Numbered from the stretch's first letter, positions 1 through 64,000 are shown. The stretch is 64,000 nt of DNA from Anaeromyxobacter soli (GCF_022808855.1 NZ_JAKZLF010000003.1:124001-188000), one strand, 5' to 3'. The notes: a model not told the origin generated them from the sequence alone. A program made the numbers and translations.

Positions 1-546
1 AGCCCTCACCCCCGCGGCGCGCGCCGCGACGATGTCATGTGGCGAGTCCCCGACGAGGATCGCCTGCGTCGGGGACCGCTCGAGCCGCGCGAGCGCGACG
101 TGCACCGGCTCGGGATCCGGCTTGCACCGCGCGCAGGTGTCGGCGCCCACGATCGCCTGCATGTACCGCAGGAGGCCGGTGTGGCGGAGGGTCCTCAGCG
201 CACCCTCCTCGGTCTTGGCCGTCACCACGCCGATCGGGTGCCCGCTCGCCGCGAGCGACTCGACCACCTGGAGCGCCCCGGGGAAGGCACGCGTCATCCG
301 GTCGTGATTCTCGACCCAGAACTCGCGGTAGCGCGCCACCAGGGGGTCCACGTCCTCCGGGCGGCGCACGAACGAGGCGACCTGCGCCCTGAGCGGGGTG
401 CCGATTCCTGCGATCCACTGGGCGTCGGTCGGGCAGAGGCCGTAGCCCTCGAACGCATGCCGGACCGAGGCGAGGATGAAGGGGACGGTGTCGACGAGCG
501 TGCCGTCGAGGTCGAAGAGGATGGCGATGGGGTCGCGTGCCGACAA
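1..546 (-). CDS. HAD-family hydrolase, phosphoglycolate phosphatase-like (3' end cut by window)
   Basis: This is probably a phosphatase of the haloacid dehalogenase superfamily, close to phosphoglycolate phosphatase; the substrate cannot be read from the sequence. All four HAD motifs are visible in order: DLDGTL with the nucleophile and acid aspartates near residues 12 and 14, the GVVTAKT segment (motif II), the lysine in CKPDPEP (motif III) and GDSPHD (motif IV). A cap insertion lies between motifs I and II. There is no ATG in frame. TTG at 546 (protein starts MSARDPIAIL) is the best start; TTG at 567 is possible but sits too close to a GGGGAG. The frame stays open to base 1, so at least 182 codons are present and the C-terminus is missing. 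It is transcribed divergently from the STAS-like gene. Confidence 0.85.
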   Translation of the reverse strand, partial: MSARDPIAILFDLDGTLVDTVPFILASVRHAFEGYGLCPTDAQWIAGIGTPLRAQVASFVRRPEDVDPLVARYREFWVENHDRMTRAFPGALQVVESLAASGHPIGVVTAKTEEGALRTLRHTGLLRYMQAIVGADTCARCKPDPEPVHVALARLERSPTQAILVGDSPHDIVAARAAGVRA

Positions 547-612
547 GGGACGCGGAGCATAGTGCAAATTCTCCCCTTGCGCCGCGCAGCGAGTGCCTAA
601 CGTTCCTTCGAG

Positions 613-975
613 ATGACGGGCGCAGCGATCGTTCGATGGCAGGCGGGGGACGCGGTCGTGCTGGCGGTCCACGGCGCGTTCGACGGCGCGTCGGCCTGGG
701 CGCTGCGCCTCGCCATGGAGGAGTCGGAGGCCACGCGCTTCGTGGTCGACCTCACGCACGCCGAGGAGGCGTTCGAGTTCGCCGCGAGCATCCTCGCGAC
801 GTTCAGCCGGCAGTGCTGGCGAACGAAGCAGATCGCCTTCCTGCCGGGCAGCTCAGATCACGCCCGCCTGCTCTCCGGCTTCGGGCTCGAGGTGCTCGAG
901 GACGAGGTCGCCGCCGGGCTCCCCCTCGCGCTGGCGTGGTCGGCCGAGGACCTTGAGCCGGGCGCGACCGCCTGA
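613..975 (+). CDS. STAS-like domain protein
   Basis: A 120-residue soluble protein that looks like a single STAS (anti-sigma-factor antagonist) fold. It begins with a short beta segment, then VVLAVHGAFDGASAW, a central FVVDLTHAEEA strand-turn, and a final strand around residues 75-95. STAS proteins usually bind a kinase or anti-sigma partner and switch by serine phosphorylation. Here the usual D-S-[ST]-G phosphoacceptor loop is replaced by DLTHAEEAFEF, so a phospho-switch is doubtful. The gap to the divergent HAD gene is only 46-66 bases and must hold both promoters. The ATG has only a weak ribosome site. The general fold is more certain than any role. Confidence 0.65.
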   Translation: MTGAAIVRWQAGDAVVLAVHGAFDGASAWALRLAMEESEATRFVVDLTHAEEAFEFAASILATFSRQCWRTKQIAFLPGSSDHARLLSGFGLEVLEDEVAAGLPLALAWSAEDLEPGATA

Positions 976-1176
976 CGATTCACCCTCAGTCCAACGCGGC
1001 CTCGCGCCGCGGACGGGCCGTCGCAGGGCCAGGGGCGCGAGATCACGAGAAGAACACCGCCCCACACAGCGGCCTACGACCGGGATCGTGGGACTCCCGG
1101 GTCGGAGGTTCTGCGCGAATACTCGCAAGCGTTGGTTCCGCGACCCGGTCCGCCGTAACCCGATTCCGGAGGAACC

Positions 1177-1353
1177 ATGGACCGCATCCACTTCGTTGCG
1201 AAGAACGCGGCGCTGTGCGGAGCAGTCGAGGCACGCTGGTGCACGATCCTCCAGGAGACGGTCACCTGCGCCGAGTGCCGGCGCCGGCTGCGCGAGCGAG
1301 AAAGGTCCCAGGACTCGCGCTGCGAGCTCCCGGCGCTCACGCCGAACACCTGA
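1177..1353 (+). CDS. Small cysteine-containing protein, 58 aa, function unknown
   Basis: A short gene with a very strong ribosome site (GGAGGAACC directly before ATG). The 58-residue product has cysteines at 14, 22, 31, 34 and 49; 31 and 34 form a CAEC pair followed by a very basic helix (RRRLRERER). The layout suggests a small zinc-binding or DNA/RNA-contacting protein, but I do not recognise a family. It is preceded by about 200 bases without a gene and followed by 136 bases before the GyrI-like gene. The strong ribosome site, the ordered cysteine spacing and the lack of a competing frame are the reasons for calling it. Being wholly unrecognised, it could still be a chance frame. Confidence 0.5.
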   Translation: MDRIHFVAKNAALCGAVEARWCTILQETVTCAECRRRLRERERSQDSRCELPALTPNT

Positions 1354-1489
1354 GCGGGCGGGGAGCGCCAGGCGGCGGGGCCGGTGCGCGGGCCCTGACG
1401 CAGCTGCTCCCTCCGCGAGCTCGTGCGGCGCGGGCTTGCGTCCTCGCCCGAGCGTGCGCGTTGTTTCCCCCAGAGCCTGGGAGGTGGTC

Positions 1490-2074
1490 ATGGAGGGAGC
1501 GCACGCGGCCGAGCCGCCGCTGACCGGTCGCGGCGAATACGCCGCAGCGGAGGCGCCGCGCCTCGTGACCGTCGAGCCGGCGCGGTACCTCGCCAAGGTC
1601 GGGCGGGGCGAGCCCGGAGGCGGCGCCTTCCAGGCGGACGTGGCCGCGTTGTTCGCGGTGGCCGGCGAGCTGGCGCGCCGCGGTGTCCCGACCGAGCCCG
1701 GGTTCCTCGAGGCGCTCTGGTGGACCCCCGACGTCACGCGGGGGACGTTCACGTGGGAGCTGCTCCTGCGCCTCGCCGACGCCGCGCCCGGACGCGTCGC
1801 GCTGGCCGAGGCCGCTGCCGCCGTCGCCGAGGCGTCGCCGCTCGCGCGCGACGTCCGCATCCAGGAGCTCTCCGAGGGTGAGTGCCTGCAGACGCTCCAC
1901 CGCGGGCGCTACGACGCCGTGGGCCCGGCCGTCGCGCGCCTCGAGGCCGCGGCGCAGGAGGAGGGGCGCCGCCTCGCCCCTCCGATCCACGAGATCTACC
2001 TGAACGGTCCGCCCACGCCGCCGGACGCGCTGCTCACCATCGTGCGCCACCCGCTCGCGCCGTTCGAGCACTGA
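1490..2074 (+). CDS. GyrI-like small-molecule-binding domain protein
   Basis: A 194-residue protein resembling the GyrI-like/SOUL-type effector-binding domain found alone or at the end of AraC and MerR regulators. Supporting segments are the opening PRLVTVEPARYLAKVGRGEP, the central WWTPDV and the closing EIYLNGPPTPPDALLTIVRHPL. The last segment, with a glutamate before YLNGP, is typical of this fold. No DNA-binding domain is present, so it may sequester a small molecule or act as an enzyme. The frame extends upstream without a stop, but ATG at 1490 after GGGAGGTGGTC gives the right length. It may be cotranscribed with the SDR that follows, although the SDR seems to have its own promoter. Confidence 0.7.
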   Translation: MEGAHAAEPPLTGRGEYAAAEAPRLVTVEPARYLAKVGRGEPGGGAFQADVAALFAVAGELARRGVPTEPGFLEALWWTPDVTRGTFTWELLLRLADAAPGRVALAEAAAAVAEASPLARDVRIQELSEGECLQTLHRGRYDAVGPAVARLEAAAQEEGRRLAPPIHEIYLNGPPTPPDALLTIVRHPLAPFEH

Positions 2075-2169
2075 GGACCGAGGGCGCGCTGCTCGGCACG
2101 CCGTGCGCGATCGCGGTGGCGCGCCGACGCGCCCGGCCGCGCGCGAGGCGAGCGGGACTCGAGCCGCGC

Positions 2170-2175
2170 TACACT
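2170..2175 (+). promoter_or_regulatory. Candidate -10 box of a leaderless promoter for the SDR gene
   Basis: TACACT lies exactly six bases before the ATG at 2182. That spacing would put the transcription start on or next to the A of the start codon, giving a leaderless mRNA. No convincing ribosome site is present before this ATG, which fits. The -35 region is not clear. Confidence 0.4.
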
Positions 2176-2181
2176 CGCGCC

Positions 2182-2952
2182 ATGGACCTCGGCCTCAGCG
2201 GGAAGATCGCGATCGTGACCGGCGGTAGCCGCGGGATCGGGCGCGCCATCGCCGTCGAGCTCGCACGCGAGGGAGCGCGCGTCGCGATCGGCGCGCGGGG
2301 GGAGGCCGCGCTCGGCGAGACGCTGCGCGCGCTCGAGGCCGAGGGACCCGGGCCGCACCTCGCCCTCCCCTGCGATCTGACCACGGCGGAGGGGGTCGAC
2401 GCCCTCGTCCGGGCGGCGGCGGAGCGCCTGGGGGGCGTGGATCTGCTCGTGAACAACGTGGGCGGCTCGGGCGCGCGCCGCCTGGCCGAGGCGGACGAGG
2501 CGGACTTCCGCGCGGTGCTCGACCGGAACCTCTTCCCCGCGCTGCGCGCGAGCCTGCGGGTCATCCCCGAGCTGCGGCGCCGCGGCGGCGGCGCGATCGT
2601 GATGATCGCGTCGATCTGGGGACGCGAGGCCGGGGGCGGGCCTTCCTACAACATCGCGAAGGCCGCGGAGCTGAGCCTCGCGAAGGCCCTCGCCGGAGAG
2701 GTCGCCGCGGACGGGATCCGCGTGAACGCGGTCGCGCCCGGCTCGATCGAGTTCCCCGGCGGCGGCTGGGAGCGCCGCCGGCTGGCCGACCCGGAGGGCA
2801 TCGCCGAGTTCGTGCGCCGCGAGATCCCGGGCGGGCGCTTCGGGCGTCCCGAGGAGGTCGCCGCGGTCGTGGCCTTCCTCTTGTCGCAGCGCGCGAGCTG
2901 GGTGAACGGTGCGTGCTGGGTGGTGGACGGCGGTCAGAGCCGGACGTTCTGA
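2182..2952 (+). CDS. Short-chain dehydrogenase/reductase (SDR)
   Basis: A classical NAD(P)-dependent oxidoreductase of 256 residues, the normal length for the family. The cofactor-binding glycine motif GGSRGIGRA is near residue 14, the NNVGG structural motif near 93, the catalytic serine in MIASIWG and the catalytic Tyr-x3-Lys in YNIAK near 157. The C-terminus has the usual VNGACWVVDGGQS ending of FabG-like enzymes. The arginine soon after the glycine motif hints at NADP preference. The substrate cannot be told; FabG-like acyl reduction or a sugar or alcohol substrate are all possible. It converges on the CDF exporter gene with a 29-base gap. Confidence 0.9.
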   Translation: MDLGLSGKIAIVTGGSRGIGRAIAVELAREGARVAIGARGEAALGETLRALEAEGPGPHLALPCDLTTAEGVDALVRAAAERLGGVDLLVNNVGGSGARRLAEADEADFRAVLDRNLFPALRASLRVIPELRRRGGGAIVMIASIWGREAGGGPSYNIAKAAELSLAKALAGEVAADGIRVNAVAPGSIEFPGGGWERRRLADPEGIAEFVRREIPGGRFGRPEEVAAVVAFLLSQRASWVNGACWVVDGGQSRTF

Positions 2953-2981
2953 GCCGAGGCGGCCGCGATCGAGGACGGCGG

Positions 2982-4010
2982 TCAGGCCGCGCCGCGCGAG
3001 CCGCCCGCCTCGCAGCGGTGCACCTCGACGGTGACGTGCGCGAGATCCGGGAAGCGCGCGAGCCGCTGCTTGTAGGCGGCCGGGGGGCGCGGGTCCTCGG
3101 TCACGACCGAGACGATCGCCCCGAGGTGGCGCGGGCCGACGCGCCAGACATGCAGATCCGCGAGCCGATCGCCGCCCTCCTCGAGCGCCGAACGGATCTC
3201 CTCGCGACGTCCGGGCGCCACCTCCGCGTCGAGCAGCACGGCGGAGGTGTCCCGCAGGAGCCCCACGGACCAGCGGGCGATGACCAGCGCACCGACGATG
3301 CCCATCACCGGATCCATCCAGGTCCAGCCGAGCGTCTTGCCCGCGAGGAGCGCCACGATCGCGAACACGGAGGTGAGCGCGTCGGCGAGCACGTGGAGGT
3401 AGGCAGCGCGGAGGTTGTGGTCTCGGTGGCCGTGGCGGGACGCGTGGGCGTGCCCCGCGCCGGGATCCCCGGGGCCGGGGTGGTCGTGCGCGGGGTCCTC
3501 CTCGTGATCCTGATCGTGGTCGTGATCGTGGGCATGGCCGTGGTCGTGCCCGTGGTCCTCGCGCAGGAGGAACGCACAGAAGAGGTTCACGGCGAGGCCG
3601 ATGCAGGCGACCAGGATCGCCTGATCGAAGCGGATCGAGACCGGCGAGGCGAGCCGGACGGAGCTCTCGGCGAGCACGAGGAACGCGATGACCGCGAGCC
3701 CCACCGCGCTCGCGAACCCGCCCAGGGCGCCGACCTTGCCGGTGCCGAAGGTGTAACGCGGGTCGGCGGCGTGCCTTCGTGCGTAGGCGTAGGCGAACGC
3801 GGCGACCGAGAGGGCCGCCGCGTGCGTTCCCATGTGCCAGCCGTCCGCGAGGAGCGCCATCGACCGGAACAGCATCCCGGCGGCGATCTCCGCGACCATC
3901 ATCGCGAGCGTGAGCCCGACCACCCAGCGGGTGCGCCGCTCGGCGCGCGCCGGCTCCTGCCCGACGAAGGCGTGCTCGTGCCGCCAGCTCTCGACGCTCT
4001 CCGCGTGCAT
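2982..4010 (-). CDS. Cation diffusion facilitator (CDF) metal exporter, DmeF/CzcD-like
   Basis: An inner-membrane divalent metal/proton antiporter of 342 residues. Six membrane segments are visible. The first metal-site pair is in the segment reading MALLADGWHMGTHAAAL, and the second is the HVLADALTSVFAI segment (HxxxD). Between TM4 and TM5 is a histidine/aspartate-rich loop (many HDH, HGH and HDHD units), which in DmeF and CzcD relatives binds Zn, Co or Ni before transport. A cytoplasmic C-terminal domain (LADLHVWRVGP onwards) is present. Start at 4010 was chosen because of AGGGCGAC before that ATG; the frame extends 40 codons upstream without protein-like sequence. The metal is probably Zn, Co or Ni, not proven. 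Confidence 0.92.
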   Translation of the reverse strand: MHAESVESWRHEHAFVGQEPARAERRTRWVVGLTLAMMVAEIAAGMLFRSMALLADGWHMGTHAAALSVAAFAYAYARRHAADPRYTFGTGKVGALGGFASAVGLAVIAFLVLAESSVRLASPVSIRFDQAILVACIGLAVNLFCAFLLREDHGHDHGHAHDHDHDQDHEEDPAHDHPGPGDPGAGHAHASRHGHRDHNLRAAYLHVLADALTSVFAIVALLAGKTLGWTWMDPVMGIVGALVIARWSVGLLRDTSAVLLDAEVAPGRREEIRSALEEGGDRLADLHVWRVGPRHLGAIVSVVTEDPRPPAAYKQRLARFPDLAHVTVEVHRCEAGGSRGAA

Positions 4011-4404
4011 GTCGCCCTCCGCCCGGGCCTGAGCCCCGAGCGGGCGCACCATAACGCAGCCGTGACCCGCGCGCGCGCTCCGCGTGCGAGCGGCTGCTCC
4101 CCTGGTGTCAGCCCGGCGTGGCGGCCTCAAGAAAGCAGGCTTGCGGTCACCTCCCCGCCGTGGCCGTGCAGGGGGTCGTCACAGCGGGTGCGACCGGGTT
4201 TCACGCACAGTCGTTATCACGGGTTGTGCGGACCATCCCGGAATCTCCGCTGCATTCGACACGTTGCACGCGCCGTAGGGGTCGTCACCTACGGTGGAAC
4301 CCGTCGCCTGGTCCATGGACGGCGGGATACCGGGCGATGGCTCGCCTGCCTAACTCCCCCCCTGCGCGCCATCAAGGCCGCCTCTTCCAGGACAGGGGAA
4401 TCAG
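4011..4404. other. Intergenic region with an inverted repeat
   Basis: This stretch separates the divergent CDF and secreted-protein genes and must hold both promoters. The only clear structure is a perfect 7-bp inverted repeat: CCGTAGG at 4273-4279 and CCTACGG at 4288-4294, with 8 bases between. It could be an operator or an RNA hairpin in the leader of the downstream gene. No convincing -35/-10 pair and no known riboswitch class was recognised. Confidence 0.5.
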
Positions 4405-5052
4405 ATGAAGCTCCTCAGCAAGCTGCTCGTGGCGTTCGTCGTGCTCTCCGGAACTGCGTATGCGCAGTCCGCCAAGGTCGACATGGGGATGGGAGTGCTG
4501 AAGGCGCTGCCGAAGGCGGCGGCCGCCGGCGCCGGTGAGTGGCAGACCCTCATGACGGGCAGCATCCACACGTCGTCCCAGAAGGACCTCATGTTCGGCG
4601 TGTCGCTCGTCACCTCGCTGTTCACCGACACCACGGTGGCGAGCAGCCAGTACCGCAAGAGCGAGGCCGAGGCCGAGGCGAAGATCGAGGTCCGCGTGCT
4701 GGTCGACGGCAACGAGGCGGCGCCCAACGAGGTGACGTTCGATCGCCGGCGCCAGTACCTGATGGCGCAGTTCGACGGCTTCAGCTGCCAGATCCTCGCC
4801 GACGGCACCGTCGCGCTCGACGGCTGCGCGTATCAGGACGAGATCCTCCAGCTCGTGCTCGACACCGAGGCGGCCCACGCGTTCTTCTTCGGCGCCGCGA
4901 ACGTGGACGTCGGCTACCACACCATCACGGTCCAGGCCCGCACGACGACCTCCACGACCGGCCTCGCGAACGCCCAGGCGCTCATCGGGAAGGCCGCGTT
5001 CACGGTCGAGGAAGTGCGGCTCGTGAACGGCGCCACCATCGAGCTCAAGTAG
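4405..5052 (+). CDS. Secreted/periplasmic protein of unknown function
   Basis: A 215-residue exported protein with a clean Sec signal peptide: MKLLSKLLVAFVVLSGTAYA followed by cleavage before Q21. The mature part is rich in beta-strand-like segments (KIEVRVLVDG, GYHTITVQART) and contains one cysteine pair (FSCQILADG and LDGCAYQDE), probably a disulfide, suggesting a small Ig-like or jelly-roll domain. I do not recognise the family. ATG at 4405 is preceded by AGGGGAATCAG. The long leader with an inverted repeat upstream and a terminator-like hairpin downstream suggest a single-gene unit. Confidence 0.75.
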   Translation: MKLLSKLLVAFVVLSGTAYAQSAKVDMGMGVLKALPKAAAAGAGEWQTLMTGSIHTSSQKDLMFGVSLVTSLFTDTTVASSQYRKSEAEAEAKIEVRVLVDGNEAAPNEVTFDRRRQYLMAQFDGFSCQILADGTVALDGCAYQDEILQLVLDTEAAHAFFFGAANVDVGYHTITVQARTTTSTTGLANAQALIGKAAFTVEEVRLVNGATIELK

Positions 5053-5076
5053 CCTGCTCGAAAAGCCCCGCGGTGA

Positions 5077-5106
5077 GGGCGCCTCGCACGAACGGGGGCG
5101 CCCTTT
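5077..5106 (+). terminator. Rho-independent terminator candidate after the secreted protein
   Basis: GGGCGCC at 5077-5083 pairs with GGCGCCC at 5097-5103, followed by TTT. The stem is GC-rich but the T tract is short, so termination may be partial. Confidence 0.45.
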
Positions 5107-5175
5107 GCTCGTCCGTCGCATTCGAATGCCGTCCGAGCGATCCGGGCCGTCCCGCATGGGCCGCGAGGAGCGCGC

Positions 5176-5181
5176 TATAGT
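5176..5181 (+). promoter_or_regulatory. Candidate -10 box (TATAGT) for the SSS-kinase operon
   Basis: TATAGT, five of six matches to the sigma-70 -10 consensus, sits 27 bases before the ATG of the small membrane protein at 5209. The leader carries GGTCGGAGG as ribosome site. In such GC-rich DNA an AT-rich hexamer in front of an operon is significant. The -35 box is not clear. Confidence 0.5.
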
Positions 5182-5208
5182 GCACCTCGACCTGCGGTCG
5201 GAGGCGCG

Positions 5209-5409
5209 ATGAGCCGCTCGGGCACGACGGGGCCGCGCCTGGTCGCCATCTTCCTGATGGGCGGCGCGCTGCTGAACTACCCGATCCTCTTCCTCTTCGC
5301 GCGTCCCGGCGAGCTCGCCGGGATCCCCCTGCTCTACGCCTACGTGTTCGCGGTGTGGATCCTGATCATCCTCCTCATGGCGCTCGTCATCGAGCGGGCG
5401 CGGGTCTAG
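5209..5409 (+). CDS. Small two-helix membrane protein, 66 aa
   Basis: A short inner-membrane protein with two hydrophobic helices (about residues 10-31 and 40-60) and few loop residues. The first helix ends in NYPILFLF, and the second ends in IERARV, facing the cytoplasm by the positive-inside rule. Small proteins of this kind are often encoded directly upstream of sodium/solute symporter family proteins, as DUF4212-type partners are for other SSS genes. It ends 11 bases before the SSS-kinase gene, so it is very likely a partner subunit or stabiliser. The family assignment is inference from size and position. Confidence 0.75.
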   Translation: MSRSGTTGPRLVAIFLMGGALLNYPILFLFARPGELAGIPLLYAYVFAVWILIILLMALVIERARV

Positions 5410-5420
5410 GAGCGGGGCCC

Positions 5421-8204
5421 ATGCTCCAGCGCTGGGTGATCGGCGTCGCCTCGTTCGCCTACCTCGGCGTGCTGTTCGCGATCGCGTACTACGGCGACCG
5501 GCGCGCCGCCGCCGGCCGGTCGCTCATCGCGAACCCGTACATCTACGCCCTGTCGCTCGCGGTGTACTGCACCACCTGGACGTTCTACGGCAGCGTGGGC
5601 CGCGCGGCGTCGAGCGGCGTCGGCTTCCTCCCCGTCTACCTCGGGCCGACGCTCATGGTGCCGCTGTGGTGGTACGTGATGCGGAAGATCCTCCGCATCA
5701 GCAAGGCCTACCGCATCACCTCGATCGCCGACTTCGTCGCCTCGCGCTACGGCAAGAGCCAGCTGCTCGGCGGGCTCGTGACGATCATCGCCGTGCTCGG
5801 CGTCATCCCCTACATCTCGCTCCAGCTCAAGGCGATCTCCGGCAGCTTCACGATCCTCCTGCACTATCCGGGCATCGTCATGCCGGGCAAGGCGCAGGCG
5901 CAGCCGTTCCTGCAGGACAGCGCCCTCTACATCGCGCTCATGCTGGCCGCCTTCACGATCCTGTTCGGCACCCGCCACCTCGACGCCACCGAGCGCCACG
6001 AGGGGCTCGTGGCGGCCATCGCCTTCGAGTCGGTCGTGAAGCTGCTCGCGTTCCTGGTCGTCGGGGCGTTCGTGACGTTCGGCATGTACCGCGGCTTCGG
6101 CGAGGTCTTCCGGCTCGCCGAGCGCACGCCGGAGCTGCGCGGGCTCCTCACCGTGCCGAGCACGAGCGGCAGCTACGTGACCTGGGCGTTCCTGACGCTC
6201 CTGTCGATGCTGTCGATCATGTTCCTGCCGCGGCAGTTCCAGATCACCGTCGTCGAGAACGTGGACGAGGACCACCTCGGCAAGGCGATCTGGCTCTTCC
6301 CGCTGTACCTCCTGCTCATCAACGTCTTCGTCCTGCCGGTCGCCATCGGCGGGCTCTCCCTCCTCGCTGAGGCGGGCGTGGACGCGGACACCTTCGTGCT
6401 CACCCTGCCGATCTCCCAGCAGAAGGAGGCGCTGACGCTCTTCGTGTTCATCGGCGGTCTCTCCGCCGGCACCGGGATGGTGATCGTGGAGACGATCGCG
6501 CTCTCCACCATGGTCTGCAACGACCTCGTCATGCCGGTGCTGCTGCGGCTGAAGTCCCTGCGCCTCAACGCGTGGCGCGACGTCTCGGGCCTCTTGCTCT
6601 CGATCCGCCGGCTGGCGATCGGGGCGATCCTCCTCCTCGGCTACGTCTACTTCCGCGTCGCGGGCGACGCGTACGCCCTCGTCGCGATCGGCCTCATCTC
6701 CTTCGCGGCGGTCGCCCAGTTCGCGCCGGCGATCCTCGGCGGCATCTACTGGCGCGGCGGCACCCGCTCCGGCGCGATCGCCGGGCTCTCCGGCGGGTTC
6801 GTCGTCTGGGCCTACACCCTGCTCCTCCCGTCCTTCGCCAAGTCGGGGTGGCTGCCCGCGCGCTTCCTCACCGACGGGCTCTTCGGCCTCGCCCTGCTCC
6901 GGCCCCAGGAGCTGTTCGGGCTCGTGGGCATGGACGAGATCCCGCACGCCCTGTTCTGGAGCATGCTCGCGAACATCGGCCTCTACGTGGGCGTGTCGGT
7001 CGCGAGCCGGCCCGGCGTCGCCGAGACGAGCCAGGCGACCCTGTTCGTCGACGTCTTCGAGCGCACCCACGCCTTCGACCGGTCCCGCTTCTGGCGCGGC
7101 AGCGCCTCGGTGCAGGATCTGCTCCCCCTCACCGGGCGGTTCCTCGGACCGGACCGCGCGAGGGAGGCCTTCCTCGCCTACGCGCGGCGACGCGGGTGCG
7201 CGTCGCTCGACGCCCTGCCCGCCGACGCCGATCTCGTCCACTTCGCCGAGACCCAGCTCGCCGGCGCGATCGGGGGCGCCTCGGCGCGCGTCCTCGTCGC
7301 CTCCGTGGTGCAGGAGGAGCCGGTCTCGATCGACGAGGTGATGGACATCCTCGACGAGGCGTCGCAGGTGCGCGCCTACAGCCGCGAGCTCGAGCAGAAG
7401 TCGCGCGAGCTCGAGACCGCGACCGCCGAGCTGCGCGCGGCGAACGCCCAGCTCCAGGAGCTCGACCGGATGAAGGACGAGTTCATGTCCAGCGTCACCC
7501 ACGAGCTCCGGACGCCGCTCACGTCGATCCGCGCCTTCTCCGAGATCCTCAGGGAGGATCCCCGCACGAACCTCGCCGACCGCTCGCGCTTCCTCGCCAT
7601 CATCGTCAAGGAGACCGAGCGGCTCACCCGCCTCATCAACCAGCTCCTCGACATGGCGAAGATCGAGTCGGGCAGCGCGGAGTGGCACACCTCCGAGCTC
7701 GACGTGCAGGAGGCCATCCAGGACTCGGTCGACGCGACGAGCCAGCTGTTCCGCGACAGCGGCGTCGAGCTCACGGTTTCGTTCGCGCCGGCGCCGCGCG
7801 TCCGCGCCGACCGCGACCGCCTCGTGCAGGTGCTCATGAACCTCCTGTCGAACGCGGTGAAGTTCTGCCCGCGCGGCGGCCGCGTGGAGGTCCGGCTCGC
7901 GCCGGCGCCGGACGGCGTGCGGGTGGACGTGCAGGACAGCGGCCCCGGGATCGGCGCGGCCGACCAGGAGCTCATCTTCGAGAAGTTCCGGCAGGTGAGC
8001 GACACGCTGACCGGCAAGCCCCGCGGGACGGGCCTCGGCCTGCCCATCAGCCGCAGGATCGTCGAGCACTTCGGGGGACGGCTCTGGGTCGAGAGCGAGC
8101 CCGGCCACGGCGCGACGTTCTCGTTCGTGCTGCCGCTCGACGCGGGCGCCCGCGCCGCCGGCGAGGCTCCGCGCGTGGCGGAGCGGAAGGAGGTCGGGCG
8201 ATGA
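5421..8204 (+). CDS. SSS transporter-STAC-histidine kinase (CbrA/CrbS-like)
   Basis: A 927-residue membrane sensor kinase. Residues 1 to about 530 form a sodium:solute symporter domain with about 13 membrane helices (typical segments are SLAVYCTTWTFYGSVG and ITSIADFVASRYGK). Residues about 545-650 resemble the STAC linker found between SSS and kinase modules. A coiled coil follows (SRELEQKSRELETATAELR), then a HisKA domain with phospho-histidine H694 in SVTHELRTPLTS, and an ATPase domain with N-box NLLSNAVKF and GTGLGLPISR. Such proteins sense or transport a small nutrient: histidine for CbrA, acetate for CrbS. The start at 5421 follows AGGAGCGGGGCCC. The stop overlaps the regulator start by four bases. 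Confidence 0.92.
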   Translation: MLQRWVIGVASFAYLGVLFAIAYYGDRRAAAGRSLIANPYIYALSLAVYCTTWTFYGSVGRAASSGVGFLPVYLGPTLMVPLWWYVMRKILRISKAYRITSIADFVASRYGKSQLLGGLVTIIAVLGVIPYISLQLKAISGSFTILLHYPGIVMPGKAQAQPFLQDSALYIALMLAAFTILFGTRHLDATERHEGLVAAIAFESVVKLLAFLVVGAFVTFGMYRGFGEVFRLAERTPELRGLLTVPSTSGSYVTWAFLTLLSMLSIMFLPRQFQITVVENVDEDHLGKAIWLFPLYLLLINVFVLPVAIGGLSLLAEAGVDADTFVLTLPISQQKEALTLFVFIGGLSAGTGMVIVETIALSTMVCNDLVMPVLLRLKSLRLNAWRDVSGLLLSIRRLAIGAILLLGYVYFRVAGDAYALVAIGLISFAAVAQFAPAILGGIYWRGGTRSGAIAGLSGGFVVWAYTLLLPSFAKSGWLPARFLTDGLFGLALLRPQELFGLVGMDEIPHALFWSMLANIGLYVGVSVASRPGVAETSQATLFVDVFERTHAFDRSRFWRGSASVQDLLPLTGRFLGPDRAREAFLAYARRRGCASLDALPADADLVHFAETQLAGAIGGASARVLVASVVQEEPVSIDEVMDILDEASQVRAYSRELEQKSRELETATAELRAANAQLQELDRMKDEFMSSVTHELRTPLTSIRAFSEILREDPRTNLADRSRFLAIIVKETERLTRLINQLLDMAKIESGSAEWHTSELDVQEAIQDSVDATSQLFRDSGVELTVSFAPAPRVRADRDRLVQVLMNLLSNAVKFCPRGGRVEVRLAPAPDGVRVDVQDSGPGIGAADQELIFEKFRQVSDTLTGKPRGTGLGLPISRRIVEHFGGRLWVESEPGHGATFSFVLPLDAGARAAGEAPRVAERKEVGR

Positions 8205-8572
8205 GCAAGCGCGTGCTGATCGTGGACGACGAGCCGAGCATCGTCATCTCGCTCGAGTACCTCCTGCAGCGCGAGGGCTACGAGACGGCGGTCGCCCCGG
8301 ACGGCGAGGCGGCGCTCGAGGCGATGGCGGCGGCGCCCGACCTGGTGGTGCTCGACGTGATGCTGCCCAAGCTGAACGGCTTCGAGGTGTGCGAGCGCAT
8401 CCGCGCCGACCCGCGGTGGCGGGGGACGAAGATCCTCATGCTCACCGCCAGGGGCCGCGACACCGAGGTGGCCCGGGGGCTCCGGGCCGGCGCCGACGCG
8501 TACGTGACGAAGCCGTTCTCCACGAAGGAGCTCCTGGCGCAGATGAAGGACCTGCTCGGCGTCCGGCGCTGA
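8201..8572 (+). CDS. Receiver-only response regulator
   Basis: A single CheY-like receiver of 123 residues with no output domain. The acidic pocket is DDE near residues 9-11, the phosphoacceptor is D52 in VVLDVMLPK, the switch threonine is in MLTARG and the conserved lysine in YVTKPFSTKELL. The ATGA overlap with the upstream kinase gene means coupled translation and almost certainly makes it that kinase's partner. Lacking an output domain, it must act by protein contact or phosphotransfer, possibly on the CBS/DUF294 protein encoded next or on a distant regulator. Confidence 0.92.
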   Translation: MSKRVLIVDDEPSIVISLEYLLQREGYETAVAPDGEAALEAMAAAPDLVVLDVMLPKLNGFEVCERIRADPRWRGTKILMLTARGRDTEVARGLRAGADAYVTKPFSTKELLAQMKDLLGVRR

Positions 8573-8600
8573 GCCTCGCGCGAGCGACGGAGGAGCGACC

Positions 8601-10046
8601 GTGGGGACCGAGGGGCGACGCGCGACGCTGTCGATGTTCAGCCCGCTGGCGGCGATCATCCGCCGCCCCGCGGTGACGGTGCCGCTCGACGCGACCCTCC
8701 GGGTGGCGCTCGAGCGCATGGAGCGGACGCGCATCGACTCCATCGTGGTGACGGACCGGACGGGAGACGTCCCACTCGGCATCTTCACCCTGCGCGACCT
8801 CCTCCGGCGCGTCACGCTGCCCGGCGGCGACCTGCAGCAGCCGATCGCCGCGGCGATGACGGGCGGCCTCGTCACGCTCCGGCCCCAGGCGACCGCGCAC
8901 CAGGCCGCGCTGCTGATGGCCCGGAACGCCATGGGACACGTCGTGGTGGTGGACGGCGAGGGGCGGCTCGCCGGCGTCGTGTCGCGGGACGATCTCTTCG
9001 GGCTCCAGCGGGTCGGCCTCGGCGAGGTGAGCGGCGAGATCGCCGCGGCGAAGGACCTCGCCGCGCTCCGCGGCGCGGCGGCGGAGATCCGGCACCTGGC
9101 GATCGGCCTCGTGGCCCAGGGCGTCGGCGCGGAGCTGCTCACCCACTTCACCTCGACGCTCACCGATCTGCTCACCATCCGGATCATCGACCTGACGATC
9201 GACGAGCACGACCTGCCGCCGGTGCCGTTCTGCTGGATCGCCCTCGGGTCGGAGGGCCGCCTCGAGCAGACGTTCAGCACCGACCAGGACAACGGCCTCG
9301 TCTTCGAGGCCGAGGAGGCGGACGCCGCGGAGGTCCGCGCGGCGCTCGTCCCGTTCGCGCGGGCGGTGAACGAGAAGCTCGACGCCTGCGGCTTCCCCCT
9401 CTGCAAGGGGGGCATCATGGCGGGCAACCCGCAGTGGTGCCTCACCCTCGACGAGTGGCGGCGCGCCTTCGGGCGCTGGATCCACGAGCCGCAGGCGCAG
9501 GCGCTCCTCCACGCCTCCGTCTTCTTCGACCTCAGGCCGATCCACGGGGCCGACCGCCTCGCGGAGCAGCTCCGGGAGTGGCTCCTCGCCGAGACTGCGG
9601 AGCGGCCGCTCTTCCTGCGCGTCCTGGCCGAGAACGCGCTCACGTGCCAGCCGCCGCTCGGCACGCTCCGCGACTTCGTCTTCGACAACCGGGCGAAGGA
9701 CTTCCCCCACACGCTCGAGCTCAAGACCTACGGCTCGCGACCGTTCGTGGACGCCGCGCGCATCCTCGCGCTCGCCCACCGCATCCCGCACACGAGCAGC
9801 GCCGAGCGCCTCCGTGCGGTCGCGGACGCCGGGCACCTCGGCTCCGGCAGCGTCGCCGCCCTCGTCGACGCCTTCTACTTCATCCACCTGCTCCGCCTGC
9901 GAAACCAGGCGACGCACGCGCCGGGCGAGGGCGCGAACCGGGTGGACCCGAGGGAGCTCAACGACCTCGACCGCCACGTCCTCAAGGAGGCGTTCCGGCA
10001 GGCGCGCAGGCTGCAAGGCCTCGTCGCCCGCGAGTACGAGCTGTGA
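8601..10046 (+). CDS. CBS-pair / DUF294 nucleotidyltransferase-like signalling protein
   Basis: A 481-residue cytoplasmic protein. Two CBS motifs cover about residues 15-140 and probably bind an adenine nucleotide. They are followed by a DUF294 putative nucleotidyltransferase domain with the hallmark GSEGRLEQTFSTDQDN near 215-230, and the DUF294-associated substrate-binding domain to the end. This architecture often neighbours acetate or SSS transport genes and GlnD-like regulators, which suggests a role in the same sensing pathway as the SSS kinase. The GTG start at 8601 follows GGAGGAGCGACC. It lies 28 bases after the response regulator, so the four genes look like one operon. What it modifies is unknown. 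Confidence 0.88.
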   Translation: MGTEGRRATLSMFSPLAAIIRRPAVTVPLDATLRVALERMERTRIDSIVVTDRTGDVPLGIFTLRDLLRRVTLPGGDLQQPIAAAMTGGLVTLRPQATAHQAALLMARNAMGHVVVVDGEGRLAGVVSRDDLFGLQRVGLGEVSGEIAAAKDLAALRGAAAEIRHLAIGLVAQGVGAELLTHFTSTLTDLLTIRIIDLTIDEHDLPPVPFCWIALGSEGRLEQTFSTDQDNGLVFEAEEADAAEVRAALVPFARAVNEKLDACGFPLCKGGIMAGNPQWCLTLDEWRRAFGRWIHEPQAQALLHASVFFDLRPIHGADRLAEQLREWLLAETAERPLFLRVLAENALTCQPPLGTLRDFVFDNRAKDFPHTLELKTYGSRPFVDAARILALAHRIPHTSSAERLRAVADAGHLGSGSVAALVDAFYFIHLLRLRNQATHAPGEGANRVDPRELNDLDRHVLKEAFRQARRLQGLVAREYEL

Positions 10047-10087
10047 TCGTGCGCGGGGCGCGACCCGGGGGGCGACGGGCAGGCGCT

Positions 10088-10559
10088 CTAGCCGACCGAG
10101 AAGGGCGAGCTCGGTCGTGATGGCGATGGCGCTCCGGAGCGTGCGGTACAGGGGGCACGCGTCCGCGAAGAAGCCGTGCACGCGCTCGGCGGTCTCCCGC
10201 TGCTCGGCGCTCCCTTTCAGCTCCAGGACCACGTGGATGCGCCGGATGACGAGCACGCGCTCCTCGAGCTCGACCTCGCCCGTGACCCGCGCACGGAGCC
10301 TGTCGCCGGTGGCCGGGATCTGGCGCGCCTCCAGCGCGCCTCCGAAGGTGCCGAGCAGTCAGCCGCCGGTGGCGCCGATGACGTAGTCGAGCGTCGTCGC
10401 ATGGGGCTCGAACGTGCCGGGCGCCCTACCGTAGTGCTCCGCGACCGCGCCGTGGGTCCCGAAGAGCACGGGCTCGGGCTCGGCAGGGAGGTGGGCTCTC
10501 CGGATCGAGCCCGCGAGCCGCTCGATGACGATCTCCGGGCGATACGCGACGTCCGCCAT
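10088..10559 (-). CDS. OsmC-like protein, candidate selenoprotein (in-frame UGA at catalytic Cys)
   Basis: A thiol-peroxidase-type protein of the OsmC/YhfA family. ATG at 10559 has a strong AGGAGG site. The first 66 codons end in LDYVIGATGG, then TGA at 10359-10361, then LLGTFGGALEARQI in the same frame. The TGA occupies the first catalytic cysteine position of OsmC; the second is present in DACPLYRTL. A perfect 7-bp hairpin with apical loop UGGAG begins 18 bases after the TGA, the arrangement of a bacterial SECIS, so selenocysteine at residue 67 is likely. The 3' end is unclear: after ITTELAL the frame stays open antisense to the DUF294 gene. A one-base shift would reach TAG at 10088-10090, used here as the end. 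If the TGA is read as stop, only a useless 66-residue fragment results. Confidence 0.7.
10322..10361 (-). promoter_or_regulatory. Candidate bacterial SECIS element for the OsmC-like gene
   Basis: Reading the minus strand, UGA (10361-10359) is followed by 18 bases, then GGCGCGC (10340-10334), loop UGGAG (10333-10329) and GCGCGCC (10328-10322). The stem is perfect. The apical loop starts 25 bases after UGA and has G at its second position. Both are within the consensus reported for bacterial SECIS elements (loop within roughly 16-37 bases of UGA, G among its first two bases). It is itself coding sequence, as expected for bacteria. Confidence 0.65.
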
Positions 10560-10785
10560 GGCGGCCTCCTGGCGCGGGGCGGACGCGTCGTGCGCCGCGC
10601 GCCGCAACTCACCCTGTAGCAGGGCGCCTCGGTGCGCGCAGCCCCGCGAGCGTCCTGCCGGCGATGGCCCGTCCGGCCCCCGGAGGTCACCCTGGGTGAC
10701 GCACGGCCACGCTCGGCAGCCGCGGATCGTCGCTGCCGAGAGGACGCGGGGTTTCCCGGCGGGTAGGCGCCCGAGGCGACCCTCC

Positions 10786-10821
10786 AGAAAAGGGAAAGGG
10801 GCTGGCGTCTCCGCCAACCCC
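10786..10821 (-). terminator. Rho-independent terminator after tRNA-Val
   Basis: On the minus strand a 10-bp stem (10821-10812 with 10807-10798, one G-U pair) closes a GAGA tetraloop and is followed by TTTCCCTTTT. It lies just past the 3' end of the tRNA and would end the tRNA-Val transcript. Confidence 0.8.
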
Positions 10822-10833
10822 TCGATCTTCTTG

Positions 10834-10905
10834 TGGGCGCTGCAGGTTTCGAACCTGCGACCCCAGCCGTGTGAAGGCTGTGCTCTACCGCTGAGCTAAG
10901 CGCCC
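10834..10905 (-). tRNA. tRNA-Val (anticodon CAC)
   Basis: A complete 72-base tRNA cloverleaf on the minus strand. The acceptor stem GGGCGCT pairs perfectly with AGCGCCC. The D arm is GCTCAGCGGTAGAGC, the anticodon stem CAGCC/GGCTG carries loop TTCACAC (anticodon CAC, reads GUG), and the T arm is GCAGG-TTCGAAA-CCTGC. The discriminator base is A and the CCA end is not encoded, so the CCA-adding enzyme at 42624-43934 must supply it. It follows the helicase/Hsp70 operon on the same strand and has its own terminator. Confidence 0.95.
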
Positions 10906-10958
10906 CGGTGCAACGAGGCGGCGGAGTATGCCGTCGGTCCCGGGTCGTGTCAACGAGC

Positions 10959-11276
10959 TCAATGCGTCGTGGGACCGTCCGGTCCGTCGCCCGGCCGACC
11001 CGGCTCGTCGAGCCGGTGCGAGAGCTCCCGCGCCTTGCGCTTGATGCGGGCGAGCTGCTTCGCGAGCTCCTGGTAATCCTGCCGGCCGGGCACGCCCGCG
11101 GCCTTCATGAAGCGGGTCTGCGCCTCCTCGAGCCGCTTGCGACCGCGCTGCGCGGCGCCCACGGCGCGCGCCACGGCCTCCTGGCCGCGCGGGTCCTTGA
11201 GGACCGCCTCCGTCGCCTGGGTGACGAGCCGGGTCCCCGTCTCGAGGAGCCGCTCTGCGAAGCCCTTGCGCGCCAT
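10959..11276 (-). CDS. Small helical hypothetical protein
   Basis: A 105-residue, highly charged and probably all-helical protein. It begins MARKGFAERLLETGTRLV and has a basic amphipathic middle (AAQRGRKRLEEAQTRFMKA) and a KQLARIKRKARELSHRL segment that could form a coiled coil. The tail is Pro/Gly-rich. I do not recognise a family, though the style resembles small granule- or DNA-associated proteins of Myxococcota. It lies 14 bases after the SCP2-like gene and is the last gene of the operon that starts with the helicase. ATG at 11276 is preceded by GAGGCGGAGACGG. Confidence 0.7.
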   Translation of the reverse strand: MARKGFAERLLETGTRLVTQATEAVLKDPRGQEAVARAVGAAQRGRKRLEEAQTRFMKAAGVPGRQDYQELAKQLARIKRKARELSHRLDEPGRPGDGPDGPTTH

Positions 11277-11290
11277 CCGTCTCCGCCTCC

Positions 11291-11701
11291 TCAGGGGAAC
11301 TCGGTCACGACGGCGCAGAGCGCCGCATCGACCACGTAACGGAATCCGCTCCGCCGCACCAGCGCCTCGAGGTCACCTTCGACCCGGACGCGGCCGGAGA
11401 TCGCGGCCTTCACGGGGTCGCCCCCGTTGAAGAGCCCCTTCCATGTGCCGTAGGGCGCGCGCACGACGTAGGCGGGCTCGAGCTCGAGGAGATCGTCGGG
11501 ATCCTCGAGCAGACGCCACTCCACGATCTGCCCGCGCGCGTGGCGCGCGTAGGCCGCCACGTCCGCCTTCCAGGCGGGCCTCTCCGCCTCGACCACGAAG
11601 GCGGCGTCGGCGCCGAGCCCGGCGAGCGCCCTCGCGAGGTCCGGCTGCCGGTTGAGCGCGGCGGCGACCGCGTCGATCCACTCGCGAGATCCGAAGCGCA
11701 T
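11291..11701 (-). CDS. SCP2 sterol-transfer-like domain protein
   Basis: A 136-residue soluble protein resembling the SCP2 lipid-binding fold. It opens with SREWIDAVAAALN, followed by AAFVVEAERPAW, a YVVRAPYGTWKGLFNGGDP strand-turn and a final helix (DLEALVRRSGFRYVVDAAL). Single-domain SCP2-like proteins are thought to bind lipids or hydrophobic small molecules. The ATG at 11701 lies directly before the Hsp70 stop codon (the two genes are separated by two bases), so the genes are translationally coupled. The long open frame running upstream over the Hsp70 gene is an antisense-type artefact and was ignored. Confidence 0.7.
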   Translation of the reverse strand: MRFGSREWIDAVAAALNRQPDLARALAGLGADAAFVVEAERPAWKADVAAYARHARGQIVEWRLLEDPDDLLELEPAYVVRAPYGTWKGLFNGGDPVKAAISGRVRVEGDLEALVRRSGFRYVVDAALCAVVTEFP

Positions 11702-11703
11702 CG

Positions 11704-13323
11704 CTAGCCCCGCTTCAGCCACCCGAAGATGCCGCCGCGGCGCTCGCCCGCGTCGCCCTCGGCGGCGCGACCGCCCTCCCCCGCCGCCCGCCCGCGCGCG
11801 TCCTCGGCGAGCGCGCGCCGGATCGCCTCGGGCGTGTCGCGCGTCGCGAGCTCGAGCTCGGTCATGCCCTTCACCGGATCGTCGAAGCTCACCTTGAGCA
11901 GGCACTCCTCGTCGAGCCTGAAGTCGATGCGCCGGCCCGTCGCCGCCGCGGGCAGCCGGATCGAGCCGAGGAACTCGTCGTCCACCACGTGGTCCGAGTC
12001 GCCCTGGTAGATGTCGATCTCGATGGGCTTCCCCGGCTCGCGCGGCGGCGGGAGGCGGAAGCTCTTCGAGGCGGGGATGGTGGTGTTCTTCTCGAGCACC
12101 CGGCGGAACAGGTTCTGCGGCGTGGCGATGCCGATGGGCATCGACAGCACGTCCACGAGCGTCACCGAGTCGATCTGGCCGAGGGAGTCGCCCAGGATCG
12201 CCGCGCCGAGCGCGACGCACTCGTCGGGGTGGACGCCCTTGCGCGCCGGCTTGCCGAAGTGCTGCTGGATCTTCTGCTGGACGAGCGGCATCCGGCTCTG
12301 CCCGCCGACGAGGATGATCTCGTCGATGTCCTGCGGGCGGAGCCGCTTGTCGGCGAGCACCTGGTCGCACAGCTCGAAGGTGCGGTCGACGAGGTCCATC
12401 GTGAGGTCGTCGAGCTGCTGGCGGGAGAGCGGCACGCGGACGTCGAGCGGGCGCCCCTTCTTCTCCTCGATGTAGGGCAGGTCGATCGTGACGTTCGGGA
12501 TGAGCGACAGGTCGATCTTCGCCGCCTCGGCGCCCTTCTTGACCCGCTGCATCGCGATGGGCGAGCCGGCGAGGTCGATCTTGTGCTGCCGCCAGAAGTC
12601 CTCGAGGACGTAGTCGATGATGCGGTTGTCGAAGTCCACGCCGCCGAGGAACGTGTCGCCGCCGGTCGCCAGCACCTCGAAGACGTTGCCCTGGAGCTGG
12701 AGCACCGAGACGTCGAACGTCCCGCCGCCGAGGTCGTAGACCAGGATCTTCTGGTCGAGCGCGCGCCCGAACCCGTACGCGAGCGCGGCCGCGGTCGGCT
12801 CGTTCACGATCCGTCTCACCTCGAACCCGGCCAGCCGTCCGGCCTCGCGCACCGCCTGGCGCTGGGCGTCGGAGTAATAGGCCGGCACCGAGATGACCGC
12901 CTCGTCGATGTCCTTCTGCAGGAACTGGCCGGCGATCTTCTTGATGTGCGCGAGCACCATCGCGGAGATCTCGGGGAGCGTGAGGATCTTGCCCCCCAGC
13001 GTCACCGCCGCGTCGCCGTTCGGCCCCTCGACGATGTCGTACGAATAGTAGTTGCGCAGCTCCTGGACGACCTTGGAGCTCCACTTGCGCCCGATGAGCC
13101 GCTTCGCGCCGTAGATGGTGTTCTTCGGGTTCGTGACGAGCTGGTCCTTCGCCACGGCGCCGACGAGGAAGTCGGCATTGTCCGAGAGCGCCACGACCGT
13201 GGGCAGGATGAGGTTGCCGCGGTCGGTCGGGACCACCTTGGGGAGCCGGCTGCGGACGTGCGCGACGCAGGCGTTGGTCGTGCCGAGATCGATGCCGAGG
13301 ACGGGCTTCTCGCGGGCGGCCAT
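11704..13323 (-). CDS. Hsp70-family chaperone, short DnaK paralogue
   Basis: An ATP-driven Hsp70-type chaperone of 539 residues. The actin-like ATPase domain is complete: [11 protein letters not shown] near residue 10, [11 protein letters not shown] near 195, and the adenosine motif [10 protein letters not shown] near 340. The substrate-binding beta domain follows ([22 protein letters not shown]). The alpha-helical lid is very short and replaced by a Gly/Ala-rich tail ending [10 protein letters not shown], so the protein is about 80-100 residues shorter than housekeeping DnaK (about 610-640). It is therefore more likely a specialised paralogue than the main DnaK. No dnaJ or grpE is nearby. 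It sits 23 bases after the UvrD-like gene and is coupled to the SCP2-like gene. Confidence 0.9.
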
Positions 13324-13346
13324 GTGCCCGGATCCTTAGCACGAAT

Positions 13347-15551
13347 CTAGAACGGCACGTCGTCCCCGTCCCCGTCCTCGACGCCGTCGTTCGCGGCCGG
13401 CAGCTCGCGCGCGGCGCTCCCGCGCGCGCCGAGGCGCGGCGCGTCGCCGGGATCCGGCGCGCCGAAGAGCGCCGGCACGACGCGCGGGTCGCGCGGCGGG
13501 AGCTGCCCGGGCGGCGGCGGCGCGGCGCCGAGCGCGGGCGCGCCGCCCCCCGGCTCGTCGAGCTGCCAGCGCTCGAACAGCTCCGGCTCGCCGGGGAGCT
13601 CCTCGACGAAGCGCGAGGCCTTCATGACGACGCGCTCGCGGTCGCGCGGCGCGGCGAGGATGGGGTACGTGAGGTACAGCTCGTCCTTGGCGCGGGTGCA
13701 CGCGACGTAGAACAGGCGCCGCTCCTCCTCCTCCCCGTCGCGATCCTTGAGCGCCTGCGCCGACGGGAACCTCCCGTCGGAGAGCCACACCACGAACACC
13801 GCCCGCCACTCGAGCCCCTTCGCCTGGTGCACCGACGAGAGGATCATCTTCTCGTCCGGCTCGCCGCCCTCCGAGACCGTCTCGGCGGTGAGCTCGGTGA
13901 GGAGCGAGATCTCGGCGAGGAAGGTCTCGGTGTCCTCGTAGCCGCGCGCGTACTCGGCGAGCTGGCGGAGGTCCTCCACGCGCGAGTCGGCGTTCAGGAA
14001 CTCGGCGCGGAGGTACTCCTCGTAGCCGCCCTCGATGACCTTCTCGATCGCCTCGCCCGGCAGGTCGGCGGTGGGCTTGCGCGAGAGCGCCCGCAGGAGC
14101 TCCGCGAGCTTGCGGTACCCCGTGCGCCCCTTGGGCGGCACGTGGGAGGCGACGTCCGGCGCGAGGAGCTCGTCCACCGTGCCCGCCCCGCGCCGCCGCC
14201 GCCCGAGGAACGCGTTCCAGACGGCCTCCGCGGTGGCGGTCCCGACGCCGGGGGTGATCTTGAGGCAGCGCTTGAGGGCGAGCTCGTCGCCGGGGTTGCG
14301 GACGAAGCGCAGGTGGGCGAGCACGTCCTTCACGTGCGCGGCCTCGAAGAACCGCACCCCGCTCCGCACGACGAAGGGGATGCCGCGCCGCGCGAGCTCG
14401 AACTGGATCTCCATCGCGTGGTGGTGCGCGCGGTAGAGGACCGCGATCTCCGGCAGCGGGATGCCCTCGTCGCGGAGCTCGAGCACCCGCTGCGCGACGA
14501 ACGCGGCCTGCTGCTGGACCTCGCGGCAGGGCACGACCGCCGGGAGCGTGCCGTCGGCGCGGACGCTCGTGAGCTCCTTCTCGAACTGCCGCACGTTCGC
14601 GGCGATGGAGGCGTTCGCGAGGCCCAGGATCTGCGGGGTGGAGCGGTAGTTGACGGTGAGGTCGTAGCGGCGCGCGTCGGGGTAGCGCTTCTCGAACTCG
14701 AGGATGTTCGCGAAGTGGGCGCCGCGGAACGCGTAGATGCTCTGCGCGTCGTCGCCGACGACGCAGAGGTTCCGGTGCCCGGCGGCGATGAGGTCGACGA
14801 CGTCGCCCTGGAGCCGGTTCGTGTCCTGGTACTCGTCCACGAGCACGTGGGCGTAGCGGCCTGCGACGGCGCGCCGGACGGTCTCGCGCTCGGCGAGCAG
14901 GATCTTCCAGTTGAGGAGCAGATCGTCGAAGTCCATCGCGTTGAGCTCGTGCTTCCGCTCTGCGTAGCGGCGCGCGACGCGGAGGACGTCGTCGGTCAGC
15001 GGGACGAACTGCGGGCGTCGGTCGGCGAGGACGTCGGCGAGCGGCGTCTGGGTGTTCACCGCCATCGAGACGAGGTCGATGAGGACGTCCGCCTTGGGGA
15101 AGCGGCGGGCCCCCACCGCGAGCCCGCAGTCGGCGATCGCCGCGGTCATGACGTCGCGCGAGTCCTCGCGGTCGAGGATCGAGTAGCCCTTCTGGTAGCC
15201 GAGCTCGCCGCCGTGCTCGCGCAGGATCTGGTGCGCGACGTGGTGGAACGTGCCGCCGGTGATCTGGCGCGTGTCGAGCCGGCAGACCTCGCCGACCCGC
15301 CGGAGCATCTCCTGCGCCGCCTTGTTGGTGAAGGTGAGGAGGAGGATCGACTCGGGCGAGACGCCGTCCGCGAGGAGCCGCGCCACGCGCCAGGTGAGCG
15401 TGCGCGTCTTGCCGGAGCCGGCTCCCGCCACGACGAGGATCGGCCCCTCGCCCGCCTCGACGACCGCGATCTGCTGGTCGTTGAGCAGGCCCTGGTAGTT
15501 GAGCGCGCGGGCCGGGGCGGCCTGGGACTTGAGCTGGTAACGCCGGGACAT
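13347..15551 (-). CDS. UvrD/PcrA-type ATP-dependent DNA helicase with SSB-like C-terminal tip
   Basis: A superfamily 1A 3'-5' DNA helicase of 734 residues. Motifs in order are the Q motif (GLLNDQQIAVVEA), Walker A GAGSGKTRTL near residue 45, TFTNKAAQEM (Ia), VDEYQDTN (II), VVGDDAQSIYAFRGA (III), VNYRSTPQILGLANA (IV), HQAKGLEWRAVFV (V) and EERRLFYVACTRAKDELYLTYP (VI). A Pro/Ala-rich linker of about 70 residues leads to an acidic end, GVEDGDGDDVPF, which resembles the DDDIPF tip of SSB. The start at 15551 (MSRRYQ) was chosen because the longer frame upstream is not protein-like. It probably works in repair or replication restart and heads the operon with Hsp70. Confidence 0.93.
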   Translation of the reverse strand: MSRRYQLKSQAAPARALNYQGLLNDQQIAVVEAGEGPILVVAGAGSGKTRTLTWRVARLLADGVSPESILLLTFTNKAAQEMLRRVGEVCRLDTRQITGGTFHHVAHQILREHGGELGYQKGYSILDREDSRDVMTAAIADCGLAVGARRFPKADVLIDLVSMAVNTQTPLADVLADRRPQFVPLTDDVLRVARRYAERKHELNAMDFDDLLLNWKILLAERETVRRAVAGRYAHVLVDEYQDTNRLQGDVVDLIAAGHRNLCVVGDDAQSIYAFRGAHFANILEFEKRYPDARRYDLTVNYRSTPQILGLANASIAANVRQFEKELTSVRADGTLPAVVPCREVQQQAAFVAQRVLELRDEGIPLPEIAVLYRAHHHAMEIQFELARRGIPFVVRSGVRFFEAAHVKDVLAHLRFVRNPGDELALKRCLKITPGVGTATAEAVWNAFLGRRRRGAGTVDELLAPDVASHVPPKGRTGYRKLAELLRALSRKPTADLPGEAIEKVIEGGYEEYLRAEFLNADSRVEDLRQLAEYARGYEDTETFLAEISLLTELTAETVSEGGEPDEKMILSSVHQAKGLEWRAVFVVWLSDGRFPSAQALKDRDGEEEERRLFYVACTRAKDELYLTYPILAAPRDRERVVMKASRFVEELPGEPELFERWQLDEPGGGAPALGAAPPPPGQLPPRDPRVVPALFGAPDPGDAPRLGARGSAARELPAANDGVEDGDGDDVPF

Positions 15552-15629
15552 ACGTTCAGGGACGTGCAACGTAGCAGGCGGGTCCGACACGGGGCCAGCC
15601 GGCCCCGGCCCCGGAGGCCAGGGGCGCGC

Positions 15630-15635
15630 TAAGAT
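15630..15635 (+). promoter_or_regulatory. Candidate -10 box of a leaderless promoter for the DsbA-like isomerase gene
   Basis: TAAGAT lies six bases before ATG 15642, so transcription would begin at the start codon. There is no ribosome site. The divergent helicase gene begins 90 bases away, so both promoters share this small region. Confidence 0.45.
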
Positions 15636-15641
15636 CGTCGC

Positions 15642-16244
15642 ATGCCGAGCGCGCCCCTCCAGTTCTGGTTCGACTTCGCGAGCACCTACTCGTACGTCGC
15701 CGCGCTGCGGATCGAGCCGCTCGCCGCCCGCGCGGGCGTTCCGGTCGAGTGGAGGCCGTTCCTGCTCGGTCCGATCTTCACGGAGCAGCTCGGGATCAAG
15801 GACTCCCCGTTCAACGCCTACCCGGTGCGCGGCCGCTACATGTGGCGCGACGTGGAGCGGCTCTGCGCGAAGTACGGTCTCCCGTGGCGGAGGCCCTCGC
15901 TCTTCCCCCGGAACGGCCTGCTCGCCGCGCGGATCGGCTGCATCGTCGCGGCCGAGCCGTGGGCGCCCGACTTCTTCCGCTCGGTCTTCCGCGCGAACTT
16001 CGCCGAGGACCGGGACATCGCGGACCCCGCGGTCGTCGCGGCGCTCCTCGCGGACGCCGGGCAGGACCCGCAGGCCCTCGTCGCGCGGGCGTCGTCCTCC
16101 GAGGTGAAGCAGGCCCTCCGCGACCGGACGGCCGAGGCGTCCCGGCTCGGCCTCTTCGGCGCGCCCGACTTCGTCACGCGCGGCGAGCTCTTCTTCGGCC
16201 AGGACCGGCTCGACGACGCGCTCGAGTGGGCCACCGGAACCTGA
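15642..16244 (+). CDS. 2-hydroxychromene-2-carboxylate isomerase-like protein (DsbA superfamily)
   Basis: A 200-residue thioredoxin-fold protein of the HCCA isomerase/kappa-class GST group. It opens with LQFWFDFASTYSYVAA, in which the DsbA CxxC is replaced by a serine-type site (ST near residues 14-15) as in glutathione-dependent isomerases. The middle has the all-helical insertion (VEWRPFLLGPIF, GRYMWRDVERLCAKYG) and the end has GLFGAPDFVTRGELFFGQDRLDDA, a cis-proline glutathione-binding loop. The family uses glutathione or a related thiol for isomerisation of aromatic degradation intermediates, but the true substrate here is unknown. It probably has a leaderless transcript. Confidence 0.88.
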   Translation: MPSAPLQFWFDFASTYSYVAALRIEPLAARAGVPVEWRPFLLGPIFTEQLGIKDSPFNAYPVRGRYMWRDVERLCAKYGLPWRRPSLFPRNGLLAARIGCIVAAEPWAPDFFRSVFRANFAEDRDIADPAVVAALLADAGQDPQALVARASSSEVKQALRDRTAEASRLGLFGAPDFVTRGELFFGQDRLDDALEWATGT

Positions 16245-16499
16245 CTCGACGCGCGATCCTTTCCAGGCTTCGGCTTCGCCGGACCCAGAGTGTTCGAGGA
16301 CGCGGCGGCGTGCCTCGAAGCCGAGTGCCAACCCGAAGAGTTTCGACGCGTTGCGCACGGAGCCCGCCACCCGGCCGCGCGAGTAGCCCGCTGCGGCTGA
16401 ATACGCGGAGCGCCGCCGGAGTCCCCGGTGTCGTACGAACCACCGCTTGCGGGCGGCCCCGAGCCCCTGCGACCCTGCGCGCCCAACCCGGAGGCCCCG

Positions 16500-18304
16500 A
16501 TGCTGCTTCGACCCCGCACCCTCGCCCTTCTCGCCCTCGCCCTCGTGCTGCCCGCCGTCGCTACGGCGCAGGCGCGGTCGATCGATCCCTACGGCCGGCC
16601 CAGCGCGAGCCCGGTCTCAGTCGAGCTCGATCGCGGCCTGGTGGCGTCGTACCCGCTCGACGGCGACGCCGTGGACCGCGTCACGCGGAGGCCGGCGCGC
16701 GTGGTCGGCGCGCGCCCGCTCGAGGGCCACGATGGGCGGCCCCGGGGCGCGCTCTGGTTCGACGGTGCGCGCGCATGGGTCGTCCTCGGCGACGCGCTGT
16801 AGCTCCCGCGCTTCACCATCGCCGCCTGGATCCGGCCCGACGCGACCGACCGTGTGATGGCGATCGTCTCCAAGATCCGGAACCTCCCGGGCCACTACGA
16901 GAAGAACCTCGAGCTGCGCCTCGACCCCGGCGGCCGGCTCTTCCTGCACGTCCCGGGCGGTGGCGACTGGGACGCGGCGCAGGGGCAGCGCGCGCTCGAG
17001 CCCGGCCGCTGGGTGCACGTGGCCGCGACCTACGACGGCAGACGAGCGCAGCTCTGGGTGGATGGTGTCCGCGACGGCGCTCCGCTCGAGGTGGCGTACG
17101 CCCAGACCCGCACCGAGACCTTCATCGGCGCGCGCCCCGAGGGTGGTGGCCGCGACGGTCGCACGCCGGCGGGCCCAACCTTCGCGTTCCAGGGCGGCAT
17201 CGAGGACGTGAACTTCTGGGATCGCGCGCTCGGCGACGCGGAGCTGCTGGCCGTGGCGGGCCGCGCGCCGCCGCGCTGGTGGCGTGGTACCCGCTCGACG
17301 GCGACGCGGCCGACCGGCAGGGCCGCGCCGACGGCAAGATCGTCGGCAAGGCACGCCCGGCGGAGGACCGCGGCGGCGACCCAGAGGGTTCGCTCGCCTT
17401 CTCCGGCAGGGACTACGTGGACCTCGGCCAGCGGACCGAGCCCGATCGGTTCACCATCGCGGCCTGGGTCCGGCCCGGCCGCACCGACCGCGAGCAGGTG
17501 ATCTTCTCGAAGATCTCGTCCGCTGAGGGCCCACGGGATCGCTGGCTCGAGCTGCGGATCGACGCGGGCGGCAAGGTGGCCCTCGCCATCCCCGGCGGTG
17601 GGTACGGCTCGCGGGCGCAGGGCGTGCGGACCGCGCGCGCGGTGGCCAAGGGCCAGTGGGTCCACGTCGCCGCCACCTTCGATGGCGAGCGCGCAGCGAT
17701 CTTCCTCGACGGGTCCGTCGAGGCCGAGGCGTCGCTCCAGCGGCTCGAGGGCTCGAAGGGCCCGGCCTTCCTCGGCGCCCGCCCCGACGCGACCGGGGCC
17801 CGCGCGCGGCTCGGGACCGGGCTCGAGGGGCGGCTCGACGACGTCCGTGTCTACCGCGGGGCCATCGCCGACGATGAGGTCGCAGCGCTGGCGCATGAGC
17901 GCACCGGCGGCTCGGGCGGAGGCCGGCCCGGGCGCGGGGGCGACGACGAGGAGGTGAGCGCGTTCCTGGTGAAGGTGGACCGGCTGCTCGCCCAGTTCGA
18001 CACTGCCTGCGTCCGCCGGAGCGCCGACCTCGTCGCGCGGGTGGAAGCGAGGATCCTCGACGAGCTGGAGCGGGCCGAGCAGGCCGCCCGCGCCGAGCGG
18101 AGCGGGCGCATCGCCGGGTACCTCCGCCGCGCCGCGCAGGAGTTCCAGGCCGGCCGCGGTCGCACGGACCCGATGAGCCTCGATCGCAAGCGCAGCGCGC
18201 TGTCCGGGCTCGCGGAGTCGCTCTGGAACGACCTCGCGCAGGATCTCGACGACCAGGGGCTGCGGCCGGGCGCAGGCGTGCGCCGCGACGATCTCTGGTA
18301 CTGA
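16500..18304 (+). pseudogene. Broken secreted protein with two LamG-like domains
   Basis: The frame starts at ATG 16500 with a good signal peptide (MLLRPRTLALLALALVLPAVA) and GGAGGCCCCG upstream. The first LamG/concanavalin-like domain (VASYPLDGDAVDR onwards) is interrupted by TAG at 16800-16802, where the second copy suggests a glutamate codon (GAG to TAG). The frame resumes with LPRFTIAAWIRP. Around 17250-17285 it must shift by one base to continue into the second domain (LVAWYPLDGDAADR, FTIAAWVRP, WVHVAATFDG). A helical C-terminal domain of about 120 residues ends at 18304. Both repeats share YPLDGDA and HVAAT motifs, so the gene arose by internal duplication and later decayed, unless the two lesions are sequencing errors. 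Confidence 0.75.
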
Positions 18305-18453
18305 CGGCTCGCCCGCCGCGGGTCCCCCGGGTCGGCGCCCGGGGGCCGCGCCGTGGCCGCGCAGCGCGGGTGAGCAGGTGGTGCCGTCGGGCCGGCCGCT
18401 GAAGCCGCCGCCGCGCGTTGCGTCGCTGCCGGTGAGCGAGGCGCGCCCTGGGA

Positions 18454-19002
18454 TCACTTCCCGGGCTTGACGCGCGCGAGCGGCTCGGCTGCATTCGCGA
18501 CGCGGCGGGTGCGCCGCCCTGGCCCCGCGAGCGCCCGCGCGAGCGCCGCGTGCCGCGCTCCGACGCCCTCGATCTCCACGTGCCGCACCGACGGCGCCTT
18601 CGCGTCGTGCGACAGCGTGAGAGTGAGCCGCTCGGCGGAGAGCGCCGAAGGGATCCGGTCCGCCCACTCCACGAGCAGCGCGCCCTCCCCGCCCACGAGG
18701 TCGCCGAAGCCGGTCCCATAGAGCTCGTCCTCGTCGCCGATCCGGTAGAGGTCGGCGTGGTGCACCGGGATCCTGCCGCGGTAGGTCGCGACGATGGCGA
18801 AGCTCGGCGACGAGACCTCCTCCGCCGGGACCTCCGCGCCTTCGCAGGCGCCGCGCACGAGCTGGGTCTTGCCCGCGCCGAGCTCGCCCACGAGCGCCAC
18901 CACGTCGCCGGGCTGGAGGAGCCCGCCGAGCTTCCTCCCGAGCGCGTAGGTCGCGCGCGCCGAGCGCGTCGTCCGCCGCGCGGTGAACCGCTCCGCCGTC
19001 AT
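18454..19002 (-). CDS. tsaE: tRNA threonylcarbamoyladenosine biosynthesis ATPase TsaE
   Basis: The ATPase of the t6A machinery, which modifies A37 of ANN-decoding tRNAs together with TsaB, TsaC and TsaD. Walker A is GELGAGKTQLVRG near residue 40. The SSPSFAIVATYRG and VHHADLYRIGDEDELYGTGF segments are typical of the family, and VEWADRIP is the conserved acidic strand. At 182 residues it is longer than E. coli TsaE (153) because of a basic tail. Its ATG overlaps the nnrD stop by four bases, and it is the last gene in the long minus-strand housekeeping run. Confidence 0.93.
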   Translation of the reverse strand: MTAERFTARRTTRSARATYALGRKLGGLLQPGDVVALVGELGAGKTQLVRGACEGAEVPAEEVSSPSFAIVATYRGRIPVHHADLYRIGDEDELYGTGFGDLVGGEGALLVEWADRIPSALSAERLTLTLSHDAKAPSVRHVEIEGVGARHAALARALAGPGRRTRRVANAAEPLARVKPGK

Positions 19003-20531
19003 CGTCCCCACTCCGCCCAGACCTCCCCGATCGCCTCGCCCAGGTCGCCGGCCAGGAGCCCGCGCTGCCCGAGTCGCGCCGCCACCCGATCTCCCGCGCG
19101 CCCGTGGACCCAGGCGCCTACGCGCGCCGCCGCGCCTGGCGCGAGGCCGCCCGCGAGCAGCGCGCCGACGAGCCCCGCGAGCACGTCGCCCGTCCCGCCC
19201 GTGGCCATGCCGGCGTTGCCGGTCGGGATCACCGCCGCCGGACCCTCCGGGTCCGCGACCACCGTGCGCGCGCCCTTCAGCACGATCGTCGCGCGCCACT
19301 CGCGCGCCTTCTCGGCGGCGACGCCGAGGCGGTCCGCCTGCACCGCCTCGATCGTCGTCCCGCACAGGCGCGCCATCTCGCCGGGATGCGGCGTGAGCAC
19401 GAGCGGCACGCCCAGGCCCGCGAGCCGTACGGGATCGTCCGCGAGCGCGTTCAGCGCGTCGGCGTCGAGCACGGCCGGGAGCCGCGCGCGCTCGAGGAGC
19501 GCGCGCAGGAGCTCGCCCGTCTCGTCGCCGCGCGGGATGCCTGGGCCGATGGCGAGCGCGTCCACGCCCTTCGCCGCGGCGAGCAGCGCCTGGAGGTCCG
19601 CGCGCCCGAGCGGTCCCGTCCCGGGCACCGCCGTGCTCATGGCCTCGGGGCGGCCGAACAGGGCGAGCGCCAGCGCCTCCGCCCGCGCCGCGAGCGTGAC
19701 GAGGCCGGCGCCGCCGCGGAGCGCGCCCGTGAGCGCGAGGTGCGCCGCGCCGGTCTTGCCGGGCGAGCCGGCGACGACGAGGAGCCGCCCGGCGTCGCCC
19801 TTGTGCGCGTCGGGCCTGCGCGGCGGCAGGAGCGCGCGGGCCCCGTCCGCCTCGAGGAGCTCGCACAGGACCGCGACGCGCCCGGCCGCCTCCTGCGGGA
19901 TGCCGATGTCGGCGACGGTCACCTCGCCCGCGAAGGACGGGCCGGGGTGCAGGACGAGCCCGCGCTTCTGGAACGCGAAGGTGACGGTCCGGTCGGCGCG
20001 GACGCAGGCCCCGAGCGGCCGGCCGGTGTCGGCGGAGAGGCCGGAGGGGACGTCGACGGCGAGGACGCGCGCGCCGGCGGCCCGCGCGGCGTCGACGCGC
20101 TCGATGGCCCGCGCGAAGGCGCCCTCGGGCGCGCGCGAGAGCCCGGTGCCGAAGATCGCGTCCACCACCACGTCGCCCGGCCCGGCGTCGAGCCCGCCGA
20201 GCGCGCCCGCCTCGTCGATGGGCACGCCCGCGCGCTCCGCCTCGTCGCGCGTCGCGCGCGCGTCCCCCGCGAGGCGGGCCGCCGCGACGAGGGAGAGGAC
20301 CCTGGCGTCGCGCCCCGCCGCGCGGAGGATCCGCGCCGCGACGTAGCCGTCGCCGCCGTTGTTCCCGCCGCCGCAGACCACGACGAACCGGCCGTCCGGC
20401 GCCGCGAGCGCGCGCGCCGCCTCCGCCACCGCGCGCCCGGCGCGGTCCATGAGCGCGAGCGAAGGCACCCCGAACGCGTCGATGGCGGCGCGGTCGATGG
20501 CCCGCATCTCCGCGGAGCCGACGAGCCTCAT
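18999..20531 (-). CDS. nnrD: Bifunctional NAD(P)H-hydrate epimerase / ADP-dependent dehydratase
   Basis: A metabolite-repair enzyme that restores hydrated NAD(P)H. The N-terminal half (residues 1 to about 210) is the epimerase (YjeF_N/NnrE), with GGGNNGGDGYVAARIL and VDAIFGTGLSR and VDVPSGLSADTG. The C-terminal half (about 225-510) is the ribokinase-like dehydratase (NnrD), with RPDAHKGDAGRLLVVAGS, LTPHPGEMARL and the catalytic NAGMATGGTGDVLAG. The 510-residue length fits the fused form of E. coli YjeF/Nnr. The gene overlaps acpS upstream and tsaE downstream by four bases each. Confidence 0.95.
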   Translation of the reverse strand: MRLVGSAEMRAIDRAAIDAFGVPSLALMDRAGRAVAEAARALAAPDGRFVVVCGGGNNGGDGYVAARILRAAGRDARVLSLVAAARLAGDARATRDEAERAGVPIDEAGALGGLDAGPGDVVVDAIFGTGLSRAPEGAFARAIERVDAARAAGARVLAVDVPSGLSADTGRPLGACVRADRTVTFAFQKRGLVLHPGPSFAGEVTVADIGIPQEAAGRVAVLCELLEADGARALLPPRRPDAHKGDAGRLLVVAGSPGKTGAAHLALTGALRGGAGLVTLAARAEALALALFGRPEAMSTAVPGTGPLGRADLQALLAAAKGVDALAIGPGIPRGDETGELLRALLERARLPAVLDADALNALADDPVRLAGLGVPLVLTPHPGEMARLCGTTIEAVQADRLGVAAEKAREWRATIVLKGARTVVADPEGPAAVIPTGNAGMATGGTGDVLAGLVGALLAGGLAPGAAARVGAWVHGRAGDRVAARLGQRGLLAGDLGEAIGEVWAEWGR

Positions 20532-20914
20532 CGCGCCTCCCCGTCGAGCACGACGGTCGCCGCGGCGACCCCGCCGTCGTGGGTGAGGGTGACGAGCACG
20601 CGCCGCACGCCGAGCCGTTCCGCCGCCTCCCAGGCCACGCCGCGGAGCGCCAGCGCGGGCGCGCCCTGACCCCGGACCACCTCGACGTCGGTGAAGCGGA
20701 TCCCGGCGGGCGCGCCGAGCGCCTTCGACGCCGCCTCCTTCGCGGCGAAGCGGGCGGCGTAGCGCGTCGCGCGGTCGCGGGCGGCGTCGCAGTAGGCGCG
20801 CTCGCCCTGGGTGAAGCAGCGCGCGAGGAAGCGGTCCGCGCGGCCGGGAGGGCCCGCGAGGACGCGCTCGATCCGCGCCACCTCCACGACGTCCATGCCG
20901 AGCCCGAGGACCAC
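20528..20914 (-). CDS. acpS: Holo-[acyl-carrier-protein] synthase
   Basis: Transfers the phosphopantetheine arm from CoA to a serine of acyl carrier protein. Family signatures are GLGMDVVEVARIERVL at the N-terminus (Mg-binding Asp) and FAAKEAASKALG near residue 55 (Mg-binding Glu). The length of 128 residues is typical. ATG at 20914 opens the protein as MVLGLGMDVVEV. It overlaps nnrD by four bases and follows pdxJ by 52 bases, the usual pdxJ-acpS pairing of proteobacteria. Confidence 0.95.
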   Translation of the reverse strand: MVLGLGMDVVEVARIERVLAGPPGRADRFLARCFTQGERAYCDAARDRATRYAARFAAKEAASKALGAPAGIRFTDVEVVRGQGAPALALRGVAWEAAERLGVRRVLVTLTHDGGVAAATVVLDGEAR

Positions 20915-20966
20915 GTCGCCTCCCCTCGCCCGCGCCGCCCGACAGCTCAGGGCGAGCGGATCGAAC

Positions 20967-21695
20967 CTACGGCCGCGCCTTCGCGATGAGCTCCCGCATC
21001 TCGCGGACGGCGCGCTCCATGCCGACCAGCACCGCCCGCCCCACGATCGAGTGGCCGATGTTGAGCTCCTCGATCTCGGGGATGGCCGCGACCGGCAGCA
21101 CGTTCTGGTAGTTGAGTCCGTGCCCCGCCGCCACCTCGAGCCCCAGCTTCGACGCCGCCTTGCAGGCGTCCACGAGCCGCGAGAGCTCCTTGCGGCGATC
21201 CGGGGCGAGCCGCGCGTCGCAGTAGCGCCCGGTGTGGAACTCGACCGTGGACGCCTCGGCGCGGTGCGCCGCCTTCACCTGATCGAGGTCCGGATCGATG
21301 AACAGCGAGACCTTGATGTCGGCGTCGCGCAGCGTCTTCACGACCTTGCGCACGTTGTCGCGGCCGCCGACGGCGTCGAGGCCGCCCTCGGTGGTGAGCT
21401 CCTCGCGCCGCTCCGGCACGAGCGTCACGACGTCGGGCTTCACCTCGTAGGCGATCTTCACCATCTCCTGGGTGGCGGCCATCTCGAGGTTGAGCCGGGT
21501 CGAGACGGTGCGCCGCAGGATCTGGAGGTCCCGCTCCTGGATGTGCCGGCGGTCCTCGCGGAGGTGGATGGTGATCTGGTCCGCCCCGCCCAGCTCGGCG
21601 AGCACCACCGCGGCGACGGGGTCCGGGTACGTCGTGCGGCGGGACTGGCGGAGCGTCGCGACGTGGTCGACGTTGACACCGAGACGAGCTGGCAT
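20967..21695 (-). CDS. pdxJ: Pyridoxine 5'-phosphate synthase
   Basis: Condenses 1-deoxyxylulose 5-phosphate with 3-amino-2-oxopropyl phosphate in the last ring-forming step of the DXP-dependent vitamin B6 route. The 242-residue TIM barrel opens with [21 protein letters not shown]. The conserved [39 protein letters not shown] and the phosphate loop [16 protein letters not shown] are all present. The ATG at 21695 has a promoter-like TAGATT six bases upstream and no ribosome site, suggesting a leaderless transcript. Confidence 0.96.
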
Positions 21696-21701
21696 GGCCG
21701 G

Positions 21702-21707
21702 AATCTA
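21702..21707 (-). promoter_or_regulatory. Candidate -10 box of a leaderless pdxJ promoter
   Basis: On the minus strand TAGATT is followed by six bases and then the pdxJ ATG. The 124-base gap after glmM also holds a GGGACGC/GCGTCCC hairpin that might separate the two transcripts, though without a T tract. Confidence 0.4.
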
Positions 21708-21819
21708 ACTCATTTCGTGCCGGAGGGACGCACACGGCGCGTCCCCCCCGAACCCCGGGCTCGGCTCCGGCGCAGCCACACCCGGCTGCGCCTGCGCCCG
21801 TCGATCCGCTCGGTGGCCG

Positions 21820-23319
<1,500 letters not shown>

Positions 23320-23351
23320 CGCAGGCAACCTAGGGTTTGAGGGAGGAGCGT

Positions 23352-23723
23352 TCAACGGGCGTCCCGCCGGAGATCGATCGTGCCCTGGGCGGGGGTGATG
23401 GACTCGAGGCGCAGGCCGTGAGGGAGGCGCAGCGCCTCCGCCCGCGCGCGCCACGCGACCTGGCCGCCGCCGGCGCGCGTGACGTCGACGCGGACGGGGC
23501 CGAGGCTCGCCGGGTCGAGGACCCGGAGGCGCGCCCACGGTCCGTTCACCGCGACGGTGACCTCGACCGGGAGCGCGTCGAGGGGCGGAACGCGCGGTGG
23601 AAGCACCGCCTCGACCGGCACCGCGTAGACCGCGGTGACGCGCCGCTCGCCGCGCACCACGACGAAGAGCGCGAGCGCGATCGCGACGGCGAGGAGCGCG
23701 AGCGCGACGTCAGAGCGCCGCAT
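23352..23723 (-). CDS. YbbR/CdaR-like domain protein, short form
   Basis: A 123-residue membrane-anchored protein: one N-terminal helix ([19 protein letters not shown]) and a single YbbR-like beta domain ([33 protein letters not shown]). In Firmicutes CdaR has four YbbR repeats and regulates the diadenylate cyclase CdaA. Here only one clear repeat remains, but the position between cdaA and glmM is conserved, so it is probably a minimal CdaR. Its start overlaps the cdaA stop by 14 bases. Confidence 0.8.
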
Positions 23724-24624
23724 GCGATCCTCCCTGCCGGCGCCTCGCGGGCGACGCCTCCCCCGGCCGGGCGACGGCGGCGAGACCGCCCGCCCCGCCG
23801 TGATCCGCGCCGAGGACGGCGGCGTAGAGCAGCGCGCGCAGGCGCTTCTCGTCGAGCCCGCGGTGCAGCGTCCCCTCGAGCGCGACGGAGATCTCGCCCC
23901 GCTCCTCGGAGACGACGACCACCGCGGCGTCCACCTCCTCGGCGAGGCCGAGGGCGGCCCGATGGCGCGTGCCGAGCTCGAGCGCGGCGGGCGCCGCGGA
24001 GAGCGGGAGCAGGCACGTCGCGGCGGCGGCCCGGCTCCCCCGCACCACGACCGCGCCGTCGTGGATCGGGCTCGCGGGCTGGAACAGCGCGACGAGGAGC
24101 TCGGGCGTGATCGCGGCGTCGAGGCGGAACCCGGAGCCGGCGAGCTCGGCGAGATCGGCGGTCCGCTCGACCACGACGAGGGCGCCCACCCGCCGCCGGG
24201 CGAGCTCGAGGGCCGCCTTCACCACCGCGTCGATCGTGCCGATCCGCGCGACCCGCTCGGCGTGCGCGCCGCGCTCGTCGTGGACGATCCTCGCCACCAC
24301 CCGCGCCAGGCGCGGAGAGCGGCCCAGCTCGGCGAGCGCACGCCGGAGGTCCGCCTGGAACAGCACGATGACGCCGAAGATGAACGAGTAGCTGAGGAAG
24401 TGGCCGAGGAGCCAGGAGAGCGTGGCGAGCCCGGCCCCCTCGGCGCCCGCGTACGCGAGGCCGACGAGGGCGAGCCCGACGAGGATCGCGGTCGCGCGGG
24501 TGCCCCGGATGAAGCGGAGCACGTGGTAGCAGAGGAACGCCACGACGGCGACGTCGACGAGCGCGAGCAGCGCGTCGCGGACGGTGGCGTCCGGCCCGAT
24601 GAGGAACGTGAGGACGGATTGCAA
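23710..24624 (-). CDS. cdaA: Diadenylate cyclase CdaA
   Basis: Makes cyclic di-AMP from two ATP. Three N-terminal membrane helices (ALVDVAVVAFLCYHVL, ATAILVGLALVGLAYAG, LSYSFIFGVIVLFQ) are followed by a DAC domain with both catalytic signatures: SPIHDGAVVV (DGA) and GTRHRAALGL (RHR). The 304-residue length is slightly more than the usual 270. No ATG or GTG is well placed; TTG at 24624, seven bases after GGAG, gives MQSVLTFLIGP. It lies 56 bases after folP on the same strand. In this position c-di-AMP is likely tied to cell-wall precursor supply through GlmM. Confidence 0.94.
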   Translation of the reverse strand: MQSVLTFLIGPDATVRDALLALVDVAVVAFLCYHVLRFIRGTRATAILVGLALVGLAYAGAEGAGLATLSWLLGHFLSYSFIFGVIVLFQADLRRALAELGRSPRLARVVARIVHDERGAHAERVARIGTIDAVVKAALELARRRVGALVVVERTADLAELAGSGFRLDAAITPELLVALFQPASPIHDGAVVVRGSRAAAATCLLPLSAAPAALELGTRHRAALGLAEEVDAAVVVVSEERGEISVALEGTLHRGLDEKRLRALLYAAVLGADHGGAGGLAAVARPGEASPARRRQGGSHAAL

Positions 24625-24680
24625 CGGAGGTCTCCGGGCGCGGCAGTCTACCGTGAGGCCGACTTCAAGCCGAGCACTCG

Positions 24681-25523
24681 TCAGCGGGGCCGCGCGGCGT
24701 CCCGGATGGCCGCCGCCACCCGGGCGGCCTGGCGAGCGGGCGCCACGTCGTGGACCCTCAGCCACTCCACCCCGGCGAGCACCGCCGCCGTCACCGCCGC
24801 GAGCGTTCCGGGCAGCCGATCCTCCACGGGGGCGCCCGCGGCCTTGCCGATGAAGCTCTTGCGGGAGGGCCCGACGAGGAGCGGGCGTCCGAGCGCGCGC
24901 AGCTCTGCGACCCGGGCGAGGAGCTCGAGGTTGTGCTCCGGCGTCTTCGCGAAGCCGATGCCGGGGTCGAGGATGGTGTGCTCCGGATCCACACCCGCCG
25001 CCTCGGCCCGCCGCAGCACCAGGGCGAGCTCGGCGCGGACCTCGGCGGCGACGTCGCCGTAGCGCGCCCGCGACTGCATGTCCGCCGGCGTCCCGCGCGT
25101 GTGCATGAGCACGACCGGGACGCCCGCCTCCGCGACGACCCGCGCGAGCGCGGGATCGGCGAGGCCCGACACGTCGTTCACCAGATCCGCGCCGGCCTCG
25201 AGCGCGGCGCGCGCGACCGTCGCCTTCGTCGTGTCCACGGAGATCGGGAGCGCGAACCCGCGGGCGCGGAGGGCCGCGACGACCGGGACCACGCGCCTCT
25301 GCTCCTCGTTCGCGGGCACCGGCGGCGCGCCGGGCCGGGTCGACTCGCCGCCCAGGTCGACGAGGTCCGCCCCCTCCTCGGCGAGCCGGAACGCGTGCGC
25401 GACCGCCAGGTCCGGGTCGAGGAACCGGCCGCCGTCCGAGAACGAGTCGGGGGTCGCGTTCACGATCCCCATGAGATAGGGGCCAGGCCCGTCGAAGAGC
25501 CTGGCCCCGATCCGCATGCGCAT
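24681..25523 (-). CDS. folP: Dihydropteroate synthase
   Basis: Joins p-aminobenzoate to the dihydropterin pyrophosphate in folate synthesis and is the sulfonamide target. The 280-residue TIM barrel carries the pterin site GIVNATPDSFSDGG, the GGESTRPGA loop, SVDTTKATVA, LVNDVSGLADP, and the anion site VGPSRKSFIG. The final WLRVHDVAPARQA carries the conserved RxHDV motif. It starts four bases after the ftsH stop, an operon arrangement common in proteobacteria. Confidence 0.97.
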   Translation of the reverse strand: MRMRIGARLFDGPGPYLMGIVNATPDSFSDGGRFLDPDLAVAHAFRLAEEGADLVDLGGESTRPGAPPVPANEEQRRVVPVVAALRARGFALPISVDTTKATVARAALEAGADLVNDVSGLADPALARVVAEAGVPVVLMHTRGTPADMQSRARYGDVAAEVRAELALVLRRAEAAGVDPEHTILDPGIGFAKTPEHNLELLARVAELRALGRPLLVGPSRKSFIGKAAGAPVEDRLPGTLAAVTAAVLAGVEWLRVHDVAPARQAARVAAAIRDAARPR

Positions 25524-25527
25524 CGCG

Positions 25528-27426
<1,899 letters not shown>

Positions 27427-27530
27427 GGCTCTCTTTCCCCTTCGGTGGAGCGTCAGATCGTCGAAACCGACGGGATTCGCCGCGTCTTCCGCGGACCTGC
27501 ACGTCGAGCCGCGCTCCGGACCAGGCGGAC

Positions 27531-27558
27531 CTTATAGCAGCCCCTCACCCCTTTTGCA
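27531..27558 (-). promoter_or_regulatory. Candidate ftsH promoter
   Basis: On the minus strand TGCAAA (27558-27553) and TATAAG (27536-27531) are separated by 16 bases. The -10 element matches the consensus in five of six positions; the -35 is weak. It leaves a leader of about 98 bases before the ftsH ATG. Confidence 0.45.
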
Positions 27559-27573
27559 GTGCGGCCGGCGGTC

Positions 27574-28890
27574 CTACGGGTCGCTCACCAGGTGGACGGC
27601 GAGCCCTGCGCCCGTGGGGCCGAAGCCCGAGCCCACGGCCGCCAGCTCCGGGATCGCCACCACCTCCGCCCCGCGCGCCAGGAGGACCAGCCCGTCGCGC
27701 CGCTCGCGGGGGACCTTTCGATCGATGAGCCAGCGCTTGAGGGTCTTGGAGCCGCGGCCTCCGTCGGGGCGCCAGCGGTCGCCCGGCCGCCGCGTCCGGA
27801 GCGCGAGCGGCCAGGGCACGGCGCCCTCCCGGAGGCACTCGATCTCGACGGCGCACCTGTGCTCCGGCAGCGCATACCTTCCGGGGCCCCGGACCTCGAT
27901 GGGCGCGAGGGTTCCTGCCTCGGGAGCGCGCTCGGACGGGAGGAGCTCGAGCCGACCGTACCGACAGCGGGCGAGGCGTCCACCCGGCAGCGTGACCTTC
28001 CCCGGGCGTTCGCGCCGCACGAGCGACAGGATCGCCTCGACGTGTCTCGCCTCCAGCGAGCCGCGCTGCCCGGTCGCCCGCGCCCAGAGCCGGCGGACGA
28101 CGCGCCGCCGCACCGCGGGCGTCGCGCCGCGGAGCGTCTCGAGCGCGACGCTCGCGCCGTCGCCGGCGAGCGCGCGCGCGAGGCGCGAGAGCGCCCGCTC
28201 GTCTTCACGCGCGAGATCGGCGGCGCGCGCGATGGCGCGCTCGGCCGCCGGCGCGAGCGCGGTGAGCGCCGGCCACAGCTCGAGCCGGAGCCTGTTCCGC
28301 GCGAAGCGAGGCGTCGCGTTCGTCGGATCGACGCGCCAGGGGATCCCCCGCGCCGCGAGGTACTCGAGGCCCTCCTCGCGTGAGCGGTCGATGAGCGGCC
28401 TCACGATCGGGCCTCGGCGAGGCGGGATGCCCGACAGTCCCCGCGCGCCCGCGCCACGCATGAGCCGCAGGAGGACCGTCTCCGCCTGATCGGTCCGGGT
28501 GTGGCCGGTGGCGATGCGTGTCGCGCCCGCGCGGGTCGCGGCGGCCCGGAGGGCGGCGTAGCGGGCGCGGCGGGCCTCGGACTGCACGTTGCCTGGGGCG
28601 ACGGTCACCCGGACCGCCTCGAAGGGAATGCCCAGCCGCTCGCAGATGGCGGAGGCGGCGGCTGCGTCCTCCGCCCCGCCCGGCCGGAGTCCGTGGTCGA
28701 CGTTCAGCGCGGCGAGTCCCGTGGATGGGAGACAGCCCGTGTCGCGGAGCTCGGCGAGCGCGGCGAGCAGGGCGGTCGAGTCCGGGCCGCCCGACAGGGC
28801 GACGAGGACGCGGTCGCCGGGAGAGAGGAGCCGTCGCCGGCGAATCGTGGCCAGCACGGCGGCCGGGTAAGGATGGATTCTCGTGCGCAC
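27574..28890 (-). CDS. tilS: tRNA(Ile)-lysidine synthase
   Basis: Converts the wobble cytidine of the CAU-anticodon tRNA-Ile to lysidine. The PP-loop ATPase motif is LVALSGGPDSTALLAAL near residue 30, followed by LNVDHGLRPG and a typical IATGHTRTDQAETVLLRLMRG. The TilS C-terminal substrate-binding domain covers residues about 330-438 (RRPGDRWRPDGGRGSKTLKRWLI split over two motifs). The 438-residue length is normal. The GTG start at 28890 opens MRTRIHPYP. It is the first gene of the long minus-strand run down to tsaE. Confidence 0.95.
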   Translation of the reverse strand: MRTRIHPYPAAVLATIRRRRLLSPGDRVLVALSGGPDSTALLAALAELRDTGCLPSTGLAALNVDHGLRPGGAEDAAAASAICERLGIPFEAVRVTVAPGNVQSEARRARYAALRAAATRAGATRIATGHTRTDQAETVLLRLMRGAGARGLSGIPPRRGPIVRPLIDRSREEGLEYLAARGIPWRVDPTNATPRFARNRLRLELWPALTALAPAAERAIARAADLAREDERALSRLARALAGDGASVALETLRGATPAVRRRVVRRLWARATGQRGSLEARHVEAILSLVRRERPGKVTLPGGRLARCRYGRLELLPSERAPEAGTLAPIEVRGPGRYALPEHRCAVEIECLREGAVPWPLALRTRRPGDRWRPDGGRGSKTLKRWLIDRKVPRERRDGLVLLARGAEVVAIPELAAVGSGFGPTGAGLAVHLVSDP

Positions 28891-28918
28891 GGTGCGGCGC
28901 CCTCAGGCGCGGGCTTCT

Positions 28919-28924
28919 ATAGTA
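28919..28924 (-). promoter_or_regulatory. Candidate tilS -10 box
   Basis: Minus-strand TACTAT, an AT-rich island in GC-rich sequence, lies 28 bases before the tilS GTG start. It matches TATAAT in four of six positions. No clear -35 element was found. Confidence 0.4.
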
Positions 28925-29075
28925 CCCGCGCGAACTCCGGGACGAGGCGCGACGACCGGGAATGAAGGCGGCGGGCACGCGGTTATGGAGGCAAAGCACG
29001 CGAGGGAGGCACACCGCGCAGGCCCGCGACAGGATTGCGATTTCTGAGCGGGAATGCGATGTTGGGTGCCAGGCG

Positions 29076-29183
29076 TTGACGTCGGCAGGGCGTGAGACAA
29101 CTTACAGGCGCTGGGCCTAGGGGTCCCCCCCCTCCCCCTCTGGGCCCACGGAGAGCCGGCAGCAATGCCGGCTCTCCTCTTTT
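29076..29183 (+). ncRNA. Possible short RNA between a TTGACG box and a strong terminator
   Basis: TTGACG (29076-29081), a near-consensus -35 element, is followed 17 bases later by a poor -10 region (AACTTA). A perfect terminator hairpin ends the unit at 29183. Transcription from about 29110 would give an RNA of roughly 75 bases that contains no credible reading frame. Its 5' part (GGGCC...GGGCCC) can pair with itself. It matches no RNA family that I know. The unit could instead be the end of a longer leader from upstream. Confidence 0.35.
29151..29183 (+). terminator. Strong rho-independent terminator
   Basis: A 10-bp perfect stem (GAGAGCCGGC / GCCGGCTCTC) with loop AGCAAT is followed by CTCTTTTT. 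It is the strongest terminator in the window, yet no plus-strand protein gene lies upstream of it, which points to a non-coding transcript. Confidence 0.85.
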
Positions 29184-29347
29184 TCCCGGCAGACTTCGCT
29201 CGCACCCGCGCCGCGCACACCCTGCGCGAACCACGCACATGCGTTCCGCTCAGCGTCAAGGCCGTCCATCCGCGGTGACGTGGAGCGCCTCATCCAGCGG
29301 TTCCACGCTCCGTCCGCCCTACCTCCCCGGCCGAGGTGGACGAGCGC

Positions 29348-29376
29348 TTGACCCCAGGCGCGGGCCAGCGTACAAG
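29348..29376 (+). promoter_or_regulatory. Sigma-70-type promoter for the small TIGR04563-like gene
   Basis: TTGACC (29348-29353), a 17-base spacer and TACAAG (29371-29376). Both hexamers match well and the spacing is ideal. The start codon at 29407 follows after a short leader. Confidence 0.75.
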
Positions 29377-29406
29377 GTCGCGGTTGTCCCACAGCACGGA
29401 GTACCG

Positions 29407-29622
29407 ATGCCCGGCACTGACAAGCGCAAGCAGTCCCTGTACTTCCCCGAGGACATGCTGAACGAGATCCAGGCTGAGGCGAACCGGCAGGACCGTTCGC
29501 TGTCGTGGATCGTCCAGCAGGCCTGGCGCATCGCCCGGGGCGAGATCATGCGGTTCCCCTCCGTCAACGACGTGCTGTCTGGCGTTGCGCGCGAGGACGA
29601 GCGCGAGGAGAAGGGCGGGTAA
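29407..29622 (+). CDS. Small TIGR04563-like protein, probable ribbon-helix-helix
   Basis: A 71-residue protein with the opening KRKQSLYFPEDMLNEIQAEA, which I associate with the TIGR04563 family of Myxococcota (from memory, not checked). The layout, one beta strand (QSLYFP) then two helices (EDMLNEIQAEANRQ and LSWIVQQAWRIARGEI), is that of a ribbon-helix-helix DNA-binding protein of the CopG/MetJ class. An acidic tail follows. It has its own strong promoter and terminator, so it is a highly expressed single-gene unit. A regulator or small nucleoid protein is the best guess. Confidence 0.85.
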   Translation: MPGTDKRKQSLYFPEDMLNEIQAEANRQDRSLSWIVQQAWRIARGEIMRFPSVNDVLSGVAREDEREEKGG

Positions 29623-29658
29623 CCACACCCGTTCCGCTCTCTCGCCGGACAGTTACGA

Positions 29659-29701
29659 CGCGCCCGCGCCGGGATTCCGGCTCGGGCGCGATCCGTTTTT
29701 T
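29659..29701 (+). terminator. Rho-independent terminator after the TIGR04563-like gene
   Basis: CGCGCCCG (29659-29666) pairs with CGGGCGCG (29683-29690), with an inner stem GCCGG/CCGGC and a GATT loop. ATCCG and six T residues follow. Strong and correctly placed. Confidence 0.85.
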
Positions 29702-29757
29702 GGCCCTGGCGGGTCGAGGGCGCTACCCTTCGCGGGTCGCCTGCCCTCCCTGCTCCG

Positions 29758-31116
29758 ATGCCCAGATCTCCGCTCATCGACCCTTCCGAAGCGTCCGACG
29801 AACCGCTCTCGAGCGAGAGCTTTCACGAGCTCCCTCCGGAGCTCGATGACGAGGAGTTCGACGCCGTCGACGTGCCGACCGGGGACGAGCCCCTGCGCTC
29901 CGCCCGCGTGCCGCGGCGGAAGCTGCTCCTTGCCGGCGCCGTCGTCGCAGTCCTGACGCTCCTCGCGGGCGGGCTCCTCGGCTACCGCACCCACCACCGA
30001 CGGGCCGTGCTGCAGGACGGGCTCGCGCGCGCCGACACCCTGCTGCGACTCGACACCGCAGCCGGCTACCGGGGCGCCGCGACGCTGCTCGAGCCCCTCG
30101 CCCAGCTCGATCCCCTCGACGCCGGCGGGGCGCGGGCGTTCGCGCTCGCGATGCTCGCGACCGATTACCGCGACGCCTCGGCGGGGCGCACGGCGGAGCT
30201 CCTGCTCGTGGAGCCCATGCGGGCCGACGAGGTCCCGCCGCGGGCGAGCCTCGCGGCCGCGGCCCTCGCGCTCGGACGGCGGGAGGCGGGGGACGCGATG
30301 ACGGCGGCGGTCCGCGCCGGCGCGCTGCCCGAGGCGCGCGTGATCTCCGGGCGGATCGCCCTGCTCGCCGGCAACATCGCCGCCGCCGTGGAGCCGGTCC
30401 AGTCGGCCGCCGAGGCCGGCGCGCCCGCCGCCCTCGCGCTCCGCGGCGACATCCTTCGCCGCACGCGCCGCGATCTCGGCGCCGCCCGCGCGTCCTACGG
30501 GGCGGCGCTCTCCGCGTCCCCGATGCACCCCCGCGCCGCCTTCGGGCTCGCGAAGCTCGCGCTCGCCGGACACGCCACGGACGGCGAGGCCGCGACCGCG
30601 CTGCGACGCGTCCTCGAGGATCGTGAGCGGACTCCCGGACCCGAGCGTGGCCGCGCCGCGCTCCACCTCGCGGCGCTGCGCCTGCGGGCCGGGGATCGCG
30701 CCGGCGCAGACGCGGCGCTCGACGCCGCCGCGCTCGACGCGAGCTCGCGGAGCTGGGCGGAGCGTGCCGCCGCCGTCGAGGCGGCGCAGCGCGGGCCCTA
30801 CCGCGCGGTGGAGGGCGCGCCCGCGGGGATCCGCAGCGCCAGCGACGACGACCCGCCCGTGCTCCCCGCCGTGGCGCCCGCCCCGCCTCCCCCGCCCCCC
30901 GCCGTGGCTCCCGCTCGCCCCGCGCCGAAGCCTTCCGCCAAGGCCCCCGCGGCGAAGGCGAAGACGGCGACCGCGAAGCGCCCAGCCGTGAAGCCCGCCG
31001 CGAAGGCGAAGGCGGCGGCCGCCAAGAAGAAGTCCGGCGCCGCCCCGGCGAAGCGCGCGAAGAGCGCCGCTCCCGTGAAGCGGCCCACGAGCCGCACGGC
31101 CTCGACGCGGCGCTGA
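29758..31116 (+). CDS. Membrane-anchored TPR-like protein with histone H1-like tail
   Basis: A 452-residue protein. The acidic cytoplasmic N-terminus (residues 1-58, many Asp/Glu) is followed by one membrane helix (LLLAGAVVAVLTLLAGGLLGY). An alanine-rich helical-repeat domain of about residues 85-350 looks like degenerate TPRs (repeats such as AALALRGDILRRTRRDLGAARASYGAAL). The tail from about 365 is Pro-rich and then Lys/Ala/Pro-rich (KPSAKAPAAKAKTATAKR), like eukaryotic histone H1 and AlgP. It is followed by amtB 324 bases later. A periplasmic Lys-rich tail could bind peptidoglycan or nucleic acid. Function unknown. Confidence 0.8.
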   Translation: MPRSPLIDPSEASDEPLSSESFHELPPELDDEEFDAVDVPTGDEPLRSARVPRRKLLLAGAVVAVLTLLAGGLLGYRTHHRRAVLQDGLARADTLLRLDTAAGYRGAATLLEPLAQLDPLDAGGARAFALAMLATDYRDASAGRTAELLLVEPMRADEVPPRASLAAAALALGRREAGDAMTAAVRAGALPEARVISGRIALLAGNIAAAVEPVQSAAEAGAPAALALRGDILRRTRRDLGAARASYGAALSASPMHPRAAFGLAKLALAGHATDGEAATALRRVLEDRERTPGPERGRAALHLAALRLRAGDRAGADAALDAAALDASSRSWAERAAAVEAAQRGPYRAVEGAPAGIRSASDDDPPVLPAVAPAPPPPPPAVAPARPAPKPSAKAPAAKAKTATAKRPAVKPAAKAKAAAAKKKSGAAPAKRAKSAAPVKRPTSRTASTRR

Positions 31117-31440
31117 GGCGAGACCGTCGGGGGAGCTCGCTCCCGCGGCGAGGCGCGCCCCGGGGGCTTCTCCGGCGGCGCCAGCGTCCGACCTCACCCT
31201 GAGTGAGTACCGCCCGCGCGTCGCGCCGGCGCGCCGCGGCCGCGCGCCCGCCTGCCTGGGCGGTGTCAGCGTCGCCCGCCCGTGCACGACCGCGCGGCAG
31301 GGCGTGCCTCGGGCCCGGGCAGCGCCTGCCCCAGACCCGCGGGAATGCGCGCTTCGCAGGCGTTTCTCCGCCGGCATGTCGGCTGCAGAGCGACCCGTCC
31401 GGACTCACTCACCCCTGCCCCCCGCCCACCGGAGGACACC
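31117..31440. other. Intergenic region upstream of amtB
   Basis: About 320 bases with no credible gene. The open frame upstream of the amtB start (beginning at 31282) is not protein-like. The only regulatory feature seen is the sigma-54-like element at 31373-31386. No NtrC-type palindrome was recognised. Confidence 0.5.
31373..31386 (+). promoter_or_regulatory. Sigma-54-like -24/-12 element before amtB
   Basis: CCGGCATGTCGGCTGCAG has GG at 31373-31374 and GC at 31385-31386, exactly ten bases apart as in sigma-54 promoters. The GGCA and CTGC parts match the consensus TGGCAC and TTGC imperfectly. It is 54 bases before the amtB start. GC-rich DNA can give such matches by chance. Confidence 0.35.
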
Positions 31441-32808
31441 TTGAGAAAGCTGCTGCTGTTCGCCATCGCCGCCACGCTGCCCGCCGCCGCCTTCGCGGCC
31501 GACCGGGTCGACACCGGCGACACCGCGCTTGTGCTCGTCAGCGCCGGCCTCGTGATGCTCATGACCCCCGGGCTCGCCTTCTTCTACGGCGGGCTCGTCC
31601 GCTCCAAGAACGTCGTCCACACCATGAACCTGTCGATCGTGGTGATGGGCATCGCGGGCGTCATCTGGGCGCTCGTGGGCTACAGCCTCGCCTTCTCCCC
31701 GGGAGGCGCGCTCGACAAGGTGGTCGGCGGTCTCGGCTGGCTCGGGCTGCGCGGCGTCGGCGACGCGCCCGAGGCGTCGCTCGCGGCGACCGTCCCGCAC
31801 TCGGCCTTCATGCTGTTCCAGGCGATGTTCGCGGTGATCACCCCCGCGCTCATCTCCGGCGCGATCGTCGAGCGCGTCCGGATGAAGGCGTACATCCTGT
31901 TCGTCGCGCTCTGGAGCCTCGTCGTCTACGCGCCGGTCGCGCACTGGGTCTGGGCGCCGGGCGGCTGGCTGCGCGGCCTCGGCGTGCTCGACTTCGCCGG
32001 CGGGACCGTGGTGCACATCAACGCCGCGTCCGCGGCGCTCGTGGGCGCGATCCTCATCGGCAAGCGCCGCGGCCTGCGGATGCCGTCCGTGATGCCGCAC
32101 AACGTGCCGTTCGCGATCCTCGGCATGGGGCTGCTCTGGTTCGGCTGGCTCGGGTTCAACGGCGGCAGCGCGCTCGCCGCGAACGGCCTCGCCGCCACCG
32201 GCTTCGTGAACACGTTCTTCGCCCCGGCGGCCGCGGCGCTGACCTGGGGGCTCCTCGAGCTGTTCCTCTACGGCAAGATGTCCGGCGTCGGGCTCGCCTC
32301 CGGCGCGGTCGCGGGCATGGTCGCCATCACGCCCGCCGCGGGGTTCATCCAGCCCGTCTCCAGCCTCCTCATGGGCGGCCTCGCCGCGCTGGCCTCGTTC
32401 GGCGCGGTGCGCCTGCGCCCGCGCCTCGGGCTCGACGACTCGCTCGACGTCTTCGCCGTCCACGGGGTCGCCGCGACGCTCGGCGCGCTCCTCACCGGGG
32501 CGCTCGCCTCGACCGCCGTGAACTCCGCCGGCGCCGACGGCAGCCTCGCCCTCGTCGGGAAGCAGGCGCTCGGCGTGGCGGTGACGATGATCTACTCGGG
32601 AGTCCTCTCGTTCGGGCTCTTCAAGCTCGTCGCGCTCGTCACGCCGCTGCGCGCCGACGAGCAGGACGAGTGGACCGGCCTCGATCAGGCCGAGGCCGGC
32701 GAGCGCGGGTACATCTCGACCGATCTCGAGTCGTCGTCGGGCGCCGCCAGCCCTCACCACGCGCCGCCGATCGCGGCTCCCCAGCCCGCGGGCACCACCG
32801 CGGCGTAG
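31441..32808 (+). CDS. amtB: Ammonium transporter AmtB
   Basis: An inner-membrane ammonia channel of 455 residues. TTG at 31441 directly after GGAGGACACC gives a cleavable signal peptide (MRKLLLFAIAATLPAAAFA). Eleven membrane segments follow, opening with TALVLVSAGLVMLMTPGLAFFYGGLVR. The ammonium-site segments HSAFMLFQAMFAVITPALI and AILGMGLLWFGWLGFNGGS are present, as are the first pore histidine (VVHINAASAALVGAI) and the second (VFAVHGVAATLGALLTG). The cytoplasmic tail is extended and ends in a His/Pro-rich stretch. No glnK (PII) gene is beside it, unlike the usual glnK-amtB pair. Confidence 0.96.
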   Translation: MRKLLLFAIAATLPAAAFAADRVDTGDTALVLVSAGLVMLMTPGLAFFYGGLVRSKNVVHTMNLSIVVMGIAGVIWALVGYSLAFSPGGALDKVVGGLGWLGLRGVGDAPEASLAATVPHSAFMLFQAMFAVITPALISGAIVERVRMKAYILFVALWSLVVYAPVAHWVWAPGGWLRGLGVLDFAGGTVVHINAASAALVGAILIGKRRGLRMPSVMPHNVPFAILGMGLLWFGWLGFNGGSALAANGLAATGFVNTFFAPAAAALTWGLLELFLYGKMSGVGLASGAVAGMVAITPAAGFIQPVSSLLMGGLAALASFGAVRLRPRLGLDDSLDVFAVHGVAATLGALLTGALASTAVNSAGADGSLALVGKQALGVAVTMIYSGVLSFGLFKLVALVTPLRADEQDEWTGLDQAEAGERGYISTDLESSSGAASPHHAPPIAAPQPAGTTAA

Positions 32809-32848
32809 TCCCGTCGCAGCTCCCACACACCCCGGAGACAGATCCTCG

Positions 32849-33607
32849 ATGAAGACCGTCCTGAAGGCGCTCGTCCTCACCGCGCTCGTCGTCGCCGCCC
32901 CCGCTGCCCTGGCCACGCCCTCCACCGTGTTCTGGAGCCCGGCGACGACCTACGTGCAGCCGTACCTCGTGCCGCACCTCACGTACGACACGTACTTCGC
33001 CGAGCGCGGCGCCTACCAGATCGACACCGGCCTCACGCTCGGCGTGCTGCCGTTCGAGAAGCTGCAGGGCGAGATCGGGTTCGATCTGTTCTACCCGGGG
33101 TTCACGAAGAACGGGTTCCTCCTCAACGCGAAGCTCGCCGTGCCGGAGGGCGCGCTCGGCGCCGTCGCGCCGGGGCTGTCCTTCGGGATCCAGAGCCTCG
33201 GGTTCGAGAAGGACGTGAACGACTACGACATCCTGCACGCGACGGCGTCGAAGACGTTCCCCGTCGTCGGGACGCTCGCGGTCGGCGGGTACTACGGCCT
33301 CAACGACAAGCTGCTCGTGGACGAGAACGGCGGCAAGGAGAACGCCGGCTTCATGGCGAGCTGGACGGGGCCGGAGCTCAAGATCGGCGCGCCCGGCCTG
33401 CAGAAGATCGTCCCCTCGGCCGACGTGATGACCGGGAAGAGCGCGCTCGGCGCGGTGGGCGCGGGCGCCGCGTTCTACTTCACGCCGTCCGTGGCGCTGC
33501 TCACCGGGCCGGTGTTCTTCCTCAACTCGAAGGTGCAGCCGGGCGGCAGCGACTGGATGTGGTCGTTCCAGCTCGACGCCGACATCGAGCTCCTGGCGAA
33601 GCGCTGA
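32849..33607 (+). CDS. Predicted outer-membrane beta-barrel-like protein downstream of amtB
   Basis: A 252-residue exported protein with signal peptide MKTVLKALVLTALVVAAPAALA. The rest is built of alternating beta strands ending in aromatic residues (YQIDTGLTLGVLPF, LQGEIGFDLFYP, NGFMASW-like turns, AGAAFYFTPSVALLTGPVFFLN), which fits a small outer-membrane barrel. The last strand ends LDADIELLAKR rather than in an aromatic residue. It begins 40 bases after amtB with GGAGACAG as ribosome site, and a terminator follows, so it is probably cotranscribed with amtB. It may let ammonium or another small solute through the outer membrane; that is inference from position. Confidence 0.8.
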   Translation: MKTVLKALVLTALVVAAPAALATPSTVFWSPATTYVQPYLVPHLTYDTYFAERGAYQIDTGLTLGVLPFEKLQGEIGFDLFYPGFTKNGFLLNAKLAVPEGALGAVAPGLSFGIQSLGFEKDVNDYDILHATASKTFPVVGTLAVGGYYGLNDKLLVDENGGKENAGFMASWTGPELKIGAPGLQKIVPSADVMTGKSALGAVGAGAAFYFTPSVALLTGPVFFLNSKVQPGGSDWMWSFQLDADIELLAKR

Positions 33608-33633
33608 GCCGCAGCGGGTGGGCCGCAGCGGTC

Positions 33634-33677
33634 CCGCGGGGTGTCTCCGGCGACGGGGGCGCCCCGCGGTCTTTTCT
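33634..33677 (+). terminator. Terminator after the amtB unit
   Basis: CCGCGGGG (33634-33641) pairs with CCCCGCGG (33662-33669), followed by TCTTTTCT. The loop is long (20 bases) but GC-rich and may fold further. Confidence 0.6.
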
Positions 33678-33757
33678 GGGACCAGCGGGCCGTCGAGAGG
33701 AGCCGCCCGGCCGCGTCCCGACGTGCGGCCCGGACGGCGCCGCGAAGCGACGGCCAG

Positions 33758-34246
33758 CTACGGCGCGAGCTGCGCGAGCAGCGTGTCGAACACGAACAGC
33801 TCGACGCGCTCGCGCTCCTCGGGCGAGAGCCCGATCATCTGGAACGAGACGCGGACGTTGCCCGCGTTCGGCTTCGCGTCGGTGACGCGCGCGTGGCCGG
33901 AGAGCGCCTCGGCGCCGGGCAGCCGCAGCGAGAAGCGGGCCTCGTCGCCGAGCGGCGGCGCCTTCGCGAGGAGGCAGGAGAAGCCCCCGGTCGAGAGGTC
34001 GAGCGTGATGGCGCGCTCACGCGAGGTGAGGAGATCGAGATCGAGCTGGAGGGCGCGCGCGACGCGGATCGCCTGGCGCGGCGGCTGCCCCTGGGCGACC
34101 GTGAGCCGCTGCGCCGCGAGGAGGGCGCGCGCGAGCTCGTCGCGGCCGGCGTGGTAGTCGTCCCGCTCGATCCCCACGAGCGTGCCCTTGCGGGCCTTCT
34201 CGTGCAGGGTCCGGAACGCGGAGAGCCAGGCGGCGAGGGTCGTCAC
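33758..34246 (-). CDS. PilZ domain protein
   Basis: A 162-residue cytoplasmic protein. A helical N-terminus of about 55 residues precedes a PilZ domain with both c-di-GMP contact motifs: RQAIR (RxxxR) near residue 57 and DLSTGGFS (DxSxxG) near residue 83. Beta strands such as ARFSLRLPGAEALSGHARV complete the barrel. An intact RxxxR and DxSxxG argues that it does bind c-di-GMP. Similar stand-alone PilZ proteins in Myxococcota affect motility or exopolysaccharide. It lies ten bases downstream of the HU gene on the same strand. Confidence 0.88.
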   Translation of the reverse strand: MTTLAAWLSAFRTLHEKARKGTLVGIERDDYHAGRDELARALLAAQRLTVAQGQPPRQAIRVARALQLDLDLLTSRERAITLDLSTGGFSCLLAKAPPLGDEARFSLRLPGAEALSGHARVTDAKPNAGNVRVSFQMIGLSPEERERVELFVFDTLLAQLAP

Positions 34247-34256
34247 GAGAGGCTCC

Positions 34257-34529
34257 TCAGAGCGACTTCTTGAGCTCGGGCGCCGGCTTGAAGCCGACGG
34301 TCTTGGTGGGGGCGATGCGGATCTCGGCGCCCGTGCGCGGGTTGCGACCGACGCGGCCGGCGCGCTTCTTCACGGCGAAGGTGCCGAAGCCGGGCATCGT
34401 GAACCGCTTGTCCTTGCGGATGCCCTTCGCGAGGTGCTCGAAGAGCGTGTCCACGAGCAGGCCCACCTGGCGCCGCGAGAGATCGCCGTGAGCCGCCTGC
34501 ACCTTCTCGATGAGCTCCGCCTTCGTCAT
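34257..34529 (-). CDS. HU-family DNA-binding protein
   Basis: A 90-residue nucleoid protein. It opens MTKAELIEKVQAAHGDLSRRQVG (two N-terminal helices) and carries the HU arm FAVKKRAGRVGRNPRTGAEI with the conserved proline that bends DNA. It ends in PAPELKKSL. These are the marks of HU/IHF proteins. With a single gene it would act as a homodimer. It is followed by the PilZ gene. GGGGAAACGC before the ATG is the ribosome site. Confidence 0.95.
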   Translation of the reverse strand: MTKAELIEKVQAAHGDLSRRQVGLLVDTLFEHLAKGIRKDKRFTMPGFGTFAVKKRAGRVGRNPRTGAEIRIAPTKTVGFKPAPELKKSL

Positions 34530-34668
34530 GCGTTTCCCCGGGAGAGGGAGCGGAAGCTAGCCTCGGCCCCGCGGGTCGGTCAAGCGACGCGCCGGCTTGA
34601 CACGCGACGCCCCGCCCGCGCCGCCGGAGCGAGCGCGGCCCGCGGCCGGGCCCTCCCCGGGCGGCACC

Positions 34669-35487
34669 TCAGGCGATGCCGAGGATGCGCCGCGCCTCCG
34701 CCGGCGTCGCGAGCTCGCGCCCGGCGCGCGCGGCCAGGTCCACCGCGAGCGACACGAGCGCGTCCGAGCCCTTCGCGAGGACGCCCTTCGCGGCGTACAG
34801 GTTGTCCTCCAGGCCGACGCGCACGTGGCCGCCCAGCGCGAGCGCGAGCTCGGCCATGGGCAGCTGGAACCGCCCCACGCCGGCGATGCTCCAGTGGGTG
34901 GGCTCCGGCAGCCCCTCGAGCAGGAACCGGACGTTGCGCTCGCTCGCGGACATGCCGCCCGGCACGCCGAGCACGAACTGCACGTGATAGGGCGCGGCGA
35001 GGTGGCCCTTCTCGAGGAGCCAGCGGAGCGTGTCGAGCATCCCCGCGTCGTAGACCTCGCACTCCGGGACGAGGCGACGCTCGCGCAGCCGCCCGGCGAT
35101 CCGGACGATGTCGGGCCGCGCGTTCTGGAAGACCTCGTCCCCGAAGTTCATCGTGCCGAGGTTGAGGGTGCCCATCTCGGCGCCGTCCACGAGCGAGCCG
35201 AGCCGCTCGTCCACGGACATGCCGACCGCGCCGCCGGTGGAGCACTGGATCACGACGTCGCTGCCCGCCTGACGGATGCGGTTGATGATCTCGCGGAAGT
35301 GCTCGGGCCGCTGCGAGGCGCGGCCGTCCGGCCAGCGCGCGTGCAGGTGGACCGCCGCGGCGCCGGCGCGCCAAGCGTCCACGGCGGCCCGCGCGATCTC
35401 GGCGGGCGTGTAGGGCACGGCGGGGTTCTGCTCGCGCGTCACCTCTGCGCCGACCACGGCGGCGGTGACGATCACCTTCTCGGCCAT
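34669..35487 (-). CDS. kce: 3-keto-5-aminohexanoate cleavage enzyme (BKACE family)
   Basis: Converts 3-keto-5-aminohexanoate plus acetyl-CoA to 3-aminobutyryl-CoA and acetoacetate, a step of lysine fermentation. The 272-residue DUF849/BKACE barrel opens with KVIVTAAVVGAEVTREQNP, followed by AAAVHLHARWPDGRAS (zinc-binding HxH), IQCSTGGAVGMSVDERL and LGTMNFGDEVF. The final helices include GGHVRVGLEDNLY with the conserved glutamate. Because BKACE enzymes differ in substrate, the assignment rests on neighbouring kal, kamE and kamD genes. It is the last gene of that operon. Confidence 0.9.
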   Translation of the reverse strand: MAEKVIVTAAVVGAEVTREQNPAVPYTPAEIARAAVDAWRAGAAAVHLHARWPDGRASQRPEHFREIINRIRQAGSDVVIQCSTGGAVGMSVDERLGSLVDGAEMGTLNLGTMNFGDEVFQNARPDIVRIAGRLRERRLVPECEVYDAGMLDTLRWLLEKGHLAAPYHVQFVLGVPGGMSASERNVRFLLEGLPEPTHWSIAGVGRFQLPMAELALALGGHVRVGLEDNLYAAKGVLAKGSDALVSLAVDLAARAGRELATPAEARRILGIA

Positions 35488-35558
35488 CGTGGCTCCTCCT
35501 ACCGCAACGGGCCGCGCCCTCGCCCGTTCATGACGGATGTCGCCGGATCAACGCACCT

Positions 35559-35957
35559 CTACCTCGGGAACCGCTGCTTGTCCTTGGGGACGACGCAGGT
35601 GCCGGTCGCCCGGCAGACCACCACCGGCGGCGCGAGCACCTCGGCGGCGCTGTCGGACAGGTCCGGGCGAGGCGAGACGACCTTCCGCGCCTCGAACCGC
35701 ATCGCGCGCGAGGTGTTCCCCGCCTTCACGATCTCGCCCTCGGCCTCGACGTAGTCGCCGGCGTGGACGGGCGCGAGGAACTCGACCGCGTCGTACGCGC
35801 GGAACAGCCCCTCGTCGCCGTCGTGGCGGATGAGGAGCTCCGTCGCCACGTCGCCGAAGAGCGCGAGCATCCGCGCGCCGTCGACGAGCGCGCCGCCGTA
35901 GTGCGCGTCCGCCTGGGACATGCGCAGCCGGAGGGTCACCTTCTCGTGCAGCGGCAT
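35559..35957 (-). CDS. kal: 3-aminobutyryl-CoA ammonia-lyase
   Basis: Releases ammonia from 3-aminobutyryl-CoA to give crotonyl-CoA in lysine fermentation. The 132-residue hot-dog fold protein opens [48 protein letters not shown] carries the hot-dog helix and the following acidic turn, and [19 protein letters not shown] is the next strand pair. The size matches the Kal subunit. The ATG at 35957 overlaps the kamE stop by one base. Alone it could be read as a generic thioesterase; the operon fixes the call. Confidence 0.88.
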
Positions 35958-36724
35958 CAGTGCATCTCCTTGCCCATGCGCTTCAGCACCGCGCCGACGA
36001 TGAAGTTCGCCACCTCCGACGGCCTCGTGCCCGGGCCGAAGCCGGCGTCGTAGCCGAGCTCGACGGCGAGGCGGTGATCGATGCGCGGCCCGCCCAGGAT
36101 CGCCGTCACCCGGCCGCGGATCCCGAGCCGCTCGAGCTCGCGGAGGAGCTGCCGCGCGTTCTCCTTGTGGACGTCGCGCTGGGTCACCACCTGCGAGACA
36201 AGCACCGCGTCCGCCTCCCGCTCCTTGCAGACACGCGCGAGCTGGGCGTTCTCCACCTGCGCGCCGAGGTTCGCCGCCTCGAAGCAGGCGTAGCGCTCGA
36301 GCCCGTAGTCGCCGGCGAAGCCCTTCATGTTCATGATCGCGTCGATCCCGACCGCGTGCGCGTCGGAGCCGGTGCACGCGCCGATGACCACCATCCGCCG
36401 CCCGACCTCGCGCAGCGCGTACTCGTTCAGCTCGTCGAAGCCCTTCTTCCGGACGACCACCTCGGGGACGGAGAGCGCGGCGTAGTCCACCGAGACCGAG
36501 GTCCGGCCGTAGACGACGAAGAAGGTGTACTGCTCCGCCGCCGGCTCCATCGAGGCGACGTGCACCTGGTCCATCCCCATCTTGCGGGCGAGCTCGGCCG
36601 CGGCCTCCCGCGCGCGCTCCCCCGGCGGCACGGGCAGGACGAACGAGAGCTGCACGACGCCGTCGTCGCGGCGGTCGCCGTAGGGCCGGACGATCTGCCC
36701 GGGCTCCCAGTCGCGCGGCCTCAC
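35957..36724 (-). CDS. kamE: Lysine 5,6-aminomutase beta subunit (B12-binding)
   Basis: The small subunit of the adenosylcobalamin- and PLP-dependent mutase that moves the terminal amino group of D-lysine or L-beta-lysine. At 255 residues it is close to the 262 of the clostridial enzyme. The cobalamin-binding DxHxxG motif is visible as [14 protein letters not shown], and the later GG motif as [12 protein letters not shown]. The N-terminal dimer domain has the [13 protein letters not shown] stretch, where family members carry the PLP-binding lysine further on near [12 protein letters not shown]. The GTG start at 36724 overlaps the preceding lipoprotein stop. It needs KamD to work. Confidence 0.93.
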
Positions 36725-37269
36725 GCCTGCCCTCCGATCTTCGCGCTCTGCACGAGCGTGCGGTACGCCTCCACCGCCTCGGCGGCCGCGGGCGAGCGCG
36801 CGGTGAAGAAGAGCTGGTACTGGGTGCCGCCGTCGCAGGCCGCGTACGCCCAGACGTGCCAGCCGCCGGAGTCGCCCTCGAGCGTGACGGCGCTGACGCC
36901 GGCGAGGCGGGTCGGGTGCCGGCGCACGCGCTCGAGCGCCGCTCCGCGCTTCAGGAACTCCTCGGCGCCGGCGAGGCAGGCCTGCTCGTCGGCGTAGCTC
37001 GTGCCCGGCGTCGAGATCTCCATCCGCGCGCTGCCGTCCGGCGCCTCGAGGGTGAGGTGCTGCTCGCCGCCGGACGCCCCCCAGGCCGCGGGCGCCTCGA
37101 AGCGGAGGGCGTGGACCGAGTAGACGAGCCAGCCGTCCCTCCCGCTCGGCACGCCCCTCGGCGCGGGCGAGAGCGCCTGGCGGACGGTGGCGCACCCGGA
37201 GAGCGTCGCGACGGCGACGCAGAGGACGAGGGCGGCGCGGGTGGCGCGCGGAAACGCGGAGTGGCTCAT
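36721..37269 (-). CDS. Lipoprotein of unknown function inside the lysine-degradation operon
   Basis: A 182-residue exported lipoprotein. The signal peptide ends in a clear lipobox ([10 protein letters not shown], Cys26), and the residue after it (Ala) predicts outer-membrane sorting. The mature part is a small beta-rich domain with strands such as [31 protein letters not shown] and a helix-strand ending, resembling PsbP/Mog1-like or DUF1795-like folds; this is a guess. The gene overlaps kamD upstream and kamE downstream by four bases each, so all three are translationally coupled, which is odd for a lipoprotein between two subunits of one enzyme. Confidence 0.85.
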
Positions 37270-38837
37270 CTCGCCTCCATGATCTCGAGGAACGGGTTGA
37301 AGTAGCGGGGGCCGCGCTCGAGGACGCCGGCGAGCCCCTTGCCGCCGTCCTCCTCGCGCGCGACGTCGCCGAAGCGCGCCTTCCCGATGGCCCGGAAGAG
37401 CCCGTCGCGGGCGACCTCCTCGAGGAGCGCCAGCGCCTCGCGGAGCGTCTCCTGGGCGCGGCGCTGCACCATGCCGTCGGGGCGGAACGTGATCTCCGCG
37501 CCCATCGAGCGCCAGGCCCGGTAGACGTAGTCGGCGCTCTTCAGCGCGACGTAGCGATCCATGAGGAAGGGGTTGTGCATCGCCTCGGTCATCATGCCGA
37601 GGAGCTGGATCCCCTGCCCCGTCACGTAGCCCACGACGTCCGCCATGACGTCGTACGCGTGGCTGAAGAAGATGTCGCCCTGCTTGTGCTTCGTGGGCGG
37701 CATGTACTTGATGGGCGCCTCCGGGAAGAGGGTGCGGACGAGGAGCGCCTGCGCGAACTCGCGGGCGACGGTGTCCTCGCGCGCCGGATCGATCTCGAAG
37801 GAGTGGCCGAGGCCGATGAGCCGGTCGGGGAGGCCGGCGCGGTGGGCGAAGCTCTCGTTCACGAACTGGGAGGCGATGACGGTGTGCGCCGCCTCGTCCG
37901 CGTCCGCGGTGGTGATGTAGTTGTCCTCGCCGGTGTTGATGACGACGTCCGCGAGCGCGCAGATGCGGCGCGAGAAGTACTGATCGCAGAGCGTCCGCTT
38001 CATGTTGATGTCGCGGAAGAGGATGCCGTACATCGCGTCGTTGAGCAGCATGTCGAGCCGCTCCCACGCCGCGGCGAACGCGATCTCCGGCATGCAGAGC
38101 CCGGAGGAGTAGTTCGTGAGGTGCACGTAGCGCCTGAGGCGGCGCGACTCGTCGTCGAGCGCCTCGCGCATGATGCGGAAGTTCTCCTGCGTCGCGTACG
38201 TGCCGCCGTACCCCTCGGTCGTGGCGCCGTGCGGCACGTAGTCGAGGAGCGACTGCGCCGTCGAGCGGATCACCGCGATGACGTCGGCGCCGGACTGGGC
38301 CGCCGCGAGGGCCTGCTCCACGTCGTCGTGGATGTTGCCGGTCGCGACGATGAGGTACTTGTGGGGCCGCGGGCCGACGCCCAGCTCGTCCCTGAGCGCG
38401 TCGCGCCGGCGGACGCGGGCGCGGAGCTCGTCCACGTTCGCGCGCGCCTCGCGGCGCATCTCCTCGAGCATCGCCCGCTCCTCCGCCTCGGGGAGCGGCT
38501 CGGGGCTCGAGGGCAGCGCCACGAGCCGCTCGACGACACCCATCGGATCGGTCGCGCCGCGCCGCAGCGCGTAGCCCATCCAGTAGGCCGCGCCGCGCCC
38601 GAGGAGCCGCTTCTCGTGGAGCGCGTCCACCGCGAGGTTCACGAGCGGCACGCCGCGCGGGCCGGCGTCGTGCAGGCCGTAGAGGCGCAGCACCGTGCGC
38701 TCGATCGAGACGGTCGAGTGGCGGCCCACGAACTCCAGCACCTGGGCGGTGACCTGGTCGGCGAGCGCGCGGCAGCGGTCGACGACGGCGCGATCGAGCG
38801 GGAGGTCCGGGACTTGGCGGCCGTCGGGGAGCAGCAT
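37266..38837 (-). CDS. kamD: Lysine 5,6-aminomutase alpha subunit
   Basis: The large subunit of lysine 5,6-aminomutase. At 523 residues it matches the clostridial KamD (about 516). Family segments include VSIERTVLRLYGLHDAGP, KYLIVATGNIHDDVEQALAAA, GYGGTYATQENFRIMREAL, VHLTNYSSGLCMPEIAFAA and DINMKRTLCDQYFSRRIC. The barrel binds the adenosyl moiety and PLP together with KamE. ATG at 38837 (MLLPDGRQVPDLPLD) was chosen; the frame upstream is Arg/Ala shadow sequence. It follows mtaB by 62 bases and overlaps the lipoprotein gene by four. KamA and Kdd, also needed for the pathway, are not in the window. Confidence 0.94.
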   Translation of the reverse strand: MLLPDGRQVPDLPLDRAVVDRCRALADQVTAQVLEFVGRHSTVSIERTVLRLYGLHDAGPRGVPLVNLAVDALHEKRLLGRGAAYWMGYALRRGATDPMGVVERLVALPSSPEPLPEAEERAMLEEMRREARANVDELRARVRRRDALRDELGVGPRPHKYLIVATGNIHDDVEQALAAAQSGADVIAVIRSTAQSLLDYVPHGATTEGYGGTYATQENFRIMREALDDESRRLRRYVHLTNYSSGLCMPEIAFAAAWERLDMLLNDAMYGILFRDINMKRTLCDQYFSRRICALADVVINTGEDNYITTADADEAAHTVIASQFVNESFAHRAGLPDRLIGLGHSFEIDPAREDTVAREFAQALLVRTLFPEAPIKYMPPTKHKQGDIFFSHAYDVMADVVGYVTGQGIQLLGMMTEAMHNPFLMDRYVALKSADYVYRAWRSMGAEITFRPDGMVQRRAQETLREALALLEEVARDGLFRAIGKARFGDVAREEDGGKGLAGVLERGPRYFNPFLEIMEAR

Positions 38838-38899
38838 GGCGCATGGATTAGGCCGGACGGCCCACGAGGGCAAGGTTCCGGCCGGGCCTCGGCGGGGCG

Positions 38900-40267
38900 T
38901 CACGAAGAGCGCGGAGGTGGGTCCGTCCGGACGCCCCCGCAGACCTCCCCGTCGTCGCCGCGGACCCGGACGCGGACGAGGGCGCCGCGCGCGTCGCCTG
39001 CCGCCGGATCGGCCGCCCACCGCACCGTCGCGTACTCGCGCGAGGTGCCCCGCGCGACGCCGTCCTCCACCCGCTCGACCACGACCTCCAGCTCCCGGCC
39101 GCGCAGGCCGCCGAGGAAGGCCCGCCACCGGCGGTCGGACAGGGCGATGAGCTCCCGCGCGCGGGCCCGAGCGACCGCCGCGGGCGCTGCGCCGGGGAGC
39201 GCCGCGGCGTCCGTGCCGGGCCGCGGCGAGAACGGGAAGACGTGGAGATACGCGAGCGGGAGCGCCTCGACGAGCGCGACGGTGGCGCGGTGGTCCGCGT
39301 CGGTCTCGCCGGGGAAGCCGGTGAGGACGTCGGCGCCGAGGCACGCGCCGGGGAGGCGCGCGGCCGCCTCGAGCACGGCGCGGCGGTAGCCGTCTGCGCG
39401 GTACGGCCGGCGCATGGCGGCGAGGACGCGATCCGAGCCGCTCTGGAGCGGCAGGTGAAGGTGCGCGCACAGTGAAGGAGTCACCTCGGGGTCGGCGAGG
39501 AGCTCCTGCGGGACCTCCAGCGGCTCGATCGAGGAGAGGCGGAGCCGCGCCGCGAGCCCACCGTGGACGGCCGCGCGGACGAGCTCCGCGAGCGAGGAGC
39601 GCGGGGAGAGATCGCGGCCGTACGCGCCGAGGTGGACGCCGGTGAGGACGAGCTCGGGGTTGCGCGCGCCGAGCAGCGCCAGCCGGCGGAGCGCCTCGTC
39701 GAGCGGGAGGGAGCGCGAGCCGCCGCGCGCGAGCGGCACGACGCAGTAGCTGCAGCGCGCGTCGCAGCCGTCCTGGATCTTGACGAACGGGCGGGTGTGA
39801 CGGGCGCGGACGAGCGGCGCGTTCCCCCACTCCGCCGCGAGGGCCGCGGCGGCCTCCCCCACCCGCTCGCCGGGCGCCCCCGGCGCGACGGCGCCCGGGC
39901 CGCGCGCGACCAGCCGGGCGACCGTGCCCGCGACCTCCGCCTGCGAGCGCGCCCCGATCACCGCCGCGACCCCGGGCAGCGCGGCGAGCACCTCGGGACG
40001 GACCTGCGCGTAGCACCCCGCGGCGACGATGGCCGCCCCCGGGTGATCGCGCGCGGCCCGGCGGATCGCCTGACGGGCGGCCGCGTCGGCGTCGGCCGTG
40101 ATGGTGCAGGTGTTCACCACGACCACGTCGGCGCGCTCGCCGGCGCGCGCGACCGAGAGGCCGTCCCCGAGCGCGCTCGCGAGGGCGTCCGCGTCGGCCC
40201 GGCTCACGCGGCAGCCGAGCGCGATGATCGCCACCCGCGGGCGGAGCGGCTCAGACGATGCGTCCAC
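38900..40267 (-). CDS. mtaB: tRNA t6A37 methylthiotransferase MtaB
   Basis: A radical SAM enzyme that adds a methylthio group to t6A37 of tRNA. The UPF0004 domain (residues about 10-130) has [33 protein letters not shown] and [13 protein letters not shown], providing three cysteines for the auxiliary cluster. The radical SAM motif is [18 protein letters not shown] (CxxxCxxC) near residue 175. [17 protein letters not shown] and [14 protein letters not shown] are typical of the MiaB group. A C-terminal TRAM-like domain follows. The CRVS in place of CQMN of MiaB, and the IT after NTC, favour MtaB over MiaB or RimO. The start overlaps the mnmA end by 17 bases. Confidence 0.9.
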
Positions 40268-41300
40268 CGCCGAGCACCTCGTCGCCGCCGTAGAAGACCG
40301 CCGCCTGGCCCGGCGCGACCCCGCGGACGGGCCGCGCGAGCCGGACCTCCGCCCCGCCGCCCGACGGCGTCACCGTCCCGAGCTCGCCCTCGTGGCGGTG
40401 GCGGATCTTCACGCGCGCGGAGAGCGCGCCCGGCGGCGGCGCGCCCGCGACCCAGCGCACCTCCGCGACCTCGAAGCGATCGCGAGACGCCTCCTCGGAG
40501 CTGCCCACCACGACCCGCGCGGCCTCCGGCTCGAGGCGCACGACGTAGCGCGGCGCGGGGCCGGCGATCCCGAGCCCGCGCCGCTGGCCGACCGTGAAGC
40601 GGTGCACGCCGTCGTGCCGCCCGAGCACCTCGCCCGCGGTGGAGACGATCTCCCCCGCCCGCACCTCCCCAGGCGCGCGGAGCGCGACGAAGTCGCCGGC
40701 GTCGCCCTGCGTCACGAAGCAGATCTCCTGCGACTCCGCCTTCCCGGCGTTGGGGAGCCCCGCCCGCGCCGCGGCGGCGCGGACGTCGCGCTTCGCGAGG
40801 TCGCCGACCGGGAAGAGCACGTCGCGCAGCGCGTCCTGGCCGAGGCCGTAGAGGAAGTAGGTCTGGTCCTTCGCCGGATCGCCCGCGGTGCAGAGCGCGA
40901 GGCGGCCGCCGCGCCGCTCGACGCGCGCGTAGTGGCCGGTGGCGAGCTTCGCGCCGAGGGCGCGCGCGCGGGCGAGCAGCCAGTCGAACTTCACGTCCGA
41001 GTTGCACGCCACGCACGGGTTCGGGGTGCGGCCCTCGACGTAGTCGCGCACGAAGGGATCGATGACCCGCTCGCGGAAGCGCGCCTCCACGTTGGCGACG
41101 TAGAACGGGATGCCGAGCCGGCGGGCCGCGGCCCGCGCGTCCTCCAGATCGTCGGGGGCGCAGCAGGACCGGCCGCGCCGGGCGTCCGAGTAGTCGGCGA
41201 CGCGCATGGACACGCCGATGACCTCGTGCCCCTCGGCGACGAGGAGCGCGGCGGCGGTGGAGGAGTCGACTCCCCCGGAGAGGGCGACGAGGACGCGCAT
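40251..41300 (-). CDS. mnmA: tRNA-specific 2-thiouridylase MnmA
   Basis: Thiolates U34 of Lys, Glu and Gln tRNAs. The PP-loop is [13 protein letters not shown] near the N-terminus. The two catalytic cysteines are in [12 protein letters not shown] near residue 95-100 and QEICFV near residue 190. The SxGxDSxxxA loop, [10 protein letters not shown] and [11 protein letters not shown] of the family are also present. The length of 349 residues is normal. ATG at 41300. It is the first gene of the minus-strand run leading through mtaB into the lysine-degradation genes. Confidence 0.96.
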
Positions 41301-41347
41301 CGGTCGAGAGGCCTCGGCGGGCGGTGTACCCGCCTCCGGCCGCCGGA

Positions 41348-42604
41348 TCAAGCGAGGGTGGCGGCGGGCGTGGTGCTGCCGGTCGCGGGCCGATCGGCCG
41401 GCCGCACCGGGATCTCGAGCACGAACTTCGAGCCGGTGAACTGCCGCGTGAGGGAGCCGGGCTGGGTGCGCGGCGGACTCTCCACCCAGACGCGCCCGCC
41501 GTGCGCCTCGGCGATGCGGCGGGCCACCGGCAGGCCGAGGCCCGAGCCCGGCGCGCGCGCGTCGTCCCGCCCGCGCGCGTGCGCGTGGTGGAGCGGCTCG
41601 AAGATCCGCTCCTGCTCGCCGCCGCGGATGCCCGGCCCCTGGTCGTACACGGTGTAGCGAACCTTGCCTGGGGGGCGCGTGACCTCTACCAGCACCTCGC
41701 CGCCGTGGGGCGAGAACTTCACCGCGTTCGACACGAGGTTCGCCACGGCCTGGCGGAGCTTGCGCGGATCGGCGATCACCACCCCGCCTCCGCCGTGCGC
41801 GACCACGACGTGCAGCCGCGCGTCGCGGATCATCGAGCGCTGCTCCGCGACGGCGTCGTCGGCGAGCTGGTCCGGATCCACCGGTCCCTCGAGGACGGGT
41901 GCCTGGCCGGCCTCCAGGCTCGCGAAGTCGGAGAGGTTGTCGACGATGCGGGTGAGGCGGGTCACCGACTGGATCATCGAGTCGACGATCCGGCGCTGCT
42001 GCGGCGACATGGGCCCGAGCTTCTCGGACGAGAGGATGCGCAGGTAGCCGGCGAGCGGCGTGAGGGGGGTCGAGAGCTCGTGGGCGAGGTTGTGCATGAA
42101 CGCGCTCTTCAGCGCGTCCGCCTCGACGAGCCGGGCGTTCGCCCGCCGGGAGCCGCTGACGGCGGACTCGAGGTGCGAGGCCATGAGGCCGGACAGCGCG
42201 CGCAGCCGCTCTCGCTCGCCCTCCGCGGGGAGCCGCTCGCGCTTGCCCGCGAGGAACTCGCGGACCTCCTCGGAGAGCGTCCCGTCGAGGCGGTCGCGCT
42301 CGAGGAAGCCGTCCGCGCCCGCCGCGAGCGCGACGTCGTGATCGTCGCGCGACTCGCCCACCGCGACGATGGGGACCTCCTCGAGCGCCTTCTCGCGCTT
42401 GAGGCGCGCGGCGAGCTCGAACCCCTCGAGGTCCGGCAGGTGGACGTCGGCGAGGATGAGGTCGGGCCGGGACGTGAGGGCGCGCTCGATGCCCTCGAGC
42501 CCGGAGGCGCTCGTGTCGACGGCGTAACCGTCCTGCTCCAGGCGGGACTTCACCCGCGCCCGGACGTCGGCGTCTCCCTCGATGCACAGCACGCGGCGCG
42601 GCAT
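41348..42604 (-). CDS. Receiver-histidine kinase hybrid (N-terminal REC)
   Basis: A 418-residue soluble hybrid kinase. The N-terminal receiver (residues 1-118) has phosphoacceptor D in [16 protein letters not shown], with IVAVGES in place of the usual switch segment. A helical linker ([23 protein letters not shown]) leads to a HisKA domain with [20 protein letters not shown]. The ATPase domain shows [22 protein letters not shown] and [12 protein letters not shown]. Kinases led by a receiver are usually controlled by an upstream phosphorelay. A TATAAT box lies 18 bases before the start. The output partner is not in the window. Confidence 0.9.
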
Positions 42605-42622
42605 GTCGTTCGCCCCGCCTGC

Positions 42623-42628
42623 ATTATA
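42623..42628 (-). promoter_or_regulatory. Candidate -10 box (TATAAT) for the REC-kinase gene
   Basis: A perfect minus-strand TATAAT, 18 bases before the kinase ATG and overlapping the stop of the CCA-adding enzyme gene. The -35 position (GTGGGA) is poor. Confidence 0.5.
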
Positions 42629-43934
42629 AGCTTCGGCCTTCCGCGTCCCACCATCGACGGAGCGCGACGGTGAGCCGCTCCTCGTCGTTCTCCTCGGGGT
42701 GCTCGAGCACCCTTTCGAGCAGGTGACGGAGCGCCTCGCCGACGTGCGGTCCCGGAGCGGCGCCCAGGATCCGCATCACCGCGCGCCCGTCGAGCGCGAG
42801 CTCCTGCGGCGTGAGCGGATCCCCGGCGCGCCGGATGTGGGCGATCGTCTCGGTGAGCGCCTCGAGCTCCCGCTGCGCAGGCTCCGCCTCGTCGGGGGCG
42901 AGCGCTGCGGCCTCGGCGCGGGCGAGGTCGAGGAGGGGCGCGGCGCGCGCGGGCCCTGCCGCGGCGAGCCAGCGCCTGACCTCCGCGGCCGCCGCCGGGA
43001 GCGCGTGCCCCCGCCCTGCGAGCCGGCAAGCGTGCGCGCGCACGAGCGCCGCCGTGTCGTCTGAGATCCGCCGCGACAGGCGCAGGTGCAGGAGCGTGCG
43101 TCCGACGTCGCCGGCCGGCAGCGTGTGCAGGAGCGCGGCGAGCCGGAGCGCCGGCTCGGCGGGCGTCGCGGCGAGGACCGCGACCGCGTGGCTCACCTCC
43201 GGGGCCGGGCGGGCGGCGAGCGCCGGGAGGACCGTCTCGAGGAGGCCGGTGGTGCGCATGAGCTCGACCGCCCGGGCCGCGTCGGGCGCGACGACGAGCC
43301 GCGTGAGCTCGTCGGCGATGCGCTCCAGGGAGACCTTGCGGACGACGGGCAGCGCGCCGGGGATGGCGGCCTGGGTCGCGGGGTCGAGCTCGTAGCCGAG
43401 CTGGGCGGCGAAGCGGACCGCCCGCATCGGGCGCAGGCCGTCCTCGCCGAAGCGGGCGACCGGATCCCCGACCGCGCGGACGAGCCGCCGCCGGAGGTCG
43501 GCCTCGCCGCCGAACGGATCGCGCAGCTCGCCGGCGAGCGGGTCGAAGGCGAGGGCGTTCATGGTGAAGTCGCGGCGCGCGAGGTCGGCCTCGAGGTCCT
43601 CGTGGAAGGTCACCGACTCGGGCCGGCGGCCGTCCGTGTACGCGCCCTCGCCGCGGAAGGTCGTCACCTCGATCGGCTCGCCGCCCACGAGCACGGTCAC
43701 CGTGCCGTGCTCGATGCCGGTCGGGATGACCTTGGGGAAGAGCGCCGCGACCTCGTCCGGCCGCGCGGGGGTCGCGACGTCGAAGTCGTTCGCGTCGCGG
43801 CCGTGATGGAGGAGGAGATCCCTGACCGCGCCGCCGACGAGCCACGACCGGTGTCCCGCCGCGCCGAGCCGGCGGAGGACGTGGAGGACGGGCTCCGGGA
43901 ACGTCGCGCGCGCGAGGGCGTCCGGGAGCGGCAT
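42624..43934 (-). CDS. CCA tRNA nucleotidyltransferase / poly(A) polymerase family
   Basis: A class II nucleotidyltransferase of 436 residues that most likely adds or repairs the CCA end of tRNAs. Motif A is SWLVGGAVRDLLL followed by DANDFDVAT (two catalytic aspartates). Motif B is ARRDFTMNALAFDP, motif C is RLVRAVGDPVARFGEDGLRPMRAVRFAAQLG and motif D includes VSLERIADELTRLV; the latter two were abridged from the family pattern by eye. The C-terminus carries an HD-like helical body. Neither tRNA in this window encodes CCA, so such an enzyme is needed. Poly(A) polymerase activity cannot be excluded. Start at 43934. Confidence 0.88.
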   Translation of the reverse strand: MPLPDALARATFPEPVLHVLRRLGAAGHRSWLVGGAVRDLLLHHGRDANDFDVATPARPDEVAALFPKVIPTGIEHGTVTVLVGGEPIEVTTFRGEGAYTDGRRPESVTFHEDLEADLARRDFTMNALAFDPLAGELRDPFGGEADLRRRLVRAVGDPVARFGEDGLRPMRAVRFAAQLGYELDPATQAAIPGALPVVRKVSLERIADELTRLVVAPDAARAVELMRTTGLLETVLPALAARPAPEVSHAVAVLAATPAEPALRLAALLHTLPAGDVGRTLLHLRLSRRISDDTAALVRAHACRLAGRGHALPAAAAEVRRWLAAAGPARAAPLLDLARAEAAALAPDEAEPAQRELEALTETIAHIRRAGDPLTPQELALDGRAVMRILGAAPGPHVGEALRHLLERVLEHPEENDEERLTVALRRWWDAEGRSL

Positions 43935-43936
43935 CG

Positions 43937-44233
43937 TCAGTGCGTCAGGCCGCGCTCCTGCTCCGCGCGGTCCAGGAGCCGGAAGTAGAGCCGGATGAGG
44001 GCGAGCCGCGCGTCGGGCGCGAGCCCCTCGACCGCGAGGCGGGCGACCTCCAGCGGATCGCGGCAGATCGAGAGGAGAACCTCGCCGACCTCGTCGGCGT
44101 CCTCGCGGGCGACCGCGCGATCCGCGACGGCGAACGCCTCCCGGATCTGGTCCGCGTCGAACAGCAGGTGGTGGCCGCGGAGGCCTTCCTGGATGCGGAG
44201 GGACAGGTGTCCCGGCGCGAGCTTGTCGTCCAT
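43937..44233 (-). CDS. Small helical hypothetical protein
   Basis: A 98-residue acidic, helical protein (MDDKLAPGHLSLRIQEGLRG, then VADRAVAREDADEVGEVLLSI and LAPDARLALIRLYFRLLDRAEQE). No cysteines, no membrane segment and no family that I recognise. The stop is two bases before the CCA-enzyme ATG, so the two are coupled. The reading frame has a strong position-specific base pattern like its neighbours and begins after GGGGGACGCCG. A helper of the tRNA enzyme is possible but unproven. Confidence 0.7.
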   Translation of the reverse strand: MDDKLAPGHLSLRIQEGLRGHHLLFDADQIREAFAVADRAVAREDADEVGEVLLSICRDPLEVARLAVEGLAPDARLALIRLYFRLLDRAEQERGLTH

Positions 44234-44500
44234 CGGCGTCCCCCTCCCCGCTGCGCCGCCACCATGCCGCCCCGCGTGGGCGCGTGCAAGCGGAGAAGCG
44301 CGGGCGCGCCCGGTGGTATCGGGCGGTTCCGCGCGGGTACGCAGGGGCTCGGCTCGCTCGCCGGGAGATTCCGCCGACGCCGGAGCGGCACACTCGCCGA
44401 ACCGAGCGCCGCGTCGGGGAGCTGAGACGGCCGACCTCCCCCTCGGAGCGCGAGCCGGGCCGGCGCAGGGCGCCCCCGCCCCCGCGCCGCCGTCCGCGCG

Positions 44501-44938
44501 CTACGACGCGTGCGGCTGGGAGATCTCGCGCGACGCGACCTCGCGCAGCGTGCGCCCCGCGACCTCCTCGTCCTCCTCCTCGGCGATGTCCGACAGGCTG
44601 ATGACGCCCTGCAACCTGCCCTCCTCGTCGCAGACCATGATGCGGGACTTGCGGTGCTCGCGCATGAGGCGCTCGGCGTCACGCAGGTCGTCGCCGATCT
44701 TGCAGCTCACGACCTCGGGGGTCATGACGTCCTCGAGCTTCGCATCCAGCAGGCGCCCCTCGGCGAGGATCCGGAGCGCGAGATCGCGATCCGTGATGGT
44801 GCCGACGGGCTCGTCCGCCTCGTTGCAGACCGGCACGAAGCCGATGTTCTCCTCCTTCATGAGGCGCGCGCAGTCACGCGCCGTGTCGTCAGGCCGGCAG
44901 CACATCGCCGACTTCATCACCGTCTCCACCCTGGCCAT
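44501..44938 (-). CDS. CBS-pair domain protein
   Basis: A stand-alone CBS-pair protein of 145 residues. The first CBS motif runs from VETVMKSAMCCRPDDTARDCARLM to PVGTITDRDLALRIL, and the second from LEDVMTPEVVSCKIGDDLRDAERLM to LQGVISLSDIAEEE. The TDRDL and SLSDI segments are typical of the adenosyl-contact part of these domains. Such proteins bind AMP, ATP or S-adenosylmethionine and tune a partner. The start at 44938 follows GAGGAGGATCCG, a strong site. It is probably a single-gene unit. Confidence 0.9.
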   Translation of the reverse strand: MARVETVMKSAMCCRPDDTARDCARLMKEENIGFVPVCNEADEPVGTITDRDLALRILAEGRLLDAKLEDVMTPEVVSCKIGDDLRDAERLMREHRKSRIMVCDEEGRLQGVISLSDIAEEEDEEVAGRTLREVASREISQPHAS

Positions 44939-45303
44939 CGGATCCTCCTCGCCCTCGCTCCTCGGGCGCTTCACGACTGTCTCCCGCACGGGACGTTGCG
45001 GCGTGCGCGCCGGCCCTGCAACGTGCCGGCGCGAGTGAGCGCGCGGTGGGGCGCGCGTCCTCCGCACGTCCGGCAGCGCGCCGGCCGGCGGCCGTCTGCC
45101 GGGCTCATCCGCCGCCGTCCGGGACACCGCGCCGGGCGAGCTGGCGGCGGCACGGAGCCAGGGCGCTCCCGGGAGCGCGGGAGGGTCCTGCGGCTCGCCC
45201 TCGAGCAACCTGCCCAGCGCGTCGAGATCGGGCGGCTTCGCCAGGTGCGCACGTCCAGAAGCGCCCGCGCCGGCAGCGCGGGCGCCGGACGGAGGGCCGC
45301 GGC
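44939..45303. other. Intergenic region with a possible response-regulator remnant
   Basis: Between the CBS gene and the end of the HYR/PKD surface protein gene. No complete gene. Minus-strand codons around 45290-45197 read RAHLAKPPDLDALGRLLEG, which resembles the end of a receiver domain and suggests a decayed response regulator. Nothing else was recognised. Confidence 0.4.
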
Positions 45304-47373
45304 TCACCTCAGCTTGAAGTTCGCGCTCCGCGTCGAGCCGTCCGCGAGGACGAGGTCGAGACGCCAGCAGGTGCCGGGCAGCTTCGGCGTCTGCCAGTTC
45401 AGCACGTACTGCGCCGCGGTGAAGTCGTAGCGGAGCGCCGTGCCGCCGGTGGTCGTGAGCTCGATCTGCGACTCGAGCGAGGTGAGCGCGGCGCAGGCGA
45501 TGCTCTGGACCTTCGTGCTCTTCAGGTCGACGGCCGAGAGGTCGGTGATCTCGACCCCGCCCTGCCCCTGCAGCTTCCACTTCACCGGCACCGTGGCGCC
45601 GTTCTTCACGGCGTTCACGAGCGGGAGGTCGTCCACCGGCTGGAAGAAGCCGAGGAACGCGAACTGGACGGTCACGGTGAACGTCTTCGGCGTCGCCGCG
45701 TTCCCGCGGGAATCGCTCGCGGTGCAGGACACGGTCGTCGTGCCGGGGGCGAAGGTGCTCCCGGACTGCGGCGTGCAGCTCGCCGTCACGGCGCCGTCGA
45801 CGAGGTCGGTCGCGGAGGCGGCGAACGACACCGGCGCACCCTGCGCGCTCGTCGCGAGCGTCGTGAGATCGCCGGGGACTGTGACGGCGGGCGGGGTCGT
45901 GTCCCGGACCGTCACCGTGAACGTCTTCGGGCCGCTCCCGTTGCCGTGCGCGTCGGTCGCCGTGCAGGAGACCGTGGTCGTCCCGAGCGCGAACGTGCTG
46001 CCGGAGGCGGGCGTGCACACGGGCGTCACGGCGCCGTCGACGAGATCCGACGCGGAGGCGCCGAACGTCACCGCGGCGCCCGCGGCGCTCGTCGCCTCCT
46101 CCGTGAGGCTCGCCGGGACGGTCACGTCCGGCGGCGTCGTGTCGACGATCGACGCGGTGAAGCTCGCTCCCGTCCTGTTCCCTGCCTTGTCCGACGCCGC
46201 GCACTGCACGACGCTATCCCCGAGCGGGAACGTCGTGCCGGATTGCGGGACGCACACGGCCGGCACCTCACCGTCGAAGGCGTCGTCGCCTTTGATCGAG
46301 AAGACGACGGTCGCCCCGGAGGCCGAGGTGGCCTCACGCGTGATGTTCGGCGGGTTCAGCACCGGCGCGGTCACGTCCTTCACGACGACCTCGCAGCTGT
46401 CGGTGCTGAACAGGCTGCCGTTGTCGGTGACCTTCAGCTCGAACGTCATCGTGTCGCCATGGCCCACCGTGAGCCGGGGCGCATCGAAGGCGAGCGCGGG
46501 GTACGACAGCGCCTCCGCCGCGAGGTTCGCGTCCGGGCCGCCCGAGGTCTGGCGCCAGGCGTACGAGGCGATGCCGTCGTCGGGATCCGTGGAGGGCTTC
46601 GAGGGAGATGCGCCGTCCAGCAGGATCGAGGCGCCCTCGTTCACGGGGGACGTGCACACGGCGTTCGCGACCGGCGGGTCGTTCACCCACTTGACCGTGA
46701 CGACCACCTCCGCCGAGCTCGAGAGCGAGCCGTCGGAGACCGTGAGCCGGTACGTGAAGCTGGCGCCGCCGGGGTAAGGCACCGGGGGCGCCGCGAGCTC
46801 GACCGCCGCCGTCGTCCCGACCTGCTCGACGCTCCCCGCGACGACCCGCTCCCAGCGGTAGGTCAGCGGATCACCGTCGGGATCGCTCGAGCCGCGGCCG
46901 TCGAGGAGGAACAGGTCACCTTCGTTCACGGACGACGGGGCGCTCGCCGCGGCGAGCGGCGGGCTGTTGACGTCCGTGATGGTGACCGTCGTCGTCGCGG
47001 TCTGGGTCTGGAGCGGGTCGCAGCCCCTCACGGTCACGGTGAAGTGGAGGGTGGTGCCCGCCGCCCGGACGTTGGGAGCGGTGAAGGTCGGCTTCGCGGC
47101 GCCGGGATCGCTCAGGACGACGGCGTATGCGTCGTTCGCGTCCTGAGCCCACGAGTACGCGACCGCCTTCGGCTGTGACGGCTCCGCGTTGAGCGTGACC
47201 GTCGTCGGAACGAACGTTCCACCCGAGATCGCCCCCTCCGTCACGGACTGATCGCCGGACGTCCTGGCAGTCACCTCGCATCGGGGCGCGCCGGCTCCTA
47301 GCGCAGGAGCCGCCGCGAGCGCGCCGATCAGTGCCGAAGCGAGCCAGAGAACCCTTCGAGAACAGAGCTGCAT
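45304..47373 (-). CDS. Secreted surface protein with PKD-like and HYR repeats
   Basis: A 689-residue exported protein with signal peptide MQLCSRRVLWLASALIGALAA. The first half (residues about 30-350) has three PKD or Ig-like domains with motifs such as SVNEGDLFLLDGRGSSDPDGD and YRWERV. The second half has three HYR-type repeats of about 80 residues, each opening DTTPPxVTVP-like and containing ATSAxGAxVxF, SDLVDGAVTPVCTP and FALGTTTVSCTATD. The end is a separate domain (FLGFFQPVDDLPLVNAVKNG) that often closes large HYR proteins of delta-proteobacteria. A role in adhesion or surface structure is likely. The ATG at 47373 is preceded by GGTGGGGGTCCCA. Confidence 0.88.
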   Translation of the reverse strand: MQLCSRRVLWLASALIGALAAAPALGAGAPRCEVTARTSGDQSVTEGAISGGTFVPTTVTLNAEPSQPKAVAYSWAQDANDAYAVVLSDPGAAKPTFTAPNVRAAGTTLHFTVTVRGCDPLQTQTATTTVTITDVNSPPLAAASAPSSVNEGDLFLLDGRGSSDPDGDPLTYRWERVVAGSVEQVGTTAAVELAAPPVPYPGGASFTYRLTVSDGSLSSSAEVVVTVKWVNDPPVANAVCTSPVNEGASILLDGASPSKPSTDPDDGIASYAWRQTSGGPDANLAAEALSYPALAFDAPRLTVGHGDTMTFELKVTDNGSLFSTDSCEVVVKDVTAPVLNPPNITREATSASGATVVFSIKGDDAFDGEVPAVCVPQSGTTFPLGDSVVQCAASDKAGNRTGASFTASIVDTTPPDVTVPASLTEEATSAAGAAVTFGASASDLVDGAVTPVCTPASGSTFALGTTTVSCTATDAHGNGSGPKTFTVTVRDTTPPAVTVPGDLTTLATSAQGAPVSFAASATDLVDGAVTASCTPQSGSTFAPGTTTVSCTASDSRGNAATPKTFTVTVQFAFLGFFQPVDDLPLVNAVKNGATVPVKWKLQGQGGVEITDLSAVDLKSTKVQSIACAALTSLESQIELTTTGGTALRYDFTAAQYVLNWQTPKLPGTCWRLDLVLADGSTRSANFKLR

Positions 47374-47745
47374 TGGGACCCCCACCGAGACGAGCCAATC
47401 GATTCGTGCGTGCGGGCAGGCGCCCACCTCTTCGAGTCCAGGGCGACCGTATGGACGCACGCCAGTGGGGGAGAGGCTTGCACCGAGAGCACATGGAACC
47501 AAGTCACCTACACGCGGGGTGCCTGGCGGGGGCGTAAACGCCGCGCCGGCTACCTGGCGCGCCGGCTACCGGGCGACCTCCGGAAGGGGCGCTCTTAACG
47601 GACAGTGCGGGCGGGGGTCATGCCCCCGCGACCATCGCCCAGGGGTGAACCGTGAGAGCAACTACTGCGCTGTCACTTTGGCTCGTCGTCGCTGGATCGT
47701 CCGCAGTCGCGAGCTCGCGTTGCGAGAAAACCCGTACGAGAGAAG
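47374..47745. other. Intergenic region before the surface protein gene
   Basis: Holds the upstream region of the HYR/PKD gene and the end of tRNA-Arg. A hairpin GCGGGGG-TCATG-CCCCCGC is present near 47612-47630 but has no T tract. Open frames here lack ribosome sites and protein-like composition. Nothing further seen. Confidence 0.5.
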
Positions 47746-47819
<74 letters not shown>

Positions 47820-47881
47820 ATCGACTACGGGTCGGCGGATATAGCACAGGGGAGGCCGGAACGCCCACGCGCACGTGCCCC

Positions 47882-49165
47882 TCACACCCCCGCCAGCGTC
47901 AGGGCCCAGCGGACGGCCCCGGCGGTGACGAGCACGAGGACGGGGCTCATCCGGAAGCGCGACAGCGTGAGCGTGGTGGCGACGGCGATCCCGACGTCGG
48001 CGGGGCCGCGCATCGACGCGCCGAGGGTGACCGCGGCGGCGGCCATGAGCCCCACGACCGCCGGGGTGAGGCCGCGCAGCGCGGCGCGGATCGCCCGCCG
48101 CGAGCGCATGCGCAGGAGCCAGCCCCCGAGCACGACCACGAGCGCGAAGGGCGCGGCGAAGATCCCGACCGTCGCCACGATCGCGCCGGGGAACCCGCGC
48201 GCGACGTAGCCGATGAAGGTCGCCATGAGGAGCACCGGCCCCGGGGTGAGCTTCCCGACGGCGATGGCGCTCCTGAACTGCTGCTCGGTGATCCAGCCCG
48301 CGTCCACCACCGTGGCGTGCAGGTGGGGCACGATCGCGAACCCGCCGCCGTACGCGCCGAGCCCGATGCGGAAGAAGAGCGCGCCGATCGCGACGAGGCC
48401 GCCGACGCCGGCCTGGGTGAGGAGGCCGAGGGGAGCCACCACCGCGAGCGGAGCGCCCCCGTCCGCGCCGCGCGTCTCATGCAGCGGCTCGAGCGGCTGA
48501 CCCTCGTCCGGCAGCGCCACCGGCGGAGACGGCTTGCGGGGCGCCCGGCGGATGCGGGCGAGCCGCGCGCGCTTCAGCATGAGGTCGATGACGAGCCCGG
48601 AGGCGATCCCGAGCGCCGCGATCTCGCCGGAGGCCGCCCCGCCGGCGATGCTGAGCAGGAGCGCCACCGCCGCGACGCCCATCTGCCAGGGCCGTCCGAT
48701 CGACGTCCGGACCATGCGCAGCGCGAGCGCCGCCACGATGCCCACCACGGCCGCGTTGAGGCCCGAGAGGACCACCTCCGCGCGCGGCTGCACGCCGAAC
48801 CGGACGTAGGCCCACGCGAGGGCGAGCGTGAGGAGCGCCCCCGGCAGCACGAAGCCGACGTACGCCGCGAGCGCCCCGCTCATCCCGCGCAGCCGGAGGC
48901 CGACGTGCGCGAGCGCGTTCGCGGCGGCGCCGCCCGGGAGCATCTGCGACACGGTGGTGGTGTTGGCGAACTCCCGCTCCGTCAGCCAGCGGCGGCGATC
49001 GACCGCGAGGTGCCCGATCATCCCGAGCACGCTCACCCCGCCGCCGAACCCGATCGTGCCGAGCCACAGCGAGGCGCGGGCGAGCTCCCAGTGGGTGGGG
49101 ATCGCGCGGGTGGCGGTCGCGGTCCGCTCGCCGCCTCGATGGCCCTCGGTCCTCGCCCTCAGCAT
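47882..49165 (-). CDS. chrA: Chromate transporter ChrA, two-domain form
   Basis: An inner-membrane exporter of 427 residues in the CHR family. It has two homologous halves. The first begins ASLWLGTIGFGGGVSVLGMI with SQMLPGGAAANALAHVG; the second has FFRIGLGAYGGGFAIVPHL and AVGKLTPGPVLLMATFIGYVA. The GFGGG/GAYGGG and PGG/PGP motifs are the hallmarks of both halves, with about 10-12 membrane helices overall. Long-chain CHR proteins export chromate using the proton gradient and give Cr(VI) resistance, but some have other anions. The start at 49165 was chosen for length. It is divergent from the methyltransferase gene. Confidence 0.92.
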   Translation of the reverse strand: MLRARTEGHRGGERTATATRAIPTHWELARASLWLGTIGFGGGVSVLGMIGHLAVDRRRWLTEREFANTTTVSQMLPGGAAANALAHVGLRLRGMSGALAAYVGFVLPGALLTLALAWAYVRFGVQPRAEVVLSGLNAAVVGIVAALALRMVRTSIGRPWQMGVAAVALLLSIAGGAASGEIAALGIASGLVIDLMLKRARLARIRRAPRKPSPPVALPDEGQPLEPLHETRGADGGAPLAVVAPLGLLTQAGVGGLVAIGALFFRIGLGAYGGGFAIVPHLHATVVDAGWITEQQFRSAIAVGKLTPGPVLLMATFIGYVARGFPGAIVATVGIFAAPFALVVVLGGWLLRMRSRRAIRAALRGLTPAVVGLMAAAAVTLGASMRGPADVGIAVATTLTLSRFRMSPVLVLVTAGAVRWALTLAGV

Positions 49166-49291
49166 CGTCAGGTGTCCGAACGCTGAAACCGGGCGGCGCC
49201 GTCCCCTCGTGGTGGCCGCCCTCGACCCGCGTGTGCATACCAGGGTCCTCGTCCCGTCGCCACGAACCTCCGCGCTTCCCGCTGGCTCTCC

Positions 49292-49308
49292 CGGGAGCGA
49301 GACTCCCG
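49292..49308 (+). promoter_or_regulatory. Hairpin covering the ribosome site of the methyltransferase gene
   Basis: CGGGAG (49292-49297), loop CGAGA and CTCCCG (49303-49308) make a perfect 6-bp hairpin that ends two bases before the ATG at 49311. The only Shine-Dalgarno-like GGGAG lies in its 5' arm, so translation could be limited by this structure. Confidence 0.4.
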
Positions 49309-49310
49309 AC

Positions 49311-49958
49311 ATGCCCCTCCCCGGCGACGCCCCCTCGCACCTCGACCGCGCGCTCGAGGCCCGGTACTCCCCCCTCGCCAGCACGGCGGGCTCGCTCTCC
49401 TGCGGGAGCGTGCTCGAGCACGCCGCGCCCGGCGCGGGCGAGACGCTCGTGGATCTCGGCTGCGGCCGCGGGCGCGAGCTCCTGCGCGCGGCCGCGGCCG
49501 TGGGCCCCGGCGGGCGCGCGATCGGCGTCGACGCGAACGCGGCGATGATCGCGGCGGCGCGCGAGCTCGCGGGAGGCCTCGCGCAGGTGCGGCTCGTGCG
49601 CGCGGACCTCGCCGCCGTGACGCTGCCGGACGGCGAGGCCGACGTCGTCGTCTCGAACTGCGCCATCAACCACGCGCCGGACAAGGCCGCCGTGTACCGG
49701 GAGGTGCACCGCCTGCTCCGCTCCGGCGGGCGCTTCGTCGTCTCCGACGTCGTCTCGGAGACCGCCCTCCCCGACTCCGTGCGCAACGACCCGGCCGCCT
49801 GGGCCGCATGCTACGGGGGCGCCATCCCGGAGGCGGACTACCTCGCCGCCATCGCCGCGGCCGGCCTCGCCGAGGTGAGCGTGCTGCGCCGCACGGCGCC
49901 CTACGAGAAGGGCGGCGTGCGCGTCCTCTCGATCACCGTGAAGGGCCGGCGCCCTTAG
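49311..49958 (+). CDS. SAM-dependent methyltransferase, ArsM-like
   Basis: A 215-residue class I methyltransferase. Motif I is LVDLGCGRGREL near residue 47, with the acidic ribose contact in GVDANAAMI near 74. The segment DVVVSNCAINHAPDK (Cys117) and the later WAACYGGAIPEADY (Cys167) match the arrangement of arsenite methyltransferases, where conserved cysteines in SNCV-N and CxGGA segments bind As(III). A further cysteine is at residue 31. It lacks the longer N- and C-terminal parts of typical ArsM (about 350 residues), so arsenic need not be the substrate. It is the first gene of the peptide cassette, 17 bases before the radical SAM gene. Confidence 0.85.
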   Translation: MPLPGDAPSHLDRALEARYSPLASTAGSLSCGSVLEHAAPGAGETLVDLGCGRGRELLRAAAAVGPGGRAIGVDANAAMIAAARELAGGLAQVRLVRADLAAVTLPDGEADVVVSNCAINHAPDKAAVYREVHRLLRSGGRFVVSDVVSETALPDSVRNDPAAWAACYGGAIPEADYLAAIAAAGLAEVSVLRRTAPYEKGGVRVLSITVKGRRP

Positions 49959-49975
49959 CGCCGGAGAAGGCCTCG

Positions 49976-51328
49976 ATGCGCCTCTCGCGCTCCACCCTCG
50001 TCGCGCCCATCCCCGGCTCCGTCCAGGTGCTCCTGGTGCAGCCGCTCACCGGCCAGGCCGCGCTCGTCGCCGCCGAGGACGCCGCCGCCCTCCGCGCGCT
50101 GGATCGGGGCGGGCCGCTCCCCGCGTCGCTGCCCGAGGAGACGCTCCGCGCCGCGGCCTTCGTGGTCGAGTCCGACGACGACGACCGCGCGCTCCTCGCG
50201 CGCGCGCGCGCCGACTTCGAGAAGGAGGCCGCGCGGGCGCCGACGCAGCTCATCGTGGTCCCGAGCTTCGGCTGCAACCTCGCGTGCACCTACTGCTACC
50301 AGGAGGTCTTCGACCCCTCCGCGGCGACGCTCATGCGGCCGGAGGCGGTCGAGGCGTTCTTCGCCTACGTGGACGCGAACCACGCCGCCGAGACGCCGCG
50401 GCCCTACGTGACGCTCTTCGGCGGCGAGCCGCTGCGTGACACGCCCGCGCACCACGAGCGGATCGGACACTTCCTCCGCAGCGCGGGGGAGCGGGGCCTC
50501 TCGCTCGCGTTCGTCACGAACGGCCACGATCTCGAGGCCTTCCTCCCCGCGCTCGCCGCGGGCCCGGTCAAGGAGGTGCAGGTCACGCTCGACGGCCCGC
50601 GAAAGGTCCATGACGCGCGGCGGCCACACGCGAGCGGGCGAGGCACCTTCGACCGGATCGTGGCGGGCATCGACGCGCTCGTCCGCGCCCGGATCCCCGT
50701 GAACCTGCGCGTGGTCGCAGATCGCCAGAACCTGCCCGCGCTCCCGGAGCTCGCCGAGCTCGCGGACGCGAAGGGCTGGCTCGAGCTGCCGGCCTCGCGC
50801 TTCAAGACGCAGGTGGGCCGGAACTACGAGCTGTTCGGCTGCGCCTCGCGCCAGCGCCGCGAGGACCTCTTCGATCGCGTCGAGCTCTGGGCCCACTACC
50901 TCGAGCTCGCCGAGGCGCACCCGGTGCTCCGCCGCTTCCACCGACCGCGGTTCCACGGCATCGGCCACCTCTCCGACACGGGCGAGCTGCCGGCGCCGAA
51001 CTTCGACGCCTGCCCGGCGGCGAAGAAGGAGTGGGCCTTCGGCCCCGACGGGAGCCTGTACGGCTGCACGGCGACCGTCGGCCACCCGGCCCACATGCTC
51101 GGCCGCTACTACCCGGTCGTCTCGCGGGACGAGGCCGCGATCGCGCGCTGGCGGTCGCGCAGCACGCTCACGATCCCGGGCTGCGCGGGGTGCGCCTCCG
51201 CGCCGGTCTGCGGCGGTGGCTGCGGCGCCATCGCGTGGGATCGGGAGGGGACGCCGCTCGCGCCCGACTGCCGCCCCGTCGTCGAGCTCTACGGGCTGGG
51301 CGCGCGGTACTACGGCCTCGATACCTGA
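49976..51328 (+). CDS. Radical SAM/SPASM peptide-maturase-like protein
   Basis: A 450-residue radical SAM enzyme with a complete SPASM domain. An N-terminal region of about 90 residues (VQVLLVQPLTGQAALVAAED) resembles those of other peptide maturases. The SAM cluster motif is FGCNLACTYCYQ (Cys100, 104, 107), followed by TLFGGEPL. The SPASM domain fits the canonical pattern: C...G-x4-C in DACPAAKKEW to GSLYGC, then CAGCASAPVCGGGC (C-x2-C-x5-C-x3-C) and a final DC. Two auxiliary 4Fe-4S clusters are thus predicted. Such enzymes modify ribosomal peptides or sulfatases; no sulfatase is near. The likely substrate is one of the small cysteine proteins just downstream. Confidence 0.93.
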   Translation: MRLSRSTLVAPIPGSVQVLLVQPLTGQAALVAAEDAAALRALDRGGPLPASLPEETLRAAAFVVESDDDDRALLARARADFEKEAARAPTQLIVVPSFGCNLACTYCYQEVFDPSAATLMRPEAVEAFFAYVDANHAAETPRPYVTLFGGEPLRDTPAHHERIGHFLRSAGERGLSLAFVTNGHDLEAFLPALAAGPVKEVQVTLDGPRKVHDARRPHASGRGTFDRIVAGIDALVRARIPVNLRVVADRQNLPALPELAELADAKGWLELPASRFKTQVGRNYELFGCASRQRREDLFDRVELWAHYLELAEAHPVLRRFHRPRFHGIGHLSDTGELPAPNFDACPAAKKEWAFGPDGSLYGCTATVGHPAHMLGRYYPVVSRDEAAIARWRSRSTLTIPGCAGCASAPVCGGGCGAIAWDREGTPLAPDCRPVVELYGLGARYYGLDT

Positions 51329-51469
51329 CCGGGCGGGATGCGGACCGTCCCGGGTCACATCCCGGGGGGCGCCACCCCGCCTGCGACCGCATGTCGCGAA
51401 CCCCGCGTGCCCTCAGCGGCTCGTACTCAACGGCGTGAGGATCCGACGCACCCGTTCCTGGAGGCGCAC

Positions 51470-51655
51470 ATGGTCCCCGCGGCAACGCAGACGGTCCTGC
51501 AGCTCTCCCCTAAGGAGCTGCGGATCATGGTCCAGTCGCTCGTGAACTGCCTCGCGACTTGCCAGACACACAAGGTGAAGCCGGACGCACCGTGTGAGGA
51601 CTGCGACGCCGCTCGCGCCCTGAAGGAGAAGATCGAGTCCCACCTCGCACCCTGA
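51470..51655 (+). CDS. Small cysteine protein, 61 aa, in the radical SAM cassette
   Basis: A 61-residue protein with a strong ribosome site (GGAGGCGCAC before ATG 51470). A helical N-terminus (LSPKELRIMVQSLVNCLATC) leads to Cys27 and Cys31 (CxxxC), His34, then Cys42 and Cys45 (CEDC), and a charged C-terminal helix. The four cysteines and the histidine could hold a zinc ion or an iron-sulfur cluster. It begins 141 bases after the radical SAM stop and ends 11 bases before the 34-residue peptide gene. It could be a second substrate, a leader-binding helper or a metal carrier. No family recognised. Confidence 0.75.
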   Translation: MVPAATQTVLQLSPKELRIMVQSLVNCLATCQTHKVKPDAPCEDCDAARALKEKIESHLAP

Positions 51656-51666
51656 AGGAGAGCGCG

Positions 51667-51771
51667 ATGAAGCTGCTCACCACGCTCAAGAAGCCCACCT
51701 GCTGCGCGCCGGAGAAGGTCGCGCAGTGCTGCGCCAAGGCATCCCCGCTCGTCTCGGGCTGCCACGACTGA
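51667..51771 (+). CDS. Cys-rich 34-residue peptide, candidate RiPP precursor
   Basis: A very short gene with a good ribosome site (AAGGAGAGCGCG before ATG). The peptide has a lysine-rich, leader-like start (MKLLTTLKKPT), then Cys12-Cys13, a seven-residue spacer, Cys21-Cys22, a second spacer and Cys32 close to the C-terminus (GCHD). Five cysteines in 34 residues, two of them adjacent pairs, is far from chance. A terminator begins six bases after the stop codon, so this peptide's mRNA would be more abundant than that of the genes downstream, as is usual for precursor peptides. Substrate of the radical SAM and methyltransferase enzymes, or a metallothionein-like metal-binding peptide, are the two best readings. 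Confidence 0.7.
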   Translation: MKLLTTLKKPTCCAPEKVAQCCAKASPLVSGCHD

Positions 51772-51777
51772 AGCACC

Positions 51778-51803
51778 GCGGGGTCCGCCCCGCTCCTTTT
51801 CCC
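51778..51803 (+). terminator. Terminator or attenuator between the 34-aa peptide and thioredoxin genes
   Basis: GCGGGG (51778-51783), loop TCCG, CCCCGC (51788-51793), then TCCTTTTCCC. It sits directly after the peptide gene and before the thioredoxin gene and would make expression of the peptide uneven with that of the reductases. Confidence 0.7.
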
Positions 51804-51862
51804 ACCCTCACCTCCCCCGGCCTCCGGATCCTCCGGACGGGAGAGGTCTGCCTGGAGGTCCG

Positions 51863-52198
51863 ATGGCCGCATCCGTCGAGGAGATCAACGCCGCGCAGTA
51901 CGAGGAGCGCGTGCTCGGGGCAGAGACCCCGGTCGTGCTCGACTTCTTCTCCACCGAGTGCCCGCCCTGCGAGGCGCTCGCGCCCAAGTTCGAGGCGGTC
52001 GCCGAGCAGTTCGCGGGCAGGGCGCGGTTCCTCAAGGTCTTCCGGCAGGGCAACCGCGAGCTCGCGACGCAGCTCGGGGTCACCGGCAGCCCGACCCTCG
52101 TCTTCTTCAAGGGCGGGCGCGAGGTGGGGGCGCGCATGACCGGCGAGGACATCAAGCGGTCCGCGCTGAAGTCCGCCGTCGAGGCGCTGCTCACCTGA
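51863..52198 (+). CDS. Thioredoxin-like protein with CPPC active site
   Basis: A 111-residue cytoplasmic thioredoxin. The active site is TECPPCEAL near residues 32-38, in place of the WCGPC of classical thioredoxin, and the following strand and cis-proline loop [13 protein letters not shown] are intact. The tryptophan before the first cysteine is absent. This is the partner of the reductase encoded 16 bases downstream. Nonstandard CxxC thioredoxins paired with a dedicated reductase often serve a particular pathway, here perhaps the cassette upstream. Start ATG 51863 after GGAGGTCCG. Confidence 0.9.
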
Positions 52199-52214
52199 GC
52201 GGGAGCTCCTGGCC

Positions 52215-53135
52215 ATGAACGAGCGCTACGACGTCGTCGTCATCGGGGCTGGACCCGCCGGACTCACCGCCGCCATCTACGCGGCGCGCGCGAGGCTCAG
52301 GACGCTCGTGATCGACGAGAGCATCCCGGGCGGGCAGGTGAAGACGACCCACAAGGTGTCGAACTACCCCGGCTTCCCGGAGGACATCCACGGCTCCGAG
52401 CTCTCGCTGGCGTTCGCGAGGCAAGCCGAGCGCTTCGGCGCGAAGATCCGCCGCTCGGTCGAGATCACGGCGCACGACCTCGCGCCCTTCGTGAAGACGC
52501 TCGAGCTGGACGAGTCGGAGACGGTCGAGGCGCGCGCGGTGATCGTGACGACCGGCGCGAAGCCGCGCCCGCTCGGGGTCCCGGGAGAGGACACGTTCAA
52601 GGGCCGCGGCATCTCCTACTGCGCGACCTGCGACGGCGCCTACTTCGAGGGCAAGGACATCCACGTCATCGGCGGCGGGAACTCCGCCGTGGAGGAGGCG
52701 CTCTTCCTCACGCAGTTCGCGCGGAGCGTCACCATCGTCCACCAGTTCGAGCAGTTCCAGGCGGAGCCGGCCTCGGTGAGCGAGGCGCTCACGAACCCGA
52801 AGATCCAGGTCCTGTTCGGACACGAGCCGCGGGCGTTCCACGGCGAGACGGCGCTCGAGGCGCTCGAGGTCGAGGCGCTGCGGACCCAGGAGCGAAAGCG
52901 GCTCCCGACCGACGGCGTGTTCGTGTTCATCGGGATGGTACCGCGCACCGACCTCCTCGCGCGCTACGTCAAGCTCGCCCCGAGCGGCTACGTGAAGACG
53001 ACCGACGACATGGAGACCGAGATCCCCGGCGTGTACGCCGCGGGCGACATCCGCGTGAAGCGGTTCCGGCAGATCACCACCGCGGTGGCCGACGGCACCA
53101 TCGCCGCCCTGGCGGCGCAGAAGTATCTCCGCTGA
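52215..53135 (+). CDS. Thioredoxin reductase-like FAD/NAD(P)-dependent oxidoreductase
   Basis: A 306-residue flavoprotein of the low-molecular-weight thioredoxin reductase type. The FAD motif is [13 protein letters not shown], the NAD(P) motif [16 protein letters not shown], and the redox-active pair CATC in [12 protein letters not shown] near residue 135. The second FAD contact is [15 protein letters not shown]. The region after GGGNSA lacks the HRRDxxR motif that marks NADPH binding in classical TrxB (here [11 protein letters not shown]), so the electron donor may be NADH or ferredoxin. It is paired with the CPPC thioredoxin. Confidence 0.93.
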
Positions 53136-53256
53136 GCGCCGCGGCGGGCGAGCGTGCGGCCCCTGCGAGGGCCGTACGCCGCCGTGGTCGCGTCTCCCCG
53201 GGTCCCGTGCTAATCCACGACCGCCGCGACCTCGAACCGGCGGCGAGGAGACGATC

Positions 53257-53643
53257 GTGCGCATCCTCCACACCATGCTCCGCGTCGGCGATCTCGAGCG
53301 CTCCATCGCGTTCTACACCGAGATCCTGGGGATGAAGCTCCTGCGCCGGCAGGACTACCCGGACGGCCGCTTCACGCTCGCGTTCGTGGGCTACGGTCCC
53401 GAGTCCGAGCACGCGGCGCTCGAGCTCACGCACAACTGGGACACGAGCTCCTACGATCTCGGCAGCGGCTACGGCCACGTCGCCCTCGAGGTGCCGGACG
53501 CCTACGCCGCGTGCGCGGAGATCAAGCGGCGCGGGGGCGTGGTCACCCGCGAGGCCGGGCCGATGAAGCACGGCACGACCGTCATCGCCTTCGTGCAGGA
53601 CCCCGACGGCTACAAGGTCGAGCTCATCCAGCGCGGGACCTGA
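53257..53643 (+). CDS. gloA: Lactoylglutathione lyase (glyoxalase I)
   Basis: Isomerises the glutathione-methylglyoxal hemithioacetal to lactoylglutathione. The 128-residue protein has the two beta-alpha-beta-beta-beta modules with metal ligands: [23 protein letters not shown] (His5), [12 protein letters not shown] (Glu), [12 protein letters not shown] (His) and GYKVELIQ (Glu). It is close to E. coli GloA in length and motif placement. GTG at 53257, after GGCGAGGAGACGATC. It stands alone between the reductase and the convergent chemosensory operon. Confidence 0.93.
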
Positions 53644-53694
53644 ACGCCCCAGGAGACGGGTGACGAGCGTCGAGGTGGGGACGGCGCCGGTGCC

Positions 53695-55887
53695 TCAGCC
53701 CGCGCGCGCCGGCAGGTTCACGTAGAACGTCGTGCCCCGCCCCGCCTCGGAGGTGACCGCCACGCTCCCCCCGTGGGCGCGCACGATCTCCCTCACGATG
53801 AAGAGGCCGAGTCCCGCCCCGCCGCTCGCGGCCGTGCGGCCGCGCTCGAACGGCTCGAACATGTTGGCGAGGAGCGCGGGGTCGATGGGGGACCCCTCGT
53901 TGTGCACCGCGATGACCCTGCGGTCTCCCTCCGCGCTCCACGCGAGCGACACCGCCGCGCCCTCCTGGCTGTAGCGCACCGCGTTCGTGAGCAGGTTCGT
54001 GAGCACCTGTCCGATGCGATCCGGATCCCACTCGCCCGACCCGTCGGCGCCGGGGTGGTACGCGATCTTCCGGCCGCCGTTCGCGCTGCTCACCTCCTCG
54101 ACGATGTCCCGGCAGATGGCGTCGAGATCGGTCGGCTGCGGCGCGATCGGGATCCCCCGTCCGAGCCGGGCCCTCGAGTAGTCCAGCAGGTCATTCACGA
54201 GTCGTGACATCCGCGCCGCCGCCCCGGCGGCGCGCCCGAGCACGCGCCGGTGCCGCTCGGAGAGCTGCGGGTCGCGGAGCGCGACGTCGAGGGAGACGCG
54301 CACCACCGAGATAGGCGTCCTGAGATCGTGGCCCGTGATGCCGAGGAGGTGCGCCTGCACCTCCTGCGTGCGCCGCCGCTCGGTGACGTCGCGCAGGTAG
54401 GCGGTGAGGCCGTCGCGGTGCGGGAACGCGCGGACCTCGATCCACCGCTCTCCCGGCTCGCGCGCCTCGAACGTCACCGGCACCTGGCCCTCGACCGCCC
54501 GGTCCAGCTCCGCGCGCGGCTGGCCCCGGGCGAGGAACGGGCAGCGCTCCCAGAGGACCTCGCCGGCGAGCGCGTCGCGCGGGGCCCCCACCATCTCCTC
54601 GAGCGCGTGGTTCACGTACACGAAGCGCCAGTCCCGCCCGACCGCGAAGAACGCGTCCGAGATCGTCTCCAGGATCGCCGCGCTGCGCGCGTACCCCTCG
54701 CGCGTCCGGTTCTCGTCCTCGAACTGGCTGCGGCGCAGCTGGGCGTGGACGCGCGCGCGCGCCACGAGCGGCCCGCTCGACAGCGGCACGTAGTCGTCGG
54801 CGCCGCCCGCGAGCGCGTCCACCGTGGCCTCCGGCTCCGAGCGCTCGCCGACCACGAGGAGCGGCACGTGGCGCCACCTGGCGTCGCCCCGGATGCGCAG
54901 GCACGCGGCGGCCGAGGCGTCTCCCTGCCGCGTCGCCTCCACCAGGATCGCGTCGACCCGATCCACCGCGAGGAGCGCGAGGGCCTCCTCGGACGTGGCG
55001 GCCGTCACCACGTCGTGCCCCTCGAGGCGCAGCGTCTCGGCGACGTCGCCGAGCGGGGCGGTGCTCGCCCCGAGGACGAGGATGCGCCTCGCCGTGGGCG
55101 CGCCGGCCGCGGTCTCCTCGGGGGCCGAGGTCGCGCTCCGGAGCAGCGCCTGGAGCCGCGCGAGCACGAGCTCGTTCCCGTCCTCGTCCTTGCGGACGTA
55201 GGCGTCGGCCCCGGCGTCGAGCGCGCTGAGCTCGCCCACGGAACCCGACGCGGTGAGCAGGATGCAGGGGGTCGTGCGGAGCGCCGCGTCGGCGCGGATC
55301 TCCCGGATGAACGTGGCGCCGTCCATCCCGGGCATCACGCCGTCGACGACGATGGCGCGCGGCCGCCGCTCGGCGGCGACGCGGAGCCCCTCCTCGCCGC
55401 TGCCGACGGTCACCACCTGCAGCCCCGCGCGCTCGAGCGCGTCGCGCAGCTCCTCCCGGGCCGTCACGCTGTCGTCCACGAGCAGCACCGGCCGCGCGGC
55501 GGCGCCCAGGTCGGCGCCGGCGCGGCGGCGCACGAGCTCGCGGGCGCGGGCCACGACCTGCGCCGCGTCGTACGGCTTGCCCACGTACTCGTCCGCGCCC
55601 GTCTGGAGGCCGCGCACGCGGTGCTGGACCTCCGCCTCCGTGGAGAGGAGCACGACCGGCGTCCCCGCGTGCTGCGGGGAGCCCTTGATCTCGGCGAGCA
55701 GCTCCAGGCCGTCGCCGTCGGGGAGGAGCACGTCGAGCACGGCGAGCGCGAACGGCCGGGACGCGAGGGCGCGGCGCGCGCTCGCGACGTCGGCGGCGAG
55801 GACGGGCTCGAACCCCGCGGCGGAGAAGGCCTCCTCGAGGTGCATCCTCACGGTCAGGCTGTCGTCGACGACCAGGACGGCGCTCAT
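53695..55887 (-). CDS. Hybrid sensor: three receivers-PAS-histidine kinase
   Basis: A 730-residue soluble signalling protein and the last gene of the chemosensory operon. Receiver 1 (residues 1-120) has the phosphoacceptor in LAVLDVLLPDGDGL, and receiver 2 (about 132-250) in AIVVDGVMPGMDGATF. Receiver 3 (about 268-385) is degenerate: VDAILVEATRQGDA has glutamate where the aspartate should be. A PAS domain (ILETISDAFFAVGRDWRFVY) follows, then HisKA with GITGHDLRTPISVVR and an ATPase domain (NLLTNAVRYSQ, GAGLGLFIVREI). In Wsp operons this place is taken by the diguanylate cyclase WspR. The start overlaps cheB by four bases. Confidence 0.92.
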   Translation of the reverse strand: MSAVLVVDDSLTVRMHLEEAFSAAGFEPVLAADVASARRALASRPFALAVLDVLLPDGDGLELLAEIKGSPQHAGTPVVLLSTEAEVQHRVRGLQTGADEYVGKPYDAAQVVARARELVRRRAGADLGAAARPVLLVDDSVTAREELRDALERAGLQVVTVGSGEEGLRVAAERRPRAIVVDGVMPGMDGATFIREIRADAALRTTPCILLTASGSVGELSALDAGADAYVRKDEDGNELVLARLQALLRSATSAPEETAAGAPTARRILVLGASTAPLGDVAETLRLEGHDVVTAATSEEALALLAVDRVDAILVEATRQGDASAAACLRIRGDARWRHVPLLVVGERSEPEATVDALAGGADDYVPLSSGPLVARARVHAQLRRSQFEDENRTREGYARSAAILETISDAFFAVGRDWRFVYVNHALEEMVGAPRDALAGEVLWERCPFLARGQPRAELDRAVEGQVPVTFEAREPGERWIEVRAFPHRDGLTAYLRDVTERRRTQEVQAHLLGITGHDLRTPISVVRVSLDVALRDPQLSERHRRVLGRAAGAAARMSRLVNDLLDYSRARLGRGIPIAPQPTDLDAICRDIVEEVSSANGGRKIAYHPGADGSGEWDPDRIGQVLTNLLTNAVRYSQEGAAVSLAWSAEGDRRVIAVHNEGSPIDPALLANMFEPFERGRTAASGGAGLGLFIVREIVRAHGGSVAVTSEAGRGTTFYVNLPARAG

Positions 55888-56951
55888 GGCGACCTCCTGG
55901 GCGTGCCGGCGCGCGCCGCGATCGCCGCGCCGATCTCATGGATCGGCAGGACGCGCTGCGCCGCACCGAGGAGGATGGCCTCGCGGGGCATGCCGAACAC
56001 CACCGAGGTCGCCTCGTCCTGGGCGATCGTGGCCCCGCCCGCCCGCCGGATCGCGAGGAGGCCCTGCGCGCCGTCGCGCCCCATGCCGGTGAGCAGGCAG
56101 GCGAGCGCGCCCGCGCCGCCGTCGCGCGCGATCGACTCGAACAGCACGTCCACCGAGGGCTTGCAGCTGTGACGCTCGGGACCGTCGTCGAGCCTGAGGA
56201 CCCCCCGCTCGACGGCGAGGTGCCGGCCCGGGGGCGCCATGAGGACCGTCGAGGGTCCGCGCTCGGCGAGGCGCTCGCCGTCGCGCGCATACCGGACGCG
56301 CAGCGGGGAGAGCCCGTCCAGCCATTCGGCGAACGCGATGCCGAAGGGCTCGTTGATGTGCACGACGAGCAGGATCGGGTGCGGGAACTCCGGCGGGAGC
56401 CGGCGGAGGATCTCCACCACCGCCGCCGGCGAGCCGGTCGAGCCGCCGATCGCGACGAGCCGCGTCGGGCCCGCCGGCTCACCCGCGAGCGGCGCCGCCG
56501 CGGCCGGCTGCGACATGGCCCCGAGCCGCGCGCGCGGGTGCGTGATCACCTTGATGCGCGAGATGAGCTTCACCGTGCCGCGGAGCCGCTCCTCCCAGAC
56601 CCCGTCGGGCTCCGTCCCGAGCGGCTTGTCCAGCACGTCGATGGCGCCCGCCGCGAGGGCGTCGTAGGTGCGGAAGAGCTCTCCGCGGTTCGTCGACGCG
56701 GAGACGACGAGGATGGGCGTCGGGCAGTACGCCATGATGTACTCGGCCGCGGCGACGCCGGTCATCACGGGCATCATCATGTCGAGGGTGACGACGTCCG
56801 GCCGGAGCCGCTGGCACAGCTCGATCCCGCGCCGCCCGTCCTCGGCCTCGCCCACGACCTGGAGCTCCGGGTCCGACGACAGCACCTCGACGAGGCGCTT
56901 GCGGACGGTGAGCGAGTCCTCCACGACGAGCACGCGTATCGGCACGGTCAC
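55884..56951 (-). CDS. cheB: Chemotaxis methylesterase CheB
   Basis: Removes methyl groups from MCP glutamates. The 355-residue protein has an N-terminal receiver (VLVVEDSLTVRKRL; phosphoacceptor in VVTLDMMMPVMTG) and a C-terminal esterase. The catalytic triad is visible: Ser in VAIGGSTGSPAAVVE, His in LLVVHINEPFGIAFAEWL and Asp in LLTGMGRDGAQGLLAI. Overlaps of four bases on both sides place it inside the operon. Its position directly after the CheA-REC gene matches WspF. Confidence 0.95.
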   Translation of the reverse strand: MTVPIRVLVVEDSLTVRKRLVEVLSSDPELQVVGEAEDGRRGIELCQRLRPDVVTLDMMMPVMTGVAAAEYIMAYCPTPILVVSASTNRGELFRTYDALAAGAIDVLDKPLGTEPDGVWEERLRGTVKLISRIKVITHPRARLGAMSQPAAAAPLAGEPAGPTRLVAIGGSTGSPAAVVEILRRLPPEFPHPILLVVHINEPFGIAFAEWLDGLSPLRVRYARDGERLAERGPSTVLMAPPGRHLAVERGVLRLDDGPERHSCKPSVDVLFESIARDGGAGALACLLTGMGRDGAQGLLAIRRAGGATIAQDEATSVVFGMPREAILLGAAQRVLPIHEIGAAIAARAGTPRRSP

Positions 56952-59014
56952 CCCAGGAGCTCCTCGATGGTCGCGAGCAGGCGCGCCTGATCGAACTCGC
57001 TCTTCACCACGTACGCGCTCGCCCCCGCGGCGAGGCCGCGCGCCCGGTCCTCCGGCGCCCCCCGGGACGTCACGAGGATCGCCGGGGTGGACGAGAGCCG
57101 GGGGTCCGCGCGCGTCACGCGCACGAACTCGAACCCGTCCATGCCGGGCATCTCGACGTCGACGAGGAAGAGCCCGAACCTCCGGGTGCGCGCCTTCTCG
57201 AGCGCCTCCTCGGCGGAGACGGCGAGGTCCACCTCGTGCCCCGCGGACTCGAGGATGCTCTGCTCGAGCATGCGCGTCGTGAGCGAGTCGTCGACGACCA
57301 GGATCGGCGCCCGCGGCGCGCGCGCCTCCTCCACCTGGGTGGAGCGGCCCCGCGCCGCCGCGACGAGCCCTGCCGGATCGAGGACGAGGCGCGGGTTCCC
57401 CTCGCCGTCGAGCGCCGCGCCCGCCACGGCCGGATCGAGCCGCAGGTACGCCGGCAGCGGGCGCACCACGACCTCCGCGGTGCCCACCAGGCGATCGGTC
57501 CCCAGGACGATGCGTCCCCCCGCCGCCTCGACGACCACCGCGGACCAGGCGCGGCGGGAGCCGGACGGCCGAGGGCGGCCGAGCACGCTCGCGAGCGGAA
57601 CGAACGGCAGGAGCGCGCCGCCGAGGGCGACGGCCGCCCCCTCGGCCGTGTGCGCCACGCGGTCGCTCTCGAGGAACGTCGCGCTCCGGACGGCGTCGAG
57701 CGGCACCGCCGCCACCGCCCCCGAGGCCTCCACCTGCAGCGCGGTGAGGGCCGTGAGCGACTCGGGCACGACCACCTCCACCTGCGTCCCGCGCCCGCGC
57801 TCGGTGCGGATCGCGACCTCCGCGTGAAGGCGCGCGGCGACGTCGCGCACGACGTCCAGCCCCACCCCGCGCCCGGCGACGTCCGTGACGGTGGCGCTCG
57901 TCGAGAGGCCGCCTCGCAGGAGGAGCGCGGTGAGCGCCGCGTCGTCGAGCGCGGCAGAGTCGGCGGCGGAGACGAGCCCCTTGCGCGCGGCGGCGGCCCG
58001 GACCGCCTCGAGATCGACCCCGCGCCCGTCGTCCACGCAGCGGAACGCGACCCGCGTCCCGCGCCGCTCTACCTCGATCCGGACCCGGCCCGGCGCGGCC
58101 TTCCCGCGCGCGGCGCGCTCGGCCGCCGGCTCGATCCCGTGCGCCACGGCGTTGCGCACCGCGTGCAGGAGCGCCTCGCGCATCGCCGTGAGGACGTTCG
58201 CCTCCACGCGCACGCCGCCGCCCGCGAGCTCGAAGGTCACCGTGCGCTCGAGCGCGCGCGCGGCGTCCCGGGTCGCGCGCTCGAGCGGCCCCGCGATGGC
58301 CCTGGCCGGCAGGAGCCGGAGCCTGTCGGCGGCGTGCCGGACCTCTCCGAGCTCGCGCTCGGCCTGATCCGCCCGGACGTCGAGCGCGCGGTGCGCCCCA
58401 TCGAGCGTCCGCGCGAGCTCGTCGACGAGCGGCCGCAGGCGCGCGGGCGGCGGGCCGCCTTCGCCGCGCCGCACCGAGAGCTGATCGGCCAGGGCCCGCG
58501 CGATCTCCTTCGCGTGATCGAGCGTCCCGAGCTGCCGCCGGAGGGTCGCGAGGTGGACGCCCGCCTCGAGCGTGGTCTCGACGACGGCGTCCACCTCGTG
58601 GAGATCGACGCGCACGGTGCGGATCGGCCCGTCCGGGCGCGCGGAGGGCGCCGCGTCCCCCGGCGCGGGCGCGGTGGGCGGCGGCGACGGCTGATCGAGC
58701 GCGGTGACCGCGGCGGACATCTCGTCCACGAGGCGCAGGAGCTCGTCCGTCCGCTCGCGAGGCACGGGCGGGTCGCCCGCGTCGCGGTGCGCGGCGAGCG
58801 CGTCCTCGGCCGCGTGCGCGCGGTCGCCGATCCCCTGGATCTGCACCACCCGCGCCGCGCCCTTGAGCGTGTGCGCGAGCCTGAGCAGCCGCGCGACCAC
58901 CGCGCGGTCCTCCGGCGACCGCTCGAGCTCGAGGAGCCCGCGCGAGAGCCCGTCGAGCAGCTCGCGCGCCTCGATCCGGAAGTACTTGTAGCGATCGCGG
59001 GCCATCGCGCTCAC
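56948..59014 (-). CDS. cheA: CheA-type histidine kinase with C-terminal receiver (WspE-like)
   Basis: A 688-residue hybrid chemotaxis kinase. The Hpt (P1) domain is at the N-terminus with phospho-His48 in [11 protein letters not shown]. There is no clear P2 domain. Dimerisation and ATPase domains follow, with N-box [20 protein letters not shown]1 DDGRGVD and G2 [14 protein letters not shown] CheW-like P5 domain ([19 protein letters not shown]) comes next, and a receiver ([15 protein letters not shown]; phosphoacceptor in [13 protein letters not shown]) closes it. A receiver fused to CheA marks the Wsp and related alternative systems. The GTG start at 59014 overlaps the MCP stop. Confidence 0.95.
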
Positions 59015-60480
59015 GCGGCGTCGCGCTTCTGCACGAGCCGGGCGAGGTCGCGGGACATCGCCGCGAGCTCGGAGGCGGTCTGCAGGGACTGCCCGGAGCT
59101 CGCCTCCGCCTCGCGCGTCGCCTGCGCGACGTTCGCGATCGCCTCGTTCACCTGCTCGACCGCGGTCGCCTGCTGCTTCGTGGAGAGCTCGATCTCGCGG
59201 GCGGAGTCGGTGGTCGAGCCGACGAGGCGCGCGATCTGGGAGAACGCGGCGGCCAGCTCCGCGAACTGGCGCGCGCCCGCCTCGGCTGCCTTGGAGCCGC
59301 TCTCCGTGGCCATCACCGTCGTGTTCACCGCGGCCCGGACCTCGTCCACGAGCACGCGGATGTCCTTCGTCGAGCCGGCGACGCGGTCGGCGAGCTTGCG
59401 GATCTCCTCGGCGACCACCTGGAACCGCTTCCCCGCCTCGCCCGCGCCCGCCGCCTCGATGGTGGCGTTGATGGCGAGGATGTTGGTCTGCTCGGCGAGC
59501 TCGTTGATGATCTCGACGACGCCGCCGATGTGCTGCGACTTGCGGCCGAGGTCGAGCATGTGATCGACGATGAGCTCCACCTGGCGGCGGATGCCCCCCA
59601 CCGCCTCCTGGCTGCGCTGGACCGCGTGATCCCCGGTCCGGGCGGCGGAGGCGGTGTCGGACGCGATGGACGCGACGCGCTGGGAGCTCTCCGAGATCTG
59701 CCGCGAGGTCGCGAGCAGCTCGTTGATGGTGGTCGTGATCTCGGCCATCGCGCTCGCCTGCTGCTTCGCGCCGGTCGCCTGCTGGCCCGCGGCCGCCTTG
59801 AGCTCGGCGGAGGACGTCTCCACGTGGCGGACCGCCCCGGCGATCTGGCGCGAGAGCGTGCGCCCGAGCAGGATCGCGAGCGCGGCCGCGAGGGCGACGC
59901 CGGCGACCGAGAGGACCACCACCACCCGGCTCGCGTCGGCCGCCGCCTCGGTGGACTGGCGCCGCCGCGCCTCGAGCAGCTCGCGCTGCCGGGCGATGTA
60001 GGTCTCGACCGCGGCGTTGAGCCGCTCGCGCAGGGGCCTCACGTCCCGCTCGAGCCGCGCCGCCGAGACCTCGAGCTTCTCCCGGGGAGCGTCCGCGAGG
60101 ATCGCGTCCACCGCGGCCCCGTGCTCCCCCTCGACGCGGGCGACCTCGTCGAGCAGCCGGCGGAGCGCGTCGTCGTGCTCCTGCGCGAGCAGCTCGTCGA
60201 GGACGCGGCGCATCTCCCCCCGCGCCGTCCGCATCGCCTCGAGGTAGCGCGCGTCGTTCGTCATGACGTACGCCCGCGCCTCCGCCGCCTTCCTGAAGCT
60301 CATCGCGTTCAGGCGCTCGGCGCTCACGAGCCGCCGCGCCGCGAGCTCGATGACCGCGTCCTTGCTCGCCACCGTCTCGCGGAGGGAGAGGACGGCGACG
60401 CCCGCGATCGCGAGCGCGACCACGACGACGAGGGCGAACCCCAGCGCGAGCTTCTGCGAGAACGTGAGCCTTCGCTCCAT
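59011..60480 (-). CDS. Methyl-accepting chemotaxis protein
   Basis: A 489-residue membrane receptor. TM1 is at the N-terminus ([21 protein letters not shown]). A four-helix-bundle sensor of about 155 residues follows, then TM2 ([21 protein letters not shown]) and a short HAMP-like region. The cytoplasmic signalling tip is [28 protein letters not shown] split over two heptads, with the usual [14 protein letters not shown] hairpin. No C-terminal CheR-docking pentapeptide is seen. In this operon it takes the part of WspA. The protein lacks long periplasmic loops for chemoattractant binding, so a surface or envelope signal is possible. Confidence 0.94.
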
Positions 60481-60481
60481 G

Positions 60482-61000
60482 TCACTCTCCAGGTCGGTGT
60501 TCCGTGATGGCGCGCAGGACCGATGGGAGGCTCACCACCGGACGCCCCGCGCCGCCCAGCTCCGCGATCTCCGGGAGGTGGCCCAGCCCCTCCCCCGCCG
60601 CCCGCTGCAGCGCCGACGGCGGCACGAGCACGTGCCCCTCGATCGCCTCGAACGCCAGCGCGACCCGCTCCTCGCGGCCAGCGAGCAGCATCCACCGCGG
60701 CGCCTCGCCGGCGTCGGGGAGCCCGAGCAACCGGGCGAGGCTGAACACGGGCAGGACCGCCCCGCGGTGGCCGCAGACGCCGAGCACCTCGGGCCGCCGG
60801 CTCGGGACCGGCACGACGACCCTCGCCGGGAGGAGCCCGGCGCTCTCGAGCACGCGGACCGCGAGCTCGGCGCCGCCCGCGCGGAGCGCGAGCAGCGGGA
60901 CCAGATCGCGCCGTGCCCCCTGGGAGGGCGCCGCGAACGCGGCGTCGAAGGCCGCCCGCAGCGCGGCGACCGTTCCCTCGAGGGTCGTCTCGTCGCTCAC
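60482..61000 (-). CDS. CheW-like coupling protein (second copy)
   Basis: A 172-residue adaptor with a CheW beta fold after a helical N-terminal extension of about 40 residues. Typical segments are [44 protein letters not shown] and [19 protein letters not shown]. It links receptors to CheA. GTG at 61000 overlaps the CheR stop by four bases, and the stop lies one base before the MCP start. Having two CheW genes in one operon is a mark of Wsp-like systems. Confidence 0.9.
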
Positions 61001-62544
61001 GCCGTCCCCCCGGATGCGCCGAGCTCGGCGCGGCACACCTCCAGCAGCCCTTCGCGCGTGAACCCGCCGCCGAGCAGGAGGATGCGCGACCCGTCCTCGC
61101 CGGCGAGCAGCACGCGGGCGCGCGCGAGCTCCCGACGCGCGAGCTCGAGATCGCCGGCGCGCTTCGCGAGGAGGCCGAGGTGGAGGCGCGGCATCGCGAA
61201 CGTCGGGTCCAGGTAGAGCGCGTAGCGATCGTGGTCCGCGGCGGCGAGCGGGTCGCCCGCGTGCTCGCGGCAGAGCGCGCGGAGGTAGTGGGCCTCGGCG
61301 TTGAGCTCGTCGCGCTCGAGGATGCGCGCGCAGACGTGCTCCGCGCCCGCCAGGTCGCCGCTGCTCGTCAGGAGGACCGCGCGGAGGAGCAGCGCGTCGA
61401 CGTCCTCCTCGCCGGCGGCCGGCCGCGGGCCCAGCGCGGCGAGGGCGTCGGCGAACCGCTCTCGCCGCAGGAGCTCGAGCGCGAGCGCGACGCGCGCGCC
61501 GTCGGCGGACGGGGCCGCGTCGGCCTGGGCCGGCGGGGCGTCCTGCCCGGCAGGTGCGTCCCGCGGCGCGGGCGCGCGCGCCGCCGCGGCGAACCGGGCG
61601 ACGCGCTCCGAGGCGTCCTGGATGGCCTGCACCCACGCCGTCCGCGCGTCGGGCGGGGGCGTCGGCGCCGGGAGCTCCTCCTGCGTCAGGGCGGGCGCGA
61701 GCCCGCGCTCGTCGGCGCCCCGGGACTGGTAGTAGAAGGTCCCGTGCGACTGCCGCAGGTGGTAGTCGGTCGAGACGCCGCGCAGCGTCTCGGCGTGGCC
61801 GAGGAAGAGATAGCCGCCGGGCACGAGCGCGCCGGCGATCCGCGCGACCACGCGCCGGAACACCTCGGGCGAGAAGTACATGACGACGTTCCGGCAGAAG
61901 ACGACGTCCCAGCTCCCGGGCGCCCACAGCTCGGGATCCTCGTCGACGAGGTTCCGCTCCTCGAACGTGACGAGGGCCCGCACGTCGTCGACCACTCGGA
62001 AGTCGCGGCCCTCCGGGCGGAAGAAGCGGGCGCGCAGCGCGGGCGACGTCTGCCGCAGCGACCAGGCCGAGTAGCGCGCCTCGCGCGCCCGGGCGATCGC
62101 GGCCGGGTTGACGTCGATCCCGTGCACGCGCACGTCCCAGGACGCGAGCTGCGGCGTAGCGCGGACGAGCATCGCGAGCGTGTACGGCTCCTCGCCCGAG
62201 GCGCACCCGGCGGACAGGAGCCGGAGCCGGCGGTCGACGCCGCGCCGGCTCACCCGGTCCGGCAGCACCGCGCCCGTGAACGCCTCCATGTCGTTGGTGT
62301 TCCGGAAGAAGTAGGTCTCGCCGACCGTGAGCCGCTCGGCCAGGGCCCGGACCTCGTCGCCGCTCGCGTCCGTCGAGAGCCTCGCGACGTACGCGTCGAT
62401 GGACCGGACCCCGGTCGCCTCGGCCCGCTCGCCCGCGACCTGCGCGAGGAGGTCCAGCTTGTCGTCGTCGAACCGCAGCCCGAGCCGGGCGCCCAGCGCG
62501 CGGCGGAAGCGCTCCACCTGATCCGGGCGGGCCGGGCCGATCAC
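60997..62544 (-). CDS. CheR methyltransferase with C-terminal TPR-like domain (WspC-like)
   Basis: Methylates receptor glutamates. The 515-residue protein begins with the CheR N-terminal helical domain, then LTVGETYFFRNTNDMEAF, the SAM motif LLSAGCASGEEPYTLAML, and VVFCRNVVMYFSPEVFRRVV with VPGGYLFLGHAETL. A Pro/Ala-rich linker leads to about 180 residues of TPR-like repeats (ELLRRERFADALAALGP, LILERDELNAEAHYLRALC-like). TPR-bearing CheRs such as WspC act on specific receptors. The GTG start at 62544 overlaps the upstream cheW stop. Confidence 0.94.
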   Translation of the reverse strand: MIGPARPDQVERFRRALGARLGLRFDDDKLDLLAQVAGERAEATGVRSIDAYVARLSTDASGDEVRALAERLTVGETYFFRNTNDMEAFTGAVLPDRVSRRGVDRRLRLLSAGCASGEEPYTLAMLVRATPQLASWDVRVHGIDVNPAAIARAREARYSAWSLRQTSPALRARFFRPEGRDFRVVDDVRALVTFEERNLVDEDPELWAPGSWDVVFCRNVVMYFSPEVFRRVVARIAGALVPGGYLFLGHAETLRGVSTDYHLRQSHGTFYYQSRGADERGLAPALTQEELPAPTPPPDARTAWVQAIQDASERVARFAAAARAPAPRDAPAGQDAPPAQADAAPSADGARVALALELLRRERFADALAALGPRPAAGEEDVDALLLRAVLLTSSGDLAGAEHVCARILERDELNAEAHYLRALCREHAGDPLAAADHDRYALYLDPTFAMPRLHLGLLAKRAGDLELARRELARARVLLAGEDGSRILLLGGGFTREGLLEVCRAELGASGGTA

Positions 62545-63026
62545 GCGACGTCCTCCTGCCCGGTGATGGCGCGCCACGCGCCGTCCGGCACGATCCGCGC
62601 CGCGCGCAGGAGGACGAGCAGCTCGCCGTCGAGCGCGCCGAGCGCCTCGATGGCGCCGCCGTCCGCGGCGCCGAGGAGCGGCGTCGCCGTCCGGTCCCCG
62701 CCGGCGATCGACGCGACGCCCGTGACGGAGTCCACCGCGAGCGCGGCGGGACGAGCGCCGCAGCGGACGAGGACGAAGCGGGTCGCCGGCGCGGGGGCGA
62801 CGCCGAGGAACGCGCCGAGCTCCACCACGGGGACGGCCGCGCCGCGCACCACGGCGCCCCCGAGCACGAACGGCGGGAGCCCCGCGCACGGCGTCGTGGG
62901 GAGCGGACGCAGGGTCTCGATCACCTGGGAGAGCGGGATCGCGCACGCACGCCCGCCGGCGCGGACGAGCAGGACGGATTCGCGCTTTCCTTCCGGGTCC
63001 ACGACGCCTCCAGACGGGGCATTCAC
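62541..63026 (-). CDS. cheW: CheW-like coupling protein (first gene of the chemosensory operon)
   Basis: A 161-residue adaptor of the CheW family. It shows RESVLLVRAGGRACAIPLSQVIETL, PPFVLGGAVVRGAAVPVVELGAFLG and RPAALAVDSVTGVASI, the two beta barrels that bind CheA and receptor. GTG at 63026 starts the protein MNAPSGGVVDPEG. It begins the seven-gene minus-strand run, whose promoter should lie in 63027-63331. Confidence 0.9.
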   Translation of the reverse strand: MNAPSGGVVDPEGKRESVLLVRAGGRACAIPLSQVIETLRPLPTTPCAGLPPFVLGGAVVRGAAVPVVELGAFLGVAPAPATRFVLVRCGARPAALAVDSVTGVASIAGGDRTATPLLGAADGGAIEALGALDGELLVLLRAARIVPDGAWRAITGQEDVA

Positions 63027-63331
63027 CGTAGGCGACCGGAGGGCCGGGCCGCAAGCATCCGAGCGCCGCTCGGTCGATCCGCCGGTCAGCCGGCGGGAGC
63101 CTGGTCGGTCGCGTCGGGACCTCGTCGAGGACTCGCGGGGGCGGAGTTCCGCCCACCGTTCTGCGCCTCGCCGGCAGCAAGCCCCCGGGACGGGAATCCC
63201 CCTGCGTGCCTCGGCCGTGGGGCCGTCCCGTGGCGGCAGTTGCTCGCGCGCGGCGCGACGCTCAGCGTCCCGACGTGAAGCCGCTCGTGTGACGGCAGGG
63301 CGAGCGGCGCGTCGTCGAAAGGGGAAGCGGA
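63027..63331. other. Divergent intergenic region of the chemosensory operon and a lipoprotein gene
   Basis: About 305 bases with no credible gene. GGGCGG-AGTT-CCGCCC near 63138-63155 forms a hairpin without a T tract. No riboswitch class or clear -35/-10 pair was recognised. Confidence 0.45.
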
Positions 63332-64000
63332 GTGAGCGGACGTCTCGGCAGGAAGTGGGTCTTCGTGGCAGCCACCCTCCTCGCGGCGTGTGGCGGCGGT
63401 GGCGGCGACGGCGCGAAGCAGCCGCAGGAGCAGCCTCCGCCGGTGGTGCCTCCGCCGGTGCAGCCGCCGGTGGATCCTCCCGTCGTCGTGCCGCCGCCCG
63501 ACGCTCAGCCGGCGGTGACGCTCGCGGCGCCGGCCACCGTCGGCAGCTGGTCGTTCTACGCCGCCGAGGGAGACAAGGTCGGGGTCTACGACGCGTCGCC
63601 CGACGAGGCCGGCAACGTGTACGTGGCGGCGGGCGCGGCGGTGTTCGCGAAGGCGCGCTCCGACGCCGAGTTCAAGGCCTTCGACGCGAAGTCCGCGGGG
63701 CTCACCACGAACTGCGACGAGGCGCAGACGCTGCTGTGCCCCGTCATCTCGGTCGCCGGCGCCGCGCCGGGCCGCGCGGTGCTCGGCTTCATGGGGATGG
63801 GCACCGACGGCGACCTCGACCCGGAGTGGTGGATGTCGTCGGGCGGAGCGGACGTGGTCGACTTCGACGCGGCGGCGGGCACGCTCGCGCGCGCGCGGCA
63901 CGTGTTCATCGCGGCGCCCCCGGAGCGCGTGAACGAGACGGGCGCCTACGACTTCTGGAACCTCGGCCGCAAGAAGGTCCGCCAGGTGCACCGCATCGCG
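63332..64000 (+). CDS. Lipoprotein, Pro-rich N-terminus (3' end cut by window)
   Basis: The first 223 residues of an exported lipoprotein that continues past the window. GTG at 63332 follows AAGGGGAAGCGGA. The signal peptide ends in a lipobox (ATLLAACGGG, Cys20). After a Gly-rich linker come about 35 residues of Pro/Val repeats (QPPPVVPPPVQPPVDPP), which probably span the envelope. The globular part then begins (VTLAAPATVGSWSFYAAEG) with one cysteine pair (TTNCDEAQTLLCPV). No family recognised. Confidence 0.85.
   Translation, partial: MSGRLGRKWVFVAATLLAACGGGGGDGAKQPQEQPPPVVPPPVQPPVDPPVVVPPPDAQPAVTLAAPATVGSWSFYAAEGDKVGVYDASPDEAGNVYVAAGAAVFAKARSDAEFKAFDAKSAGLTTNCDEAQTLLCPVISVAGAAPGRAVLGFMGMGTDGDLDPEWWMSSGGADVVDFDAAAGTLARARHVFIAAPPERVNETGAYDFWNLGRKKVRQVHRIA

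Follow-up and report, generated by a model that had tools for sequence, protein, structure and literature searches.

What would a cell make with a gene group that sets a radical SAM enzyme and a very short cysteine-bearing peptide beside an ArsM-like methyltransferase and a thioredoxin with its own reductase? The question is raised by a locus in a 64,000-nucleotide stretch of Anaeromyxobacter soli DNA (the window), in which the sequence-only reading described a cassette of six same-strand genes. All six open reading frames were found where it had placed them:

49311–49958, + strand: MT, ArsM-like class I SAM methyltransferase, 215 aa (NF008823 match; alignment to CmArsM, PDB 4fr0)
49976–51328, + strand: rSAM, radical SAM/SPASM enzyme, 450 aa, with a putative RRE-like domain at about residues 1–88
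51470–51655, + strand: s61, small protein of 61 aa carrying CxxxC and CxxC motifs (accessory, lineage-specific, 14 Myxococcota loci)
51667–51771, + strand: precursor-like peptide, 34 aa, MKLLTTLKKPTCCAPEKVAQCCAKASPLVSGCHD (54/57 loci, co-occurrence with rSAM, purifying selection)
51863–52198, + strand: Trx, thioredoxin with a TECPPC active site (PF00085, 1.4e-19; conserved motif)
52215–53135, + strand: TrxR, thioredoxin reductase (TIGR01292, 350.4 bits; motif tally)

The core cassette and its distribution

Profile searches covered 195 genomes of Myxococcota and 345 of Spirochaetota, and rSAM was found in 24 of the former, with strong matches (≤7e-135), and in 33 of the latter, where the weakest match reached 4e-88 and two of the weakest were cut by contig ends. 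Weaker matches in two further Myxococcota genomes (G074 and G115) lacked the peptide and were assigned to a different family. The nearest named relative is Anaeromyxobacter terrae, with an rSAM 92% identical to that of the window, while the spirochaete and distant Myxococcota enzymes are ~34–47% identical to it. Across these two phyla the core cassette consists of MT, the peptide, rSAM, Trx and TrxR, so that the six-gene proposal stood for five open reading frames, which are tightly conserved together, but not for s61, which lies outside the core, nor for a fixed gene order. PADLOC returned generic domain matches only, and the cassette, which matches no model or open-access description that we found in the literature searched, is most likely of the radical-SAM RiPP kind.

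The five-gene content, including the short peptide, was kept in other genomes, but its arrangement was not: the compact order MT-peptide-rSAM-Trx-TrxR occurred in 21 loci, the likewise compact Trx-TrxR-MT-peptide-rSAM in 9 and the Anaeromyxobacter order, MT-rSAM-peptide-Trx-TrxR, in 5, the loci in these counts not being independent of one another. Constant content with variable order and strand argues for functional linkage over mere common ancestry of a chromosome segment. The pairwise identities of MT, rSAM, Trx and TrxR correlated as well (r 0.78–0.91), which in part reflects common species history. In one spirochaete (L124) the cassette genes are scattered, a second Trx adjoins rSAM, and the Trx-TrxR fusion retains HRRDAFRA.

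Within the source family, strong rSAM relatives were present in 17 of 24 genomes, the source genome included, where rSAM is a single-copy gene with three further, remote matches. Neither rSAM nor the peptide was found in three genomes of the same genus (G001, G002 and G006) or in four of the same family (G009–G012), most of them good assemblies, so that gain or loss in this family seems to affect the cassette as a whole. In plasmid records neither a close relative of rSAM (best 31%) nor a credible match to the peptide turned up; viral contigs held remote radical SAM proteins only (best 27%), so the cassette is not phage-borne in the viral collection searched.

The s61 family, with the pattern QSLxxCLxTC...CxDCxxA, was encoded near the cassette on either strand in 14 Myxococcota loci and in no Spirochaetota locus; it is an accessory of some Myxococcota and not part of the core. 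A ChrA-like chromate transporter gene (window 47882–49186, − strand) is divergent from the cassette and had led to a suggested chromate link, which did not hold up, since, of the loci examined, no others than the window and its closest relative had ChrA close to the cassette; the position of ChrA is incidental. Among the families most often matched by spirochaete neighbours, no transporter, exporter or protease was constantly conserved by the cassette, and no arsenic regulator or exporter recurred near it. MarR regulators were seen near six of the spirochaete cassettes; these cassettes as a group were surveyed for neighbours, and in two of them a cysteine-rich DUF1847 protein is encoded directly downstream of TrxR (L108:2030-2599 and L117:6031-6579, both − strand).

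The peptide and the radical SAM enzyme

The 34-aa peptide gene is preceded in the window by AAGGAG, and a Shine-Dalgarno-like GGAG is usual ahead of the peptide genes in the peptide-bearing loci. The peptides range from 30 to 52 residues, and in 54 of 54 the C-terminal 16 residues read AQCC[AST]Kx[ST]xxxxGCHD followed by the stop codon, with Ala, Gln, Cys, Cys, Lys, Gly, Cys, His and Asp invariant. The peptide with Cys-Cys pairs that was first noticed in the window is thus present and its tail pair is invariant, but the first pair is dispensable, conservation being confined to the last 16 residues. The invariant tail residues are encoded by differing synonymous codons, and among 16 family members the variable sites of the tail numbered 2, 1 and 12 at codon positions 1, 2 and 3, respectively, indicating purifying selection. 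Together with the co-occurrence with rSAM across genomes, this pattern makes the original observation more than a chance finding.

That co-occurrence is nearly complete. The peptide profile matched 23 of 193 Myxococcota genomes, every one rSAM-positive, so that the peptide was present in 23 of 24 rSAM-positive and in none of 169 other genomes (Fisher p 6.6e-29, a value that overstates independence because the genomes are related). The sequence-only reading had named absence of the small genes from relatives that keep the radical SAM gene as evidence against it; s61 is indeed missing from many, but the peptide lies close to rSAM in 54 of the 57 loci. Two of the three misses (L018 and L131) lie at contig or flank ends, and the third is an rSAM-positive genome in a 190-contig assembly (G016), in which the profile found no peptide. 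Since the peptide gene was never found without rSAM, the simplest reading is that of a precursor and its maturase. No NCBIfam or Pfam model recognised the peptide, which annotation from those models consequently leaves nameless, or s61.

The textbook SPASM pattern reported for rSAM was confirmed in full. The radical SAM core CxxxCxxC (C100, C104 and C107) and the SPASM residues C346, G359, C364, C403, C406, C412, C416 and C432 were all invariant across 57 aligned sequences, one locus having been entered twice. Its nearest named families are peptide maturases, namely TIGR04463 (rSAM vs C-rich), CefB (NF038107) and PapB (NF047865), and with these and with the thioether-forming SCIFF maturase CteA it shares the radical SAM core, the SPASM cysteines and an adjoining short Cys-rich peptide and, judging by its model, perhaps an RRE-like N-terminus. 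However, the cassette peptide differs from theirs, an ArsM-like methyltransferase and a Trx-TrxR pair accompany rSAM here, and rSAM falls far under the cut-off of each of the three models (123 bits against 525 for the best-scoring of the peptide maturase models). No NCBIfam cut-off was reached by rSAM, and four distant members likewise fell short of the peptide maturase models.

An AlphaFold model of rSAM (pLDDT 81) aligned with CteA (PDB 5wgg) over residues 4–450 (Z 20.4, rmsd 4.0, 385 residues). The N-terminal 90 residues modelled alone gave a pLDDT of 93, and the six top PDB matches of that model were lasso-peptide B1 proteins complexed with leader peptides, with weak Foldseek E values (best 0.014); as modelled, the N-terminal domain resembles an RRE. 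The RiPP reading is well supported genetically, by the near-inseparability of peptide and rSAM in two phyla, by the likeness to maturases and by the putative RRE-like domain.

The methyltransferase and the thioredoxin pair

MT is closest to ArsM, matching the subfamily model NF008823 at 1.1e-47 (162.8 bits, under the cut-off of 263), and is shorter than characterised ArsMs. The sequence-only reading had credited it with two As(III)-binding cysteines; such cysteines are kept, but alignment to CmArsM raises the count to three, C31, C117 and C167 corresponding to C72, C174 and C224, which bind As(III) in CmArsM. All three were invariant across 55 sequences. In ArsM enzymes the metalloid is held by cysteine thiolates, and a thiol reductant is required. 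CmArsM thus shares its fold and these cysteines with MT, but MT has only 215 residues, scores under the family cut-off and sits in a peptide cassette. The three invariant ArsM cysteines and the dedicated Trx and TrxR make a metalloid role for the cassette plausible.

A separate ArsM-like open reading frame on contig C34 of the source genome (L246:3134-3958, − strand) carries an in-frame TGA at the third As-binding cysteine (IDLWSG-U-IGGALPE). It is probably a selenoprotein, given the TGA and a strong tRNA-Sec match in the same genome, and is probably akin to the UxxG arsenite methyltransferases listed elsewhere (PMC13188914).

The thioredoxin has the CPPC active site described for it, within a TECPPC motif conserved among relatives, and in 32 loci Trx and TrxR are fused in one stop-free reading frame. 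TrxR exceeds the TIGR01292 cut-off of 343.45 and keeps the CATC active site and GGGNSAxEE, but HRRxxxR is replaced by HQFxx[FL]Q (HQFEQFQA in the window). The altered NADPH motif noted in the window is a family trait, [HN]Q[FL]xx[FL]Q taking the place of HRRxxxR in 46 of 48 TrxR sequences. The motif VxxxHRRDxxRA binds the 2′-phosphate of NADPH, and it is changed likewise in the TR3/Trx3 and TRi systems of Desulfovibrio vulgaris, where TR3 prefers NADH (PMC5627308), so that by analogy NADH is the likely electron donor of the cassette reductase. In contrast to the D. vulgaris systems, the cassette TrxR has HQFxx[FL]Q, keeps GGGxxAxE and is paired, in many loci by fusion, with a Trx of its own in a peptide cassette. 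The source genome retains a second TrxR with HRR elsewhere, and the cassette enzyme therefore looks specialised.

Possible functions of the cassette

We tentatively favour a RiPP-type pathway in which an intracellular thiol peptide works with MT on a soft metalloid while Trx and TrxR restore the thiols. The RRE-like domain of rSAM would recognise the peptide N-terminus (MK-x-L...), and the enzyme would modify the tail AQCCxKxSxxxxGCHD, most likely through a radical reaction at or beside the cysteines. The mature peptide would probably not leave the cell and would serve there as a thiol ligand, action within the cell being suggested by the lack of a conserved exporter or protease and by the invariant free C-terminus. 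Through its three invariant cysteines the peptide could present As(III) or another soft metalloid for MT to act on, and each turn would yield disulfides that the dedicated Trx-TrxR may reduce with an electron donor other than NADPH, probably NADH. A methyltransferase with its own Trx-TrxR fits such a methylation cycle, given the thiolate binding and thiol-reductant need of ArsM enzymes. Counting against this pathway are the weak E values of the RRE-like domain, the lack of a recurrent arsenic regulator or exporter among the neighbour families most often matched, the shortness and sub-cut-off score of MT, and the rSAM-positive assembly G016 in which no peptide was found. That arsenic is the ligand is what we infer, and methylation of the peptide itself is a serious rival.

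According to that rival, which involves no metalloid and which we regard as possible though somewhat unlikely, rSAM would form a thioether or related cross-link, MT would methylate the peptide at Cys, Lys or the C-terminus, and Trx and TrxR would do no more than keep the precursor thiols reduced. The nearest rSAM relatives are thioether-forming maturases, the invariant Gln, Cys and Lys of the tail are possible acceptors, and other RiPP pathways have methyltransferases, MT weakly matching the NCBIfam models for ApyS and daptide methyltransferases. However, MT keeps its three As(III)-binding cysteines in all relatives, for which peptide methylation has no obvious need.

A bolder version of the metalloid pathway, which we consider rather doubtful, would have arsenic or some other soft metalloid bound to the ribosomal peptide as a scaffold and methylated there, in a RiPP-based organometalloid pathway. 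Here rSAM might prepare the thiol site or even, as has been proposed for ArsL, form a carbon-arsenic bond, the ArsM-like MT would methylate the metalloid, and the dedicated Trx-TrxR would reset the thiols. For either version of the metalloid pathway there are precedents in the arsinothricin (arsQML) and arsenosugar (ArsM-ArsS) pathways, where a radical SAM enzyme likewise accompanies an ArsM-type methyltransferase and ArsL is proposed to move a SAM fragment onto As(III) (PMC8552651), but a peptide is absent there, and MT scores far under the NF040538 and NF038099 cut-offs.

A redox role, with the mature peptide as a cofactor or a tiny redox protein, Trx-TrxR as its reductase and MT as a maturation enzyme, is unlikely. 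The fusion and co-divergence of Trx and TrxR, the missing conserved exporter and protease and the invariant free C-terminal CHD would suit such a role, yet neither a dehydrogenase nor any other enzyme that would use the peptide is conserved in the cassette, and the arsenic-type cysteines of MT would be left unaccounted for. An ordinary arsenic detoxification operon of ArsM and Trx, with the radical SAM enzyme as an unrelated neighbour, is very improbable: MT is related to ArsM, and the general need of ArsM for a thiol reductant agrees with it, but the near-perfect co-inheritance of peptide and rSAM, together with the parallel divergence of rSAM and of MT, Trx and TrxR across two phyla and differing gene orders, largely refutes it. 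Scarcely credible is a sulfatase-maturase-like rSAM with a substrate protein encoded elsewhere, an assignment that had been put forward as fatal to the peptide reading and that we rejected: anaerobic sulfatase maturases are among the top structural matches (Z 21.1), but to the core only, the TIGR03942 score is 58.9 bits against a cut-off of 349.45, with the core alone fitting, and a dedicated peptide is nearly always close by.

Under the thiol-peptide pathway that we favour, as in the cassette itself, radical SAM peptides, ArsM-type methylation and specialised thioredoxin systems are united in a single unit, whose five genes are small enough for direct expression and assay. Its 16-residue peptide tail is nearly unchanged between Myxococcota and Spirochaetota, which points to a specific and old function.
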